From positions 1-38,791 of IMG/VR virus record IMGVR_UViG_3300023210_000092: 38,791 bases of DNA, one strand, 5' to 3'. Below, piece by piece: positions 1 through 38,791 of this stretch. The notes under the pieces are model-generated. The model was given only the letters and a program-made list of their open reading frames with translations. It searched no databases and had not been told where the DNA came from. Source of the DNA: a virus. Numbering within the stretch: the first letter of the stretch is position 1; each line of letters starts with the position of its first letter. The position numbers and the translations under genes are program-made.

Positions 1-116
1 CAGTCAAGATTTTTGAAGGGTTAACTGGTTAAAAATCAGTCGTTTACAAAGGTGAAAAACCGCTACTGATTATCAGGCAGTTACAAGCCTTGGTTTTTTA
101 GAAGGTTGAATTTTGG
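1..116. repeat. Left copy of 116-bp inverted terminal repeat
   Basis: Positions 1-116 are the reverse complement of 38642-38757 with a single mismatch (position 109), read directly from the sequence. Similarity stops abruptly on the inner side of both copies. The right copy continues 34 nt further out, so the left copy may be cut short by the window or assembly edge. The repeat carries no recognisable gene; it follows the last minus-strand gene here and precedes the HNH gene promoter at the other end. It could be a true genome terminus, an inverted repeat flanking an invertible module, or less likely an amplification chimera. Confidence 0.9.
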
Positions 117-125
117 ATTGTTTTA

Positions 126-148
126 CAAAAAGTAAACTTTAATTTACT
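126..148 (-). terminator. Putative weak intrinsic terminator after the last gene
   Basis: On the minus strand AGTAAA, a 6-nt loop and TTTACT form a 6-bp stem followed at once by a run of T. The stem overlaps the TAA stop of the 144-416 gene. It is A/U-rich and therefore weak, but sits where the leftward transcription unit should end, just before the inverted repeat. Confidence 0.4.
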
Positions 149-416
149 CGTTTTTGTCATAATTCAAGACATTTTTTGCAGCTTTTTCGCATTGACTTTC
201 AAAAAAACAACAATGAAATCTAAAGTCGTTTTCCAGTTGTCTTAAATCTTCGTTTTCAAAAACAAAGTTTACCTTGTGGTTCGAAACAAAGGTGTGAACC
301 GCCTGCGTAAAATCTGTTTTATGATTCAGATTTATGAATATTGTTTTTGTTTCTTCAGTAAATTGGCTAAATATTTCAATAGCCTGCTCTTCTAATAGCT
401 TTTCATCTTCTTTCAT
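144..416 (-). CDS. Hypothetical protein, 90 aa
   Basis: Unrecognised small acidic protein, the last gene of the leftward array, ending 28 nt before the terminal inverted repeat. The N-terminal third is rich in Glu and Lys and probably helical (KLLEEQAIEIFSQFTEETKT). A Cys-Cys pair and a further Cys lie near residues 69-77 (HCCFFESQC), too few for a classical zinc site. It is separated from the primase-helicase gene by 191 nt that hold its own promoter (565-596) and a leader of about 140 nt, so it is likely expressed independently. No function is assigned. Confidence 0.65.
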   Translation of the reverse strand: MKEDEKLLEEQAIEIFSQFTEETKTIFINLNHKTDFTQAVHTFVSNHKVNFVFENEDLRQLENDFRFHCCFFESQCEKAAKNVLNYDKNE

Positions 417-450
417 AATTCTCGTGTTATTGTTTTAAATACTATTTTTG

Positions 451-485
451 ATACTTTATCTTAAATCTAAGCAACTTTAAAGTAT
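451..485 (-). other. Hairpin in the long leader of the 144-416 gene
   Basis: ATACTTT and AAAGTAT form a perfect 7-bp stem enclosing 21 nt, within the transcribed leader between the promoter at 565-596 and the ATG at 416. The leader (about 417-557) is much longer than those of the other promoters here, which place the ATG some 18-41 nt from the -7 box. A regulatory role is inference only. Confidence 0.35.
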
Positions 486-564
486 AAATGGTGTCTATAT
501 ATCAAAAATAAATTATCGTTGCCTAGAGGGCTGTTTTTTCAATCTCTTTTAATTTTTTATACGT

Positions 565-596
565 CAAAGATAAAACAAATATTTTGAACCACCAAA
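565..596 (-). promoter_or_regulatory. Bacteroidetes-type promoter for the 144-416 gene
   Basis: Read on the minus strand: TTTG, 20 nt, TATCTTTG, an exact fit to the Bacteroidetes primary sigma consensus TTTG-N19-21-TAnnTTTG. It lies between the primase-helicase stop (608) and the 144-416 start, and would give a leader of about 140 nt. Confidence 0.75.
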
Positions 597-607
597 CTAT
601 TTAAAAA

Positions 608-2470
608 TTAAATCCATTTTTCTCTATGATCTCCCTTCATTTCATTTCCTTCTTCATCACAAGGGATGTAGCGTCCGGATTGTTTTTCGTACGTAAAAAA
701 AGCTTTTTCCCCCGTATTTCCTAGATTGTTTTGCTTGACTTTCAGTACTTTAACGAAAACTAAATCAGTCGGACTGTAACCCGTTCTATAAACAACTAAG
801 CCGTGGTAAGACATTTCAAAAAAAGCAGATGATCCTTTTACAGAGTAAAAATCAGGAACTTCATATTTTCCTGTTTTTTCATCTTTTTTCATTTTGAACG
901 GGTGAGCTACCAATATAACCAAAACGTTCATTTGATGTGAAAAATGTGTAATTCTTCTAAGTATTTCTTCAATTTTTTCGTGCCCACCTAACTTGCCCTT
1001 AATTGACAGCATATTGAAAGGGTCAATTGTTACATATCTTAAACTTCTGCCCTCCTTTCTGGCTTCTGTAATTGATTGAGCAGCAGCCTCTAACACCTTG
1101 TTTATATTTCCACCGATTTTCACGGTGTCAATATGTCTAATGTACTGAGTGACAAAATTGTATGCCTTTTTTATTTCGGGCATATTGTTTTCTGTTAAGT
1201 ATGTTTTGCAGGTAATGTTTTTGTTAAGTAATTTTCTAGAGAGCTTGATTATATGTTCTTCAGGCGATTGCTCGTAACCGCAAATGATACTATCGTGCTT
1301 GTGTATGCGAGCAAGGTCAATCAAACACTGATCAACGAACTCTGTTTTTCCGGCGCCTGGGATGCCCGTAATTGTCAGTATACCAGTACCTAAGAACCTG
1401 AAAATTTCAGAAAAGTTTCCCAGTGATATTTCAAAACCTACTCTATCCCCCTGTTTTGCTACGTCTAAGACATGATCAAACAGCTTTGAATAATCTATCA
1501 ATCCGTTTTCTTTCTTAGGATTGCTTAAATCATTGTTTTCAGGTGTTTTTTCTTTTGTTTCTATATGAGAAGAATAATCAACCTCTTCTTCGTCATCATA
1601 AAAACCGTCTTCAGAAATCAACTTATAAGGCCACTGCGTTTGAGGATACTGTTTTGCAACCTCCGCAACTTCCAGAAACCTTTTTTTGTTATCCGGTGAA
1701 CTATGAAAAGCCTCTTCGGCGTAATCTATAACAAACGACAAATCTTGATCAGGATGAACAAAACCAAATTTTGCCAAATCCAGCATTGAAACCTGTATAT
1801 AGTGGTAATTATTACTTGTTTTGGATTCAATATCCTGAGATAGAACGGTTTCAAAAAACTCTTCAGCATCCTCCCATAAAGCCTTTGATTTATCCAGTTC
1901 TTCTAATTCAGCTTTCTTTTTGTTAACTTCCTTGACGTAAATAAAAGCTGGTTCAACATCTTCATTGATTAAGATGTTTGGATCATATGTCATTATTAAA
2001 CAGTCAGTTACTGACAAATAATCAACATTTCCATATATGTCAAACTCTGAAACCAACTGTTTTCCTATTTGTCTATAACTATCAGCATTGACTAAATAAG
2101 GTTGAATATAATACAGGACTTTCAAACCGTTACCTGATGGTGAAATCATCACAGCTAGAACGTGATTGCTAGAGTCCATTATGTCAGCCTTGGCTTCTTC
2201 AATTTCTTCTAAGTCTACATTGTCTATATCTAAGATGATTAGGCCACTAGCTTCTGCAAAATTAGCCTTCTTTCGGTATTCATCAAAGATGCCGTGGAAG
2301 GCTATTGTAGGCAATTTTGTTTTATGTTCTTTTTCTCCTTTTCTGACTTTTTCAACTTGTTCTTTATAGTCTCCGTTTTTAATCATTTTTAACAAATCAC
2401 CTATAGGGAACGATATAAACGTTTCAGTTTCAGACGTAGAGGCAAAAAAGCTTACTTTCTGTTCGATCAT
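608..2470 (-). CDS. DNA primase-helicase fusion (VirE-N/BT4734-like plus DnaB-type)
   Basis: Probable bifunctional replication protein, 620 aa. Residues about 1-180 resemble the BT4734/VirE N-terminal domain, a primase-polymerase-like fold common in Bacteroidetes elements. Visible parts are the acidic pair D81/D83 (LIILDIDNVD) and SPSGNGLKV near 110-118. Residues about 180-330 are a charged linker. The C-terminal domain is a RecA-fold hexameric helicase: Walker A GIPGAGKT (369-376), Walker B-like VTIDPFN, a VAHPFKM motif and PDFYSVKGSSAFF as in gp4/Twinkle-type helicases. It lacks the TOPRIM zinc primase typical of T7 gp4. The ATG overlaps the stop of the 35-aa gene upstream (ATGA). Helicase call is firm; primase activity is inferred from the family. 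Confidence 0.85.
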   Translation of the reverse strand: MIEQKVSFFASTSETETFISFPIGDLLKMIKNGDYKEQVEKVRKGEKEHKTKLPTIAFHGIFDEYRKKANFAEASGLIILDIDNVDLEEIEEAKADIMDSSNHVLAVMISPSGNGLKVLYYIQPYLVNADSYRQIGKQLVSEFDIYGNVDYLSVTDCLIMTYDPNILINEDVEPAFIYVKEVNKKKAELEELDKSKALWEDAEEFFETVLSQDIESKTSNNYHYIQVSMLDLAKFGFVHPDQDLSFVIDYAEEAFHSSPDNKKRFLEVAEVAKQYPQTQWPYKLISEDGFYDDEEEVDYSSHIETKEKTPENNDLSNPKKENGLIDYSKLFDHVLDVAKQGDRVGFEISLGNFSEIFRFLGTGILTITGIPGAGKTEFVDQCLIDLARIHKHDSIICGYEQSPEEHIIKLSRKLLNKNITCKTYLTENNMPEIKKAYNFVTQYIRHIDTVKIGGNINKVLEAAAQSITEARKEGRSLRYVTIDPFNMLSIKGKLGGHEKIEEILRRITHFSHQMNVLVILVAHPFKMKKDEKTGKYEVPDFYSVKGSSAFFEMSYHGLVVYRTGYSPTDLVFVKVLKVKQNNLGNTGEKAFFTYEKQSGRYIPCDEEGNEMKGDHREKWI

Positions 2471-2574
2471 ATTTTCTCAATCATAGTTCCCAGCAAACCA
2501 GATTCACGAACTTTTTTTGCCAAATCGTGATAAGTTCCTTTAATGATTTCGTTTCTCAATCTTGTTTTGTACAT
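2467..2574 (-). CDS. Small hypothetical protein, 35 aa
   Basis: An ATG-started open frame fills the gap between the 97-aa gene and the primase-helicase. It encodes a basic peptide beginning MYKTRLRNEIIKGTYHDL and ending in IEKI. Its TGA overlaps the helicase ATG (ATGATCG), the coupled-start arrangement seen at many junctions in this window. That tight fit is the main evidence it is real. No family recognised. Confidence 0.5.
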   Translation of the reverse strand: MYKTRLRNEIIKGTYHDLAKKVRESGLLGTMIEKI

Positions 2575-2579
2575 GCTAT

Positions 2580-2867
2580 TTATTTTAAATTTTCGAATTC
2601 AACAATCTGATCTAAATTCAACAACTCTCTTAAAACAATTGAAATAATCTTCTTAGAAACCTCGTTTTGATTCCTAGGATCTTTCTCACGCTGTTGAAAT
2701 CCTTTTATTTTATCCTGAAGCGCTTTTTTTAATTCTGATTTATGTTTTAATACTATGTCAACTACGTTATTAGGTAGATCATCGTACACTTCTTTAGTTG
2801 ATTTTTGATACGCTTCCATTTTTATAATGGTTTCAATCTTTTTTTTTAAGTTATCTTTTTGACTCAT
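2580..2867 (-). CDS. Hypothetical helical protein, about 95 aa
   Basis: Unrecognised, Lys- and Glu-rich and probably all-helical, with no cysteine or membrane segment. I prefer the ATG at 2867 (MSQKDNLKK) over the in-frame TTG two codons upstream at 2873. It lies between the replication-initiator-like gene and the 35-aa gene preceding the primase-helicase. A helicase-loader or initiator-accessory role would fit by position but nothing in the sequence proves it. Confidence 0.6.
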   Translation of the reverse strand: MSQKDNLKKKIETIIKMEAYQKSTKEVYDDLPNNVVDIVLKHKSELKKALQDKIKGFQQREKDPRNQNEVSKKIISIVLRELLNLDQIVEFENLK

Positions 2868-2957
2868 TTTCAAATAAGTTAATTAAATCTTTAATTTGCT
2901 TCAAATTTTCCATTTGAATTTTCCCTTTGGTGTTTTGGTTTTTATCCTGCTTTAAAT

Positions 2958-3701
2958 TTATTTTCCTTCATATGTATATTCCGTTTCTTTATTTTTAATA
3001 TTATTTAACACTTTTAAAGATCTTTTAATGCCTTTTCCATACATTTTTTCAACCCTGCCTGAGCCAATCCGTGAGCCATCAGCTAATGAATAAACCCTAA
3101 CCGTATACACATCATCGTCAGAAAAAGTTTTTGACAAATCATATGTAATCAAATCACCTTTCTTGATGCCTAGTTTTGAGGCGTTTAAGAAACTTTCCCC
3201 CTGTTTTGTCCTCCTAGCTTCTTCTAAGTATTTTGGAAACTTAGAGGCTCTAAAAATGGTGTCTGGTTTTAAATATTTGCCCATAAAAGGATCGTCTTTC
3301 CATATCGAATACCTGTTAGCAACAACCAATTTTAAATCATCTATTGAATTTTCCTTTAACCTTGTAACTATATTTATAGTTATAGATTTTGTAGTTGACT
3401 TAAAACCAGTGCCATACAACCCATTCATAAAGTCTATTATCTCAACCACTTCTGGCAAAACTGCTTTTTCTTCCATGGATCTTAAAGCCTTATTGTATCC
3501 ACTCCATTCGATAAATCCGGCTTTATGAAGGTGAATTAAATCGACTTTATTTTTTGTAAAATTGATTTTTGTTTTAGCTTTTGCTAAAGTTAATTTTGGC
3601 GAAAAGTCTTTTAGGATTAAAATTGTAATCAAAATACCTCTCTGAAGAAGTGTTAGTTTCTCAGAGAGTAGTGAGTTTAAGTTATTTATCAAAATTTTCA
3701 T
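2958..3701 (-). CDS. Phage replication initiator-like protein (phg_2220_C domain)
   Basis: 247 aa. Residues about 10-70 look like a winged-helix DNA-binding region (LLQRGILITILILKDFSP onward). The middle (about 85-165) matches the conserved phage C-terminal domain phg_2220_C: an IIDFMN start, WKDDPFMGKYL, then LKPDTIFRASKFPKYL. That domain is found in phage replication proteins related to DnaD-type organisers. The remaining C-terminus is basic and may contact DNA. Its place just upstream of the primase-helicase supports a role in origin recognition or helicase loading. The gene overlaps the 54-aa gene upstream by 20 nt. Confidence 0.7.
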   Translation of the reverse strand: MKILINNLNSLLSEKLTLLQRGILITILILKDFSPKLTLAKAKTKINFTKNKVDLIHLHKAGFIEWSGYNKALRSMEEKAVLPEVVEIIDFMNGLYGTGFKSTTKSITINIVTRLKENSIDDLKLVVANRYSIWKDDPFMGKYLKPDTIFRASKFPKYLEEARRTKQGESFLNASKLGIKKGDLITYDLSKTFSDDDVYTVRVYSLADGSRIGSGRVEKMYGKGIKRSLKVLNNIKNKETEYTYEGK

Positions 3702-3846
3702 AATAATCTATCGTTTTAGCAACTATCTCTAACAGGTCTTCTTTATTGTAGCCTGGCTCCCTCATTTGTTCTTCTAGTATCATGAGAATATAGAGAGGGT
3801 TGCCGCCATATAAGGCAATTTTAAGATTTTCAGATAAGTCTATCAT
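3682..3846 (-). CDS. Small hypothetical protein, 54 aa
   Basis: An ATG-started frame fills an otherwise empty stretch. Its start overlaps the upstream stop (ATGA) and its 3' end overlaps the initiator-like gene by 20 nt. The peptide begins MIDLSENLKIALYGGNPLYI and continues with a helical, acidic stretch ending YYENFDK. Gap-filling and the coupled start support it. Function unknown. Confidence 0.55.
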   Translation of the reverse strand: MIDLSENLKIALYGGNPLYILMILEEQMREPGYNKEDLLEIVAKTIDYYENFDK

Positions 3847-4082
3847 ATTTTTTCTATCTCCATTATGAAACCATTATGAAAATAAGACACCCTATATATA
3901 TTACCATCTAAGCCAAGTTCTTCTGTATCTTCTGAGCGAAAAGTTCTATAGCTAACAGCAGAGTAAGGCACAGGACACAACGCAAGATTATATCCTCTTG
4001 TTATATAATTTGAAAACAATTCAGCACCTGTAGAAGAATTAACCACTATATTATTATCATCTTCATATAAGAATGGTATCAT
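3843..4082 (-). CDS. Hypothetical protein, 79 aa
   Basis: Unrecognised. The sequence alternates hydrophobic and polar residues, suggesting a small beta-rich fold (NIYRVSYFHNGFIMEIEKI at the C-terminus). The ATG lies 3 nt after the stop of the zinc-finger gene and its TGA overlaps the next ATG, so it belongs to a run of coupled small genes. No motif or membrane segment identifies it. Confidence 0.6.
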   Translation of the reverse strand: MIPFLYEDDNNIVVNSSTGAELFSNYITRGYNLALCPVPYSAVSYRTFRSEDTEELGLDGNIYRVSYFHNGFIMEIEKI

Positions 4083-4085
4083 AAT

Positions 4086-4349
4086 TTATTTGTTTAGATA
4101 TCTTCTTTTGTTTTGTTCTTGAATTTTTATTCTATCTATGGTTTTTTTTAAAACCTTTACCCCTCCCTCAACCCTATATATATCTTGTTTTACTTTTTTT
4201 TGAGAAATTTTGAAACAATTATAACAAACTTTTGCGTGGGGTGTTCTTTTGATTACATTTTCTTTTATTGGGTGTCCGCAAATCGTACACTTTTTACTTG
4301 AAAGTATTTTATAGTCTACTTTCTTTTGACTTTTCTTTTCTTGTGTCAT
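4086..4349 (-). CDS. Small zinc-finger protein, DksA/TraR-type C4 finger
   Basis: 87 aa, strongly basic. Residues about 21-45 form a C4 finger spaced as in DksA/TraR proteins: CTICGHPI, 13 residues, then CYNC, with an Ala-x-x-Cys step (HAKVCYNC). DksA/TraR proteins bind RNA polymerase near the secondary channel, but this protein lacks an obvious long coiled-coil tip with acidic residues. A general nucleic-acid-binding ribbon is equally possible. The C-terminus is Lys/Arg-rich (IQEQNKRRYLNK). Confidence 0.6.
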   Translation of the reverse strand: MTQEKKSQKKVDYKILSSKKCTICGHPIKENVIKRTPHAKVCYNCFKISQKKVKQDIYRVEGGVKVLKKTIDRIKIQEQNKRRYLNK

Positions 4350-4393
4350 AACAATAATTATTTAAGTTTATACTCTGTTTTTTTTAAAAAAAT

Positions 4394-4462
4394 CTATACT
4401 TGTCGAACTTGGTTTTTTAAATTAAACAAATCTTTCAACTTTCCAGTCTTCATTTTGTTCAT
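4394..4462 (-). CDS. Possible 22-aa microprotein
   Basis: A short frame starts at an ATG overlapping the upstream stop (ATGA) and encodes a basic peptide (MNKMKTGKLKDLFNLK then NQVRQV). It lies in a 109-nt gap before the zinc-finger gene. The coupled start is the only support; the length makes a chance frame plausible. Confidence 0.3.
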   Translation of the reverse strand: MNKMKTGKLKDLFNLKNQVRQV

Positions 4463-4668
4463 TCTTTAAAATCATTCCAGTGTTCTTTTAAATAATCCCA
4501 ATTTATGTTTCTTCTCTTTGCATAATACATATCAAACACACTACCTCTTATGTGATTTGCAAGTTCTTGGTTTTTTTCATGCAAATAGTTGAAGACAAGT
4601 TGGCCAAACCTCCACCCGTGCAGTCCATCTACTAAATGAACGTGTTTTACAAACTCTTCAAACTTCAT
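4459..4668 (-). CDS. Conserved phage small protein, 69 aa
   Basis: Pattern fits a family of short phage proteins of unknown function: a tract like RFGQLVFNYL followed by ELANHIRGSVFDMYY and a final aromatic-rich helix. The family resemblance is from memory of similar phage sequences and is not decisive. Soluble, no cysteine. It lies between two overlapping small genes and a possible coupled microprotein. Confidence 0.6.
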   Translation of the reverse strand: MKFEEFVKHVHLVDGLHGWRFGQLVFNYLHEKNQELANHIRGSVFDMYYAKRRNINWDYLKEHWNDFKE

Positions 4669-4675
4669 ATTCTAT

Positions 4676-4894
4676 TTATTTTAAATCAAATTTCTTATCA
4701 ACGCCGAATGTAAAGCCAAAGAAACCAAAATGTATTTCAATATTCAATAATTCACAAAACGCTATGTTTGAGTACAATTCAACCCCTAAATGAAAAGTGT
4801 TATTGATATAAAACCCAGCTTCTAAAGTTATCCTTTTTAAATACCAGATTTTGTCAACCTGCCTTGGTTTTAACAGTTTTTTTAACATCTTCAT
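4676..4894 (-). CDS. Hypothetical protein, 72 aa
   Basis: Unrecognised. The basic N-terminus (MKMLKKLLKPRQVDK) is followed by a hydrophobic/aromatic second half with possible beta-strands or a weak membrane-associated stretch (CELLNIEIHFGFFGFTFGV). It overlaps the upstream gene by 41 nt from the ATG at 4894; an in-frame ATG at 4888 would shorten the overlap slightly. Such a long overlap lowers confidence, but the frame continues well beyond it and fills the space to the next gene. Confidence 0.5.
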   Translation of the reverse strand: MKMLKKLLKPRQVDKIWYLKRITLEAGFYINNTFHLGVELYSNIAFCELLNIEIHFGFFGFTFGVDKKFDLK

Positions 4895-5072
4895 GCTCCT
4901 TGTTTTTTAATTTTCTATATTTATCTATATTTTTTCTAATTGGTTCTAAAAACGGAAATATGTAATCATACAATTCTTCTGTTGTTTGAAAATGGTCGTC
5001 ATGAAAAAAGCATAATAGCTTTTTGATTTGTTTTCTGCAATATGCTTGTGAATTATTGTTTTCATATCTCAT
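4854..5072 (-). CDS. Hypothetical protein, 72 aa
   Basis: Unrecognised basic protein with two Cys (SQAYCRKQIKKLLCFFHDDH) and a Lys-rich C-terminal tail. It follows the RNA ligase gene by 24 nt and overlaps the next small gene by 41 nt. No catalytic motif visible. Confidence 0.55.
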   Translation of the reverse strand: MRYENNNSQAYCRKQIKKLLCFFHDDHFQTTEELYDYIFPFLEPIRKNIDKYRKLKNKEHEDVKKTVKTKAG

Positions 5073-5096
5073 CTATTTAAACAAAAAGTATTTACT

Positions 5097-6218
5097 TTAG
5101 CTGTATTTTAATAAAAATTTAGGATTGATGGCTTTGAAAGATAGCAGTTTTTTACCATTTTTGATACACCTGATAACTATCCCCTCTCTTTGAATGTTTT
5201 TATTTATGATAGATTTTCCTTCTGAATATTTAACAATATCATCCACCGTACAGCCAACGTTTTGAAGCTTTCCTTCATATAGGATCGGAACTATAGGAAG
5301 ATTGTATTTTATGCAAAAATCATTCATCTCTATGTAATTGTAATAATATTTTTCAGCTCTACTATGATCAATGATATTGAATACCCACATTTCAGGTAAA
5401 GATAATTTGTATTTATTTCCTTGAACCTTAGTGTCACCTTGTTCTCCCTGAATCGTTAAAGTTGGATTTTCTTTTAATATTTGTTCAATATTATATTTTT
5501 TTGCAATTTTTAAATATAAACTATTTGGATCGTTAGTGGTTAAGCTTCTGCTACATACAACAAATTTAAATTCCTTAAATGGTAATTTGCCAAAAATACC
5601 TTGAAATTTTGGTATCGTTTTACCAGTAAAGGTAACGGATTGGTAATCAATTTTTTCTGTAATATAGACCTCTTTGTCTTTGAATTGTTTTAAAACGTGG
5701 GGTATATTTTGAATCCTTTCTTCATCGGTTTTTGAAACCCAATAAGGGAATTTTTGTTTTTCTCTTTTTGTTAAAAACAATCTTCTAAACCACGAATATC
5801 TTAACATGAATTTTTTAAGCTTGTTCTTTTCTAATTTTATTTCCTGTTTTATTTGTTGCAGTTCAGTTTGCTCTGAAGGTGATAAGTGTTTTTTAATCCC
5901 CATAAATTCAGTGACATCTGTACCAACATCCTGCATTGATATAAAATCTTTCGGAATCGGTACAACTAACCCTTGACTAATTTGTTTTCTTAGTTTTATG
6001 GTTCTTACTCTAAATTTTCTATCCCTTAGGAACTCAAATTGTGGAACATCTGGAACTATAGAATCAACTTCTATATAAATTACTTTTTCGCCAATTTTAA
6101 ATTCATTCTTTTTTACTACACATCTCCACCCTAATACTGTAGCTACTTCGATCTTGTCAGCTCCCACAATGGACTGCAAATCAATTATTTCTTCTATGTG
6201 TGCCAGTTTTCTTTTCAT
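5097..6218 (-). CDS. RNA ligase, DRB0094/Rnl5-like
   Basis: 373 aa. The N-terminal domain (about 1-110) resembles the OB-type domain of the Deinococcus DRB0094 (Rnl5) family: KIEVATVLGWRCVVKK, then IEVDSIVPDVP and VRTIKLRKQISQGL. The nucleotidyltransferase domain has motif I TEKIDYQS with presumed adenylated Lys189, a later FVVCSRS, an acidic TIQGEQGD motif, motif IV REGIVIR and motif V SFKAINPKFLL. Motif I is unusual: the family norm KxDG/KxHG has Tyr192 in place of Gly. The enzyme would seal nicked RNA or RNA/DNA ends, perhaps repairing host-cleaved RNAs. Residues 110-150 are a charged helical insertion. Confidence 0.8.
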   Translation of the reverse strand: MKRKLAHIEEIIDLQSIVGADKIEVATVLGWRCVVKKNEFKIGEKVIYIEVDSIVPDVPQFEFLRDRKFRVRTIKLRKQISQGLVVPIPKDFISMQDVGTDVTEFMGIKKHLSPSEQTELQQIKQEIKLEKNKLKKFMLRYSWFRRLFLTKREKQKFPYWVSKTDEERIQNIPHVLKQFKDKEVYITEKIDYQSVTFTGKTIPKFQGIFGKLPFKEFKFVVCSRSLTTNDPNSLYLKIAKKYNIEQILKENPTLTIQGEQGDTKVQGNKYKLSLPEMWVFNIIDHSRAEKYYYNYIEMNDFCIKYNLPIVPILYEGKLQNVGCTVDDIVKYSEGKSIINKNIQREGIVIRCIKNGKKLLSFKAINPKFLLKYS

Positions 6219-6222
6219 ACGT

Positions 6223-6408
6223 TCAATACTTTAAAATTTTTAAATAGTCATCCCAAGTTATTTCTTCAATTTGCCATTTTGATAATTTTGTCTTGCACTG
6301 CTCTAAACTACTGCCTAATGTCCATTTTGTACAACCTTTTCTAGTCGCTTTAAAGGGGATTTTGCCCTCTTTCTTAGCTCTGTCTAAATTAAATTTTGTT
6401 GGTCTCAT
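6223..6408 (-). CDS. Hypothetical protein, 61 aa
   Basis: Unrecognised small basic protein (MRPTKFNLDRAKKEGKIPFK) with two Cys, a Trp-rich second half and a helical C-terminus (WDDYLKILKY). It is packed between the Dam-like methylase and RNA ligase genes with 1- and 4-nt gaps, so it is probably co-translated with them. Confidence 0.6.
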   Translation of the reverse strand: MRPTKFNLDRAKKEGKIPFKATRKGCTKWTLGSSLEQCKTKLSKWQIEEITWDDYLKILKY

Positions 6409-6409
6409 G

Positions 6410-7240
6410 TCAATAATTTTTAATTAATAATTCTTTTACCTTCCCCCGTTTTGATCCATCCGAATTAATAGACCTTTTTGCCAAAACCTGATTTACATCA
6501 TAGTCTTTGTATAAGTCTAATATAAAGTCAGTTGCAGAATTAGACAGTAAAAACTTAACGCCTTTTTTTGTTAGGTTGTCACACACGGATTTTAAATGTT
6601 TTTGGTCACCCCTGTTAAAACCTCCTTTGGTATAAGCAGTAAAGTTTTTTGCACCTTCGGGGACATCATACGGGGGGTCAAAATAAACAAAATCATCCTT
6701 TTGGGCACTTTTTAATGATACCTCAAAACTTCCGCAATTAGTGGTAATATCATTATTGTTCAAATACGTGTTAACTGCGTTAAGTGTTTCAGTGTCAACA
6801 ATTTTAGGGTTGTCGCAATAACCAAATGGTGAATTAAATTGGCCCTTACTGTTGACTCTATATAGGCCGTTAAAACAGGTTTTGTTCAAATAGATGAATC
6901 TAGCAGCTTTTGCTGTGCTGGTTAATATATTGAACGTACGTTCATTTCTATCTAAACATCTAACCTTGTAAAACATTTCTTTTGTGTTTTTGCAGCTTTT
7001 TAATTGATCTGTCAAGCTGAGTCTATTGTACTTTATGGAGGCATAACAATCAATCAACCCTTCATTAAGATCGTTAATAACGGCCTTTTTGGGCTGTATG
7101 TGGAACAAAACAGCTCCACCGCCTAAGAAGGGTTCAAAATAAGTATTGAAGCTCTCAGGGAGCAGCTTTTCAATGTTTTTCAAAAGCTGTCTTTTACCTC
7201 CAACCCATTTTACAAACGGTTTTAAATTATGGTTTTTCAT
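6410..7240 (-). CDS. dam: DNA adenine methyltransferase, D12 class (Dam-like)
   Basis: 276 aa, the usual length for D12 N6-adenine methyltransferases. N-terminal PFVKWVGGKRQLL (9-21) and YFEPFLGGGAV (34-44) form the SAM-binding part, INDLNEGLI follows, and YFDPPYD (about residues 186-192) is the catalytic DPPY motif. This pattern is Dam-like. The target site cannot be read from sequence. It overlaps the Cys-rich 125-aa gene upstream by 14 nt and shares its promoter (7626-7657). With no restriction partner nearby it is probably an anti-restriction or regulatory methylase. Confidence 0.9.
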   Translation of the reverse strand: MKNHNLKPFVKWVGGKRQLLKNIEKLLPESFNTYFEPFLGGGAVLFHIQPKKAVINDLNEGLIDCYASIKYNRLSLTDQLKSCKNTKEMFYKVRCLDRNERTFNILTSTAKAARFIYLNKTCFNGLYRVNSKGQFNSPFGYCDNPKIVDTETLNAVNTYLNNNDITTNCGSFEVSLKSAQKDDFVYFDPPYDVPEGAKNFTAYTKGGFNRGDQKHLKSVCDNLTKKGVKFLLSNSATDFILDLYKDYDVNQVLAKRSINSDGSKRGKVKELLIKNY

Positions 7241-7604
7241 AAGTAATGCCTTTTTCTGTTAATATTTTCCTCATGTGTTTTGCCCGGTTTTTGAAAGCCA
7301 GTTTTAGTTCTTGTGATGTTTCAGCTCCCTTGATGGCGCAATAAGTTTCCACATTGCCATGACTGTTGCAATAGGCTATAGTATCTGTATCTCCTCTATA
7401 GACGCAAGAAGCACAATTGGGAAACTTAGCTCCAGCGGTAAAAACTGCCTTGCACAATGTACAAGTGTCCATTGATCCGAAGCCCGTGAGTAGATGTGCA
7501 ATTTGATCGACATAAGGACACTCTATAAAAGCTGTCCTTATATCCTCTAAGGTTATGCTTTCATATTTTAATATCAAAGCTTTAAATTCTTTTAAGTTTT
7601 TCAT
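7227..7604 (-). CDS. Hypothetical Cys-rich protein, 125 aa
   Basis: Unrecognised. First gene of a promoter-led unit with the Dam-like methylase. The middle holds CTLC, then CASC, then two more single Cys and a His, compatible with one or two metal sites. Flanking regions are helical and charged. It overlaps the methylase start by 14 nt. The pairing with a methylase suggests a linked role but the sequence gives no reaction. Confidence 0.65.
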   Translation of the reverse strand: MKNLKEFKALILKYESITLEDIRTAFIECPYVDQIAHLLTGFGSMDTCTLCKAVFTAGAKFPNCASCVYRGDTDTIAYCNSHGNVETYCAIKGAETSQELKLAFKNRAKHMRKILTEKGITYEKP

Positions 7605-7625
7605 ATCTTATTCTTAAATACAAAA

Positions 7626-7657
7626 CAAAGATATAACAAAAAAATCAGAAAAACAAA
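7626..7657 (-). promoter_or_regulatory. Bacteroidetes-type promoter for the 7604 gene and Dam-like methylase
   Basis: Minus strand reads TTTG, 20 nt, TATCTTTG, an exact consensus match, with the -7 box 22 nt from the ATG at 7604. The upstream TTTG box overlaps the base of the terminator hairpin at 7656-7683, a compact end-of-unit/start-of-unit arrangement. Confidence 0.8.
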
Positions 7658-7683
7658 ATAAAGGTAAAAAATCACCCTTATTT
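7656..7683 (-). terminator. Intrinsic terminator after the phosphoesterase gene
   Basis: On the minus strand AAATAAGGGT pairs with ACCTTTATTT (10 bp including one G-U) around an 8-nt loop, followed by a T-rich tract. It overlaps the TAA stop of the 7682-8923 gene and lies immediately before the next promoter. Confidence 0.6.
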
Positions 7684-8923
7684 AACGAATTTTAACAATA
7701 TTGAATCTTTCATACATTTTTGAAGCTGGTTTTGCATCATATTGATCCAAATCAGTTTGTATAGGATAACCATCCACATTATCAGTGTTTTGTAATTCTA
7801 TTCTAACATTGTTGATAGTTCCATTTTCTTTTACAATATGCATGTTTTGAGAGGCCTTAGAGTTTAAATCAAGCGCAAAGGTACTATATGTATTTTCTCC
7901 AACTAAAGAGCCACTACGGGCGAATATATCACCAATATTTGCAAAATGGATATGTCCAAACAGCACAAAATCAATAGTTATTCCTTTGCTTGAATATTTT
8001 CCTATTATTTTTTGGATATTGGCTTGTGTTGCTTGTCCTAACGATGCTCCATGTGTGAGGAGAATGTTTTTGCTGTTCACACAAATTATTGTCTCAACCG
8101 GGTTTGTGTCTATGAATTTTACACAATCCGAATTTTTAAAAACCAGATTTAACATGTTGAAAATTACAGAATCATAATTGTCCGTAACGACCATATTTGT
8201 AAACCCATACTCAAAGGCTCTTGATTCATTACCGGTCACATACACAACATCCATTTGATCACATGCTTCCATCAAATCTTGAATGAAATATTGGATTAAA
8301 TTAGTTGCTATCATTGCGGCTGTCATCCTATTTGTAGACATATTCAACTTCTCATCAAGCCTTCTGTCTGAGTTAATTAGGTCTCCTGTCATCGCAAAAA
8401 TAACCTTCTTGATATTGTATGACTTTAGCTGTTTTTTGATCTCTAAGGCGTACAGGGCCATTCTTTTACTAGCTATATCAAAATCATACCTATTGCCCTC
8501 TAAATCAACCAATTCATTGAAATGAGTATCTGATAATTGAACTATAGCTTGATTTCCACTTAATGAGAGGTTGGGCTGAATTGTTTTTTTGATTTTCCAA
8601 TTGATTTTGTCAAACTCTTCTACAACAGCCTTGTTTAGATTGGTTATAACGTTCTCTAACCGTGCGTGGCTCCTAAACGCTTTTCTTTCGATCCTGTTAC
8701 TGTCCTGATACTCTTGCTTTTCCTTAGCCAATCTAACATTTTCCACAAGAACTTCGTTTGTAAAAATCTGTTTTAGGCTATCAGGATTGTCAAACATAGC
8801 CTTATATACCTCGGCATGACGAAAGGATATGTCCAACGATTTCATTATACGCCTAACGGTAACTTTTTTTGTTATTTTTAGATCTTTTATTTTCTCAAAA
8901 TCTTCTTTGTTTATTATTCTCAT
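7682..8923 (-). CDS. Calcineurin-like metallophosphoesterase
   Basis: 413 aa. The N-terminal 115 residues are charged and helical with a possible HTH-like start (VTVRRIMKSLDISFRHAEVY). The phosphoesterase core follows: LSDTHF (D132, H134), MTGDLI, VTGNES, LLTHG and FGHIHFA. These are metal-binding motifs of the Mre11/calcineurin-like superfamily, except that GNES replaces the usual GNH(D/E), so one metal/catalytic His is missing. Without a detected SbcC partner beside it, this is a second phosphoesterase distinct from the SbcD-like one at 25.4-26.4 kb. Its substrate could be nucleic acid or nucleotide. Its stop overlaps a terminator. Confidence 0.8.
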   Translation of the reverse strand: MRIINKEDFEKIKDLKITKKVTVRRIMKSLDISFRHAEVYKAMFDNPDSLKQIFTNEVLVENVRLAKEKQEYQDSNRIERKAFRSHARLENVITNLNKAVVEEFDKINWKIKKTIQPNLSLSGNQAIVQLSDTHFNELVDLEGNRYDFDIASKRMALYALEIKKQLKSYNIKKVIFAMTGDLINSDRRLDEKLNMSTNRMTAAMIATNLIQYFIQDLMEACDQMDVVYVTGNESRAFEYGFTNMVVTDNYDSVIFNMLNLVFKNSDCVKFIDTNPVETIICVNSKNILLTHGASLGQATQANIQKIIGKYSSKGITIDFVLFGHIHFANIGDIFARSGSLVGENTYSTFALDLNSKASQNMHIVKENGTINNVRIELQNTDNVDGYPIQTDLDQYDAKPASKMYERFNIVKIR

Positions 8924-9021
8924 TTCAAAAATGTTTTAAATCCAATTACGAATCTATTATTTTCGCTCCAGAAATAAGCGGTTTTAAAACCGCTTATGTA
9001 TATATATTCTTCAATTTCCAT
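8920..9021 (-). CDS. Small hypothetical protein, 33 aa
   Basis: The ATG lies inside the last codons of the 9011-9739 methylase and the TGA overlaps the ATG of the phosphoesterase (ATGA). It encodes MEIEEYIYISGFKTAYFWSE followed by a short hydrophobic/basic tail. The coupled ends support expression. Its coding sequence contains a perfect 24-nt palindrome at 8974-8997. Confidence 0.45.
   Translation of the reverse strand: MEIEEYIYISGFKTAYFWSENNRFVIGFKTFLK
8974..8997. repeat. Perfect 24-nt palindrome
   Basis: ATAAGCGGTTTT is followed directly by its exact reverse complement. As RNA it could form a stem topped by a tight A/U loop; as DNA it is a two-fold symmetric site. It lies between the D12 methylase and the phosphoesterase, inside the 33-aa frame. 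No strong T run follows on the minus strand, so it is not a textbook terminator. Confidence 0.8.
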
Positions 9022-9739
9022 ATTTGTATTTAAAAAGTTTTTCTACGCCTCTTTTTGCTCCAGTATTTTTTGTAAGGCTGCTTACAATTTCTTTTTGCCA
9101 AACACATTCAAAATCGCCTGGAGCTTTGTATTCGCTAACAAAAACAACATGTCCTTCATTTGATTTTTCTCGACACCAGTTCCAAAAAATATCATAATTG
9201 AGACTATTCCTATATTTTGTCGTACCTTCATATGGAGGATCGCAATAGATTAGGCTATTGGGAGGAATCTGTAAGTTTTGATAGTTTGATAAGACAAAGT
9301 TAACGTCAATTATATTGGGCAGCTGATTTAAAAGATTTTTTTTTGCTTCTGTACAATAATTTCTGGCTGTCTTGTTTGAAAAATCTGCATTTGGTGTATC
9401 TTTTCTTATACTCCTTGCATATCCTCCAAACCATTTTCCAGAATAACTACACCCAAAACCTATGAATGCGGTTCTAGGATTTACTTCTCTTTCGATTCTG
9501 ACTTTCATATATTCACCCTCCGACACACGATCGGGCGGCACATAGCCGTTTTGAAGAGATTTAAATAAACAAATCAAATAAGGGTTAGCGTCAGCCCCTA
9601 TTCTTTCTCCTTCGACTTTATCGATCATGTTTGCGCCTCCCACAAATGGCTCCACCCACGTCATTTCCTTTTTTCTCTCCTTTAATATTATTGGCAAAAT
9701 GTATTTTGCAATCCTGTTTTTTGACCCCATGTATATCAT
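9011..9739 (-). CDS. DNA adenine methyltransferase, D12 class (second)
   Basis: 242 aa. Motifs: MGSKNRIAKYI at the start, WVEPFVGGANM (SAM binding) and LIYCDPPYEGT (catalytic DPPY). It is a shorter, more divergent D12 enzyme than the Dam-like protein at 6410-7240, so the two likely recognise different sites. ATG at 9739 gives MIYMGSK; the internal Met4 is an alternative start. It directly follows the HU-like gene (3-nt gap). No restriction endonuclease is adjacent. Confidence 0.85.
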   Translation of the reverse strand: MIYMGSKNRIAKYILPIILKERKKEMTWVEPFVGGANMIDKVEGERIGADANPYLICLFKSLQNGYVPPDRVSEGEYMKVRIEREVNPRTAFIGFGCSYSGKWFGGYARSIRKDTPNADFSNKTARNYCTEAKKNLLNQLPNIIDVNFVLSNYQNLQIPPNSLIYCDPPYEGTTKYRNSLNYDIFWNWCREKSNEGHVVFVSEYKAPGDFECVWQKEIVSSLTKNTGAKRGVEKLFKYKYGN

Positions 9740-9742
9740 AGA

Positions 9743-10165
9743 CTAATTTTCGTATAAATTATTTATTTCTTCTTCGGTTACGTTCAAGTTTCTCATCAAT
9801 CTTGACATATAATCATTCATCATAACCTTAATTTCCCAGTAGGGGGGTACGATCATTTGTTCAGCAGACTTTCCGCCCTTCAAGCAGGTGCCTTGCCTCG
9901 CTCGCTTCAACATAGGGTGTATGGTGAAAATGTCATTTATTTTGATATATTTTTTCTCTTGCAACTCCTTCATCATAACCTCACATAGAGCCTGCATGAT
10001 CGTATATACATCTTTTTTTGTGAAGCCAGATTTTTCTGCAATTTTTCTAGAAAGGGCTTTGATGGCAATTCCATTTTTACCTTTTCTTCTTATCAGTGAT
10101 TTTATTTTTCTTTTTTCTGAGATCATTTTTTCAAGCTGATCTTGTGTCCATTCGGTGTATTTCAT
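9743..10165 (-). CDS. HU/IHF-like DNA-binding protein
   Basis: 140 aa. The central part resembles the HU/IHF fold: IAEKSGFTKKDVYTIMQAL (helices), a KELQEKKYIKINDIFTIHPM strand region, a basic KRARQGT arm and a further helix. HU proteins bend and compact DNA as dimers; phage homologues aid replication or packaging. The protein is longer than bacterial HU (about 90 aa) through N- and C-terminal helical extensions. It lies between the ribonucleotide reductase and the D12 methylase. Confidence 0.65.
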   Translation of the reverse strand: MKYTEWTQDQLEKMISEKRKIKSLIRRKGKNGIAIKALSRKIAEKSGFTKKDVYTIMQALCEVMMKELQEKKYIKINDIFTIHPMLKRARQGTCLKGGKSAEQMIVPPYWEIKVMMNDYMSRLMRNLNVTEEEINNLYEN

Positions 10166-10177
10166 AATTCATTATTG

Positions 10178-12640
10178 TTATCCACAATGAGAACAGCCGC
10201 ACGAAGAACACTTCATACATCCCTCTGTCATTGTCATTTGTTCTTTACATTCTGGGCACTGAACGCCCTCTTTTTGATTTACATATTTCAATATAACTTT
10301 TCCTATAGCTTTGTGGAGGCTTGAGATTGTTGAAAATTTCCCCAACATCCTAGCTATGTATACAGGATCAACTCTGTGTCTTAACAAGCCGCTAACCAGT
10401 CTAGTTTCATTCTGTTCTGTCTCTACCATGTGATCACATAGATTTTCTATAACTGTTTCATTTTCACCTATATATTTATAATGTCCTTTTTTAACTTTTT
10501 TAACCACCCCCCTTTTTGATTTTTTTGGAATTGATATTTTTTCGTTACAAAGAACAGCAAACACCTCATAAGGCTTTCCGCTCAACAATCCAACAAAAAC
10601 AATGTGTTTTTGACCTCTAACGCTTGTAAAAAACACATCACACTCTAAAATTTTTGGTCGTTTTGCGGCACTTATAGAAGAAAAGTCTTCTGCCTTAACT
10701 TCTTTAACTGATTTTGTACTCAGCACGTTTCCACGGCTGTTTTCTCTATATACGGTAACGCCCTTACAGTCAGCATGATACGCAGTTTTATAAACTTGTC
10801 TAACTGTATCTTCAGTTGCATTTTCGGGCATATTAACAGTAACTGAAATGGAGTGATCAACCCATCTTTGAGCAGCTCCTTGCATTTTAACCTTATTGAT
10901 ATAATTAACATCCTGTGCAGTTGCTCTGTAGTAAGGAGATCTCTTAAAAGTCTCATTAAGTTGATCTCTGCTCTGGTTTTTCAAAACCGTTTTTGCGGCC
11001 TCGATTCTCAATCCGGCTTCAACAGAAAACCATTGAACAAATGGCTTGTGAAAAACTGTGAATTCCACCCACTTATCTCCGCTTTCATCTTCAAAATCAA
11101 ACTTACCATAACTGTTTAATATTTTCTTTTTTCTGAAGTGATAAGGCGAAAACAAAGGCTCTATCCCTGACGTTGTTTGAGTCATTAAACTAACCGAACC
11201 AGTTGGAGCAATCGTTAGATTTCCGATATTTTTTCTGCCAGTTTTGGTATATTGCTCAAAAACAGAATCACTGATTTGAAAATTGGTTTTTGCAAACATT
11301 CTTTTTATGAAATCAGATTTTTGATCCTTATCAAAATTCCAAATAGGAAACGCTCCCCTTTCTTTTGCTAACTCTATGCTTGCAATGTATGACGATGAAC
11401 CAAATAGCTGTTGTAGGTCAGATATAAAATCAATGCTTTCTTCTGATCCGTACGTAATACCTAAAGCCGCCATCATGTCACCTAAACCAGTGTAACCTAA
11501 GCCTGTACGTCTGCCTTGTATGGCTTTGTTTTTAATCTTTTTCCAAAGGGTTTTTTCAACTTCTAGTATATGTTCAGGTTCTTTTGATTCACTTATTTTT
11601 CTTAAAATACTATCTATTTTTTCAATCTCTAAATCAATAAAATCATCTAGCAACCTTTGTGCTATTTTAACATGTTTTGATAATTTTTTTTTGTCAAAAA
11701 CAGAGTTTTTAAAAAAAGGATTTTTTACGTAGCTTGATAAATTAATCGCTAACAATCTACAACTATCAAAAGGCGGCAATGGAAGCTCTCCGCAGGGGTT
11801 TGTTGAAACTTCCTTCCATTCTTTCCCGTATCCTCGTGCCGGAGATTCACTTAATATTCTGTCAAAAAACAGCAAACCAGGCTCTGCTGACTTCCAAGCG
11901 TTTTTGACCAGCTTATCAAAAAGCGGTTTTGCTTTCTCTTGTTTTACAACCTTCCCCTTGAAAACCTTATCATACAGTCCGTTAGACAAAGCAGCATCCA
12001 TAAACTCTTCCGATGCCTTGATCGATACGTTTGCCTTCGTTACCTTGCTTGTATCTGTCTTAATATCAACAAATTCTTCTGCGTCGGGGTGAGCTACATC
12101 TATGCTTAACATAAGGGCCCCATTTCGACCATTTTGTGCAACTTCTTCTGTAGAATTAGAATATCTTTCCATAAAAGGCGTTACTCCAGAAGAAGATTCT
12201 GCCGAATTATTCACCCTGAAACCCCTTGGCCTTATGTGGGAGAGGTCATGACCTACTCCTCCACGCCTTTTCATTAATTGAACCTGCTCTTGATCAGTTA
12301 GTAGTATGTTTCCATAACTGTCAATATCTGAACCAATCACAAAACAATTGCTCAAACTGGACAATACGTTATTGCCTATTCCATACATACCCCCACCCTG
12401 CGGGACAATATATTTGAAATCTTTTAAAAGATTGTATATTTCACCCTCGCTTATAGGGTTGGGGTATTTCTTTTCAATCCTTGCAATCTCTTTTGCTAAC
12501 CTCTTATGCATATCATCAGGAGTCAACTCTAGATAATCATCCCCGTTTTTCAAACAGTATTTGTCTACCCATACGTTTGCCGCAAGTCCATCGCCATCAA
12601 AATACTTTAATGTTGTTTCAAAAACTTGTTTTCTTGTCAT
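10178..12640 (-). CDS. nrdJ: Ribonucleoside-diphosphate/triphosphate reductase, class II (cobalamin-dependent)
   Basis: 820 aa. Converts ribonucleotides to deoxyribonucleotides using adenosylcobalamin. Seen: SNCF (Cys99, thiol pair partner), NPCGELPLPP (281-290, with radical Cys283 and Glu285), IAPTGSVSLM, and a C-terminal Cys-rich tail (CPEC, then EGCMKC and SSCGCSHCG) typical of NrdJ zinc-ribbon/redox tails. No NrdB-like small subunit or NrdG activase is present, consistent with class II. With ThyX and dUTPase it forms the phage's nucleotide supply, and it would depend on host cobalamin. Continuous frame, no intein, start ATG at 12640. Confidence 0.93.
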   Translation of the reverse strand: MTRKQVFETTLKYFDGDGLAANVWVDKYCLKNGDDYLELTPDDMHKRLAKEIARIEKKYPNPISEGEIYNLLKDFKYIVPQGGGMYGIGNNVLSSLSNCFVIGSDIDSYGNILLTDQEQVQLMKRRGGVGHDLSHIRPRGFRVNNSAESSSGVTPFMERYSNSTEEVAQNGRNGALMLSIDVAHPDAEEFVDIKTDTSKVTKANVSIKASEEFMDAALSNGLYDKVFKGKVVKQEKAKPLFDKLVKNAWKSAEPGLLFFDRILSESPARGYGKEWKEVSTNPCGELPLPPFDSCRLLAINLSSYVKNPFFKNSVFDKKKLSKHVKIAQRLLDDFIDLEIEKIDSILRKISESKEPEHILEVEKTLWKKIKNKAIQGRRTGLGYTGLGDMMAALGITYGSEESIDFISDLQQLFGSSSYIASIELAKERGAFPIWNFDKDQKSDFIKRMFAKTNFQISDSVFEQYTKTGRKNIGNLTIAPTGSVSLMTQTTSGIEPLFSPYHFRKKKILNSYGKFDFEDESGDKWVEFTVFHKPFVQWFSVEAGLRIEAAKTVLKNQSRDQLNETFKRSPYYRATAQDVNYINKVKMQGAAQRWVDHSISVTVNMPENATEDTVRQVYKTAYHADCKGVTVYRENSRGNVLSTKSVKEVKAEDFSSISAAKRPKILECDVFFTSVRGQKHIVFVGLLSGKPYEVFAVLCNEKISIPKKSKRGVVKKVKKGHYKYIGENETVIENLCDHMVETEQNETRLVSGLLRHRVDPVYIARMLGKFSTISSLHKAIGKVILKYVNQKEGVQCPECKEQMTMTEGCMKCSSCGCSHCG

Positions 12641-12641
12641 A

Positions 12642-12935
12642 TTATTTGTTTTCTTTGATTATTTTTGTAAGGCAGTCCGCACAAACCGTATGGGTTTCTG
12701 TTTCTTCGTCACAATTAACACAAACAACCTTGTTTTGTAACAACAATTCTGTCAATGTTTTTTCAATTTCGTTGAATCTTTTTGTGTATCTTTTTAATTT
12801 TGCTAAATCACGTTCAACGGCCTCTTTTTGACAGTCATAGTTTTTGCCAAAATCGATATTTTTGTTCAATGTGTCAATAGCTAATCTGTTAATACCGTGC
12901 TCTCTACATAATTGCACTAATTCATCTATTGTCAT
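12642..12935 (-). CDS. Hypothetical zinc-ribbon protein, 97 aa
   Basis: Unrecognised. An N-terminal helical region (MTIDELVQLCREHGINRLAI) and charged coiled-coil-like middle are followed by a C-terminal ribbon: CVNC, nine residues, CADC. The start overlaps the ThyX stop (ATGA) and the stop is 1 nt from the reductase ATG, so it is translationally coupled to both. A redox or nucleic-acid-binding accessory role is possible. Confidence 0.65.
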   Translation of the reverse strand: MTIDELVQLCREHGINRLAIDTLNKNIDFGKNYDCQKEAVERDLAKLKRYTKRFNEIEKTLTELLLQNKVVCVNCDEETETHTVCADCLTKIIKENK

Positions 12936-13768
12936 AATATTAGTTTTTTTATATTGTCAACTGTAATTCCAGTTATTGACATAGTTCCTGTTTTTGATCC
13001 TCTTGTTTCAAACAGGTTTTGCCAAGCGTTTTTATCTTGTTTCCAAGCGCACATAGCAAATTTTACCAAACGCCTGTCTGACAACTCCATAGTAGCTTCT
13101 TCTGGTTTAAGTTGTTTGCCATTACCTTCAGTTAAATTTTTATAATAATAAACTTGAGCGTTATCATTAAATTTTAATAATCCTTTTGTTTTATTTTTCC
13201 ACCAACTAGGATACCAGAATTCTACATCCTTTAAATATCTCTTATTTCTAGAAGATTCTACTAACCAACTAAAAGCTCTATGTGTTCTAAGATGAGATAT
13301 AACTTTCCAAGGTACTTGACCAACTATTATTTTAAACCCTTCAGCTTTTTTGTTACCTATCGTTTGCAAGTAATTATGATTAAGTATGTTTCTATAGTTT
13401 GTATATATTCTATCATAATTAAACTCTCCATACCGATGAAAGTTTGCCGACATGGAGTCCAAACTATCCGCTTTAAACACAGCAGGAACAAACTCAAAAG
13501 GAGTGCTAGGTTTTCCAGCAGATTCGACCAACAACCTCTCATAAAGCTTAACCCTTTTTTCCCAAGACTTATTTTTTAGGGTATCATGGTCGTCAAATTC
13601 GTCCTCTCTTTCTGTACTGTATTTAAAGCCCAATTTGCCAGTAGTTATGCTGGCTAAATCTGTAACAGCTTTAATTCTAGCCTCTTCTGATGAATTAAAA
13701 AGGGAAGCATCGACTTCCCCAACATAACAGACATTTTCAAATTTTATTTTATTTTTTATATCTAACAT
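12932..13768 (-). CDS. thyX: Flavin-dependent thymidylate synthase
   Basis: 278 aa. Makes dTMP from dUMP using FAD and methylene-tetrahydrofolate. The signature region reads HLRTHRAFSWLVESSRNKRY (Arg161 to Tyr178), a variant of the ThyX motif RHRx7S in which HRAFSWLVESSR supplies the nucleotide/flavin-binding residues. Upstream, STPFEF aligns with the usual EHxxFxF motif and is diverged. The C-terminus (FETRGSKTG) fits substrate-binding residues. The gene overlaps RNase H by 1 nt and the ribbon gene by 4. Confidence 0.82.
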   Translation of the reverse strand: MLDIKNKIKFENVCYVGEVDASLFNSSEEARIKAVTDLASITTGKLGFKYSTEREDEFDDHDTLKNKSWEKRVKLYERLLVESAGKPSTPFEFVPAVFKADSLDSMSANFHRYGEFNYDRIYTNYRNILNHNYLQTIGNKKAEGFKIIVGQVPWKVISHLRTHRAFSWLVESSRNKRYLKDVEFWYPSWWKNKTKGLLKFNDNAQVYYYKNLTEGNGKQLKPEEATMELSDRRLVKFAMCAWKQDKNAWQNLFETRGSKTGTMSITGITVDNIKKLIL

Positions 13769-14289
13769 TACAATAATTTTTTATGTCGTTTATAATCTGC
13801 CAACCAATCTGCCATCATATTTCCTTGAATATGAGGATCTTGTTTTAACAATTCTTTTTTTTTAGGATCTTTTTCCTTCTCTACTTGATGAGAGCGAATG
13901 TGTCTCATTTTTAATATCAAAAAACGCCTTTTTTCAAGTGATTTTAAAATCTTTTTCCACAAATCCTTATTTTTTACTTCACCGGATGAATTGATCCAAT
14001 CATTTGCAACCCATTTTTGCAAACGGTTTTCTGTAAAGGTTTTTACAACGTACTCAGAATCAGAGTATACTATCAACTTTACCGGTTCTTTGTTTTTTTT
14101 TGGTACGTGAATTATTGCGTGCAACAGGGCCATAACTTCCATTTGACCGGTTTTGGCCTGCTTGAAACCAAGCGAAAAAGCTTTGGGTTCGCCTTCCAAG
14201 TCTGAAAAGTACACACCAAAGCCTCCTCTACCTTTATTTTTCCCTGCAACAACTGCACTACCGTCTGTGTATGCAATTATTTCTTTCAT
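13768..14289 (-). CDS. rnhA: Ribonuclease HI
   Basis: 173 aa. Cleaves RNA in RNA-DNA hybrids, for example primers. All four catalytic acids are visible: D9 (AYTDGS), E51 (TGQMEVMAL), D77 (YSDSEYVV) and D161 (NMMADWLADY). It also has the conserved RSHQ-type His loop. Length fits bacterial RNase HI. The start overlaps the stop of the Cys-repeat gene (ATGA), indicating coupling. Confidence 0.9.
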   Translation of the reverse strand: MKEIIAYTDGSAVVAGKNKGRGGFGVYFSDLEGEPKAFSLGFKQAKTGQMEVMALLHAIIHVPKKNKEPVKLIVYSDSEYVVKTFTENRLQKWVANDWINSSGEVKNKDLWKKILKSLEKRRFLILKMRHIRSHQVEKEKDPKKKELLKQDPHIQGNMMADWLADYKRHKKLL

Positions 14290-14870
14290 TTTATAATTTT
14301 CACATTTTTACCCAACTCCTCACACACTTCTTCTAGTGTCATCTCTTCGACTTCTTCAATCTTACATCCAGAAATATATTCAAAACCTTTTTTAAAATTC
14401 TTGGCTTCTGGTATAGACGATAATTCTTGCCACTGCTTTTGCGTTACCGATTTCCAAAAATCATTTAAAGTTTTTGGTTTATCTTCAAAAGTAAGTATTT
14501 TTTTTGCGATGATTCTAATTTTAAAATACCTATCTCTTGTAACTTCAATATTGAAAGCTCTATATATTTTTTGTTGAGAGCTATTTTTATCGTTATATTT
14601 TTCAGAATAGCAAAAAATATTGAATTCTGTCATCTTTAGATTTTTACAATAATAACAAGACTTACAAAAATCACAAGAATTACAAGAATCACAAGAATTA
14701 CAAGAATTACAAGAATTACAAGAATTACAAGAATTACAAAAATCACAAAAATTACAAGAATTACAAAAATTACAAGAATCACAAAAATTACAAAAATTAC
14801 AAGAATTACAAGAATTACAAGAATTACAAGAATTACAAGAATTACAAGAATCACAATTTAAATTTACCAT
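14286..14870 (-). CDS. Cys-every-third-residue repeat protein, 194 aa
   Basis: Residues 6-75 carry 24 cysteines spaced exactly three apart, mostly as Asn-Ser-Cys, with Phe, Asp, Lys or Tyr substitutions. The run is encoded by a 9-bp tandem repeat (14646-14855). After a CYYCKNLKMTEFNIFCYS transition, residues about 95-194 form an ordinary soluble helical domain with SVTQKQWQELSSIP and EYISGCKIEEVEE. I recall similar CxxC-repeat proteins in other Bacteroidetes phages but know no function. The repeat could chelate metal, form a beta-solenoid or act as a redox sponge. It is translationally coupled to RNase H. Confidence 0.7.
   Translation of the reverse strand: MVNLNCDSCNSCNSCNSCNSCNSCNFCNFCDSCNFCNSCNFCDFCNSCNSCNSCNSCNSCDSCNSCDFCKSCYYCKNLKMTEFNIFCYSEKYNDKNSSQQKIYRAFNIEVTRDRYFKIRIIAKKILTFEDKPKTLNDFWKSVTQKQWQELSSIPEAKNFKKGFEYISGCKIEEVEEMTLEEVCEELGKNVKIIK
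14646..14855 (-). repeat. 9-bp tandem repeat coding (Asn-Ser-Cys)n
   Basis: About 23 copies of a 9-bp unit (AATTCTTGT on the minus strand, with single-base variants) run in frame within the 14286-14870 gene. The length is a multiple of three, so copy-number change keeps the frame. The array also leaves another minus-strand frame open, which is a by-product. Confidence 0.9.
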
Positions 14871-14893
14871 AATATTATTCTAATGTTTAATTT

Positions 14894-15082
14894 TTAATTT
14901 TTAATATTTTGATTTTTAAGCACATATGTAAAAACCGGTAGACGATCTTCTAGGTTGTCACAAATGTCTATTTCATCGCCTTGAATCCAACCTTGATCGA
15001 TATAATGAACAAGCAAATCAAGTACCTCTTCTTCAGTTTCTCCGGAAATTTCTATTATTTCAAAATGTCTAGATTTCACCAT
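14894..15082 (-). CDS. Hypothetical protein, 62 aa
   Basis: Unrecognised small acidic protein. Fold looks like beta-alpha-beta (HFEIIEISGETEEEVLDLLV then DQGWIQGDEIDIC). It starts directly after the 3D-domain gene (no gap) and precedes the Cys-repeat gene by 23 nt. Confidence 0.6.
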   Translation of the reverse strand: MVKSRHFEIIEISGETEEEVLDLLVHYIDQGWIQGDEIDICDNLEDRLPVFTYVLKNQNIKN

Positions 15083-15655
15083 TTAAATTTTATAAATTTT
15101 TGCACCATACCAATTCCCGATTGGCATATCCTGATTAATCAAAATATCAATTTGCCGCCTACATCTAAGATGCATTCTGTCTTTTACGGTGTAAATACCG
15201 TCGTACGTTGTACCAACGACCCTTACCTTAGTGTTGTTAGGAAAATCCTTTTCTAAGTCCCTTGACACGGCGATAATGCGGTGTTTAAACGGGTCTTCTA
15301 AATCAAGTTTGAACATAAAAGCTGTATGAGAAGGGTCAGAATCGCACTGTTCAACAACTGCATTATAGACGGTTGCCCTCACATCAACACCGGCCGTCAT
15401 AAGGCTCTCTTCTAGCGGCACCATAGGTTTCATTTTTTTAATTTTTTTTGCCTTTGGCTTCTCGATTGGGATTATTTGTGGGATAAAAACCGTATCGATT
15501 GATACTTTTTTGTCCTCCACATTGTTAAGAATCTGTGTTTTTAAATCACTGATTTTCAAATGGTTTATCAAAACCGATGTCGATAATGCAAAAAATAAAA
15601 TAACATTTGCATTACAAAAATAAAATTCTCTTTTTACTATTTTTTCGTGTCTCAT
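15083..15655 (-). CDS. Membrane-anchored 3D-domain protein (lytic transglycosylase-like)
   Basis: 190 aa. One N-terminal hydrophobic segment (about residues 12-32, CNANVILFFALSTSVLINHL) would anchor it in the inner membrane. A Lys/Pro linker (EKPKAKKIKKMKP) follows. The C-terminal 100 residues resemble the 3D double-psi beta-barrel: VRATVYNAV, then RIIAVSRDLEKDFP, VVGTTYDGIYTVKDRM and RQIDILI with the aspartates that name the family. 3D domains act on peptidoglycan in MltA-like enzymes. It may serve lysis or envelope remodelling, and is the only cell-envelope protein recognised here. Upstream, a weak promoter-like TTTG-N18-TATCTTTT is visible. Confidence 0.7.
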   Translation of the reverse strand: MRHEKIVKREFYFCNANVILFFALSTSVLINHLKISDLKTQILNNVEDKKVSIDTVFIPQIIPIEKPKAKKIKKMKPMVPLEESLMTAGVDVRATVYNAVVEQCDSDPSHTAFMFKLDLEDPFKHRIIAVSRDLEKDFPNNTKVRVVGTTYDGIYTVKDRMHLRCRRQIDILINQDMPIGNWYGAKIYKI

Positions 15656-15715
15656 TTTATTTAAGTTAATTAAAATTCTTTACAAAAGATAATATAAAAA
15701 TTTTATATTGCAAAT

Positions 15716-16534
15716 TTATTTTTGATTTTTTAAGATTTCTTCTTTGATGACGTTTAGATCTAAATTTTGAGGATTAATGACAGCGTCAATATTTAGAATC
15801 CATTCTAAAACTTGAGAATCAGTGATTGAGTCTTTTGGGTTCAGTGAAACCATAGTGCTCCATGCATCTAGAACATTAAAACCGGCATCTTCAAGGCTGT
15901 TATCTCCGTTAGCGTTTGCCCAGCGATATTTGAAAATCTTATCTCCGATATTCTGTGTTACAGTGAAATAGCTTATCCCGCACCGATGATCGCAATCTTC
16001 GTCTGTGCTGTAATTGCACAAGAATTCAGATGTATTTTTCCATACGTCAAAAGCAATAATTGGATTTTCTGTGTAGTCTTTTTGCTTGTTTAGTTCTTTA
16101 GTGAAGATTTCTACGTTTTTTCTATCCTTCAGCTTTAGAAAAATGTGAAACAATCCCCTTTCATTTTTTATTGCTTTTTGGATCTCATTTTTTAAGACAT
16201 CTATAGGCAAATACTTGATAGCCGGCCATGGTTTTACTCCTATCCTTTTTGCCTGTTTTATGAATTTTTGTTTTTTTTCAATATCTTTTTCTCGCTGTTT
16301 TTGAATATCAACAGCCCCTTCTGATATAAAAAATTTTCCACAATCTTCACATATATATGTGTTGCTTTTTCCTTCCACACTCGCAAACACTATGAATTCA
16401 TACGCAGAATCTTCGTATTTTTTACCGCAATTTTGGCATTTATCGTAAGCTGTTCTTTTATTGATTCTTAACCAATTGTCTTTTTTCGTAAAAGACAAGT
16501 CAATTTTTTTAATTTTTCCTAATTTATTTTTCAT
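15716..16534 (-). CDS. Hypothetical protein with N-terminal zinc ribbon, 272 aa
   Basis: Unrecognised. Residues about 33-66 form a treble-clef or ribbon: CQNC, about 26 residues, then CEDC. A basic helical stretch (KQREKDIEKKQKFIKQAKR) and a mixed C-terminal domain with a second Cys/His cluster (CNYSTDEDCDHRC) follow. A nucleic-acid-binding role is plausible. Its start codon and leader lie in a 44-nt sequence repeated at 17418-17461. Confidence 0.6.
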   Translation of the reverse strand: MKNKLGKIKKIDLSFTKKDNWLRINKRTAYDKCQNCGKKYEDSAYEFIVFASVEGKSNTYICEDCGKFFISEGAVDIQKQREKDIEKKQKFIKQAKRIGVKPWPAIKYLPIDVLKNEIQKAIKNERGLFHIFLKLKDRKNVEIFTKELNKQKDYTENPIIAFDVWKNTSEFLCNYSTDEDCDHRCGISYFTVTQNIGDKIFKYRWANANGDNSLEDAGFNVLDAWSTMVSLNPKDSITDSQVLEWILNIDAVINPQNLDLNVIKEEILKNQK

Positions 16535-16561
16535 TTGTTTCTATTTAAAAACATTTTTATT
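16518..16561 (-). repeat. Leader/start-codon repeat, copy A
   Basis: Matches 17418-17461 (offset exactly 900 nt), identical over the last 36 nt. On the minus strand it contains the A-rich leader, the ATG at 16534 and the first codons (Met-Lys-Asn-Lys-Leu) of the zinc-ribbon gene. Confidence 0.85.
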
Positions 16562-16575
16562 ATTTTTTATTTGTC

Positions 16576-16866
16576 TTAAAAACGCTGATAATCTAAAATG
16601 TCGTAAATTGAGTCTAAGTTTTCAATTTTAGAAATATCAATTAATTTCCGTTCCGAAATTGAATAAGCATGTTTCAAATCACCTGTTTTGTTTTCTGTGT
16701 AATAAATAACTTTGTCAGCTAATTTATACACAGAGAGCAAAACAGGATTATACTGTGTCATAAATCCAAATCCGTCTAAAATTGTTAGACTTATGTCAGC
16801 AGCATCATCCAATAAATCTAATTCGATTCTATATGTAATATGAGTATTTATTTTTTCTTTAGGCAT
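16576..16866 (-). CDS. Hypothetical protein, 96 aa
   Basis: Unrecognised acidic protein, no Cys, mixed alpha/beta (THITYRIELDLLDDAADISL). It follows the GNAT-like gene by 5 nt, so probably the second gene of the unit driven from 17329-17359. Confidence 0.6.
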   Translation of the reverse strand: MPKEKINTHITYRIELDLLDDAADISLTILDGFGFMTQYNPVLLSVYKLADKVIYYTENKTGDLKHAYSISERKLIDISKIENLDSIYDILDYQRF

Positions 16867-16871
16867 TTTTT

Positions 16872-17288
16872 TTACAAAAAGTCAATATTGGAAAAATCAG
16901 AAACTTCTCTGATCGAATAGTCATTATCACAATCAATAACAATGACATTTTCTTGTTGATCTTTTTCGGAATCAATTTCCACAACTTCATCGTCCAGGTC
17001 AAAGCGATTAGCCCAAAAATATGAAGCGCTATTAGATCGTCCCATTGAAATAAGATATTCATCTTCTATCAAGTTCTCAACAACTTCATTGATCATTGCT
17101 GTGTAAACACCTTTTCTCTGAAATTTTTTTTCAACCTCAACGCTCTCGACAAGTGTATATATGAATCCGCCCATATATTCATCTTCTGCAACTTCTGCCG
17201 AAGCTAAACACAAAAAACCTACTCTTTCATTATTTATAAAAGCTGATACTGTCAGCTCTGTTTTTTCTATCTTAATTTGATTTTTCAT
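16872..17288 (-). CDS. GNAT-like N-acetyltransferase
   Basis: 138 aa. The region about 45-75 matches the acetyl-CoA-binding motif A of GNAT enzymes: a strand SVEVEKKF followed by QRKGVYTAMINEVVENL, with Q/R-x-x-G-x-(G/A)-like phosphate loop. A SNSASYFWANRF stretch resembles the terminal motif B. The C-terminal 35 residues are acidic. Acetyl acceptor unknown. It is first in a unit behind its own promoter (17329-17359). Confidence 0.6.
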   Translation of the reverse strand: MKNQIKIEKTELTVSAFINNERVGFLCLASAEVAEDEYMGGFIYTLVESVEVEKKFQRKGVYTAMINEVVENLIEDEYLISMGRSNSASYFWANRFDLDDEVVEIDSEKDQQENVIVIDCDNDYSIREVSDFSNIDFL

Positions 17289-17328
17289 TTTGCTATTTTT
17301 AGTATGATTGTGTAATTAAATATATATG

Positions 17329-17359
17329 CAAATATACTAATTATAGTAATACAATACAA
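17329..17359 (-). promoter_or_regulatory. Bacteroidetes-type promoter for the GNAT-like gene
   Basis: Minus strand reads TTG, 20 nt, TATATTTG. Its sequence and immediate upstream DNA resemble the promoter at 18124-18154, as expected if both come from one duplicated segment. Confidence 0.7.
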
Positions 17360-17429
17360 CTATTTTAACATTTATTAATATTGCTCTTTAAAATCTTATT
17401 TATAACTGCTTTTTATTTCTAATTTGTTT
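17360..17429 (-). pseudogene. Relic copy of the SNF2 helicase 3' end
   Basis: One minus-strand frame reads KAVINKILKSN, matching the helicase C-terminus KAVMNKILKR. The nucleotide match to about 18155-18228 continues past the stop into the downstream promoter. No start and no upstream gene body remain, so this is a decayed duplication, not an expressed gene. Confidence 0.6.
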
Positions 17430-17461
17430 TTCATTTGTTTCTATTTAAAAACATTTTTATT
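17418..17461 (-). repeat. Leader/start-codon repeat, copy B
   Basis: Copy of 16518-16561 with one mismatch. It contains an ATG at 17434 that opens only a 12-codon frame (MKNKLEIKSSYK then stop), so it is a leader without its gene. It abuts the helicase-end relic, making 17289-17485 a mosaic of two duplicated pieces. Confidence 0.8.
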
Positions 17462-17485
17462 GGTTTTTGTTTGCGATTGCAAACG

Positions 17486-18100
17486 TTAATCAAGATCAAG
17501 CCAGTATAATTCTTCTTGACGCTCTGCTTCTAAGTCCATCATATCGGCAAAGTCGTCATAAAAAATATAAGAAGTGTTGCTTCTCAGGTAGTCATCTTCA
17601 CTTTCAGCAGTAACAAAAGACGAACCTCCCATACTTGTCAGCGTTCCGCCCCTTCCGTCAAAAACATATTCTCCAAAAGTTGCAATTTCTGTTTTTATTT
17701 CAAAAACAACCAACCCTTTTAATCCTCTATTTGTTTTTGCATTAGGATTTACAAATAGAGGCTTTTCGTTGTTTTTTTTAAACATGACATATTCGCCATA
17801 TTCGCCATCTCTCAGCTCACCCAAGCTTTTATAGTTCGGGTGAGCATACATTGTTTCTATTTTTGTATATGTTGTCTTAAAACCGCTTTCTTTTGCAAGT
17901 TTTAAATTGTCTTCGAGGATACGTTCTGACACATGATCAGACTTTATGCTTCTCCAGCAGTCATCATAATCTGTCTGATGGTTGGCAATTCTTTCAGCTC
18001 TATCTTCTTTTGTGGCAATTATGCGTTTTAACTTTGTTTCTAACTCTAAAATTATCTCATTAACTGTTAATCCGCAAGGTAATTTGTCTGAATTTTTCAT
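17486..18100 (-). CDS. Hypothetical protein, 204 aa
   Basis: Unrecognised. An N-terminal helical domain (VNEIILELETKLKRIIATKE, then a DDCW motif) is followed by a beta-rich C-terminal half with Gly-rich turns (FDGRGGTLTSMGGSSF) and an acidic tail (LEAERQEELYWLDLD). No membrane segment or obvious catalytic motif. It is a single gene behind the promoter at 18124-18154. The acidic character would suit a protein that mimics nucleic acid or binds a basic partner, which is speculation. Confidence 0.6.
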   Translation of the reverse strand: MKNSDKLPCGLTVNEIILELETKLKRIIATKEDRAERIANHQTDYDDCWRSIKSDHVSERILEDNLKLAKESGFKTTYTKIETMYAHPNYKSLGELRDGEYGEYVMFKKNNEKPLFVNPNAKTNRGLKGLVVFEIKTEIATFGEYVFDGRGGTLTSMGGSSFVTAESEDDYLRSNTSYIFYDDFADMMDLEAERQEELYWLDLD

Positions 18101-18123
18101 AGCTGTATTGTTAATTGTTTATA

Positions 18124-18154
18124 CAAATATAGAAACAATATTTTAACTCTACAA
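18124..18154 (-). promoter_or_regulatory. Bacteroidetes-type promoter for the 204-aa gene
   Basis: Minus strand reads TTG, 20 nt, TATATTTG, with the -7 box 24 nt from the ATG at 18100. It sits just after the helicase stop. Confidence 0.7.
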
Positions 18155-18174
18155 CTATTTAACGTTTTTTAACA

Positions 18175-19842
18175 TTATCTTTTCAGAATCTTATTCATAA
18201 CCGCCTTCATTCCCGAATTGCTTTTCTCTATATCAACCCCCTTATTTACAGCTTCCGTTACTTTTTCTTTCTCTTCCAACATCTCCCACATTTGCAAATC
18301 TATTGTATCAAAACTCAATAGGTAAACTATCGAAGTTACCATTTTTTGCCCTAAGCGGTCAATTCTGCCTATAAGTTGGTGTAAATCAGAGGGTCGCCAA
18401 GGTAGCTCTAAGACAAGTGCGTCAGAGCAAACATTTTGCAAGCCATCGACTCCTGTGCCTGCTGAAATCATATTAGCAAAAAGAAAAATATCATCAGATT
18501 CAGTCCAATCTTTAATTATTTTTTGTTTCTTTTTTGCAGTAACGCCTCCGGCTATGAGCTTTGAGTTGAATTTTTCAGCTAAAAACTCCAAAGGTTCTCT
18601 GTGTGAACCAAATACAACTAGTTTCTTACCACTTTCTTTCCAGTCCTTCAGATACTTCTCAATTGCTTTTAATTTGCCTTCAATAGCCAATTTTCGCAAA
18701 ACACCTAGGAAAACCAAATTTTCGGCCTCCATAGCCCTCTCTGCTGCATCTTCTCCATGCGTGTCATACATATAGTCTATAAACTCATTTTCGGCCCTTT
18801 TTATATCTCTCTTGTTTGTTATATCAACTTTTACGACCTGCTGTATGGAATCAGGTAGTTCTTTTAATACGTCTCTTTTTTCACGCCTTATGTAACATGT
18901 TTCTCTTAATAATTTATTGAGTTCTAATGTATTAGTTGCTCCATCGGTAACCCAACCGTTACGACCTTCATAACCTCCACAATATTTTTTTACAAAGTGT
19001 ATCCAGCTTGTTGTTATAAGGTGGTCTACTTTAGCAATTTTTAGCAAATTCCATAATTCAATAGGTTTGCTCATCGTAATTGTACCAGATAATAATTGAA
19101 CAATCGGTCTTTTTTTAACGATTTTTGAAGCTGCTTTTGATCTTTGAGATTTTGGATTCTTGAGAAAATGAGCTTCATCAAAGATTACCATTTTCCAGTC
19201 TATGTCCTTCAATTCATCAAACCTAATGGTTGCGCCTGTTCCGGCTTTCTTGCCTATGATATCGTAATTAATTACAACTACATCGACTTTCCAGTTGTTA
19301 GTTTTATTTTTGGACTCTATGACGGATATTGAACGGTTTTTTGTTACAATTTCCCCCCATTTTTCAAACCAGTTATATTTTACGCTGGCAGGAACAACAA
19401 CCAAACAGGGGAAAGAATTGGTTATTTCTGCGTAAGTGATTGATTCTAAGGTTTTTCCGCATCCAACGTCATCTCCATTAATTATATTCCCCTTTTGTAG
19501 TCCAAAACCAAGTGCCTCAACCTGATATTTCCTAGGAATTAAGGTGAAATTTTGCTCTTCGCACAAGCTGCTTAGCTCTTCAAACGTTTCATCTTCAAGG
19601 CTATAATCAAATTTTGTTTCTTTTTCTTTGATTTTTTCTTTGAATTTAAAATCAAAATCCTTTACAATAGCTTTTATTAACGGTGCCGTATAATCGTTAA
19701 TTTGAACAATCCAGTTTTTATTGTATGGAGAGAAACGGGCGGTATATCCGCAGTTTTTAATTTCCTTGATTATTTCATCGGATTTTTGAAACGTGAACAC
19801 AATAGATTTATTAATCTTGTCTATCTCATATAGTCTATTCAT
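18175..19842 (-). CDS. SNF2-family helicase/ATPase with HARP-like N-terminus
   Basis: 555 aa. Residues 1-70 resemble a HARP-type domain (SMARCAL1-like, GYTARFSPYNKNWIVQI). The two-lobed SNF2 engine follows: RKYQVEALGFGL (Q-motif region), GDDVGCGKT (123-131, motif I), VVVPASVKYNW (Ia), FDEAHFLKNPKSQ (DEAH 222-225), LLSGTITM (III), then LVVFGSHREPLEFL, ISAGTGVDGLQ (V) and HQLIGRIDRLGQK (VI). HARP-SNF2 enzymes anneal or remodel branched DNA, so a fork-repair role is likely. It overlaps the 61-aa gene upstream by 8 nt; a decayed copy of its 3' end lies at 17360-17429. Confidence 0.9.
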   Translation of the reverse strand: MNRLYEIDKINKSIVFTFQKSDEIIKEIKNCGYTARFSPYNKNWIVQINDYTAPLIKAIVKDFDFKFKEKIKEKETKFDYSLEDETFEELSSLCEEQNFTLIPRKYQVEALGFGLQKGNIINGDDVGCGKTLESITYAEITNSFPCLVVVPASVKYNWFEKWGEIVTKNRSISVIESKNKTNNWKVDVVVINYDIIGKKAGTGATIRFDELKDIDWKMVIFDEAHFLKNPKSQRSKAASKIVKKRPIVQLLSGTITMSKPIELWNLLKIAKVDHLITTSWIHFVKKYCGGYEGRNGWVTDGATNTLELNKLLRETCYIRREKRDVLKELPDSIQQVVKVDITNKRDIKRAENEFIDYMYDTHGEDAAERAMEAENLVFLGVLRKLAIEGKLKAIEKYLKDWKESGKKLVVFGSHREPLEFLAEKFNSKLIAGGVTAKKKQKIIKDWTESDDIFLFANMISAGTGVDGLQNVCSDALVLELPWRPSDLHQLIGRIDRLGQKMVTSIVYLLSFDTIDLQMWEMLEEKEKVTEAVNKGVDIEKSNSGMKAVMNKILKR

Positions 19843-20020
19843 CTATACTGTTATCAAGTGTTTTTAGTATTTCAGGCAAGTTCTCATTTACATTATCTAA
19901 TTCTTTATCAAGTAGATATGTGCTGAGAACTCCGTCTTTTCTTTGCTGATTCACAATTTTAAAAAAATTTTTAATTGGAGTAAAAAGCGTTTTTAACTTC
20001 GTTTTTTGTTCTTTTTTCAT
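19835..20020 (-). CDS. Hypothetical protein, 61 aa
   Basis: Unrecognised small helical protein: basic N-terminus (MKKEQKTKLKTLFTPIKNFF), acidic C-terminus. It is packed between the RuvC-like gene (16-nt gap) and the SNF2 gene (8-nt overlap), suggesting co-translation. Confidence 0.55.
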   Translation of the reverse strand: MKKEQKTKLKTLFTPIKNFFKIVNQQRKDGVLSTYLLDKELDNVNENLPEILKTLDNSIDE

Positions 20021-20036
20021 TGCTTCTTGATTTTAG

Positions 20037-20609
20037 TTAAACATTTAATTTTTTCCTCAAATATTCACAAATTAGGTAGGCGTCAACCTTGTTATCATCT
20101 TCTGTTTTTGCCCTCTCCGTTTTTTTAAAATCCAGTTTTGGATTAAGTGCTTTTGCAACCATTATCGAGGTCGCTTTTGTATCGTTAACCATAGTTTTGC
20201 CCGTGGAGGATGGTTTCTTGATTTTTTCAAAACCCTTATACATAACCGATTGCCATTTTTGAGGTCTTACCATCTCAATTTTTGCACCTAATATTATAGC
20301 AACCATTTTCTGTAAACCTGCTACGTGCCCAAAGTTGAAATTATTCTGAGCTGACCAACCTTCTCTTCCGTGAACATCTTCAATAGCTGCGTGAAGTTCG
20401 TAGGATTTGAATTTATAATGAATTTCGTAAATAAGGGGTTTAAAACCTTCTTCATGAAATACAGATTTCATTTGTGGTTTTCCGCTTTTTAAAAATTCTC
20501 CAGATCCAACCTTGTGATAGGGCATCGGGTAGAAAGTGTATTCACCTTCTGCGTAAACGCAAAAAAAACCGGATTTCCCCGGGTCTATTCCTATTATTGC
20601 TTTTTTCAT
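20037..20609 (-). CDS. RuvC-like Holliday-junction resolvase
   Basis: 190 aa. RNase H-fold acids are visible in order: D9 in IIGIDPGKSGFF, E77 in AAIEDVHG, and a C-terminal DDNKVDAYLI pair (D172, D176). FNFGHVAGLQ in the middle matches the RuvC-type central helix. It would cut branched intermediates made by RecA-driven recombination before packaging. It directly follows the nucleotidyltransferase gene (17-nt gap). Confidence 0.82.
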   Translation of the reverse strand: MKKAIIGIDPGKSGFFCVYAEGEYTFYPMPYHKVGSGEFLKSGKPQMKSVFHEEGFKPLIYEIHYKFKSYELHAAIEDVHGREGWSAQNNFNFGHVAGLQKMVAIILGAKIEMVRPQKWQSVMYKGFEKIKKPSSTGKTMVNDTKATSIMVAKALNPKLDFKKTERAKTEDDNKVDAYLICEYLRKKLNV

Positions 20610-20626
20610 TTGTTATTCTCTGTTTA

Positions 20627-21583
20627 TTATGCAAATAAATCTTTTAATTGTGTTGATGATTCAGATTTAATGTTGTCAGAATCTCCGTCGTATTGACTAA
20701 AGACCTTATCTATCAGACTATTAATGTACCTAGATGTAATTTTCTTCTTGTCTACGTTTCTAAGTGCATCTATCAACATTGAAAAATACGCAACATCGAC
20801 ACCAATTAACTGATCCTCCAGTACTTCTATATCAGTAAGGTCAAGCTCTGACACTTGAAACAATATTTTCAAAATCTCACCTGCACTCATTGTCCATCCT
20901 CTACGGATGAACTTTTTCATTCTGATTACAGAAGTTAGTGGGTATAGAGATCCTTGATAAACTAAGTTCTTAGTAATCAAGCTCTCAAGGGCAGCTTGAT
21001 TTAAAATCAAACCATCTTGAAATGTAAAATAATTAGTTGCATGTATATAATCAAATGTCTTGTGGATTTGTTCAACGTTTCCATTGAACCTTAGAACTAT
21101 TTGAACATCTTCTGTTAGTGAAATTGCATTTTGAGAAATGAACACAGGTAAGTATTTTTCGTCTTCTTTTCGCTCAATTCTCACACCAGCTCCACTTACA
21201 TCAATCTTGATTTGATTTGGCTTTAAGTTAGAGATTCTAACATATGCTTCAGAAGAATATCTTTCATTTTTTCCTGATTCTGGATTGTCCCAAAACCCCG
21301 ATTCAGGGATTTTTGGAAATCTTTTTTCTAAATATTCGCCCCTAAGTCTGCCATCCAAAACATCGCCAGGCTTATAGTATTCAGCTAAACGCTTCAAGAC
21401 GTCCATATTTTGAATATAAACATCATAGTCGTTTACTTGCTCCTTCAGTAGCATTGAAGCAATCGATCCGCCCGAAATTAAAATGTTTTTCTTAACATCT
21501 CCTCTTAGTGTTTTGTCTGCAATGGTCTCTAGCCATTCATTCATCTTTTTAGTGATGATTTTTGCAATTGTTTTTGTTTTCAT
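20627..21583 (-). CDS. Nucleotidyltransferase-fold protein, 318 aa
   Basis: The Pol-beta-type nucleotidyltransferase signature is clear: GGS (38-40), 11 residues, then D52-Y-D54 followed by VYI (hG[GS]x9-13DhDh). IKIDVSGAG may hold the third acidic strand. The rest is helical with EQIHKTFDYIHATNYFTF, a pattern I recall from other phage proteins annotated this way. Such proteins add nucleotides to RNA, protein or small molecules; the substrate here is unknown. It lies directly downstream of the structured non-coding region at 21584-22067, which makes that RNA a candidate partner (inference). Confidence 0.7.
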   Translation of the reverse strand: MKTKTIAKIITKKMNEWLETIADKTLRGDVKKNILISGGSIASMLLKEQVNDYDVYIQNMDVLKRLAEYYKPGDVLDGRLRGEYLEKRFPKIPESGFWDNPESGKNERYSSEAYVRISNLKPNQIKIDVSGAGVRIERKEDEKYLPVFISQNAISLTEDVQIVLRFNGNVEQIHKTFDYIHATNYFTFQDGLILNQAALESLITKNLVYQGSLYPLTSVIRMKKFIRRGWTMSAGEILKILFQVSELDLTDIEVLEDQLIGVDVAYFSMLIDALRNVDKKKITSRYINSLIDKVFSQYDGDSDNIKSESSTQLKDLFA

Positions 21584-21619
21584 ATGTAAATAAGTTTAAA
21601 AGTTAAAAATAATAATTAG

Positions 21620-21707
21620 TCAGGTATTAGGGATTCCAACCCATAAACTTAGTTCTTGCTGTTAAGTAGCAGACCAATGACCTTTTTGAGGCTCATTGTA
21701 TACCTGA
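21620..21707 (-). ncRNA. Candidate tRNA-like cloverleaf RNA
   Basis: 88 nt on the minus strand. Ends TCAGGTAT and ATACCTGA pair over 8 bp. Inside are a hairpin with CAATGA/TCATTG plus CCT/AGG (9 bp, one bulge), a hairpin TCT-GCT/AGC-a-AGA with a 7-nt loop ACTTAAC, and GGG-TTGGAAT-CCC placed exactly where a T-arm would be. The acceptor and T-arm geometry are tRNA-like. However, U33 is C, the T-loop has G for the conserved C, and the T-stem is only 3 bp, so I do not call it a functional tRNA. Confidence 0.4.
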
Positions 21708-21797
21708 TGTTTAAATAAAATATATTTAAGGCATCTCACCTCTTTTACTTTGTAGTAAGTGTGAATGTTTACTAACTTAGTTTAAATCTATCTAATT

Positions 21798-21834
21798 AAT
21801 ATTTCTCTGCCAAAATCATAGAATCCGAAATATT
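21798..21834 (-). other. 8-bp stem-loop in the non-coding region
   Basis: AATATTTC and GAAATATT pair exactly around 21 nt. It lies between the two multibranched structures and adds to the evidence that the region is selected for structure, though A/U-rich pairs this short can occur by chance. Confidence 0.35.
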
Positions 21835-21925
21835 TAAAGTTCTTCTGTGATATTTCTAGAATATCTAGATAAATCTAGTTTAATTATAATTTAAAAGATT
21901 GTCCCAAGATTTCAATGCTTAGGAA

Positions 21926-21990
21926 GTTTTGTAATTGTTTGCCTTGCTAGCAAGGTCTTATTTTAAGGGAGTTCTACCCACCTACAAAAC
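21926..21990 (-). ncRNA. Candidate structured RNA, 65 nt, two internal hairpins
   Basis: GTTTTGTA and TACAAAAC close the structure with 8 bp. Inside are GGG-TAGAACT-CCC and CCTTG-CTAG-CAAGG. The closing stem length and the GGG-N7-CCC arm echo the 21620-21707 element, suggesting two related units. No tRNA-like anticodon arm. Confidence 0.35.
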
Positions 21991-22067
21991 CCTCTATCGT
22001 AATTAAATTGAAATGTATTAAATCGCTGTGCCTAATACCAATTACTTTAAAGCAATCTTGTTTTTAT

Positions 22068-22220
22068 TCAATTCAATTGCTTAGTCAAATCAAAGCCTGT
22101 GTTGTCTTTCAAAACTTTAATTCTTTTTCTGAAAAAATTCATCTTTATTTTACTGATTGCGGCAGTGTTCTTGTTAACGTAATCAGTAAAAGATTTTATT
22201 GTCTTGTTAGGCTTTTTCAT
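22068..22220 (-). CDS. Small basic protein, 50 aa
   Basis: An ATG-started frame 28 nt from a strong promoter encodes a Lys/Asn-rich peptide (MKKPNKTIKSFTDYVNKNTA onward) with a central basic helix (FFRKRIKVLK). It is the only coding frame between the SbcC-like gene and the non-coding region. The promoter fit and composition like its neighbours support it. The high positive charge suggests nucleic-acid binding, perhaps to the RNA structures encoded just downstream (inference). Confidence 0.6.
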   Translation of the reverse strand: MKKPNKTIKSFTDYVNKNTAAISKIKMNFFRKRIKVLKDNTGFDLTKQLN

Positions 22221-22247
22221 AACTTTATTTTTTAATTAAACATATAA

Positions 22248-22279
22248 CAAAGATATGACAAAAAACAATACGATCCAAA
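22248..22279 (-). promoter_or_regulatory. Bacteroidetes-type promoter leading into the non-coding region
   Basis: Minus strand reads TTTG, 20 nt, TATCTTTG, an exact consensus match just after the SbcC-like gene stop. It drives the 50-aa gene, the structured region and probably the nucleotidyltransferase and RuvC genes. Confidence 0.8.
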
Positions 22280-22280
22280 T

Positions 22281-24434
22281 TTATTTTTCAATTCTACTAA
22301 CATTATTCTCTTTTACGATCAAAATCCTGTCGCTATTTGCCTCTTCGTCAGTCACATGTGTAATAATCATTACTGCAACATTTAATTTTTTTGCAGCTTC
22401 GATTGTGTGTTTTAAGATCAAAGAATCTGCACCTTCAAGTACTTCATCAATGCTTAAGAAATCTAACCCTCCATAGGGATGTGTTTCATTGATCATGTGT
22501 CTATTGGTTAATATAGAAGTGAATAATAAAATACTCTTTTCGCCTCCGCTGAAGGAGTCAAATGTTCTTTCTATGTCCCTAATTACCTTTGCAGTGATTT
22601 CTTCCTTAATTGTGCCGTCAGCTCTGACTTTGAATCCATCCATCTTGATACTAATATCAGAACCCATACCTTCTAAGTACCTATTGAAATGATATCCAAT
22701 CACTTCCAAAGACTGATTTGCTAAAAACATACGGAATTGCTTAAAGTTGTTTGACCATTGATTTCTATCGTAGATTTGATCCGCAACTTTTGAAAGCTCT
22801 GATTTGTTCAAACTTTGATTTTTCTCCAGTTTTGTTAAATCGATTTTTAATTCAGCTATAACCTTTTTATTATTACCTACTTTTAAATTATTGATTTCTT
22901 TGTTTAGATCTTCTATCTTGGTTTTGAAATTCTCGATTTGCGAATCAAGGATTTTGCAATTATCGTTTCTGTTCTCGATTTTTGTGCTCAAGTCGTTCAT
23001 ATTGGCTTCTAGCGTATCAATATCTCTGTCGCAATCTTTTAACTCATTCTTAAGGCGTTCAAGTTTTTTTTCTACCTTTCTTAGTTTTTTATCAACTTTA
23101 TTGCAGGCGATTATTAATAATTGTTTTTCTTCATTTTCTTTTTGTTCTTTTTTGTTGATATTCGAAACACTTGATTCTACGGTGGATAGGTTTGTTTTTA
23201 TTTCATCTATTGCGTTCATAGATTTTAGAACCAATTCTTCAACCTTTGGTTTTATTTGAACCGCTTCTTTTTTCTTTTTTCTAACCTTTTCAATATCTTC
23301 ATCAAGTAAGAACTCATGCGAACATTTTGGACAAACTATTGAACCATCCATTTTCAAGCTAACCTGCTCTATAAGATTGATTAGTTGAGATTCTTTTGAT
23401 TCGTAGTTTTTTAATGTTCTTTTCTCTTCTTTTAATTTTTTACTGTGTTTTTCTGAATCAGAATTGAAATCTTTTCTTTTATCATCCCAGTTTGTCAAAA
23501 CAAAGCTTTCTACTAGGTTTTTAGCCGTTTTAAGCTCTTCTTCTACGCTTTTGACATTGTCACATATAGAAACAATTTCAACCTCTATGTCGGCCTTGTT
23601 TGCGTTTTCTTGCCTAATCTTTTCTTCTTTGTTTTTGATCTTTATGAAGGAGGATTTATTTTTTTCTTTTTCTACCTGTTGAATCTGTTTAGTGTCAAAT
23701 ATACCTTCTTCGATTAACTCTATATTCTCCTGAAGTTCAGAAATGCTTTCTTTTAACTCATTTTTGAAATCCCGGTTTTTCTCTCTATCAATTTGCTCAT
23801 TTACTTGATTTATAGCACCTTCTGTTTTGTTGACTTTTGTTTCAAGTTTTTTGTAATCCTCATCAAGATGCTCTGTATCAATGTTTTCCAAACCTTCTAT
23901 TATGCTTGCATCAGAAAACCTGTTAATCAAATCTACTTTTTCTTTATTAGAGGAAGAAAAAAATGATTTAAAACGTTTTTTTGAAACCAAATAATAATTA
24001 AACAAATCATCCTTAGAAATAGCTAACCATGTATCTATATATTTTTTACCGTCTGCAACTCCTGAAACGTTAACCTTTTCCCATTTTTTTGATCCGTATT
24101 CCTGAATTTTTAGAGTCAAAACATTTGAACCATTCCTGTTTATAATCCACTGGATTTTCAAAACCCGTTTTCTAAAATCGCAGGAGATAAATAGTTGAAC
24201 TTCAGCTTTTTGTTTTCCGTATGTGATTAATTCAATATCTCTAACCCCTCTACTATTTGTTCCTGTTATGGAAAATTCAATAGCTGTTTGTATACCAGAT
24301 TTCCCTGAACCACAAGATTTTTGATTGTCATCCGTAAAATTTAAACCTTGTACTTGTATAGGTTTTTGGGGAAAATCGTAATCAAGATAGTCGTATGACA
24401 AAAAGTCTTTAAGAATAAGTTTGTCTATTTTCAT
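22281..24434 (-). CDS. SbcC/Rad50/gp46-like recombination ATPase
   Basis: 717 aa. N-terminal DFLSYDYLDYDF and Walker A CGSGKSG (GSGKS 42-46), about 500 residues of charged coiled coil split by a zinc-hook CPKC at 368-371, then the ABC signature FSGGEKS (628-634) and Walker B LDFLSIDE (657-664), with a MIITHVTD His-switch. It acts with the SbcD-like nuclease to process DNA ends for recombination. It follows RecA by 4 nt in the order SSB, SbcD, RecA, SbcC. ATG at 24434. Length fits phage gp46 better than the longer bacterial SbcC. Confidence 0.92.
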   Translation of the reverse strand: MKIDKLILKDFLSYDYLDYDFPQKPIQVQGLNFTDDNQKSCGSGKSGIQTAIEFSITGTNSRGVRDIELITYGKQKAEVQLFISCDFRKRVLKIQWIINRNGSNVLTLKIQEYGSKKWEKVNVSGVADGKKYIDTWLAISKDDLFNYYLVSKKRFKSFFSSSNKEKVDLINRFSDASIIEGLENIDTEHLDEDYKKLETKVNKTEGAINQVNEQIDREKNRDFKNELKESISELQENIELIEEGIFDTKQIQQVEKEKNKSSFIKIKNKEEKIRQENANKADIEVEIVSICDNVKSVEEELKTAKNLVESFVLTNWDDKRKDFNSDSEKHSKKLKEEKRTLKNYESKESQLINLIEQVSLKMDGSIVCPKCSHEFLLDEDIEKVRKKKKEAVQIKPKVEELVLKSMNAIDEIKTNLSTVESSVSNINKKEQKENEEKQLLIIACNKVDKKLRKVEKKLERLKNELKDCDRDIDTLEANMNDLSTKIENRNDNCKILDSQIENFKTKIEDLNKEINNLKVGNNKKVIAELKIDLTKLEKNQSLNKSELSKVADQIYDRNQWSNNFKQFRMFLANQSLEVIGYHFNRYLEGMGSDISIKMDGFKVRADGTIKEEITAKVIRDIERTFDSFSGGEKSILLFTSILTNRHMINETHPYGGLDFLSIDEVLEGADSLILKHTIEAAKKLNVAVMIITHVTDEEANSDRILIVKENNVSRIEK

Positions 24435-24438
24435 ATCT

Positions 24439-25410
24439 TTACTTTGCTTTTTTTTTTAAAATATCTACTATGTCAGGATTTTCTTCAAGCACAATTCTTA
24501 ATTTTTTCATGCCTTGCGCCAAATTTGCACCGTCAAATTTAAAATAAGAACCATTTTTCTCAATAATCCCCTTGTTTACACACGCATCAATCAACCCTGT
24601 CATATCATCAACACCTTTGCCGTATATGATATCGTTCTCTATGTTTTTAAAAGGTGGTGCGATCTTGTTTTTTACAATTTTTATTTTTTGCTTAAATCCA
24701 ATTATATCTTCACCTTCTTTTATCCAACCTTTATTTCTAATGTCCAGTCTTTGAGACGCATAGAACTTTAAAGCGTTTCCTCCTGTTGTTGTTTCTGGGT
24801 TTCCATACATCACTATTTTTTCACGTAACTGATTAATGAAAATAATAGTACATCCGACCTCGTCGGCAATCCCAGTTATGGATTTCAAACCTTGTCCCAT
24901 CAGCCTAGCGTGAGCTGCCATCTTTGCCTCTCCAACTTCACCCTCAATTATTGCTAACGGTGTTAATGATGCAACAGAGTCTACTACAATCAAATCTACT
25001 TCAGCTTTATGAATGATATATTTTATCGCTTCAAATGCTTGCTCTCCGCAATTTGGCTGAACTAGCAGTAATTCATTAGCATTAACTCCGATTTGTTCAC
25101 AATATTCTGTATTCAATGCATGTTCTGCGTCGATTATTGCCGCAACTCCACCCCCTCTTTGAATAGAAGCAATTGCTTCAAGAGCTAAACCTGTTTTTCC
25201 TGCTCCCGATGGCGCGTAAATTTCAATTACTTTTCCAACAGCATAGCCTCCGCCTAGTTTAACGTCAAGATCAGCTCTACCAGAAGAAAATGTGTCAACA
25301 TTCATATTCGCCTCTGACATTTTCATTAATACAGGTTCCCCGTATCTTTTTTCTAACGCTGTCATCGCCGCTTTGATTCCTGCTGCTTTGTTTTTTTTAT
25401 CCTTACCCAT
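24439..25410 (-). CDS. recA: RecA recombinase
   Basis: 323 aa. Walker A APSGAGKT (66-73, diverged from bacterial GPESSGKT), Walker B LIVVDSVASL, the IEGEVGEAKMAAHARLM loop, and L2-region NPETTTGGNALKFYASQRLD. It forms filaments on ssDNA and exchanges strands. Truncated at the C-terminus relative to host RecA (about 350 aa), ending in a short basic tail. The start overlaps the SbcD-like gene by 8 nt. Confidence 0.95.
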   Translation of the reverse strand: MGKDKKNKAAGIKAAMTALEKRYGEPVLMKMSEANMNVDTFSSGRADLDVKLGGGYAVGKVIEIYAPSGAGKTGLALEAIASIQRGGGVAAIIDAEHALNTEYCEQIGVNANELLLVQPNCGEQAFEAIKYIIHKAEVDLIVVDSVASLTPLAIIEGEVGEAKMAAHARLMGQGLKSITGIADEVGCTIIFINQLREKIVMYGNPETTTGGNALKFYASQRLDIRNKGWIKEGEDIIGFKQKIKIVKNKIAPPFKNIENDIIYGKGVDDMTGLIDACVNKGIIEKNGSYFKFDGANLAQGMKKLRIVLEENPDIVDILKKKAK

Positions 25411-26431
25411 CCTTATCCTTCATAAAGTCCTCAAAGTATACAGCTCCTCTCTCGTAACTATACCCTTTCTCGTTGCAAAATATCTTTAATTTCTCACCAA
25501 CCTGTTTTTTATCATATTTTTTGATAATATTAGGTTGGATCAATGTTTTTTCATCCTTAGTTTTTGAAAACAGTATTTTTACTTGTATTCCAGAATCCTC
25601 GAATATGTTTTTATCAAAGGCTTTTAGCTTGCTTTCCTCTCCCGTTATTTCAAACCGAATAGATGCATCAAGTTTTTGAAAAGCGTCTATTAAATCCTTG
25701 ATATTGTCCAAATCCTGGGAATCCAAATCAATTTCAACAATAGTATATTCTCGAAATTTGCCTTTGATAATTTCATATGAAAAATCATCGTAAATAATCG
25801 AGAATCCTTTGTTTGCATTCTCTTTAAATTTAGCTTGTCTTAATGAAGGAAGGTGAACTATATCCTTAGTTATCTCATGAGTATCGTGGTAGTGGCCCAA
25901 ATAAACTTTTTTCCACTTTCTTAACATTCTTTCTGTTATAGTATTCTTATTGCTTATACTACCTGCATTTTCAGAGCCCATCATTTCAAAATGGCTTATC
26001 AAAACATCACCGCCTTCAGCTTCGTTTATAAGCGGAATTAACACTTCGTCAGAAAAGAAAGGTAAAAGAGTAACATCAACACCCTCAATAACCACCTTTT
26101 TAAGCGTTTTAAAGAATTTTACCCTTGGATGGTATCTATACACCTCTAAGAATGAATAAGAGCTGTCGTAGTCTGTTTTGTCATGATTTCCCGGAACTAT
26201 CCACAAAACAACCCCTGCCTCGTCGAACATTTGAATCATTTTATCTAACGTTTCAAATGTATTCAGTCTTTGCGCACTTCTGGAGATCAAGGCGTCACCC
26301 GCCAAGACTATGTTTTTTATATTATTTTCAACAGCATAATTCAACATATGATCAATTGAAACCAATATAGCTTGACCGTTGTTCGAATCTAGGTGCATAT
26401 CGTTGAAAATGATAAACTTAGGTTTTTTCAT
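25403..26431 (-). CDS. SbcD/Mre11/gp47-like nuclease
   Basis: 342 aa. Metallophosphoesterase motifs in order: NDMHLD (D11, H13), LAGDALIS (D46), PGNHDKTD (81-88), ISHFEMMG and LGHYHDTH. With the SbcC-like ATPase it would resect DNA ends. The C-terminal third is a capping region typical of gp47/SbcD. The ATG lies 10 nt beyond a terminator hairpin, so translation and level may depend on read-through from the SSB gene. Confidence 0.92.
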   Translation of the reverse strand: MKKPKFIIFNDMHLDSNNGQAILVSIDHMLNYAVENNIKNIVLAGDALISRSAQRLNTFETLDKMIQMFDEAGVVLWIVPGNHDKTDYDSSYSFLEVYRYHPRVKFFKTLKKVVIEGVDVTLLPFFSDEVLIPLINEAEGGDVLISHFEMMGSENAGSISNKNTITERMLRKWKKVYLGHYHDTHEITKDIVHLPSLRQAKFKENANKGFSIIYDDFSYEIIKGKFREYTIVEIDLDSQDLDNIKDLIDAFQKLDASIRFEITGEESKLKAFDKNIFEDSGIQVKILFSKTKDEKTLIQPNIIKKYDKKQVGEKLKIFCNEKGYSYERGAVYFEDFMKDKDG

Positions 26432-26440
26432 ATAATTATT

Positions 26441-26459
26441 AAAAAGGGGCTTTCGCCCC
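26441..26459 (-). terminator. Intrinsic terminator/attenuator after the SSB gene
   Basis: Minus strand: GGGGC-GAAA-GCCCC followed by TTTTT, a stable GNRA-type tetraloop hairpin with U tract. It lies between the SSB stop (26465) and the SbcD start (26431) with no visible promoter after it, so it likely acts as a partial terminator that keeps SSB mRNA higher than downstream genes. Confidence 0.85.
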
Positions 26460-26464
26460 GTTAG

Positions 26465-27340
26465 TTATTTTTTTAAAAGTGCATCTAATTGGCCGTCAAT
26501 TTTACTCCTCTCTACTGTTGAATCTGGTTCATTGTCCTCTTCGTCTGAAAAGGGCAGTTCGTCATCCGCTAACACGAAATTATACCATTTCACCAATTCG
26601 TCTTTTGACAGATTTGGCATTTCTTCGCCTTTGTAATTCTTTACAATATAAGCTTTTATAGCTTTTTTCATTTTTAGAGGCGTTACTTTTTGAGGCTCTT
26701 TTTTTTCTTCAGTTTTTTCAACCTCTTTTGGTTTTTCTGCTGTTTTTGCCTCTGATTTCTCCTTCGCTTTTGTGTCAGAAAATTGAGAACAAACTTTTTC
26801 CTCAACTTCTTCAACAAGCCACTCAGTCAAATCTTCAAAAAAACGTTTTATCAATTTTTTTGTTGAATTTTTGAACCAATCAGGATCCTTTGAAGGGGCA
26901 TCTTCGTTTCTCAAATTTATTTTTTCACCGTTTTGTCTAAAAGATATACCCATGACTCGTTTTTTATCCTTATCCAGAAAATCAAAAGGTTTCACGAAAA
27001 TCTCTTTTGATAAATCGGCTTTTAGTAGGGCTTTCATCATATCTTGTGAATAACGGTTGTTGGTAGAGATTGAAATGATATATTTGCCTCCATCCTCGTC
27101 TTCAAAATTCACGTTAATGTTTTCACCATACTCTTGGTGTGTTTTGAATTGAACCCCTGTTATTGTTCCTGTAAGATCTTGATACCTGGCACCTTTTCTA
27201 ACACCTGTTGTCTTATCTGCCTTAGTGTATTCTTGCGTTGCGTAATTTGAATCGGTCTCCTCTGCCTTTCTGTTCCAAATGTAACCGCCTGCAATTGAAA
27301 GAAATACACCTGTGTTGTTGTTAACTGTTCCTAATCCCAT
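26465..27340 (-). CDS. Phage single-stranded DNA-binding protein
   Basis: 291 aa. N-terminal GVFLSIAGGYIWNRK and a beta-rich OB-like core (ARYQDLTGTITGVQF, YIISISTNN) match ssDNA-binding proteins I recall from Bacteroidetes phages. A Lys/Glu-rich linker follows. The C-terminus is acidic with LADDELPFSDEEDNEPDS, an SSB-type DDxPF-like tip, though not at the very end. It coats ssDNA at forks and in recombination. The terminator right after it suggests high-level expression. No zinc site as in T4 gp32. Confidence 0.72.
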   Translation of the reverse strand: MGLGTVNNNTGVFLSIAGGYIWNRKAEETDSNYATQEYTKADKTTGVRKGARYQDLTGTITGVQFKTHQEYGENINVNFEDEDGGKYIISISTNNRYSQDMMKALLKADLSKEIFVKPFDFLDKDKKRVMGISFRQNGEKINLRNEDAPSKDPDWFKNSTKKLIKRFFEDLTEWLVEEVEEKVCSQFSDTKAKEKSEAKTAEKPKEVEKTEEKKEPQKVTPLKMKKAIKAYIVKNYKGEEMPNLSKDELVKWYNFVLADDELPFSDEEDNEPDSTVERSKIDGQLDALLKK

Positions 27341-27412
27341 TTTTTAATTTTTTTTAATTATAAGTTGTGTTAAAGGACTTTTAGTTGATTTACAGTGCCT
27401 TGAGCTGTAAAA

Positions 27413-27604
27413 TTATAATAAAATCGCTTCTTCAAAAGGTATTAAATCTTGCCCGTAATCCGCATATACACAATAGTGTCTTTCTCTATAATCTATTAAA
27501 ACCACTTGAGCTTTGAACGTTTTACCTCTATATTGTTTTGGTGTTTCAACAGTATCTGGAAAACTCCACCTAATCCAATCTCCTGTTTTTGCCGTGTTGC
27601 ACAT
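27413..27604 (-). CDS. Hypothetical protein, 63 aa
   Basis: Unrecognised small beta-rich protein with SH3-like or KOW-like look (TGDWIRWSFPDTV then KTFKAQVVLIDYRERHY). Two N-terminal and C-terminal half Cys do not form a site. It overlaps the upstream gene by 35 nt. A 72-nt gap follows before the SSB gene. Confidence 0.55.
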   Translation of the reverse strand: MCNTAKTGDWIRWSFPDTVETPKQYRGKTFKAQVVLIDYRERHYCVYADYGQDLIPFEEAILL

Positions 27605-27884
27605 GAACTTTTATTTTTGATTCAATTTCTTCTAATAGCTCTTTGTTATATTCTTTGTACTTTTCAAGAAAATCCTGTAAATAAAGAATATCTTCACCTG
27701 TTTTCATTCTATCCTGAACTATAATATCTATAGCTTTTTCAATCTTGACACCCCAAGCAATATTTGTTTCAACTATTTTTTCTTCACCTGTCTTTTTTGA
27801 TTTTGAAAGGTGTTCTTTGTATACGTCAAAACATTTTACTCCAAGACTGTCTTTTATGATATAATCTATTACTTTTATTGTCAT
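27570..27884 (-). CDS. Hypothetical protein, 104 aa (possibly DUF5405-like)
   Basis: The first half has a pattern I associate with DUF5405-type phage proteins: strands around LGVKCFDVYKEHLSK, a turn, TNIAWGVKIEKAIDIIVQDRM. The second half is helical and charged. Its start overlaps the stop of the methyltransferase relic (ATGA), implying it was once coupled to the intact methyltransferase. Function unknown. Confidence 0.55.
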   Translation of the reverse strand: MTIKVIDYIIKDSLGVKCFDVYKEHLSKSKKTGEEKIVETNIAWGVKIEKAIDIIVQDRMKTGEDILYLQDFLEKYKEYNKELLEEIESKIKVHVQHGKNRRLD

Positions 27885-28290
27885 TTTTCCATATTTTTTA
27901 AAATGTGAGCAATAACATCAACTGTCCAGCCGTTCCCTAGCATTCTGTATCGTTGAGAATCACTAACGCCTTCTGTGTAATTATCTGGAACGGTTTGAAG
28001 TCTTTCAAATTCGATAGGTGTTAATTTTCGAAATTTCCTACAAGCCTCTTTAAATTTGGGATGATTTAGGCCAAATTGAGACAATATACACTGTATCTTT
28101 TTATCTAACTCTTCAAATCTATAGTAATCTTTCCTAACCTATTGCCAGTGTCTTCTGGATAGTTTTTATCTGCTATTCGTATTGCGTACTTATCTATTTC
28201 AGAACTATAATAATTATCAACTTTTACCCCTGTCCTTTCTAAAGCTATTCTTCCGCCACTCAATCCGTCAAATAAACTTAGTATGTTCAT
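27881..28290 (-). pseudogene. Gutted C5-cytosine methyltransferase
   Basis: The 5' part (28290 down to about 28130) encodes motif I and II sequences (LSLFDGLSGGRIALERTG, then SSEIDKYAIRIADKNYPEDT). The 3' part, in another frame (about 28150 to 27881), encodes KLTPIEFERLQTVPDNYT and SQRYRMLGNGWTVDVI (motifs IX-X). All central motifs, including the catalytic PCQ, ENV and QNRxR, are missing, and the pieces are out of frame. The 3' part closely resembles the intact enzyme at 35091-36146 in both protein and DNA. It is a deletion relic; a peptide from either part could still be made but not an active enzyme. Confidence 0.85.
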
Positions 28291-28827
28291 CTATTTCTTC
28301 TTAATTAATATTCCGTTTACTTTTCCTTCAACCATCTCTTTTACAAAAACTTCTGGAGTTGTTCCTGATATTAAACTGTTCAGCTTCCTAGACTTATTTT
28401 GAGCGGCCCAATATAAAGATTTTATGTCATTCAACATTTTTTCTCTTTTGATGTATTCTTTGCTCAATTTGATCCATTCAGGATCGGTTTCATAGCAAGA
28501 ATCTAAAGCTTTTTCTGTTAACTTCACTTTTACTTCTTTACCGTTTACTTCGATCAAGTAGTGTCCAGAATTTTGAAACGCTGAAGCTCTTTTTTTATCC
28601 TTGATTTGGCCTTGCAATATTTTCAAATCTAATTTAAGATCAGCTACTTGACCTTCAAGTTCGGCTTGCAATAGACCAATTCTATTAGCCGATGCATCAG
28701 CCGTTACAGCTTCTCCAAAAATGTTTGAAGTATCAATTTTGGTCAAATCATCTACATTAATAACGCTTTCAAAATCATCATGCTTTAAAACTATAGGTTT
28801 ATTTCCTACATGTATTGTATATCTCAT
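28291..28827 (-). CDS. Hypothetical coiled-coil protein, possibly UvsY-like mediator
   Basis: 178 aa. N-terminal beta segment, then a coiled coil (GLLQAELEGQVADLKLDLKI), a short beta hairpin (GHYLIEVNGKEVKVKL) and a helical end (KREKMLNDIKSLYWAAQNKS). The architecture is reminiscent of phage recombination mediators such as UvsY, but no diagnostic residues prove it. It follows the DNA ligase by 12 nt in a region dense in recombination genes. Confidence 0.5.
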   Translation of the reverse strand: MRYTIHVGNKPIVLKHDDFESVINVDDLTKIDTSNIFGEAVTADASANRIGLLQAELEGQVADLKLDLKILQGQIKDKKRASAFQNSGHYLIEVNGKEVKVKLTEKALDSCYETDPEWIKLSKEYIKREKMLNDIKSLYWAAQNKSRKLNSLISGTTPEVFVKEMVEGKVNGILIKKK

Positions 28828-28839
28828 ATTTTTGTTTAA

Positions 28840-29901
28840 TTATTTTTCGTCTCTCCAGCATTTGAAATAAGCACTTCTTGGAAAATCTTTTACAGGCTTC
28901 ATTCCTGTATATTTCAGGTGTTTACCTATGTATTTCCCCTTGTTTCCCAATAATTCAGCTTTCTCTTCGTTGTCAAAGCCATTTAAACTAACTTTAAATG
29001 TTCCAATGTCCTCATACTCAACCAAAAAACCACTAGCTAAACCCGATTTTTCCCTATCGGCTTTTTTCTTAGATGTTACCGATCTGCCAAGCTCGTTAAC
29101 AGTTTTTTCTGTACCGTCCTTTGCTTTTGTTCCTTCTAAAACGTCCAATACAACGCCGTCATACTCGATTTTATCATCCTTCATTTTTAAAATCGTGCCT
29201 TGCTTCAGCGTGTTTCTGCCAAACTTGTATTTGTGATTTTTGTGAGTCAAAACTAAGCCTTCATAATTATTTTTTAAGGCCAAATCATACATCCCATCAA
29301 GTCCTTCTTTTGTTTTTACGGTTAACATGCCTGGCAGTGCAATAATGTCCCCAAATTCTTCTGCAAATGGAGACAATTTTTTGAAAATTTCTTTCATTCT
29401 TTTTTCGTGTCCAATATCTTCGTGAGCATCTAGAATTATCCCATCAAACAAATGAAATTTTAAATCTATATGAAATGTGGTTAAGAATTCTATTTCTAAT
29501 CCATCATAATCATCTTTGAATTTTTCTAGATTTTTTGCCTTCTCTTTTTCTAACTTTTTTTTATATTCCGGCGTCGTTACATCGGATTTTGAAAAAAACC
29601 GAAAAATACTATTGAATTTTAAACCGTGCATGTAAAACTCACCGTCTAAGGATATGTTAAGTTCTTTACACTTATCTGCAAGTGCTTGAAACCTATCCAC
29701 AACTATTTTACTACCAGGTATTTTCAATGATCTTGTTAAAACCTTTCCGTCAATTAATTGTAGCCTACAACCATCTTTTTTGAAGTTGATTGAATAACGG
29801 TCATATCCACCGTTTTTTAAAATAATGGCATCCATATTAAGAGAATCATCTTTTGGATTGTTTGGTATCAAATCGGGTTTAAAAGTTTTTTCTTTATTCA
29901 T
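28840..29901 (-). CDS. ATP-dependent DNA ligase
   Basis: 353 aa. Motif I FKKDGCR with adenylated Lys41, motif III SLDGEFYMHG, FHLFDGIILD (IIIa), motif IV NYEGLVLTH and motif V GTILKMKDD, followed by an OB domain ending FPRSAYFKCWRDEK (motif VI-like). It seals nicks after replication and repair. Phage-sized, lacking BRCT or extra domains. ATG at 29901 directly follows the exonuclease relic. Confidence 0.92.
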   Translation of the reverse strand: MNKEKTFKPDLIPNNPKDDSLNMDAIILKNGGYDRYSINFKKDGCRLQLIDGKVLTRSLKIPGSKIVVDRFQALADKCKELNISLDGEFYMHGLKFNSIFRFFSKSDVTTPEYKKKLEKEKAKNLEKFKDDYDGLEIEFLTTFHIDLKFHLFDGIILDAHEDIGHEKRMKEIFKKLSPFAEEFGDIIALPGMLTVKTKEGLDGMYDLALKNNYEGLVLTHKNHKYKFGRNTLKQGTILKMKDDKIEYDGVVLDVLEGTKAKDGTEKTVNELGRSVTSKKKADREKSGLASGFLVEYEDIGTFKVSLNGFDNEEKAELLGNKGKYIGKHLKYTGMKPVKDFPRSAYFKCWRDEK

Positions 29902-29985
29902 TTATAATTTATTTAAAAATTCATGTAACTTTTTATTCCAACGAGCATCTGCTAAAGCGTTATGTTCGTTGTTTGTTTGGGGTAA
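29902..29985 (-). pseudogene. C-terminal relic of a DEDDh 3'-5' exonuclease
   Basis: The frame reads QTNNEHNALADARWNKKL followed by HEFLNKL and stop. EHNALADARWNKKL is the ExoIII motif (His and Asp) of DnaQ/RNase T-type exonucleases. There is no start codon; the frame is open only from the stop of the HAD gene, which is in the same frame. The remaining exonuclease body is gone. Confidence 0.7.
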
Positions 29986-30468
29986 TTAGGGTATCACAAT
30001 TATATCCCCATCGAAATCCCGTCTAAAATATCCTATTTTATTATGTGTTTTTTTAATTATTCCTTTTTCCATTAACCTAATTGCAACCTTGTACCAGTCG
30101 ACATACGGCCTGTGAAATTCTGGTTCAATCAATGGACATCCAAGTGCAGCATCGTCTATATATAGTTCTGCATAACATTTATTTGATTCTGTCCATTTTT
30201 CTTGGCCTATGTCTTTCTGAATCGAATATAGTTCAATATCGTTTTTCTTGAACCAGTTGATTGCATCCGTCAGGTATGCTCCCGATTGTGAAAATATGTT
30301 TGGATCATCTGTCTTCACTTCATCCATATCACTTCGCATAGTATAGAGAATAAGTTGATGACCATTTCTGATTAATTCTTTCAAAACTGGCACCGCTCCT
30401 ATATCTCTGCCTACTTTAGGGAACTCATGGGTCACGCAAGTTCCATCAAAATCTATTGCTATTTTCAT
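29986..30468 (-). CDS. HAD-superfamily phosphatase-like protein
   Basis: 160 aa. Motif I AIDFDGTCV (D6, D8), LILYTMRSDMDE (motif II Thr region) and YAELYIDDAALGCPL (motif III/IV with DD) mark a small HAD hydrolase. Similar proteins are common in Bacteroidetes and their phages; the substrate is not predictable, perhaps a nucleotide or a polynucleotide 3'-phosphate. Its stop is followed in the same frame by the exonuclease relic. Confidence 0.78.
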   Translation of the reverse strand: MKIAIDFDGTCVTHEFPKVGRDIGAVPVLKELIRNGHQLILYTMRSDMDEVKTDDPNIFSQSGAYLTDAINWFKKNDIELYSIQKDIGQEKWTESNKCYAELYIDDAALGCPLIEPEFHRPYVDWYKVAIRLMEKGIIKKTHNKIGYFRRDFDGDIIVIP

Positions 30469-30469
30469 T

Positions 30470-30640
30470 TTATGTTTTTAGATTAATATCGTTACCGCAC
30501 GTCGGACAATTAAAATGCCCTTTCATGTTACCTATTTCTACAACATCCCCACAGTTATCACACGTTACAGTCGACACAATCTTTACAAAACTTTCATTCT
30601 CAGTCAAATAACTTGCTTTTTTGTTCTTTTTTCTACTCAT
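30470..30640 (-). CDS. Small zinc-ribbon protein, 56 aa
   Basis: An ATG-started frame just downstream of DnaE (TAATG overlap) encodes a basic N-terminus (MSRKKNKKASYLTENESF) and a ribbon of CDNC, 15 residues, CPTC. It ends 2 nt before the HAD start. Zinc spacing and tight packing make it a convincing gene. Likely nucleic-acid- or polymerase-binding. Confidence 0.7.
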   Translation of the reverse strand: MSRKKNKKASYLTENESFVKIVSTVTCDNCGDVVEIGNMKGHFNCPTCGNDINLKT

Positions 30641-32661
30641 TATTTTAATACTTTTAAAACTGATTTTTCAGTTAGTGTAAATTGATTACCTTTTGTCCAT
30701 TTTGCTTCATATCTCAAACCTGCCGAAAAAACAATAAAAGATTTTTCACAATTCTTTAAGGTTTCTTCAAATCTTGCATATTCCTCTGACCATATAATCA
30801 CCTTATACATCTTGTAGTTATGTTCAATTTGAATCCTCGCATATTTCCCCCTTCTGCTTTTTCCTACCTTACATTCAACTACATAGCCACCAAAAGATTT
30901 GAAAATCTCTCTGTTTTGTTGTTCGTTCAATTCAGATAAGCTACAAAAATCTATATCAATACCTTCATCTTCAACGATTTTTCTATAATCCACAAAAGCC
31001 AAACCTGTTAATTCCTTCTGTTTTAGCAACCACCACCATTTTTCTCCGGTAGAGCCAATAGTATAAGGATCCCGTGCTTTGTTTGATAGTTTGACTTTTT
31101 TTAACAATCTGAATCTATTTATTAGCGAAAATCTAACGTTTTTAGCGTCTTTTATGCGATATAAGCCATCAAAAGCTCCTGCTGATATAAGTGCTTCAAA
31201 AGTTTGTTTCTTTACCTTAGAACCTGTAAAAGTGTGCCTTTTTATAAAATCGGTTAGACTATAGTAAACGCCGTTAGCTTCTTTTTCTGCAATTACTTGC
31301 ATTGCAGTATCGTCACCTATGCCCTTAATTGAACCTAAACCCCAATAAATCTTCTGGCTATCCATATCTGAATGCATTTCTATACCAGAAATGTTGATAT
31401 CAGGAGGTAAGATTTCAATGTTTTTTGCTTGCGAGATTTCAGAAAGATATATTAACGTGCTCTTATCGTCTGCCCAATCAAGCGCAACTGTCCAAAATTC
31501 TAGAGGAAAATTAACTTTGAAAAACATACTTGCATACGCTGTTTTTGCGTATTCGGCAGCGTGAGATTTGTTGAATGCATAGGAAGCAAAGGCTTCCCAG
31601 TCGATCCATATCTTTTCAATAATAGTTGAATCGTATCCGTTTTTTAAACAGCCTTTAACGAATAAATCTTTTAATTTATCCATAACAGCCTTGTTTTTTT
31701 TCCCCATGGCTTTTCTGAGATCGTCCGCTTGTCCACCTGTAAGCCCACCTAGTTTTTGAGCAAGCAACATAACCTGTTCTTGATATACCGTTACTCCATA
31801 GGTTTCACTAAGACACTCTTCCATATCAGGTAAATCATACTTTACAGGCTCATCTCCGTGTTTTCGCTTAATGAATGAGGGAATGTATTCAATTGGCCCA
31901 GGTCTATACAATGCGTTCATTGCAACTATATCTTCAAACCTATTTGGTTTTAAGGACTTTAGATAGTTCTTCATACCGTCAGATTCAAATTGAAAAACAT
32001 CACTTGTCCAACCATTTCCGAAATACCTATATACTTCAGAGTCATGTGGTAAATTATAGATATCTGGAACTTCCTTGTTGTTTTGTCTAAGCAGGTTTGA
32101 CATATTTTTTAATTTATCTAACTGCTTCAATCCCAAAATATCCAACTTCAAAAACCCAGCGTCATCCATCTGATATCCATCCCACTCGCTTACAATTAAC
32201 CCGTTTTGCTTTCTAACCGGGCACCATTCTGATGTTTTCATAACATCAGGAAAAATGATCATTGCGCAAGGGTGTATTGAGTTTGTTTTTGGTTGATTCA
32301 ATAACGTTTGCATCATATGGAATATATCAGAGTTTTCTTTGATGTATTGTTTCAGTCTTGGCTCTGATGCTGACCGTATGAATAAATCCAGCATCGAAAA
32401 ATCCTTGTCGTCAATAATGGCGGTCATCAAATCAGCTCTTGCAAAATCGTTATCAAACTGTCTATCAAAGTCTTTCAGCAATCCTTTTAATTTCAAGGTT
32501 GAAACTGAACCAACCGAACAGACCTGCTTTACCCCAAAACGTTCTTCCATATAGGCTTTTACTCTGCCTCTAGATTTCCCTTCAAAATCTGTGTCTATAT
32601 CGGGAAGCGTTCCTCCTATCAATTTACTACCCTTTACTTCAACTATTTTTGTTATTTTCAC
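30640..32661 (-). CDS. dnaE: DNA polymerase III alpha subunit, C-terminal part (catalytic)
   Basis: 673 aa from a GTG start 1 nt after the stop of the N-terminal part. The first 17 residues (MKITKIVEVKGSKLIGG) belong to an inserted HINT-like segment. LPDIDTDFEG follows at once with catalytic D21 and D23, and FLKLDILGL supplies D174. Fingers, a helix-hairpin-helix region (LISAGAFDGL) and an OB domain (GKYARIQIEHNYKMYKVIIW) complete a C-family polymerase. It cannot work without the PHP/palm half encoded upstream, so both products must associate, be spliced, or the gene is read by frameshift. Confidence 0.9.
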   Translation of the reverse strand: MKITKIVEVKGSKLIGGTLPDIDTDFEGKSRGRVKAYMEERFGVKQVCSVGSVSTLKLKGLLKDFDRQFDNDFARADLMTAIIDDKDFSMLDLFIRSASEPRLKQYIKENSDIFHMMQTLLNQPKTNSIHPCAMIIFPDVMKTSEWCPVRKQNGLIVSEWDGYQMDDAGFLKLDILGLKQLDKLKNMSNLLRQNNKEVPDIYNLPHDSEVYRYFGNGWTSDVFQFESDGMKNYLKSLKPNRFEDIVAMNALYRPGPIEYIPSFIKRKHGDEPVKYDLPDMEECLSETYGVTVYQEQVMLLAQKLGGLTGGQADDLRKAMGKKNKAVMDKLKDLFVKGCLKNGYDSTIIEKIWIDWEAFASYAFNKSHAAEYAKTAYASMFFKVNFPLEFWTVALDWADDKSTLIYLSEISQAKNIEILPPDINISGIEMHSDMDSQKIYWGLGSIKGIGDDTAMQVIAEKEANGVYYSLTDFIKRHTFTGSKVKKQTFEALISAGAFDGLYRIKDAKNVRFSLINRFRLLKKVKLSNKARDPYTIGSTGEKWWWLLKQKELTGLAFVDYRKIVEDEGIDIDFCSLSELNEQQNREIFKSFGGYVVECKVGKSRRGKYARIQIEHNYKMYKVIIWSEEYARFEETLKNCEKSFIVFSAGLRYEAKWTKGNQFTLTEKSVLKVLK

Positions 32662-32797
32662 ATTAGTTATGTTTTAAAATTTCATCCCCCTGTTTTAGTT
32701 CCTCTACAGGCAAAATTATTTCTTTGCTGTTCCGTAAAACTCGCAATATTGAACCCTCGTTCAATATCAAACTATCGTTAATCTTATAGGCTTTACA
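32611..32797 (-). other. Intein/HINT-like insertion spanning the polymerase break
   Basis: Between FERFLNDGRMGEIGE and TLPDIDTDF lies a segment absent from standard DnaE proteins. It starts with Cys468 of the N-part, includes NDSLILNEGSILRVL and IILPVEELKQGDEIL (intein block A-like), ends the first protein in KHN, and resumes as MKITKIVEVKGSK in the second. A one-base deletion near 32672-32677 would join both frames. It may be a mini or split intein remnant or a phage-specific beta domain; the C-terminal splice residues (HN then Cys/Ser/Thr) are not clearly present. Confidence 0.5.
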
Positions 32798-34198
32798 TTC
32801 ACCAATTTCACCCATACGCCCATCATTCAGAAACCTTTCAAAAAGCAATTCATGCTTCAACGGATCGATTTGAATTATATCTAGCAAATAGCTAACAACT
32901 GATCCCCCTGCTGAACCTCGACCAAAGCCAACCAAGCCACCGTCTTTTTTTTCATTTTGAATAACATCGTAAAGGTTTAAAAAATAGTCGATTACATCAC
33001 CTTTTTTCAAAACCCTTACCTCTTCTTTTAACCTATTTATGTATTCATCGTTAGGTTTTATTCCACGTTCTTCAAACCCGATTTTTAAAAGATGTATGAA
33101 AAATTTTTCGTTCGTTCCAAACTTTTCTTTCTCTTTTGGAGTCATTACATATTTGGGTAGCCTCCTATTGTCGGTGTCATATGTAAAATTACAAGCTTTT
33201 ACAACATTTTCCAGATTTTCAACAGCTTTTTTGTACAGTTTTATCCAAAACGTGCTTTCAGAATCAAACATTGAAATTAACTCTTTTGCGTATTGGTCGT
33301 TATTTTTGAAATATTGGTTTCTGGTTTTTGAATCAAACTTTTTTCCAATACTCCATAGCGCCTCTCTAGCTTGATAATCAGCTTGTTCTAGATAATAAGC
33401 ATCACATATAGCAACTGGTTCTATATCAGACTTAATGAAGACTTCGAGGTTATTTGTGTATTCAATATCCTCCTCCTCACTTTCAAAAACCACTGTGTCC
33501 AACTGATAATAAGCCTCAATTTTTGGCAAATCACTATATTTCAAACTTTTAGGATCAAAAACAACCACCAAACCTTCAGTGTGTTCAATAAAAAAGGCTT
33601 CATCAACAGCACTTTTTTCTTGAACGTTTACAACTTCGTTTAGTTTAAGTAGATTTTGCCATCCCGTGAAGTTCTTGGCGTATAACTTAACATCATATGT
33701 AGATAGTTTTTTTTGAATTGACACGGTTAGTCCAATTATAGGTTTTATGTTGTTTTTTCTACATATGTTTTGAAAAGCTATTACACCAGCTAGCGTATGC
33801 TTCTCACAGATTCCCAAGGTTTTAACTCCTAAGAAATTTGCTTTTGCAATCCATTCTTTATATTCGCCGATTCCGTTAAGTAGTTCATTTCCAGAATGTA
33901 TACCTAGAAAAGTGTTTGTAGGAAGCTTTTGATTAACCTCTCCGATGCACTTTAGTTCTTGCATTGTCACTTCTTCATAAGCTTTTTGCAAATACCACCT
34001 TCCGCAAAACTCATATATATGACCTGTTGTTAAATCATGTTCTGTTTTTGAAATAAATTCAAAATCTTCATCAAAAATCTTAACCGAATCATCTAATATT
34101 TCGTAGGTTTCGTTATTGATTTTTAAAATATTGTCTTCAAACTCGGCTTTCAAAAGATGGGTTTTGCAATACTGTTTCAGTTTTTTTATTTGTTTCAT
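32663..34198 (-). CDS. dnaE: DNA polymerase III alpha subunit, N-terminal part (PHP and palm)
   Basis: 511 aa. Residues 1-90 are a phage-specific N-terminal region. A PHP-like domain follows (FLGIHSGNELLNG near 98, ICEKHTLAGV near 130) but lacks the HxH and TDH metal ligands of active PHP domains, so it is probably structural. The palm begins with GFGRGSAGGSV (424-434). The protein ends 59 residues later inside the HINT-like segment (KQGDEILKHN), just short of the catalytic aspartates, which are on the next gene. Separate proofreading is supplied by the DEDDh exonuclease at 37.1-38.0 kb. Confidence 0.88.
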   Translation of the reverse strand: MKQIKKLKQYCKTHLLKAEFEDNILKINNETYEILDDSVKIFDEDFEFISKTEHDLTTGHIYEFCGRWYLQKAYEEVTMQELKCIGEVNQKLPTNTFLGIHSGNELLNGIGEYKEWIAKANFLGVKTLGICEKHTLAGVIAFQNICRKNNIKPIIGLTVSIQKKLSTYDVKLYAKNFTGWQNLLKLNEVVNVQEKSAVDEAFFIEHTEGLVVVFDPKSLKYSDLPKIEAYYQLDTVVFESEEEDIEYTNNLEVFIKSDIEPVAICDAYYLEQADYQAREALWSIGKKFDSKTRNQYFKNNDQYAKELISMFDSESTFWIKLYKKAVENLENVVKACNFTYDTDNRRLPKYVMTPKEKEKFGTNEKFFIHLLKIGFEERGIKPNDEYINRLKEEVRVLKKGDVIDYFLNLYDVIQNEKKDGGLVGFGRGSAGGSVVSYLLDIIQIDPLKHELLFERFLNDGRMGEIGECKAYKINDSLILNEGSILRVLRNSKEIILPVEELKQGDEILKHN

Positions 34199-34467
34199 TT
34201 ATTTTCCCATTTTTTCCATGTCCGAATTTTAATCTGGTTTTTTATTTGCAAAAAAACCTCTTCTTTTACTGTTTTTGGAATTGAAATTGGTTCTAAAATA
34301 GTGCTTTTGCCATACTTGTCATATACATCAATTAGCCTCCATTTTTGCTTTCTTGGCGGCTTTTCTTCGCTTCGAAACCCAACTAATACCGCATTTAAAT
34401 CAAATAAATGAAAAATCCATACGTCTCTATTGAATTTTCCAGTATCTACTACAACATCTATGCTCAT
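34195..34467 (-). CDS. Hypothetical protein, 90 aa
   Basis: Unrecognised basic protein (YIFHL-type strands near the start, PPRKQKWRLIDVYDKYG in the middle, IKNQIKIRTWKKWENK at the end). It overlaps genes on both sides by 4 nt (ATGA), so is coupled to DnaE. Confidence 0.6.
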   Translation of the reverse strand: MSIDVVVDTGKFNRDVWIFHLFDLNAVLVGFRSEEKPPRKQKWRLIDVYDKYGKSTILEPISIPKTVKEEVFLQIKNQIKIRTWKKWENK

Positions 34468-34958
34468 GTTTTTTCTGATTCGTTATCAAATTGTCGAATA
34501 CGCTCTTGACAAACATGTATGATCTTCTCATAGTCAAGCCTTCTAGACTCCCCTTCCTTGTCCCTAAGGACTCTTTTTACAATGTCTGCATCAAATGGAT
34601 TTAGATTATATTCTATCCATATATCCCACGGTTGTATTTTGTGTTTTGAGTAATCAGATTTTCCTATATTGTAATTCCTTACATCTTCTTTTTTTACTTT
34701 AAGTTTTTTAATTTTTTTAATTTTTTTTTGTTTGGGGTATCTTTTAAAAAACAGTTCAAAGTTTAGGTCTTTCAGAATGTTAATCCAAAACAGATCGCCT
34801 TCTATTGCTAGCTCCCACACAAAACCTTTGCTGCTATTCGAGACGCTTTTTTCAAACACCGTAATATCTCTTCCGTTTCCTTGCTCAACCTGCCTTTCAA
34901 GCATTTTCTCAACTATCTCTTCAGGAAAACCTTCTAATTGTCCTTTGTAATTTTTCAT
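34464..34958 (-). CDS. Phage protein with C-terminal DUF3310-like domain, 164 aa
   Basis: Two parts joined by a Lys-rich linker. N-terminal about 75 residues have a pattern common in phage proteins: GFPEEIVEKMLERQVEQGN, then RDITVFEK and FELFFKRYPK. The C-terminus resembles DUF3310 (YSKHKIQPWDIWIEYNLNPF, DADIVKRVLRDKEGE, DYEKIIHVCQERI), a family seen in many phages, with a member linked to nucleotide kinase activity in T7 (gp1.7). Function here is unproven. A 132-nt AT-rich gap precedes it without a consensus promoter. Confidence 0.65.
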   Translation of the reverse strand: MKNYKGQLEGFPEEIVEKMLERQVEQGNGRDITVFEKSVSNSSKGFVWELAIEGDLFWINILKDLNFELFFKRYPKQKKIKKIKKLKVKKEDVRNYNIGKSDYSKHKIQPWDIWIEYNLNPFDADIVKRVLRDKEGESRRLDYEKIIHVCQERIRQFDNESEKT

Positions 34959-35090
34959 ATCTTTATTTTTAATGTAATTGAATATTAAAAGTTAAACATA
35001 TTTTATTATAAATTAAGTCTATAGCTAACCAATATTTATAAACGGTTGACTTTTAAAACTATTGTGTCAGCGATTTTTTGCAAAAGTTTT

Positions 35091-36146
35091 TCATAATTCC
35101 ATATTTTTCAAAATGTGAGCAATAATATCTACCGTCCAACCGTTTCCTAACATTTTGTATCGTTGAGAGTTTGAAACGTGATTTGTGTAATTATCTGAAA
35201 CGGTTTGCAAGCGTTCACATTCTAACGGCGTTATATATCTATAATGCTTACCTTCTTCAAGTTCCTTATAGACATCTGGATATCTACCTTTCTGTAAAAC
35301 ACTTACAACGTTATTTTTTCGTACAGTGGTTAGACAATTCATTTTATTCCCCCCTCGCACCTCCAAACATTGAGTTAATTTCAAATTTTTATTATAATCT
35401 TCTCTTTTTTTTTGTTCGTTCAATCTTCTGCCTACTATACAAGCAGGTTGATCCACTATGCCAAAAAATCTTTGAGAGCTATATTTCTTGTGATGACTAG
35501 CTTCCAGCATTTGCATTTTTTCAAAATCCTGATGCACCTTTAACTTTTTTCCGTTTTTTGTTCCATGTCTGCCTATCCAGTCCATAGCCTTGTCTGTATA
35601 ATACATTGAACCCCACTCTACACCGTGCTCTCGAACATCCCCCCAAGCAACCCCCTTATCCTTTGGCTGTTCTACATTGGGAATGTTGGTCCAGTATAAT
35701 CGTTTTCTATTTTGGGCACTGACTAAATCGCTGTTTATCTCTATAGGTTCAACTCCCAGCATTTTTGAAATAATGTCTTGGGGCTCTTGTTTCATTTTTA
35801 CGTTTTCTAGAAGGAAATATTTAGGATTTGTTTCATCTTTTAGCCTGATGAAATCAAAAAATAGTTTACTTCTAGGATCATTGAAATTTAGCTGTTTGCC
35901 AGCAAAACTAAACCCCTGACAGGGACTTCCCCCTACCAATAAATCTATTTTTTTCAACTCTTTTCCCTTAACTTTCCTTATATCTCCAAGCTGGATTGTG
36001 TCGGAATAATTGGCATTATTGACTATGTTTGCATATTTGTCTATTTCGATAGAATAACGCTTATTAACTTTTATATTTTCTCTGTCTAACGCTAACCATA
36101 TACAGCCCATGCCATTAAAAGCGCTCACTACATTTATGTTTTTCAT
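35091..36146 (-). CDS. DNA (cytosine-5) methyltransferase
   Basis: 351 aa. Complete motif set: VVSAFNGMGC (I), IEIDKYAN (II), VGGSPCQGFSFAGK (IV, catalytic Cys76), FLLENVKM (VI, 114-118 region), AQNRKRLYW (VIII), TPLECERLQTVSDNYT (IX) and SQRYKMLGNGWTVDII (X). It resembles the short DNMT3-like enzymes of phages. No restriction enzyme lies nearby, so anti-restriction or DNA marking is likely. Its 3' end is closely similar in DNA to the gutted copy at 27881-28290. Confidence 0.95.
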   Translation of the reverse strand: MKNINVVSAFNGMGCIWLALDRENIKVNKRYSIEIDKYANIVNNANYSDTIQLGDIRKVKGKELKKIDLLVGGSPCQGFSFAGKQLNFNDPRSKLFFDFIRLKDETNPKYFLLENVKMKQEPQDIISKMLGVEPIEINSDLVSAQNRKRLYWTNIPNVEQPKDKGVAWGDVREHGVEWGSMYYTDKAMDWIGRHGTKNGKKLKVHQDFEKMQMLEASHHKKYSSQRFFGIVDQPACIVGRRLNEQKKREDYNKNLKLTQCLEVRGGNKMNCLTTVRKNNVVSVLQKGRYPDVYKELEEGKHYRYITPLECERLQTVSDNYTNHVSNSQRYKMLGNGWTVDIIAHILKNMEL

Positions 36147-36153
36147 ATTTTAT

Positions 36154-36696
36154 TCAATAAATCATTCCGCATTTACATACTTTTATTTCTGCATCACTAG
36201 GGTGAACCATATTTATTTCATTACAATATGTGCAAATTTTTGCCCTTAACTGCTCATCGGATGAACCAAATCCCTTATCTCCCCGTGCATCTTCTCCAAC
36301 TTCAGAAACCTGTTTTGTCCAGCCTATTTCACAGTCAATCATTTTGTACACAATCAATTGCGCAATTCCTTTGCCTTTCTTGACTGTTTGTATATCGTAG
36401 GAATCATTATAGATTTTTATACCGACGTTGCCTCTGTATGAGTTGTCAATGATTCCAAAAAAAGGAGATAAATCCTGCTTGAAACCTAGCCCAGATCTGC
36501 CTTCAATTCTGAACCAGTAACCTGGAGTTATAAACCCGACTTTCAAACCAACATTTACAATAATGGATTTTCTAGGCAGGACTTCAAGATTCTCTGTTAG
36601 AAAAATGTCGAAACCTGCATCTCCAGTTAATGGATTTTTGTAGTTTTTTTTCGGTAATTTTGCGTCTTTATGTGTTTTAATAAATTCTATTTTCAT
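36154..36696 (-). CDS. dut: dUTPase with C-terminal zinc ribbon
   Basis: 180 aa. All five trimeric dUTPase motifs: GDAGFDIF (25-32), GRSGLG (66-71), GIIDNSYRGN (81-90, catalytic Asp84), GKGIAQLIV (108-116) and RGDKGFGSS (138-146). An extra 35-residue tail holds Cys155, Cys158, Cys174 and Cys176 (CTYC, CKC), a ribbon not present in standard dUTPases. It removes dUTP and supplies dUMP to ThyX. The ribbon could add nucleic-acid or partner binding. The start overlaps the 77-aa gene (ATGA). Confidence 0.93.
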   Translation of the reverse strand: MKIEFIKTHKDAKLPKKNYKNPLTGDAGFDIFLTENLEVLPRKSIIVNVGLKVGFITPGYWFRIEGRSGLGFKQDLSPFFGIIDNSYRGNVGIKIYNDSYDIQTVKKGKGIAQLIVYKMIDCEIGWTKQVSEVGEDARGDKGFGSSDEQLRAKICTYCNEINMVHPSDAEIKVCKCGMIY

Positions 36697-36926
36697 ATTT
36701 TTACAGTTATTGAGGTTTCAATTATTACTCTTTCTGGATAAGTCCATCCTATCTTACCGTTGCCATCAGTTACAATACCTACAACATCTTTATGCTTTCT
36801 GCCCAAATCAACACATTTAACCGTTATCTTTTTAAACTCTTTCGAATTGCTATAAGAATGTACTCTAACTCCTCTCATGCCTTCCTTGATCGGGTTGCCT
36901 AGAAAATCAAAAACCTTATTTTTCAT
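36693..36926 (-). CDS. Hypothetical protein, 77 aa
   Basis: Unrecognised small beta-barrel-like protein (FLGNPIKEGMRGVRVHS, VVGIVTDGNGKIGWTYPERV). Overlaps by 4 nt with the genes on either side, so it is in a coupled chain with dUTPase. Confidence 0.6.
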   Translation of the reverse strand: MKNKVFDFLGNPIKEGMRGVRVHSYSNSKEFKKITVKCVDLGRKHKDVVGIVTDGNGKIGWTYPERVIIETSITVKI

Positions 36927-37087
36927 ATTTGATTGTTATTTATAGGGGGTAAAAACTTTAAAACATTTTCTAATTCATCTATTCTGCCTCTAATATCAAT
37001 ATAGTGCTCCTTTGACAGGTACAGTATTTCTAGGCGACTTTTTAGTTCACTTATTCGCTCTTCTATTTCGTAAATGATATCTCCCAC
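36923..37087 (-). CDS. Small coiled-coil protein, 54 aa
   Basis: A GTG-started frame fills the 178-nt gap after the exonuclease gene. It encodes an almost continuous amphipathic helix (GDIIYEIEERISELKSRLEI) and a short Pro/Asn tail (LPPINNNQI). The TGA overlaps the next ATG (ATGA). No ATG start is available, which lowers certainty slightly. Confidence 0.5.
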   Translation of the reverse strand: MGDIIYEIEERISELKSRLEILYLSKEHYIDIRGRIDELENVLKFLPPINNNQI

Positions 37088-37104
37088 AATGTCCTTGTTT
37101 TTAA

Positions 37105-38001
37105 TTAATAATTCATTTTATATTTTCTTCTCTTATATTTGCTTTTTTGATCACCTTCCCCTCTCAAACTTTTTAACATTTTTATGAGAAATTTTGCATT
37201 TGCTATTGTGTCCGGCAACGCTCTATGTGCTTCTTTCAGAGTTAGTCCTATCTCATTTGCACATGACCCCAGATTGAAGGCTGGCAATTCTAACCACCTG
37301 ACACGTGACCACTGAAGCGTATCTACAACAAAATTATTAACAAATTTTAGAAAATTATAACCGTTATCTTCAAACAATTTTTTCATAAAAGGATTGTCGA
37401 ATTCTATAATGTTATGACCGGCGATTACGGGCCTACTGTTGCCTACCGTATGCTTTATGACGGATTCTTTTATTTTTTCGAATGCTTCTTTTCTGTCCAA
37501 ACCCTCTTCAAGCAACAACTCTATCGACATATGGGTGATTTCTAACGCTTCGGAACTATAGGCCAAATTAAAATACATTTCAGCAATGTTTCCAAAATCG
37601 CTTTTTTTAAGTTCTAAATACTCCTCATACGTCAAAAAACAAGCCTCACCTGCTTCTGTACGTGCGAGCAAATAGTTGTTATAAAAGTTTTCTAAGTCTT
37701 CAATTAATGGAGCTAAAGTTCTTAGTGTTAACTGATTTCCTCTATATTCTAAAACTTTTTTATTAGTGCTTTCGTTTTTTTTTCCAAGTTTTGTATATAA
37801 TAGCTTTGCTTCTTTTTTAAAATCTGGTTTGACTCCTGACAAATCTAGATAAGGTCTGAATGTTACTGAGAATTCTTCAATTATCTCTAATGTGTCATTT
37901 TCAAAAGCGACTCCGGCAAACTCTAATATTGCGTTACGCTCAAAATCAAAACCTCCTGTTTCCAGATCGTAAGCTAAAAATCTTTTTATTGGTGTTTTCA
38001 T
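37105..38001 (-). CDS. DEDDh 3'-5' exonuclease (DnaQ-like proofreader)
   Basis: 298 aa. ExoI AYDLETGGF (D12, E14), ExoII AGHNIIEFDNPFM (D202) and ExoIII AHRALPDTIANA (H259, D264), a complete DEDDh set. The spacing is longer than in E. coli epsilon because of a helical insertion at about 60-180. It is the likely proofreader for the split DnaE polymerase, and perhaps replaced the exonuclease whose relic lies at 29902-29985. Confidence 0.88.
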   Translation of the reverse strand: MKTPIKRFLAYDLETGGFDFERNAILEFAGVAFENDTLEIIEEFSVTFRPYLDLSGVKPDFKKEAKLLYTKLGKKNESTNKKVLEYRGNQLTLRTLAPLIEDLENFYNNYLLARTEAGEACFLTYEEYLELKKSDFGNIAEMYFNLAYSSEALEITHMSIELLLEEGLDRKEAFEKIKESVIKHTVGNSRPVIAGHNIIEFDNPFMKKLFEDNGYNFLKFVNNFVVDTLQWSRVRWLELPAFNLGSCANEIGLTLKEAHRALPDTIANAKFLIKMLKSLRGEGDQKSKYKRRKYKMNY

Positions 38002-38054
38002 ATATGTAATTTAAATTATTTTTGTAAAAAATCCTAAAACTTCAAAAAGCGGTG

Positions 38055-38079
38055 TTTCTTCATAATAGACCAGTCAAGC
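38055..38079. repeat. Internal inverted copy of the outer repeat end
   Basis: 25 nt exactly complementary in inverted orientation to 38751-38775. Together they bracket the HNH gene and the right terminal repeat. On the minus strand it contains an ATGAAGAAA start that opens only 9 codons (MKKHRFLKF). Confidence 0.85.
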
Positions 38080-38098
38080 GTTGAAAAACAATACTTTT

Positions 38099-38596
38099 TT
38101 AAAAATAATTTGGAAATCTTTTTTTGTTTTTTTTGAATATTTTCATAGATTTTTTATCTCCGAAATCCCACTGCGTGTGACACTTAAGGCACAAATGGTT
38201 TATATTTTCTACATTGTGCCGCAAGCTTTTTGCAATGGATTTTGGTACTATATGAGAGTACCTGAATCTTGCAATTATTTTCCCATCCAAATCTCGAAAA
38301 TCTGTAGGCAAATTGACCTCACACTCTTCACATGTATGATCAGACATTTTGAAGCAAATTTCGTAAAACTTTTCATCAAGCTTTATAGCTTCTTTTGTTT
38401 TCTTGGCGCTGGTTTGTTTGTAGGGTTGCGTTTTTTGATGTTTTTTGGGCGATTTGGGGGACTTTTTTACTTTCTTGGACTCTATATACCTTTTTCTAAA
38501 CTTATTGCCGTGAAGGCGCTCATTGTTGCATTCTTGACACAGGCAAAAATATTTATTGACAATGTATTTTTCTTTTTTACATTTTTTGCATTCCAT
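38099..38596 (-). CDS. HNH endonuclease with N-terminal zinc motif
   Basis: 165 aa. N-terminal Cys cluster (CKKCKKEK, CLCQEC), a Lys/Ser-rich linker (VKKSPKSPKKHQKTQ), then the HNH module: CEEC (89-92), YSHIVPKS (H115), HNVENINHLCLKCHTQWD (N, H134, C136, C139, H140). It could be a homing-type nuclease, a NinG-like recombination nuclease or an HNH of packaging. Its position inside a pair of inverted repeats at the module edge favours a mobile or end-processing role (inference). Confidence 0.82.
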   Translation of the reverse strand: MECKKCKKEKYIVNKYFCLCQECNNERLHGNKFRKRYIESKKVKKSPKSPKKHQKTQPYKQTSAKKTKEAIKLDEKFYEICFKMSDHTCEECEVNLPTDFRDLDGKIIARFRYSHIVPKSIAKSLRHNVENINHLCLKCHTQWDFGDKKSMKIFKKNKKRFPNYF

Positions 38597-38613
38597 ATTT
38601 TAGATTTATTTTA

Positions 38614-38646
38614 CAAATATAGTAAATTTTTTTTTACAAAACCAAA
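38614..38646 (-). promoter_or_regulatory. Bacteroidetes-type promoter for the HNH gene
   Basis: Minus strand reads TTTG, 21 nt, TATATTTG, with the -7 box 18 nt from the ATG at 38596. The upstream box falls within the inner edge of the right terminal repeat (38642-38757), but the -7 box lies outside, so the left repeat does not carry a copy of this promoter. Confidence 0.7.
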
Positions 38647-38757
38647 ATCCAACCTTCTAAAAAACCAAGGCTTGTAACTGCCTGATAATCAGTAGCGGTT
38701 TTTCACCTTTGTAAACGACTGATTTTTAACCAGTTAACCCTTCAAAAATCTTGACTG
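38642..38757. repeat. Right copy of 116-bp inverted terminal repeat
   Basis: Reverse complement of 1-116 with one mismatch. It contains palindromic CTGATAATCAG and no supported gene. It is followed by 34 nt that begin an outward frame. Confidence 0.9.
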
Positions 38758-38764
38758 GTCTATT

Positions 38765-38791
38765 ATGAAGAAACCCAAAAAAAAGGGAAGA
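38765..38791 (+). CDS. Possible start of an outward-facing gene (partial)
   Basis: ATG followed by eight open codons (MKKPKKKGR) reaches the window end. Its upstream 15 nt and first codons are shared with the minus-strand start at 38055-38079. If real it is the only plus-strand gene here and marks a divergent module beyond the window. Too short to judge alone. Confidence 0.3.

Follow-up and report, generated by a model that had tools for sequence, protein, structure and literature searches.

The acceptor/T-arm helix of tRNA is read by RNase P, RNase Z, the CCA-adding enzyme and EF-Tu, and in mitochondria tRNAs punctuate the transcripts. The term tRNA punctuation is also found in PMC8003010. 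The elements described below resemble the mitochondrial arrangement in that the genome is compact and tRNA-shaped elements immediately precede coding sequences; they differ in that they belong to phages and are non-decoding, and their processing is a prediction. Another system for comparison is tmRNA, to which phage phiST and one IMG/VR relative come close by carrying a large insert between the D- and T-arm regions. However, no tag reading frame, pseudoknots or tmRNA call was found, and the copy in the window is short. A search of the open-access literature gave no description of a class of phage tRNA-like leader elements, and the class is apparently undescribed.

The locus and its gene-free spacer

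The window, that is, the whole stretch of DNA analysed, is a 38.8-kb viral record from a virus of marine bacteria. Its genes, almost all on the minus strand, include those for RecA, SbcCD, a RuvC-type resolvase, an SNF2 helicase, a DnaE-type polymerase and ribonucleotide reductase. Among isolates, Cellulophaga phage phiST and Tenacibaculum phage Larrie, of the genus Cbastvirus, come nearest; no near relative was found, the RecA matches in IMG/VR being only ~58–67% identical. Two synteny anchors frame the locus (Table 1). In phiST and L024, RuvC directly follows SbcC, and in other relatives the interval is filled by differing genes. We therefore regard the segment made up of the small ORF, the spacer and the nucleotidyltransferase (NTase) as an insertion at a turnover spot.

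Two side observations concern the gene map. A TTG-started 67-aa frame at 27881–28084 of the window resembles, by eye, the C-terminus of a Dcm-type cytosine methyltransferase and is a possible remnant or split gene. In phiST, 3.8 kb without an annotated gene (L065 5727–9548) stand where relatives encode the polymerase, and possibly hold an unannotated or interrupted gene.

Table 1. Features of the spacer locus and its flanks, in window coordinates.
Feature	Coordinates	Strand	Remarks
SbcC-like gene	22281–24434	−	upstream synteny anchor
Bacteroidota-type promoter	22248–22279	−	perfect consensus match, TTTG-N20-TATCTTTG
50-aa lysine-rich ORF	22068–22220	−	homologue not found
Gene-free spacer, 484 nt	21584–22067	−	longest gap in window
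Branched structure, 65 nt	21926–21990	−	closed by GUUUUGUA/UACAAAAC; z −1.0, energy unexceptional
tRNA-like element	21616–21706	−	body 86 nt 21621–21706, discriminator A 21620, trailer CUAA 21616–21619
Acceptor stem, 5′ strand CAGGUAU	21700–21706	−	closing stem and model alignment
Acceptor stem, 3′ strand AUACCUG	21621–21627	−	closing stem and model alignment
T-arm AUGGG-UUGGAAU-CCCUA, 17 nt	21628–21644	−	inner 3 bp paired
Pol-beta nucleotidyltransferase, phrog_4400	20627–21583	−	class II CCA-adding/poly(A)-polymerase fold (predicted)
Holliday junction resolvase	20037–20609	−	downstream synteny anchor

A previous sequence-only reading had described a consensus promoter, a very basic 50-aa protein, 484 nt without coding capacity and, within these, two branched structures, each with a perfect 8-bp closing stem. 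All four are present. The Bacteroidota promoter consensus is TTTG/TANNTTTG (PMC6847099); the window contains 8 matches to it where 3.3 would be expected. TATCTTTG also stands at 565 and at 7626, each time on the strand of the promoter and in another intergenic gap. The protein is basic and rich in lysine, and no relative of it was detectable. As a separate observation, its ORF contains an inverted repeat (22148–22191) with 14-nt arms, 93% complementary, whose hairpin (z −3.3) exceeds every structure in the spacer. The spacer itself has no credible ORFs, and the next-longest gaps of the window measure 220, 197 and 191 nt. The closing stems are GTTTTGTA at 21990/21926 and TCAGGTAT at 21707/21620.

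The further impression that the 484 nt are unusually structured is not borne out, the folding energy being ordinary for this genome. Thus, its minimum free energy has a z of −1.9 to −2.4, as low as which are 11 of the 64 stretches of equal length tested on this strand, and the best 120-nt window within the region ranks no higher than 76th among 967 sliding windows. Stems of at least 8 bp number nine, against 4.6 ± 2.4 in shuffles, and those which also have at least three GC pairs number two, against 0.5 ± 0.6. Of the structures in the spacer, only the 3′ element (21620–21707) stands up. It accounts for part of the spacer; ~350 nt lie outside.

Homology searches with the spacer gave nothing by blastn in phages except AT-rich promoter matches (E about 9), nothing in the gaps of relatives and nothing with a single-sequence model (R1). 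No known Rfam family exceeded its gathering threshold, and a group I intron, riboswitch, tmRNA or other Rfam RNA was rejected since E ≤ 10 yielded chance matches only. A decayed gene was likewise rejected, the stop-free segments having no match among the genes of relatives.

A tRNA-like element ahead of the nucleotidyltransferase

The 3′ element shares with tRNA genes (RF00005) a 7-bp acceptor stem and a T-arm of exactly 17 nt, both in exact tRNA register, together with a T-loop, UUGGAAU, that departs from UUCRANY by a single difference, G for C at position 56. Folded alone, 21620–21707 forms a three-hairpin cloverleaf of −23.6 kcal/mol (z −2.5). Unlike tRNA genes, however, it has only three of five T-stem pairs, the two outer ones being mismatched, and a D-loop without GG; sought as an ordinary tRNA, it gives no ARAGORN match and no RF00005 match at E ≤ 10. 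The trailer, A-CUAA at 21620–21616, fits the N73-CUAA or N73-CAA trailer of the class described below, and its end lies 32 nt from the ATG of the NTase (21583), inside the ~45 nt to a start codon that the class allows.

In the fold of the full 484 nt, the acceptor stem has a probability of ~0.2 and competes with a 9-bp pairing of 22031–22039 with 21623–21631. A 417-nt tmRNA-like RNA built on this rival pairing was considered and rejected: the pairing may be due to chance, the T-stem is left with 3 nt and the D-arm is absent. The GC-stemmed cloverleaf shape occurred in none of 4000 local shuffles, the descriptor being post hoc. Another match to the cloverleaf descriptor, at 21793–21886, is AT-rich, has no T-loop resemblance and was discarded. 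A loose scan of 250 kb for tRNA geometry returned three matches, namely the window element and two tRNA-like elements of relatives; its descriptor was tuned after the site was known, and the scan alone is only suggestive because shuffles predict ~0.6 matches in the window.

Covariance models were built from three sequences (R2) and from eight elements of relatives, with the window left out (R3). Over the 38.8 kb, both strands, R3 ranks the window element first with 21.5 bits and an E-value of 0.013, and the next match scores 12.8; the E-values are approximate, to within about fivefold. Limited to 741 nt around the site, the search gives E 0.00025. With the earlier, smaller R2, the element came only third (10.1 bits, E 3.2). 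The R3 score is partly non-independent, because the CUAA columns entered the models once their resemblance to the window sequence was known. R3 was also run on eight phage records that have an NTase and no tRNAs, and found no matches at E ≤ 0.2. The T-loop reads UUCGA in all eight R3 sequences versus UUGGA in the window element; UUCGA is shared by the model sequences and lies outside the class definition used, and on account of this difference the window element is a probable, not a certain, member of the class.

The trailer was also assessed in IMG/VR, with a pattern of T-arm, ACTAA and ATG. Among the matches listed, 94 of 132 stood at exact tRNA register versus 2 of 119 with a scrambled trailer; it is on this register distribution, not on raw counts, that the test rests. 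ORF proximity was built into the pattern, was similar in the control and is excluded as evidence. Because ordinary tRNAs make up many of the ACTAA-pattern matches, CUAA is a mark of phage tRNAs as well as of tRNA-like elements.

tRNA-like elements in related phages

The Cbastvirus-group relatives hold ~15 tRNA-like elements in total, located by RF00005 at a relaxed threshold and then by R2, and most well-covered records of the group have them. Acceptor stem and T-arm are retained, often the D-arm too, but the anticodon domain has been resized or enlarged or has gone altogether. In contrast to tRNA genes, a usable anticodon loop is absent; loops of 5, 6, 6, 8 and 9 nt were seen. In Larrie 4446–4511 the domain is a GAAA mini-arm, in one relative's copy it is a single central hairpin, and phiST 35045–35119 is reduced to a minihelix of acceptor and T-arm. 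Nekkels and phiST (4181–4348) have a ~110-nt insert, in which a hairpin reads UCG...CGG in phiST versus CCA...UGG in Nekkels, a compensatory change noted by eye. At Larrie 66205–66390 (L066 5710–5891) there are two T-arms, one nested within the acceptor stem of the other.

The elements lie before genes. Most copies are 1–41 nt away from the ORF start that follows, and two are 70–83 nt away; the Larrie 66205 element sits 23 nt before the ORF of DNA polymerase III alpha (DnaE), and that of G023 at +16 before SbcC. Three copies were found in Larrie, whose genome paper reports no tRNA (PMC10013915), and the one at 21137 has no ORF nearby.

Over the eight elements of relatives, 91% of cells are paired, against 64% when shuffled and 43–50% when slid, in an alignment that was fitted to the model and hence leans towards the structure, the slid control being far lower nonetheless. 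Both sides have changed in all seven acceptor pairs and in three of five T-stem pairs, and double changes occur in 12 of 15 pairs. Compensatory changes have thus preserved the acceptor stem and T-arm in elements whose anticodon domain varies or is missing, so the class cannot be maintained for decoding and is under selection for something else. No close relative with the spacer was found, so the covariation is known from the relatives' elements and not from the window site. The sequence-only reading had looked to related phages for covariation; it is there in these elements, whereas the two multibranched structures, as drawn, show none.

Several further loci are worth recording, and the first of them counts in favour of the class. 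Phages phi10:1 and phi19:1 have the same flanking sequence as phiST around one of its elements, but not the element itself: the promoter TAAATTTG is joined directly to the ORF start. This is a clean presence/absence (L068 1595–1762 versus L070 and L071) between a promoter and an ORF common to different Cellulophaga phage genera, and on this comparison the phiST element looks mobile. L032 has at 6735–7592 ~850 nt without coding capacity, with G+C above the surroundings and a T-arm and acceptor at the end, which is possibly a large tRNA-like RNA, followed at 7735–7912 by a ~170-nt element of the same tRNA-like kind; neither has an Rfam match. Finally, a ~110-nt non-coding element, AAGGCATC...GACCTTTAA, 93% identical between L028 (581–859) and L029 (4740–4934), lies upstream of a phrog_19605 gene, and L027 has a similar motif.

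The nucleotidyltransferase and the weighing of explanations

The enzyme is of the Pol-beta type, as had been proposed, with a GGS...DYD motif and a predicted CCA-adding/poly(A)-polymerase fold. Its AlphaFold2 model (pLDDT 80.8, from a 13-sequence alignment) gave in Foldseek significant PDB matches that are all of the CCA-adding or bacterial poly(A) polymerase type (E 2.9e-4 to 9.6e-4, TM ~0.33), the best being 3aqm, 4wc2 and 5hc9 (E 3e-4 to 4e-4). We take 3aqm/3aql to be poly(A) polymerase, the PDB entry being titled only 'bacterial protein'. Because the significant matches are of that type only, the NTase is a divergent class II nucleotidyltransferase. Fold and motif are those of class II tRNA nucleotidyltransferases and poly(A) polymerases; it differs from them in having no sequence match in Pfam or PDB, in the low TM and in belonging to phrog_4400, a function-unassigned phage family.

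The sequence-only reading had tentatively taken microprotein, structured RNAs and NTase for parts of a single RNA-based system, with the RNA ends being modified by the NTase. The predicted fold would suit this idea, as would a tRNA-like element without encoded CCA directly upstream of the NTase, and Larrie has NTase and tRNA-like elements both. That reading had, however, itself named relatives which keep the NTase and lack the structured region as evidence against the link, and such relatives are what we found: the spacer is absent in 18 of 18 NTase loci examined (upstream gaps −35 to 111 nt), several of which are near-duplicates, so that the independent cases are fewer. NTase relatives lie elsewhere in the genome, with an unrelated gene nearly always adjoining them on the upstream side, and that of Larrie is ~18 kb from the SbcC–RuvC interval. 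Moreover, no NTase was detected in phiST though it has the elements, NTase-bearing records without elements are common, and the 50-aa ORF has no relatives. The NTase and the 50-aa ORF are thus not linked to the tRNA-like RNA. We consider the three-part system very improbable; what survives of the proposal is one structured RNA in the spacer that is probably genuine, and an NTase whose fold is shared with enzymes working on the 3′ ends of tRNA.

What, then, is the element? We would call it an even bet that the functional core of the spacer is a diverged, non-decoding tRNA-like leader element before the NTase start, of the Cbastvirus-group class and perhaps a processing signal. The window copy is the weakest of the set, with the poorest T-arm, and in the full spacer its acceptor stem is one of several competing folds, so it may be a decayed copy. 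It is rather unlikely that the spacer is leftover sequence around a decayed, formerly decoding tRNA gene. The long variable region and a UAA in the loop do suggest a leucine type, the D- and T-arms are degenerate beside an intact acceptor stem, and among the phages compared those of other genera have intact tRNAs. Yet decay is at odds with the compensatory changes by which relatives keep acceptor and T-arm, leaving the anticodon domain free to vary, and with a position consistently just ahead of start codons. We think it improbable that there is no functional RNA and that a leader or gene-turnover remnant between SbcC and RuvC has taken a tRNA-like shape by chance. The ordinary folding energy would agree with such a remnant, as would a turnover spot holding different genes or none in each relative, but the E-values of the held-out model, over genome and region alike, argue against it, as does the cloverleaf's absence from the shuffles, with its post hoc descriptor.

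Returning to the non-decoding leader element, selection for acceptor and T-arm without decoding and the recurrent place before start codons point to recognition by enzymes that read this helix. In the transcript, the helix would be recognised by tRNA-processing enzymes: RNase P would act at the 5′ side of the element and RNase Z or exonucleases at its 3′ side, and the element might set or protect the 5′ end of the mRNA that follows. Transcription, processing and an effect on NTase expression are what we infer for the window copy. The simplest reading is that the transcript is processed in cis, and decoy or end-cap roles are possible.

As a wider proposal, which we offer tentatively, flavobacterial phages might use non-decoding tRNA mimics as mobile cis-elements ahead of genes, with host tRNA maturation cutting, capping or stabilising their mRNAs, and the window copy, ahead of a gene for an NTase that resembles CCA-adding enzymes, would be a diverged example. 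Standard tools overlook such elements or report them as unusual tRNAs. Should they be processing signals, phages would punctuate their mRNAs with tRNA mimics; should they be decoys or end caps, they would have a bearing on tRNA-targeting defence and on mRNA stability in Bacteroidota, a group whose translation signals are unusual.
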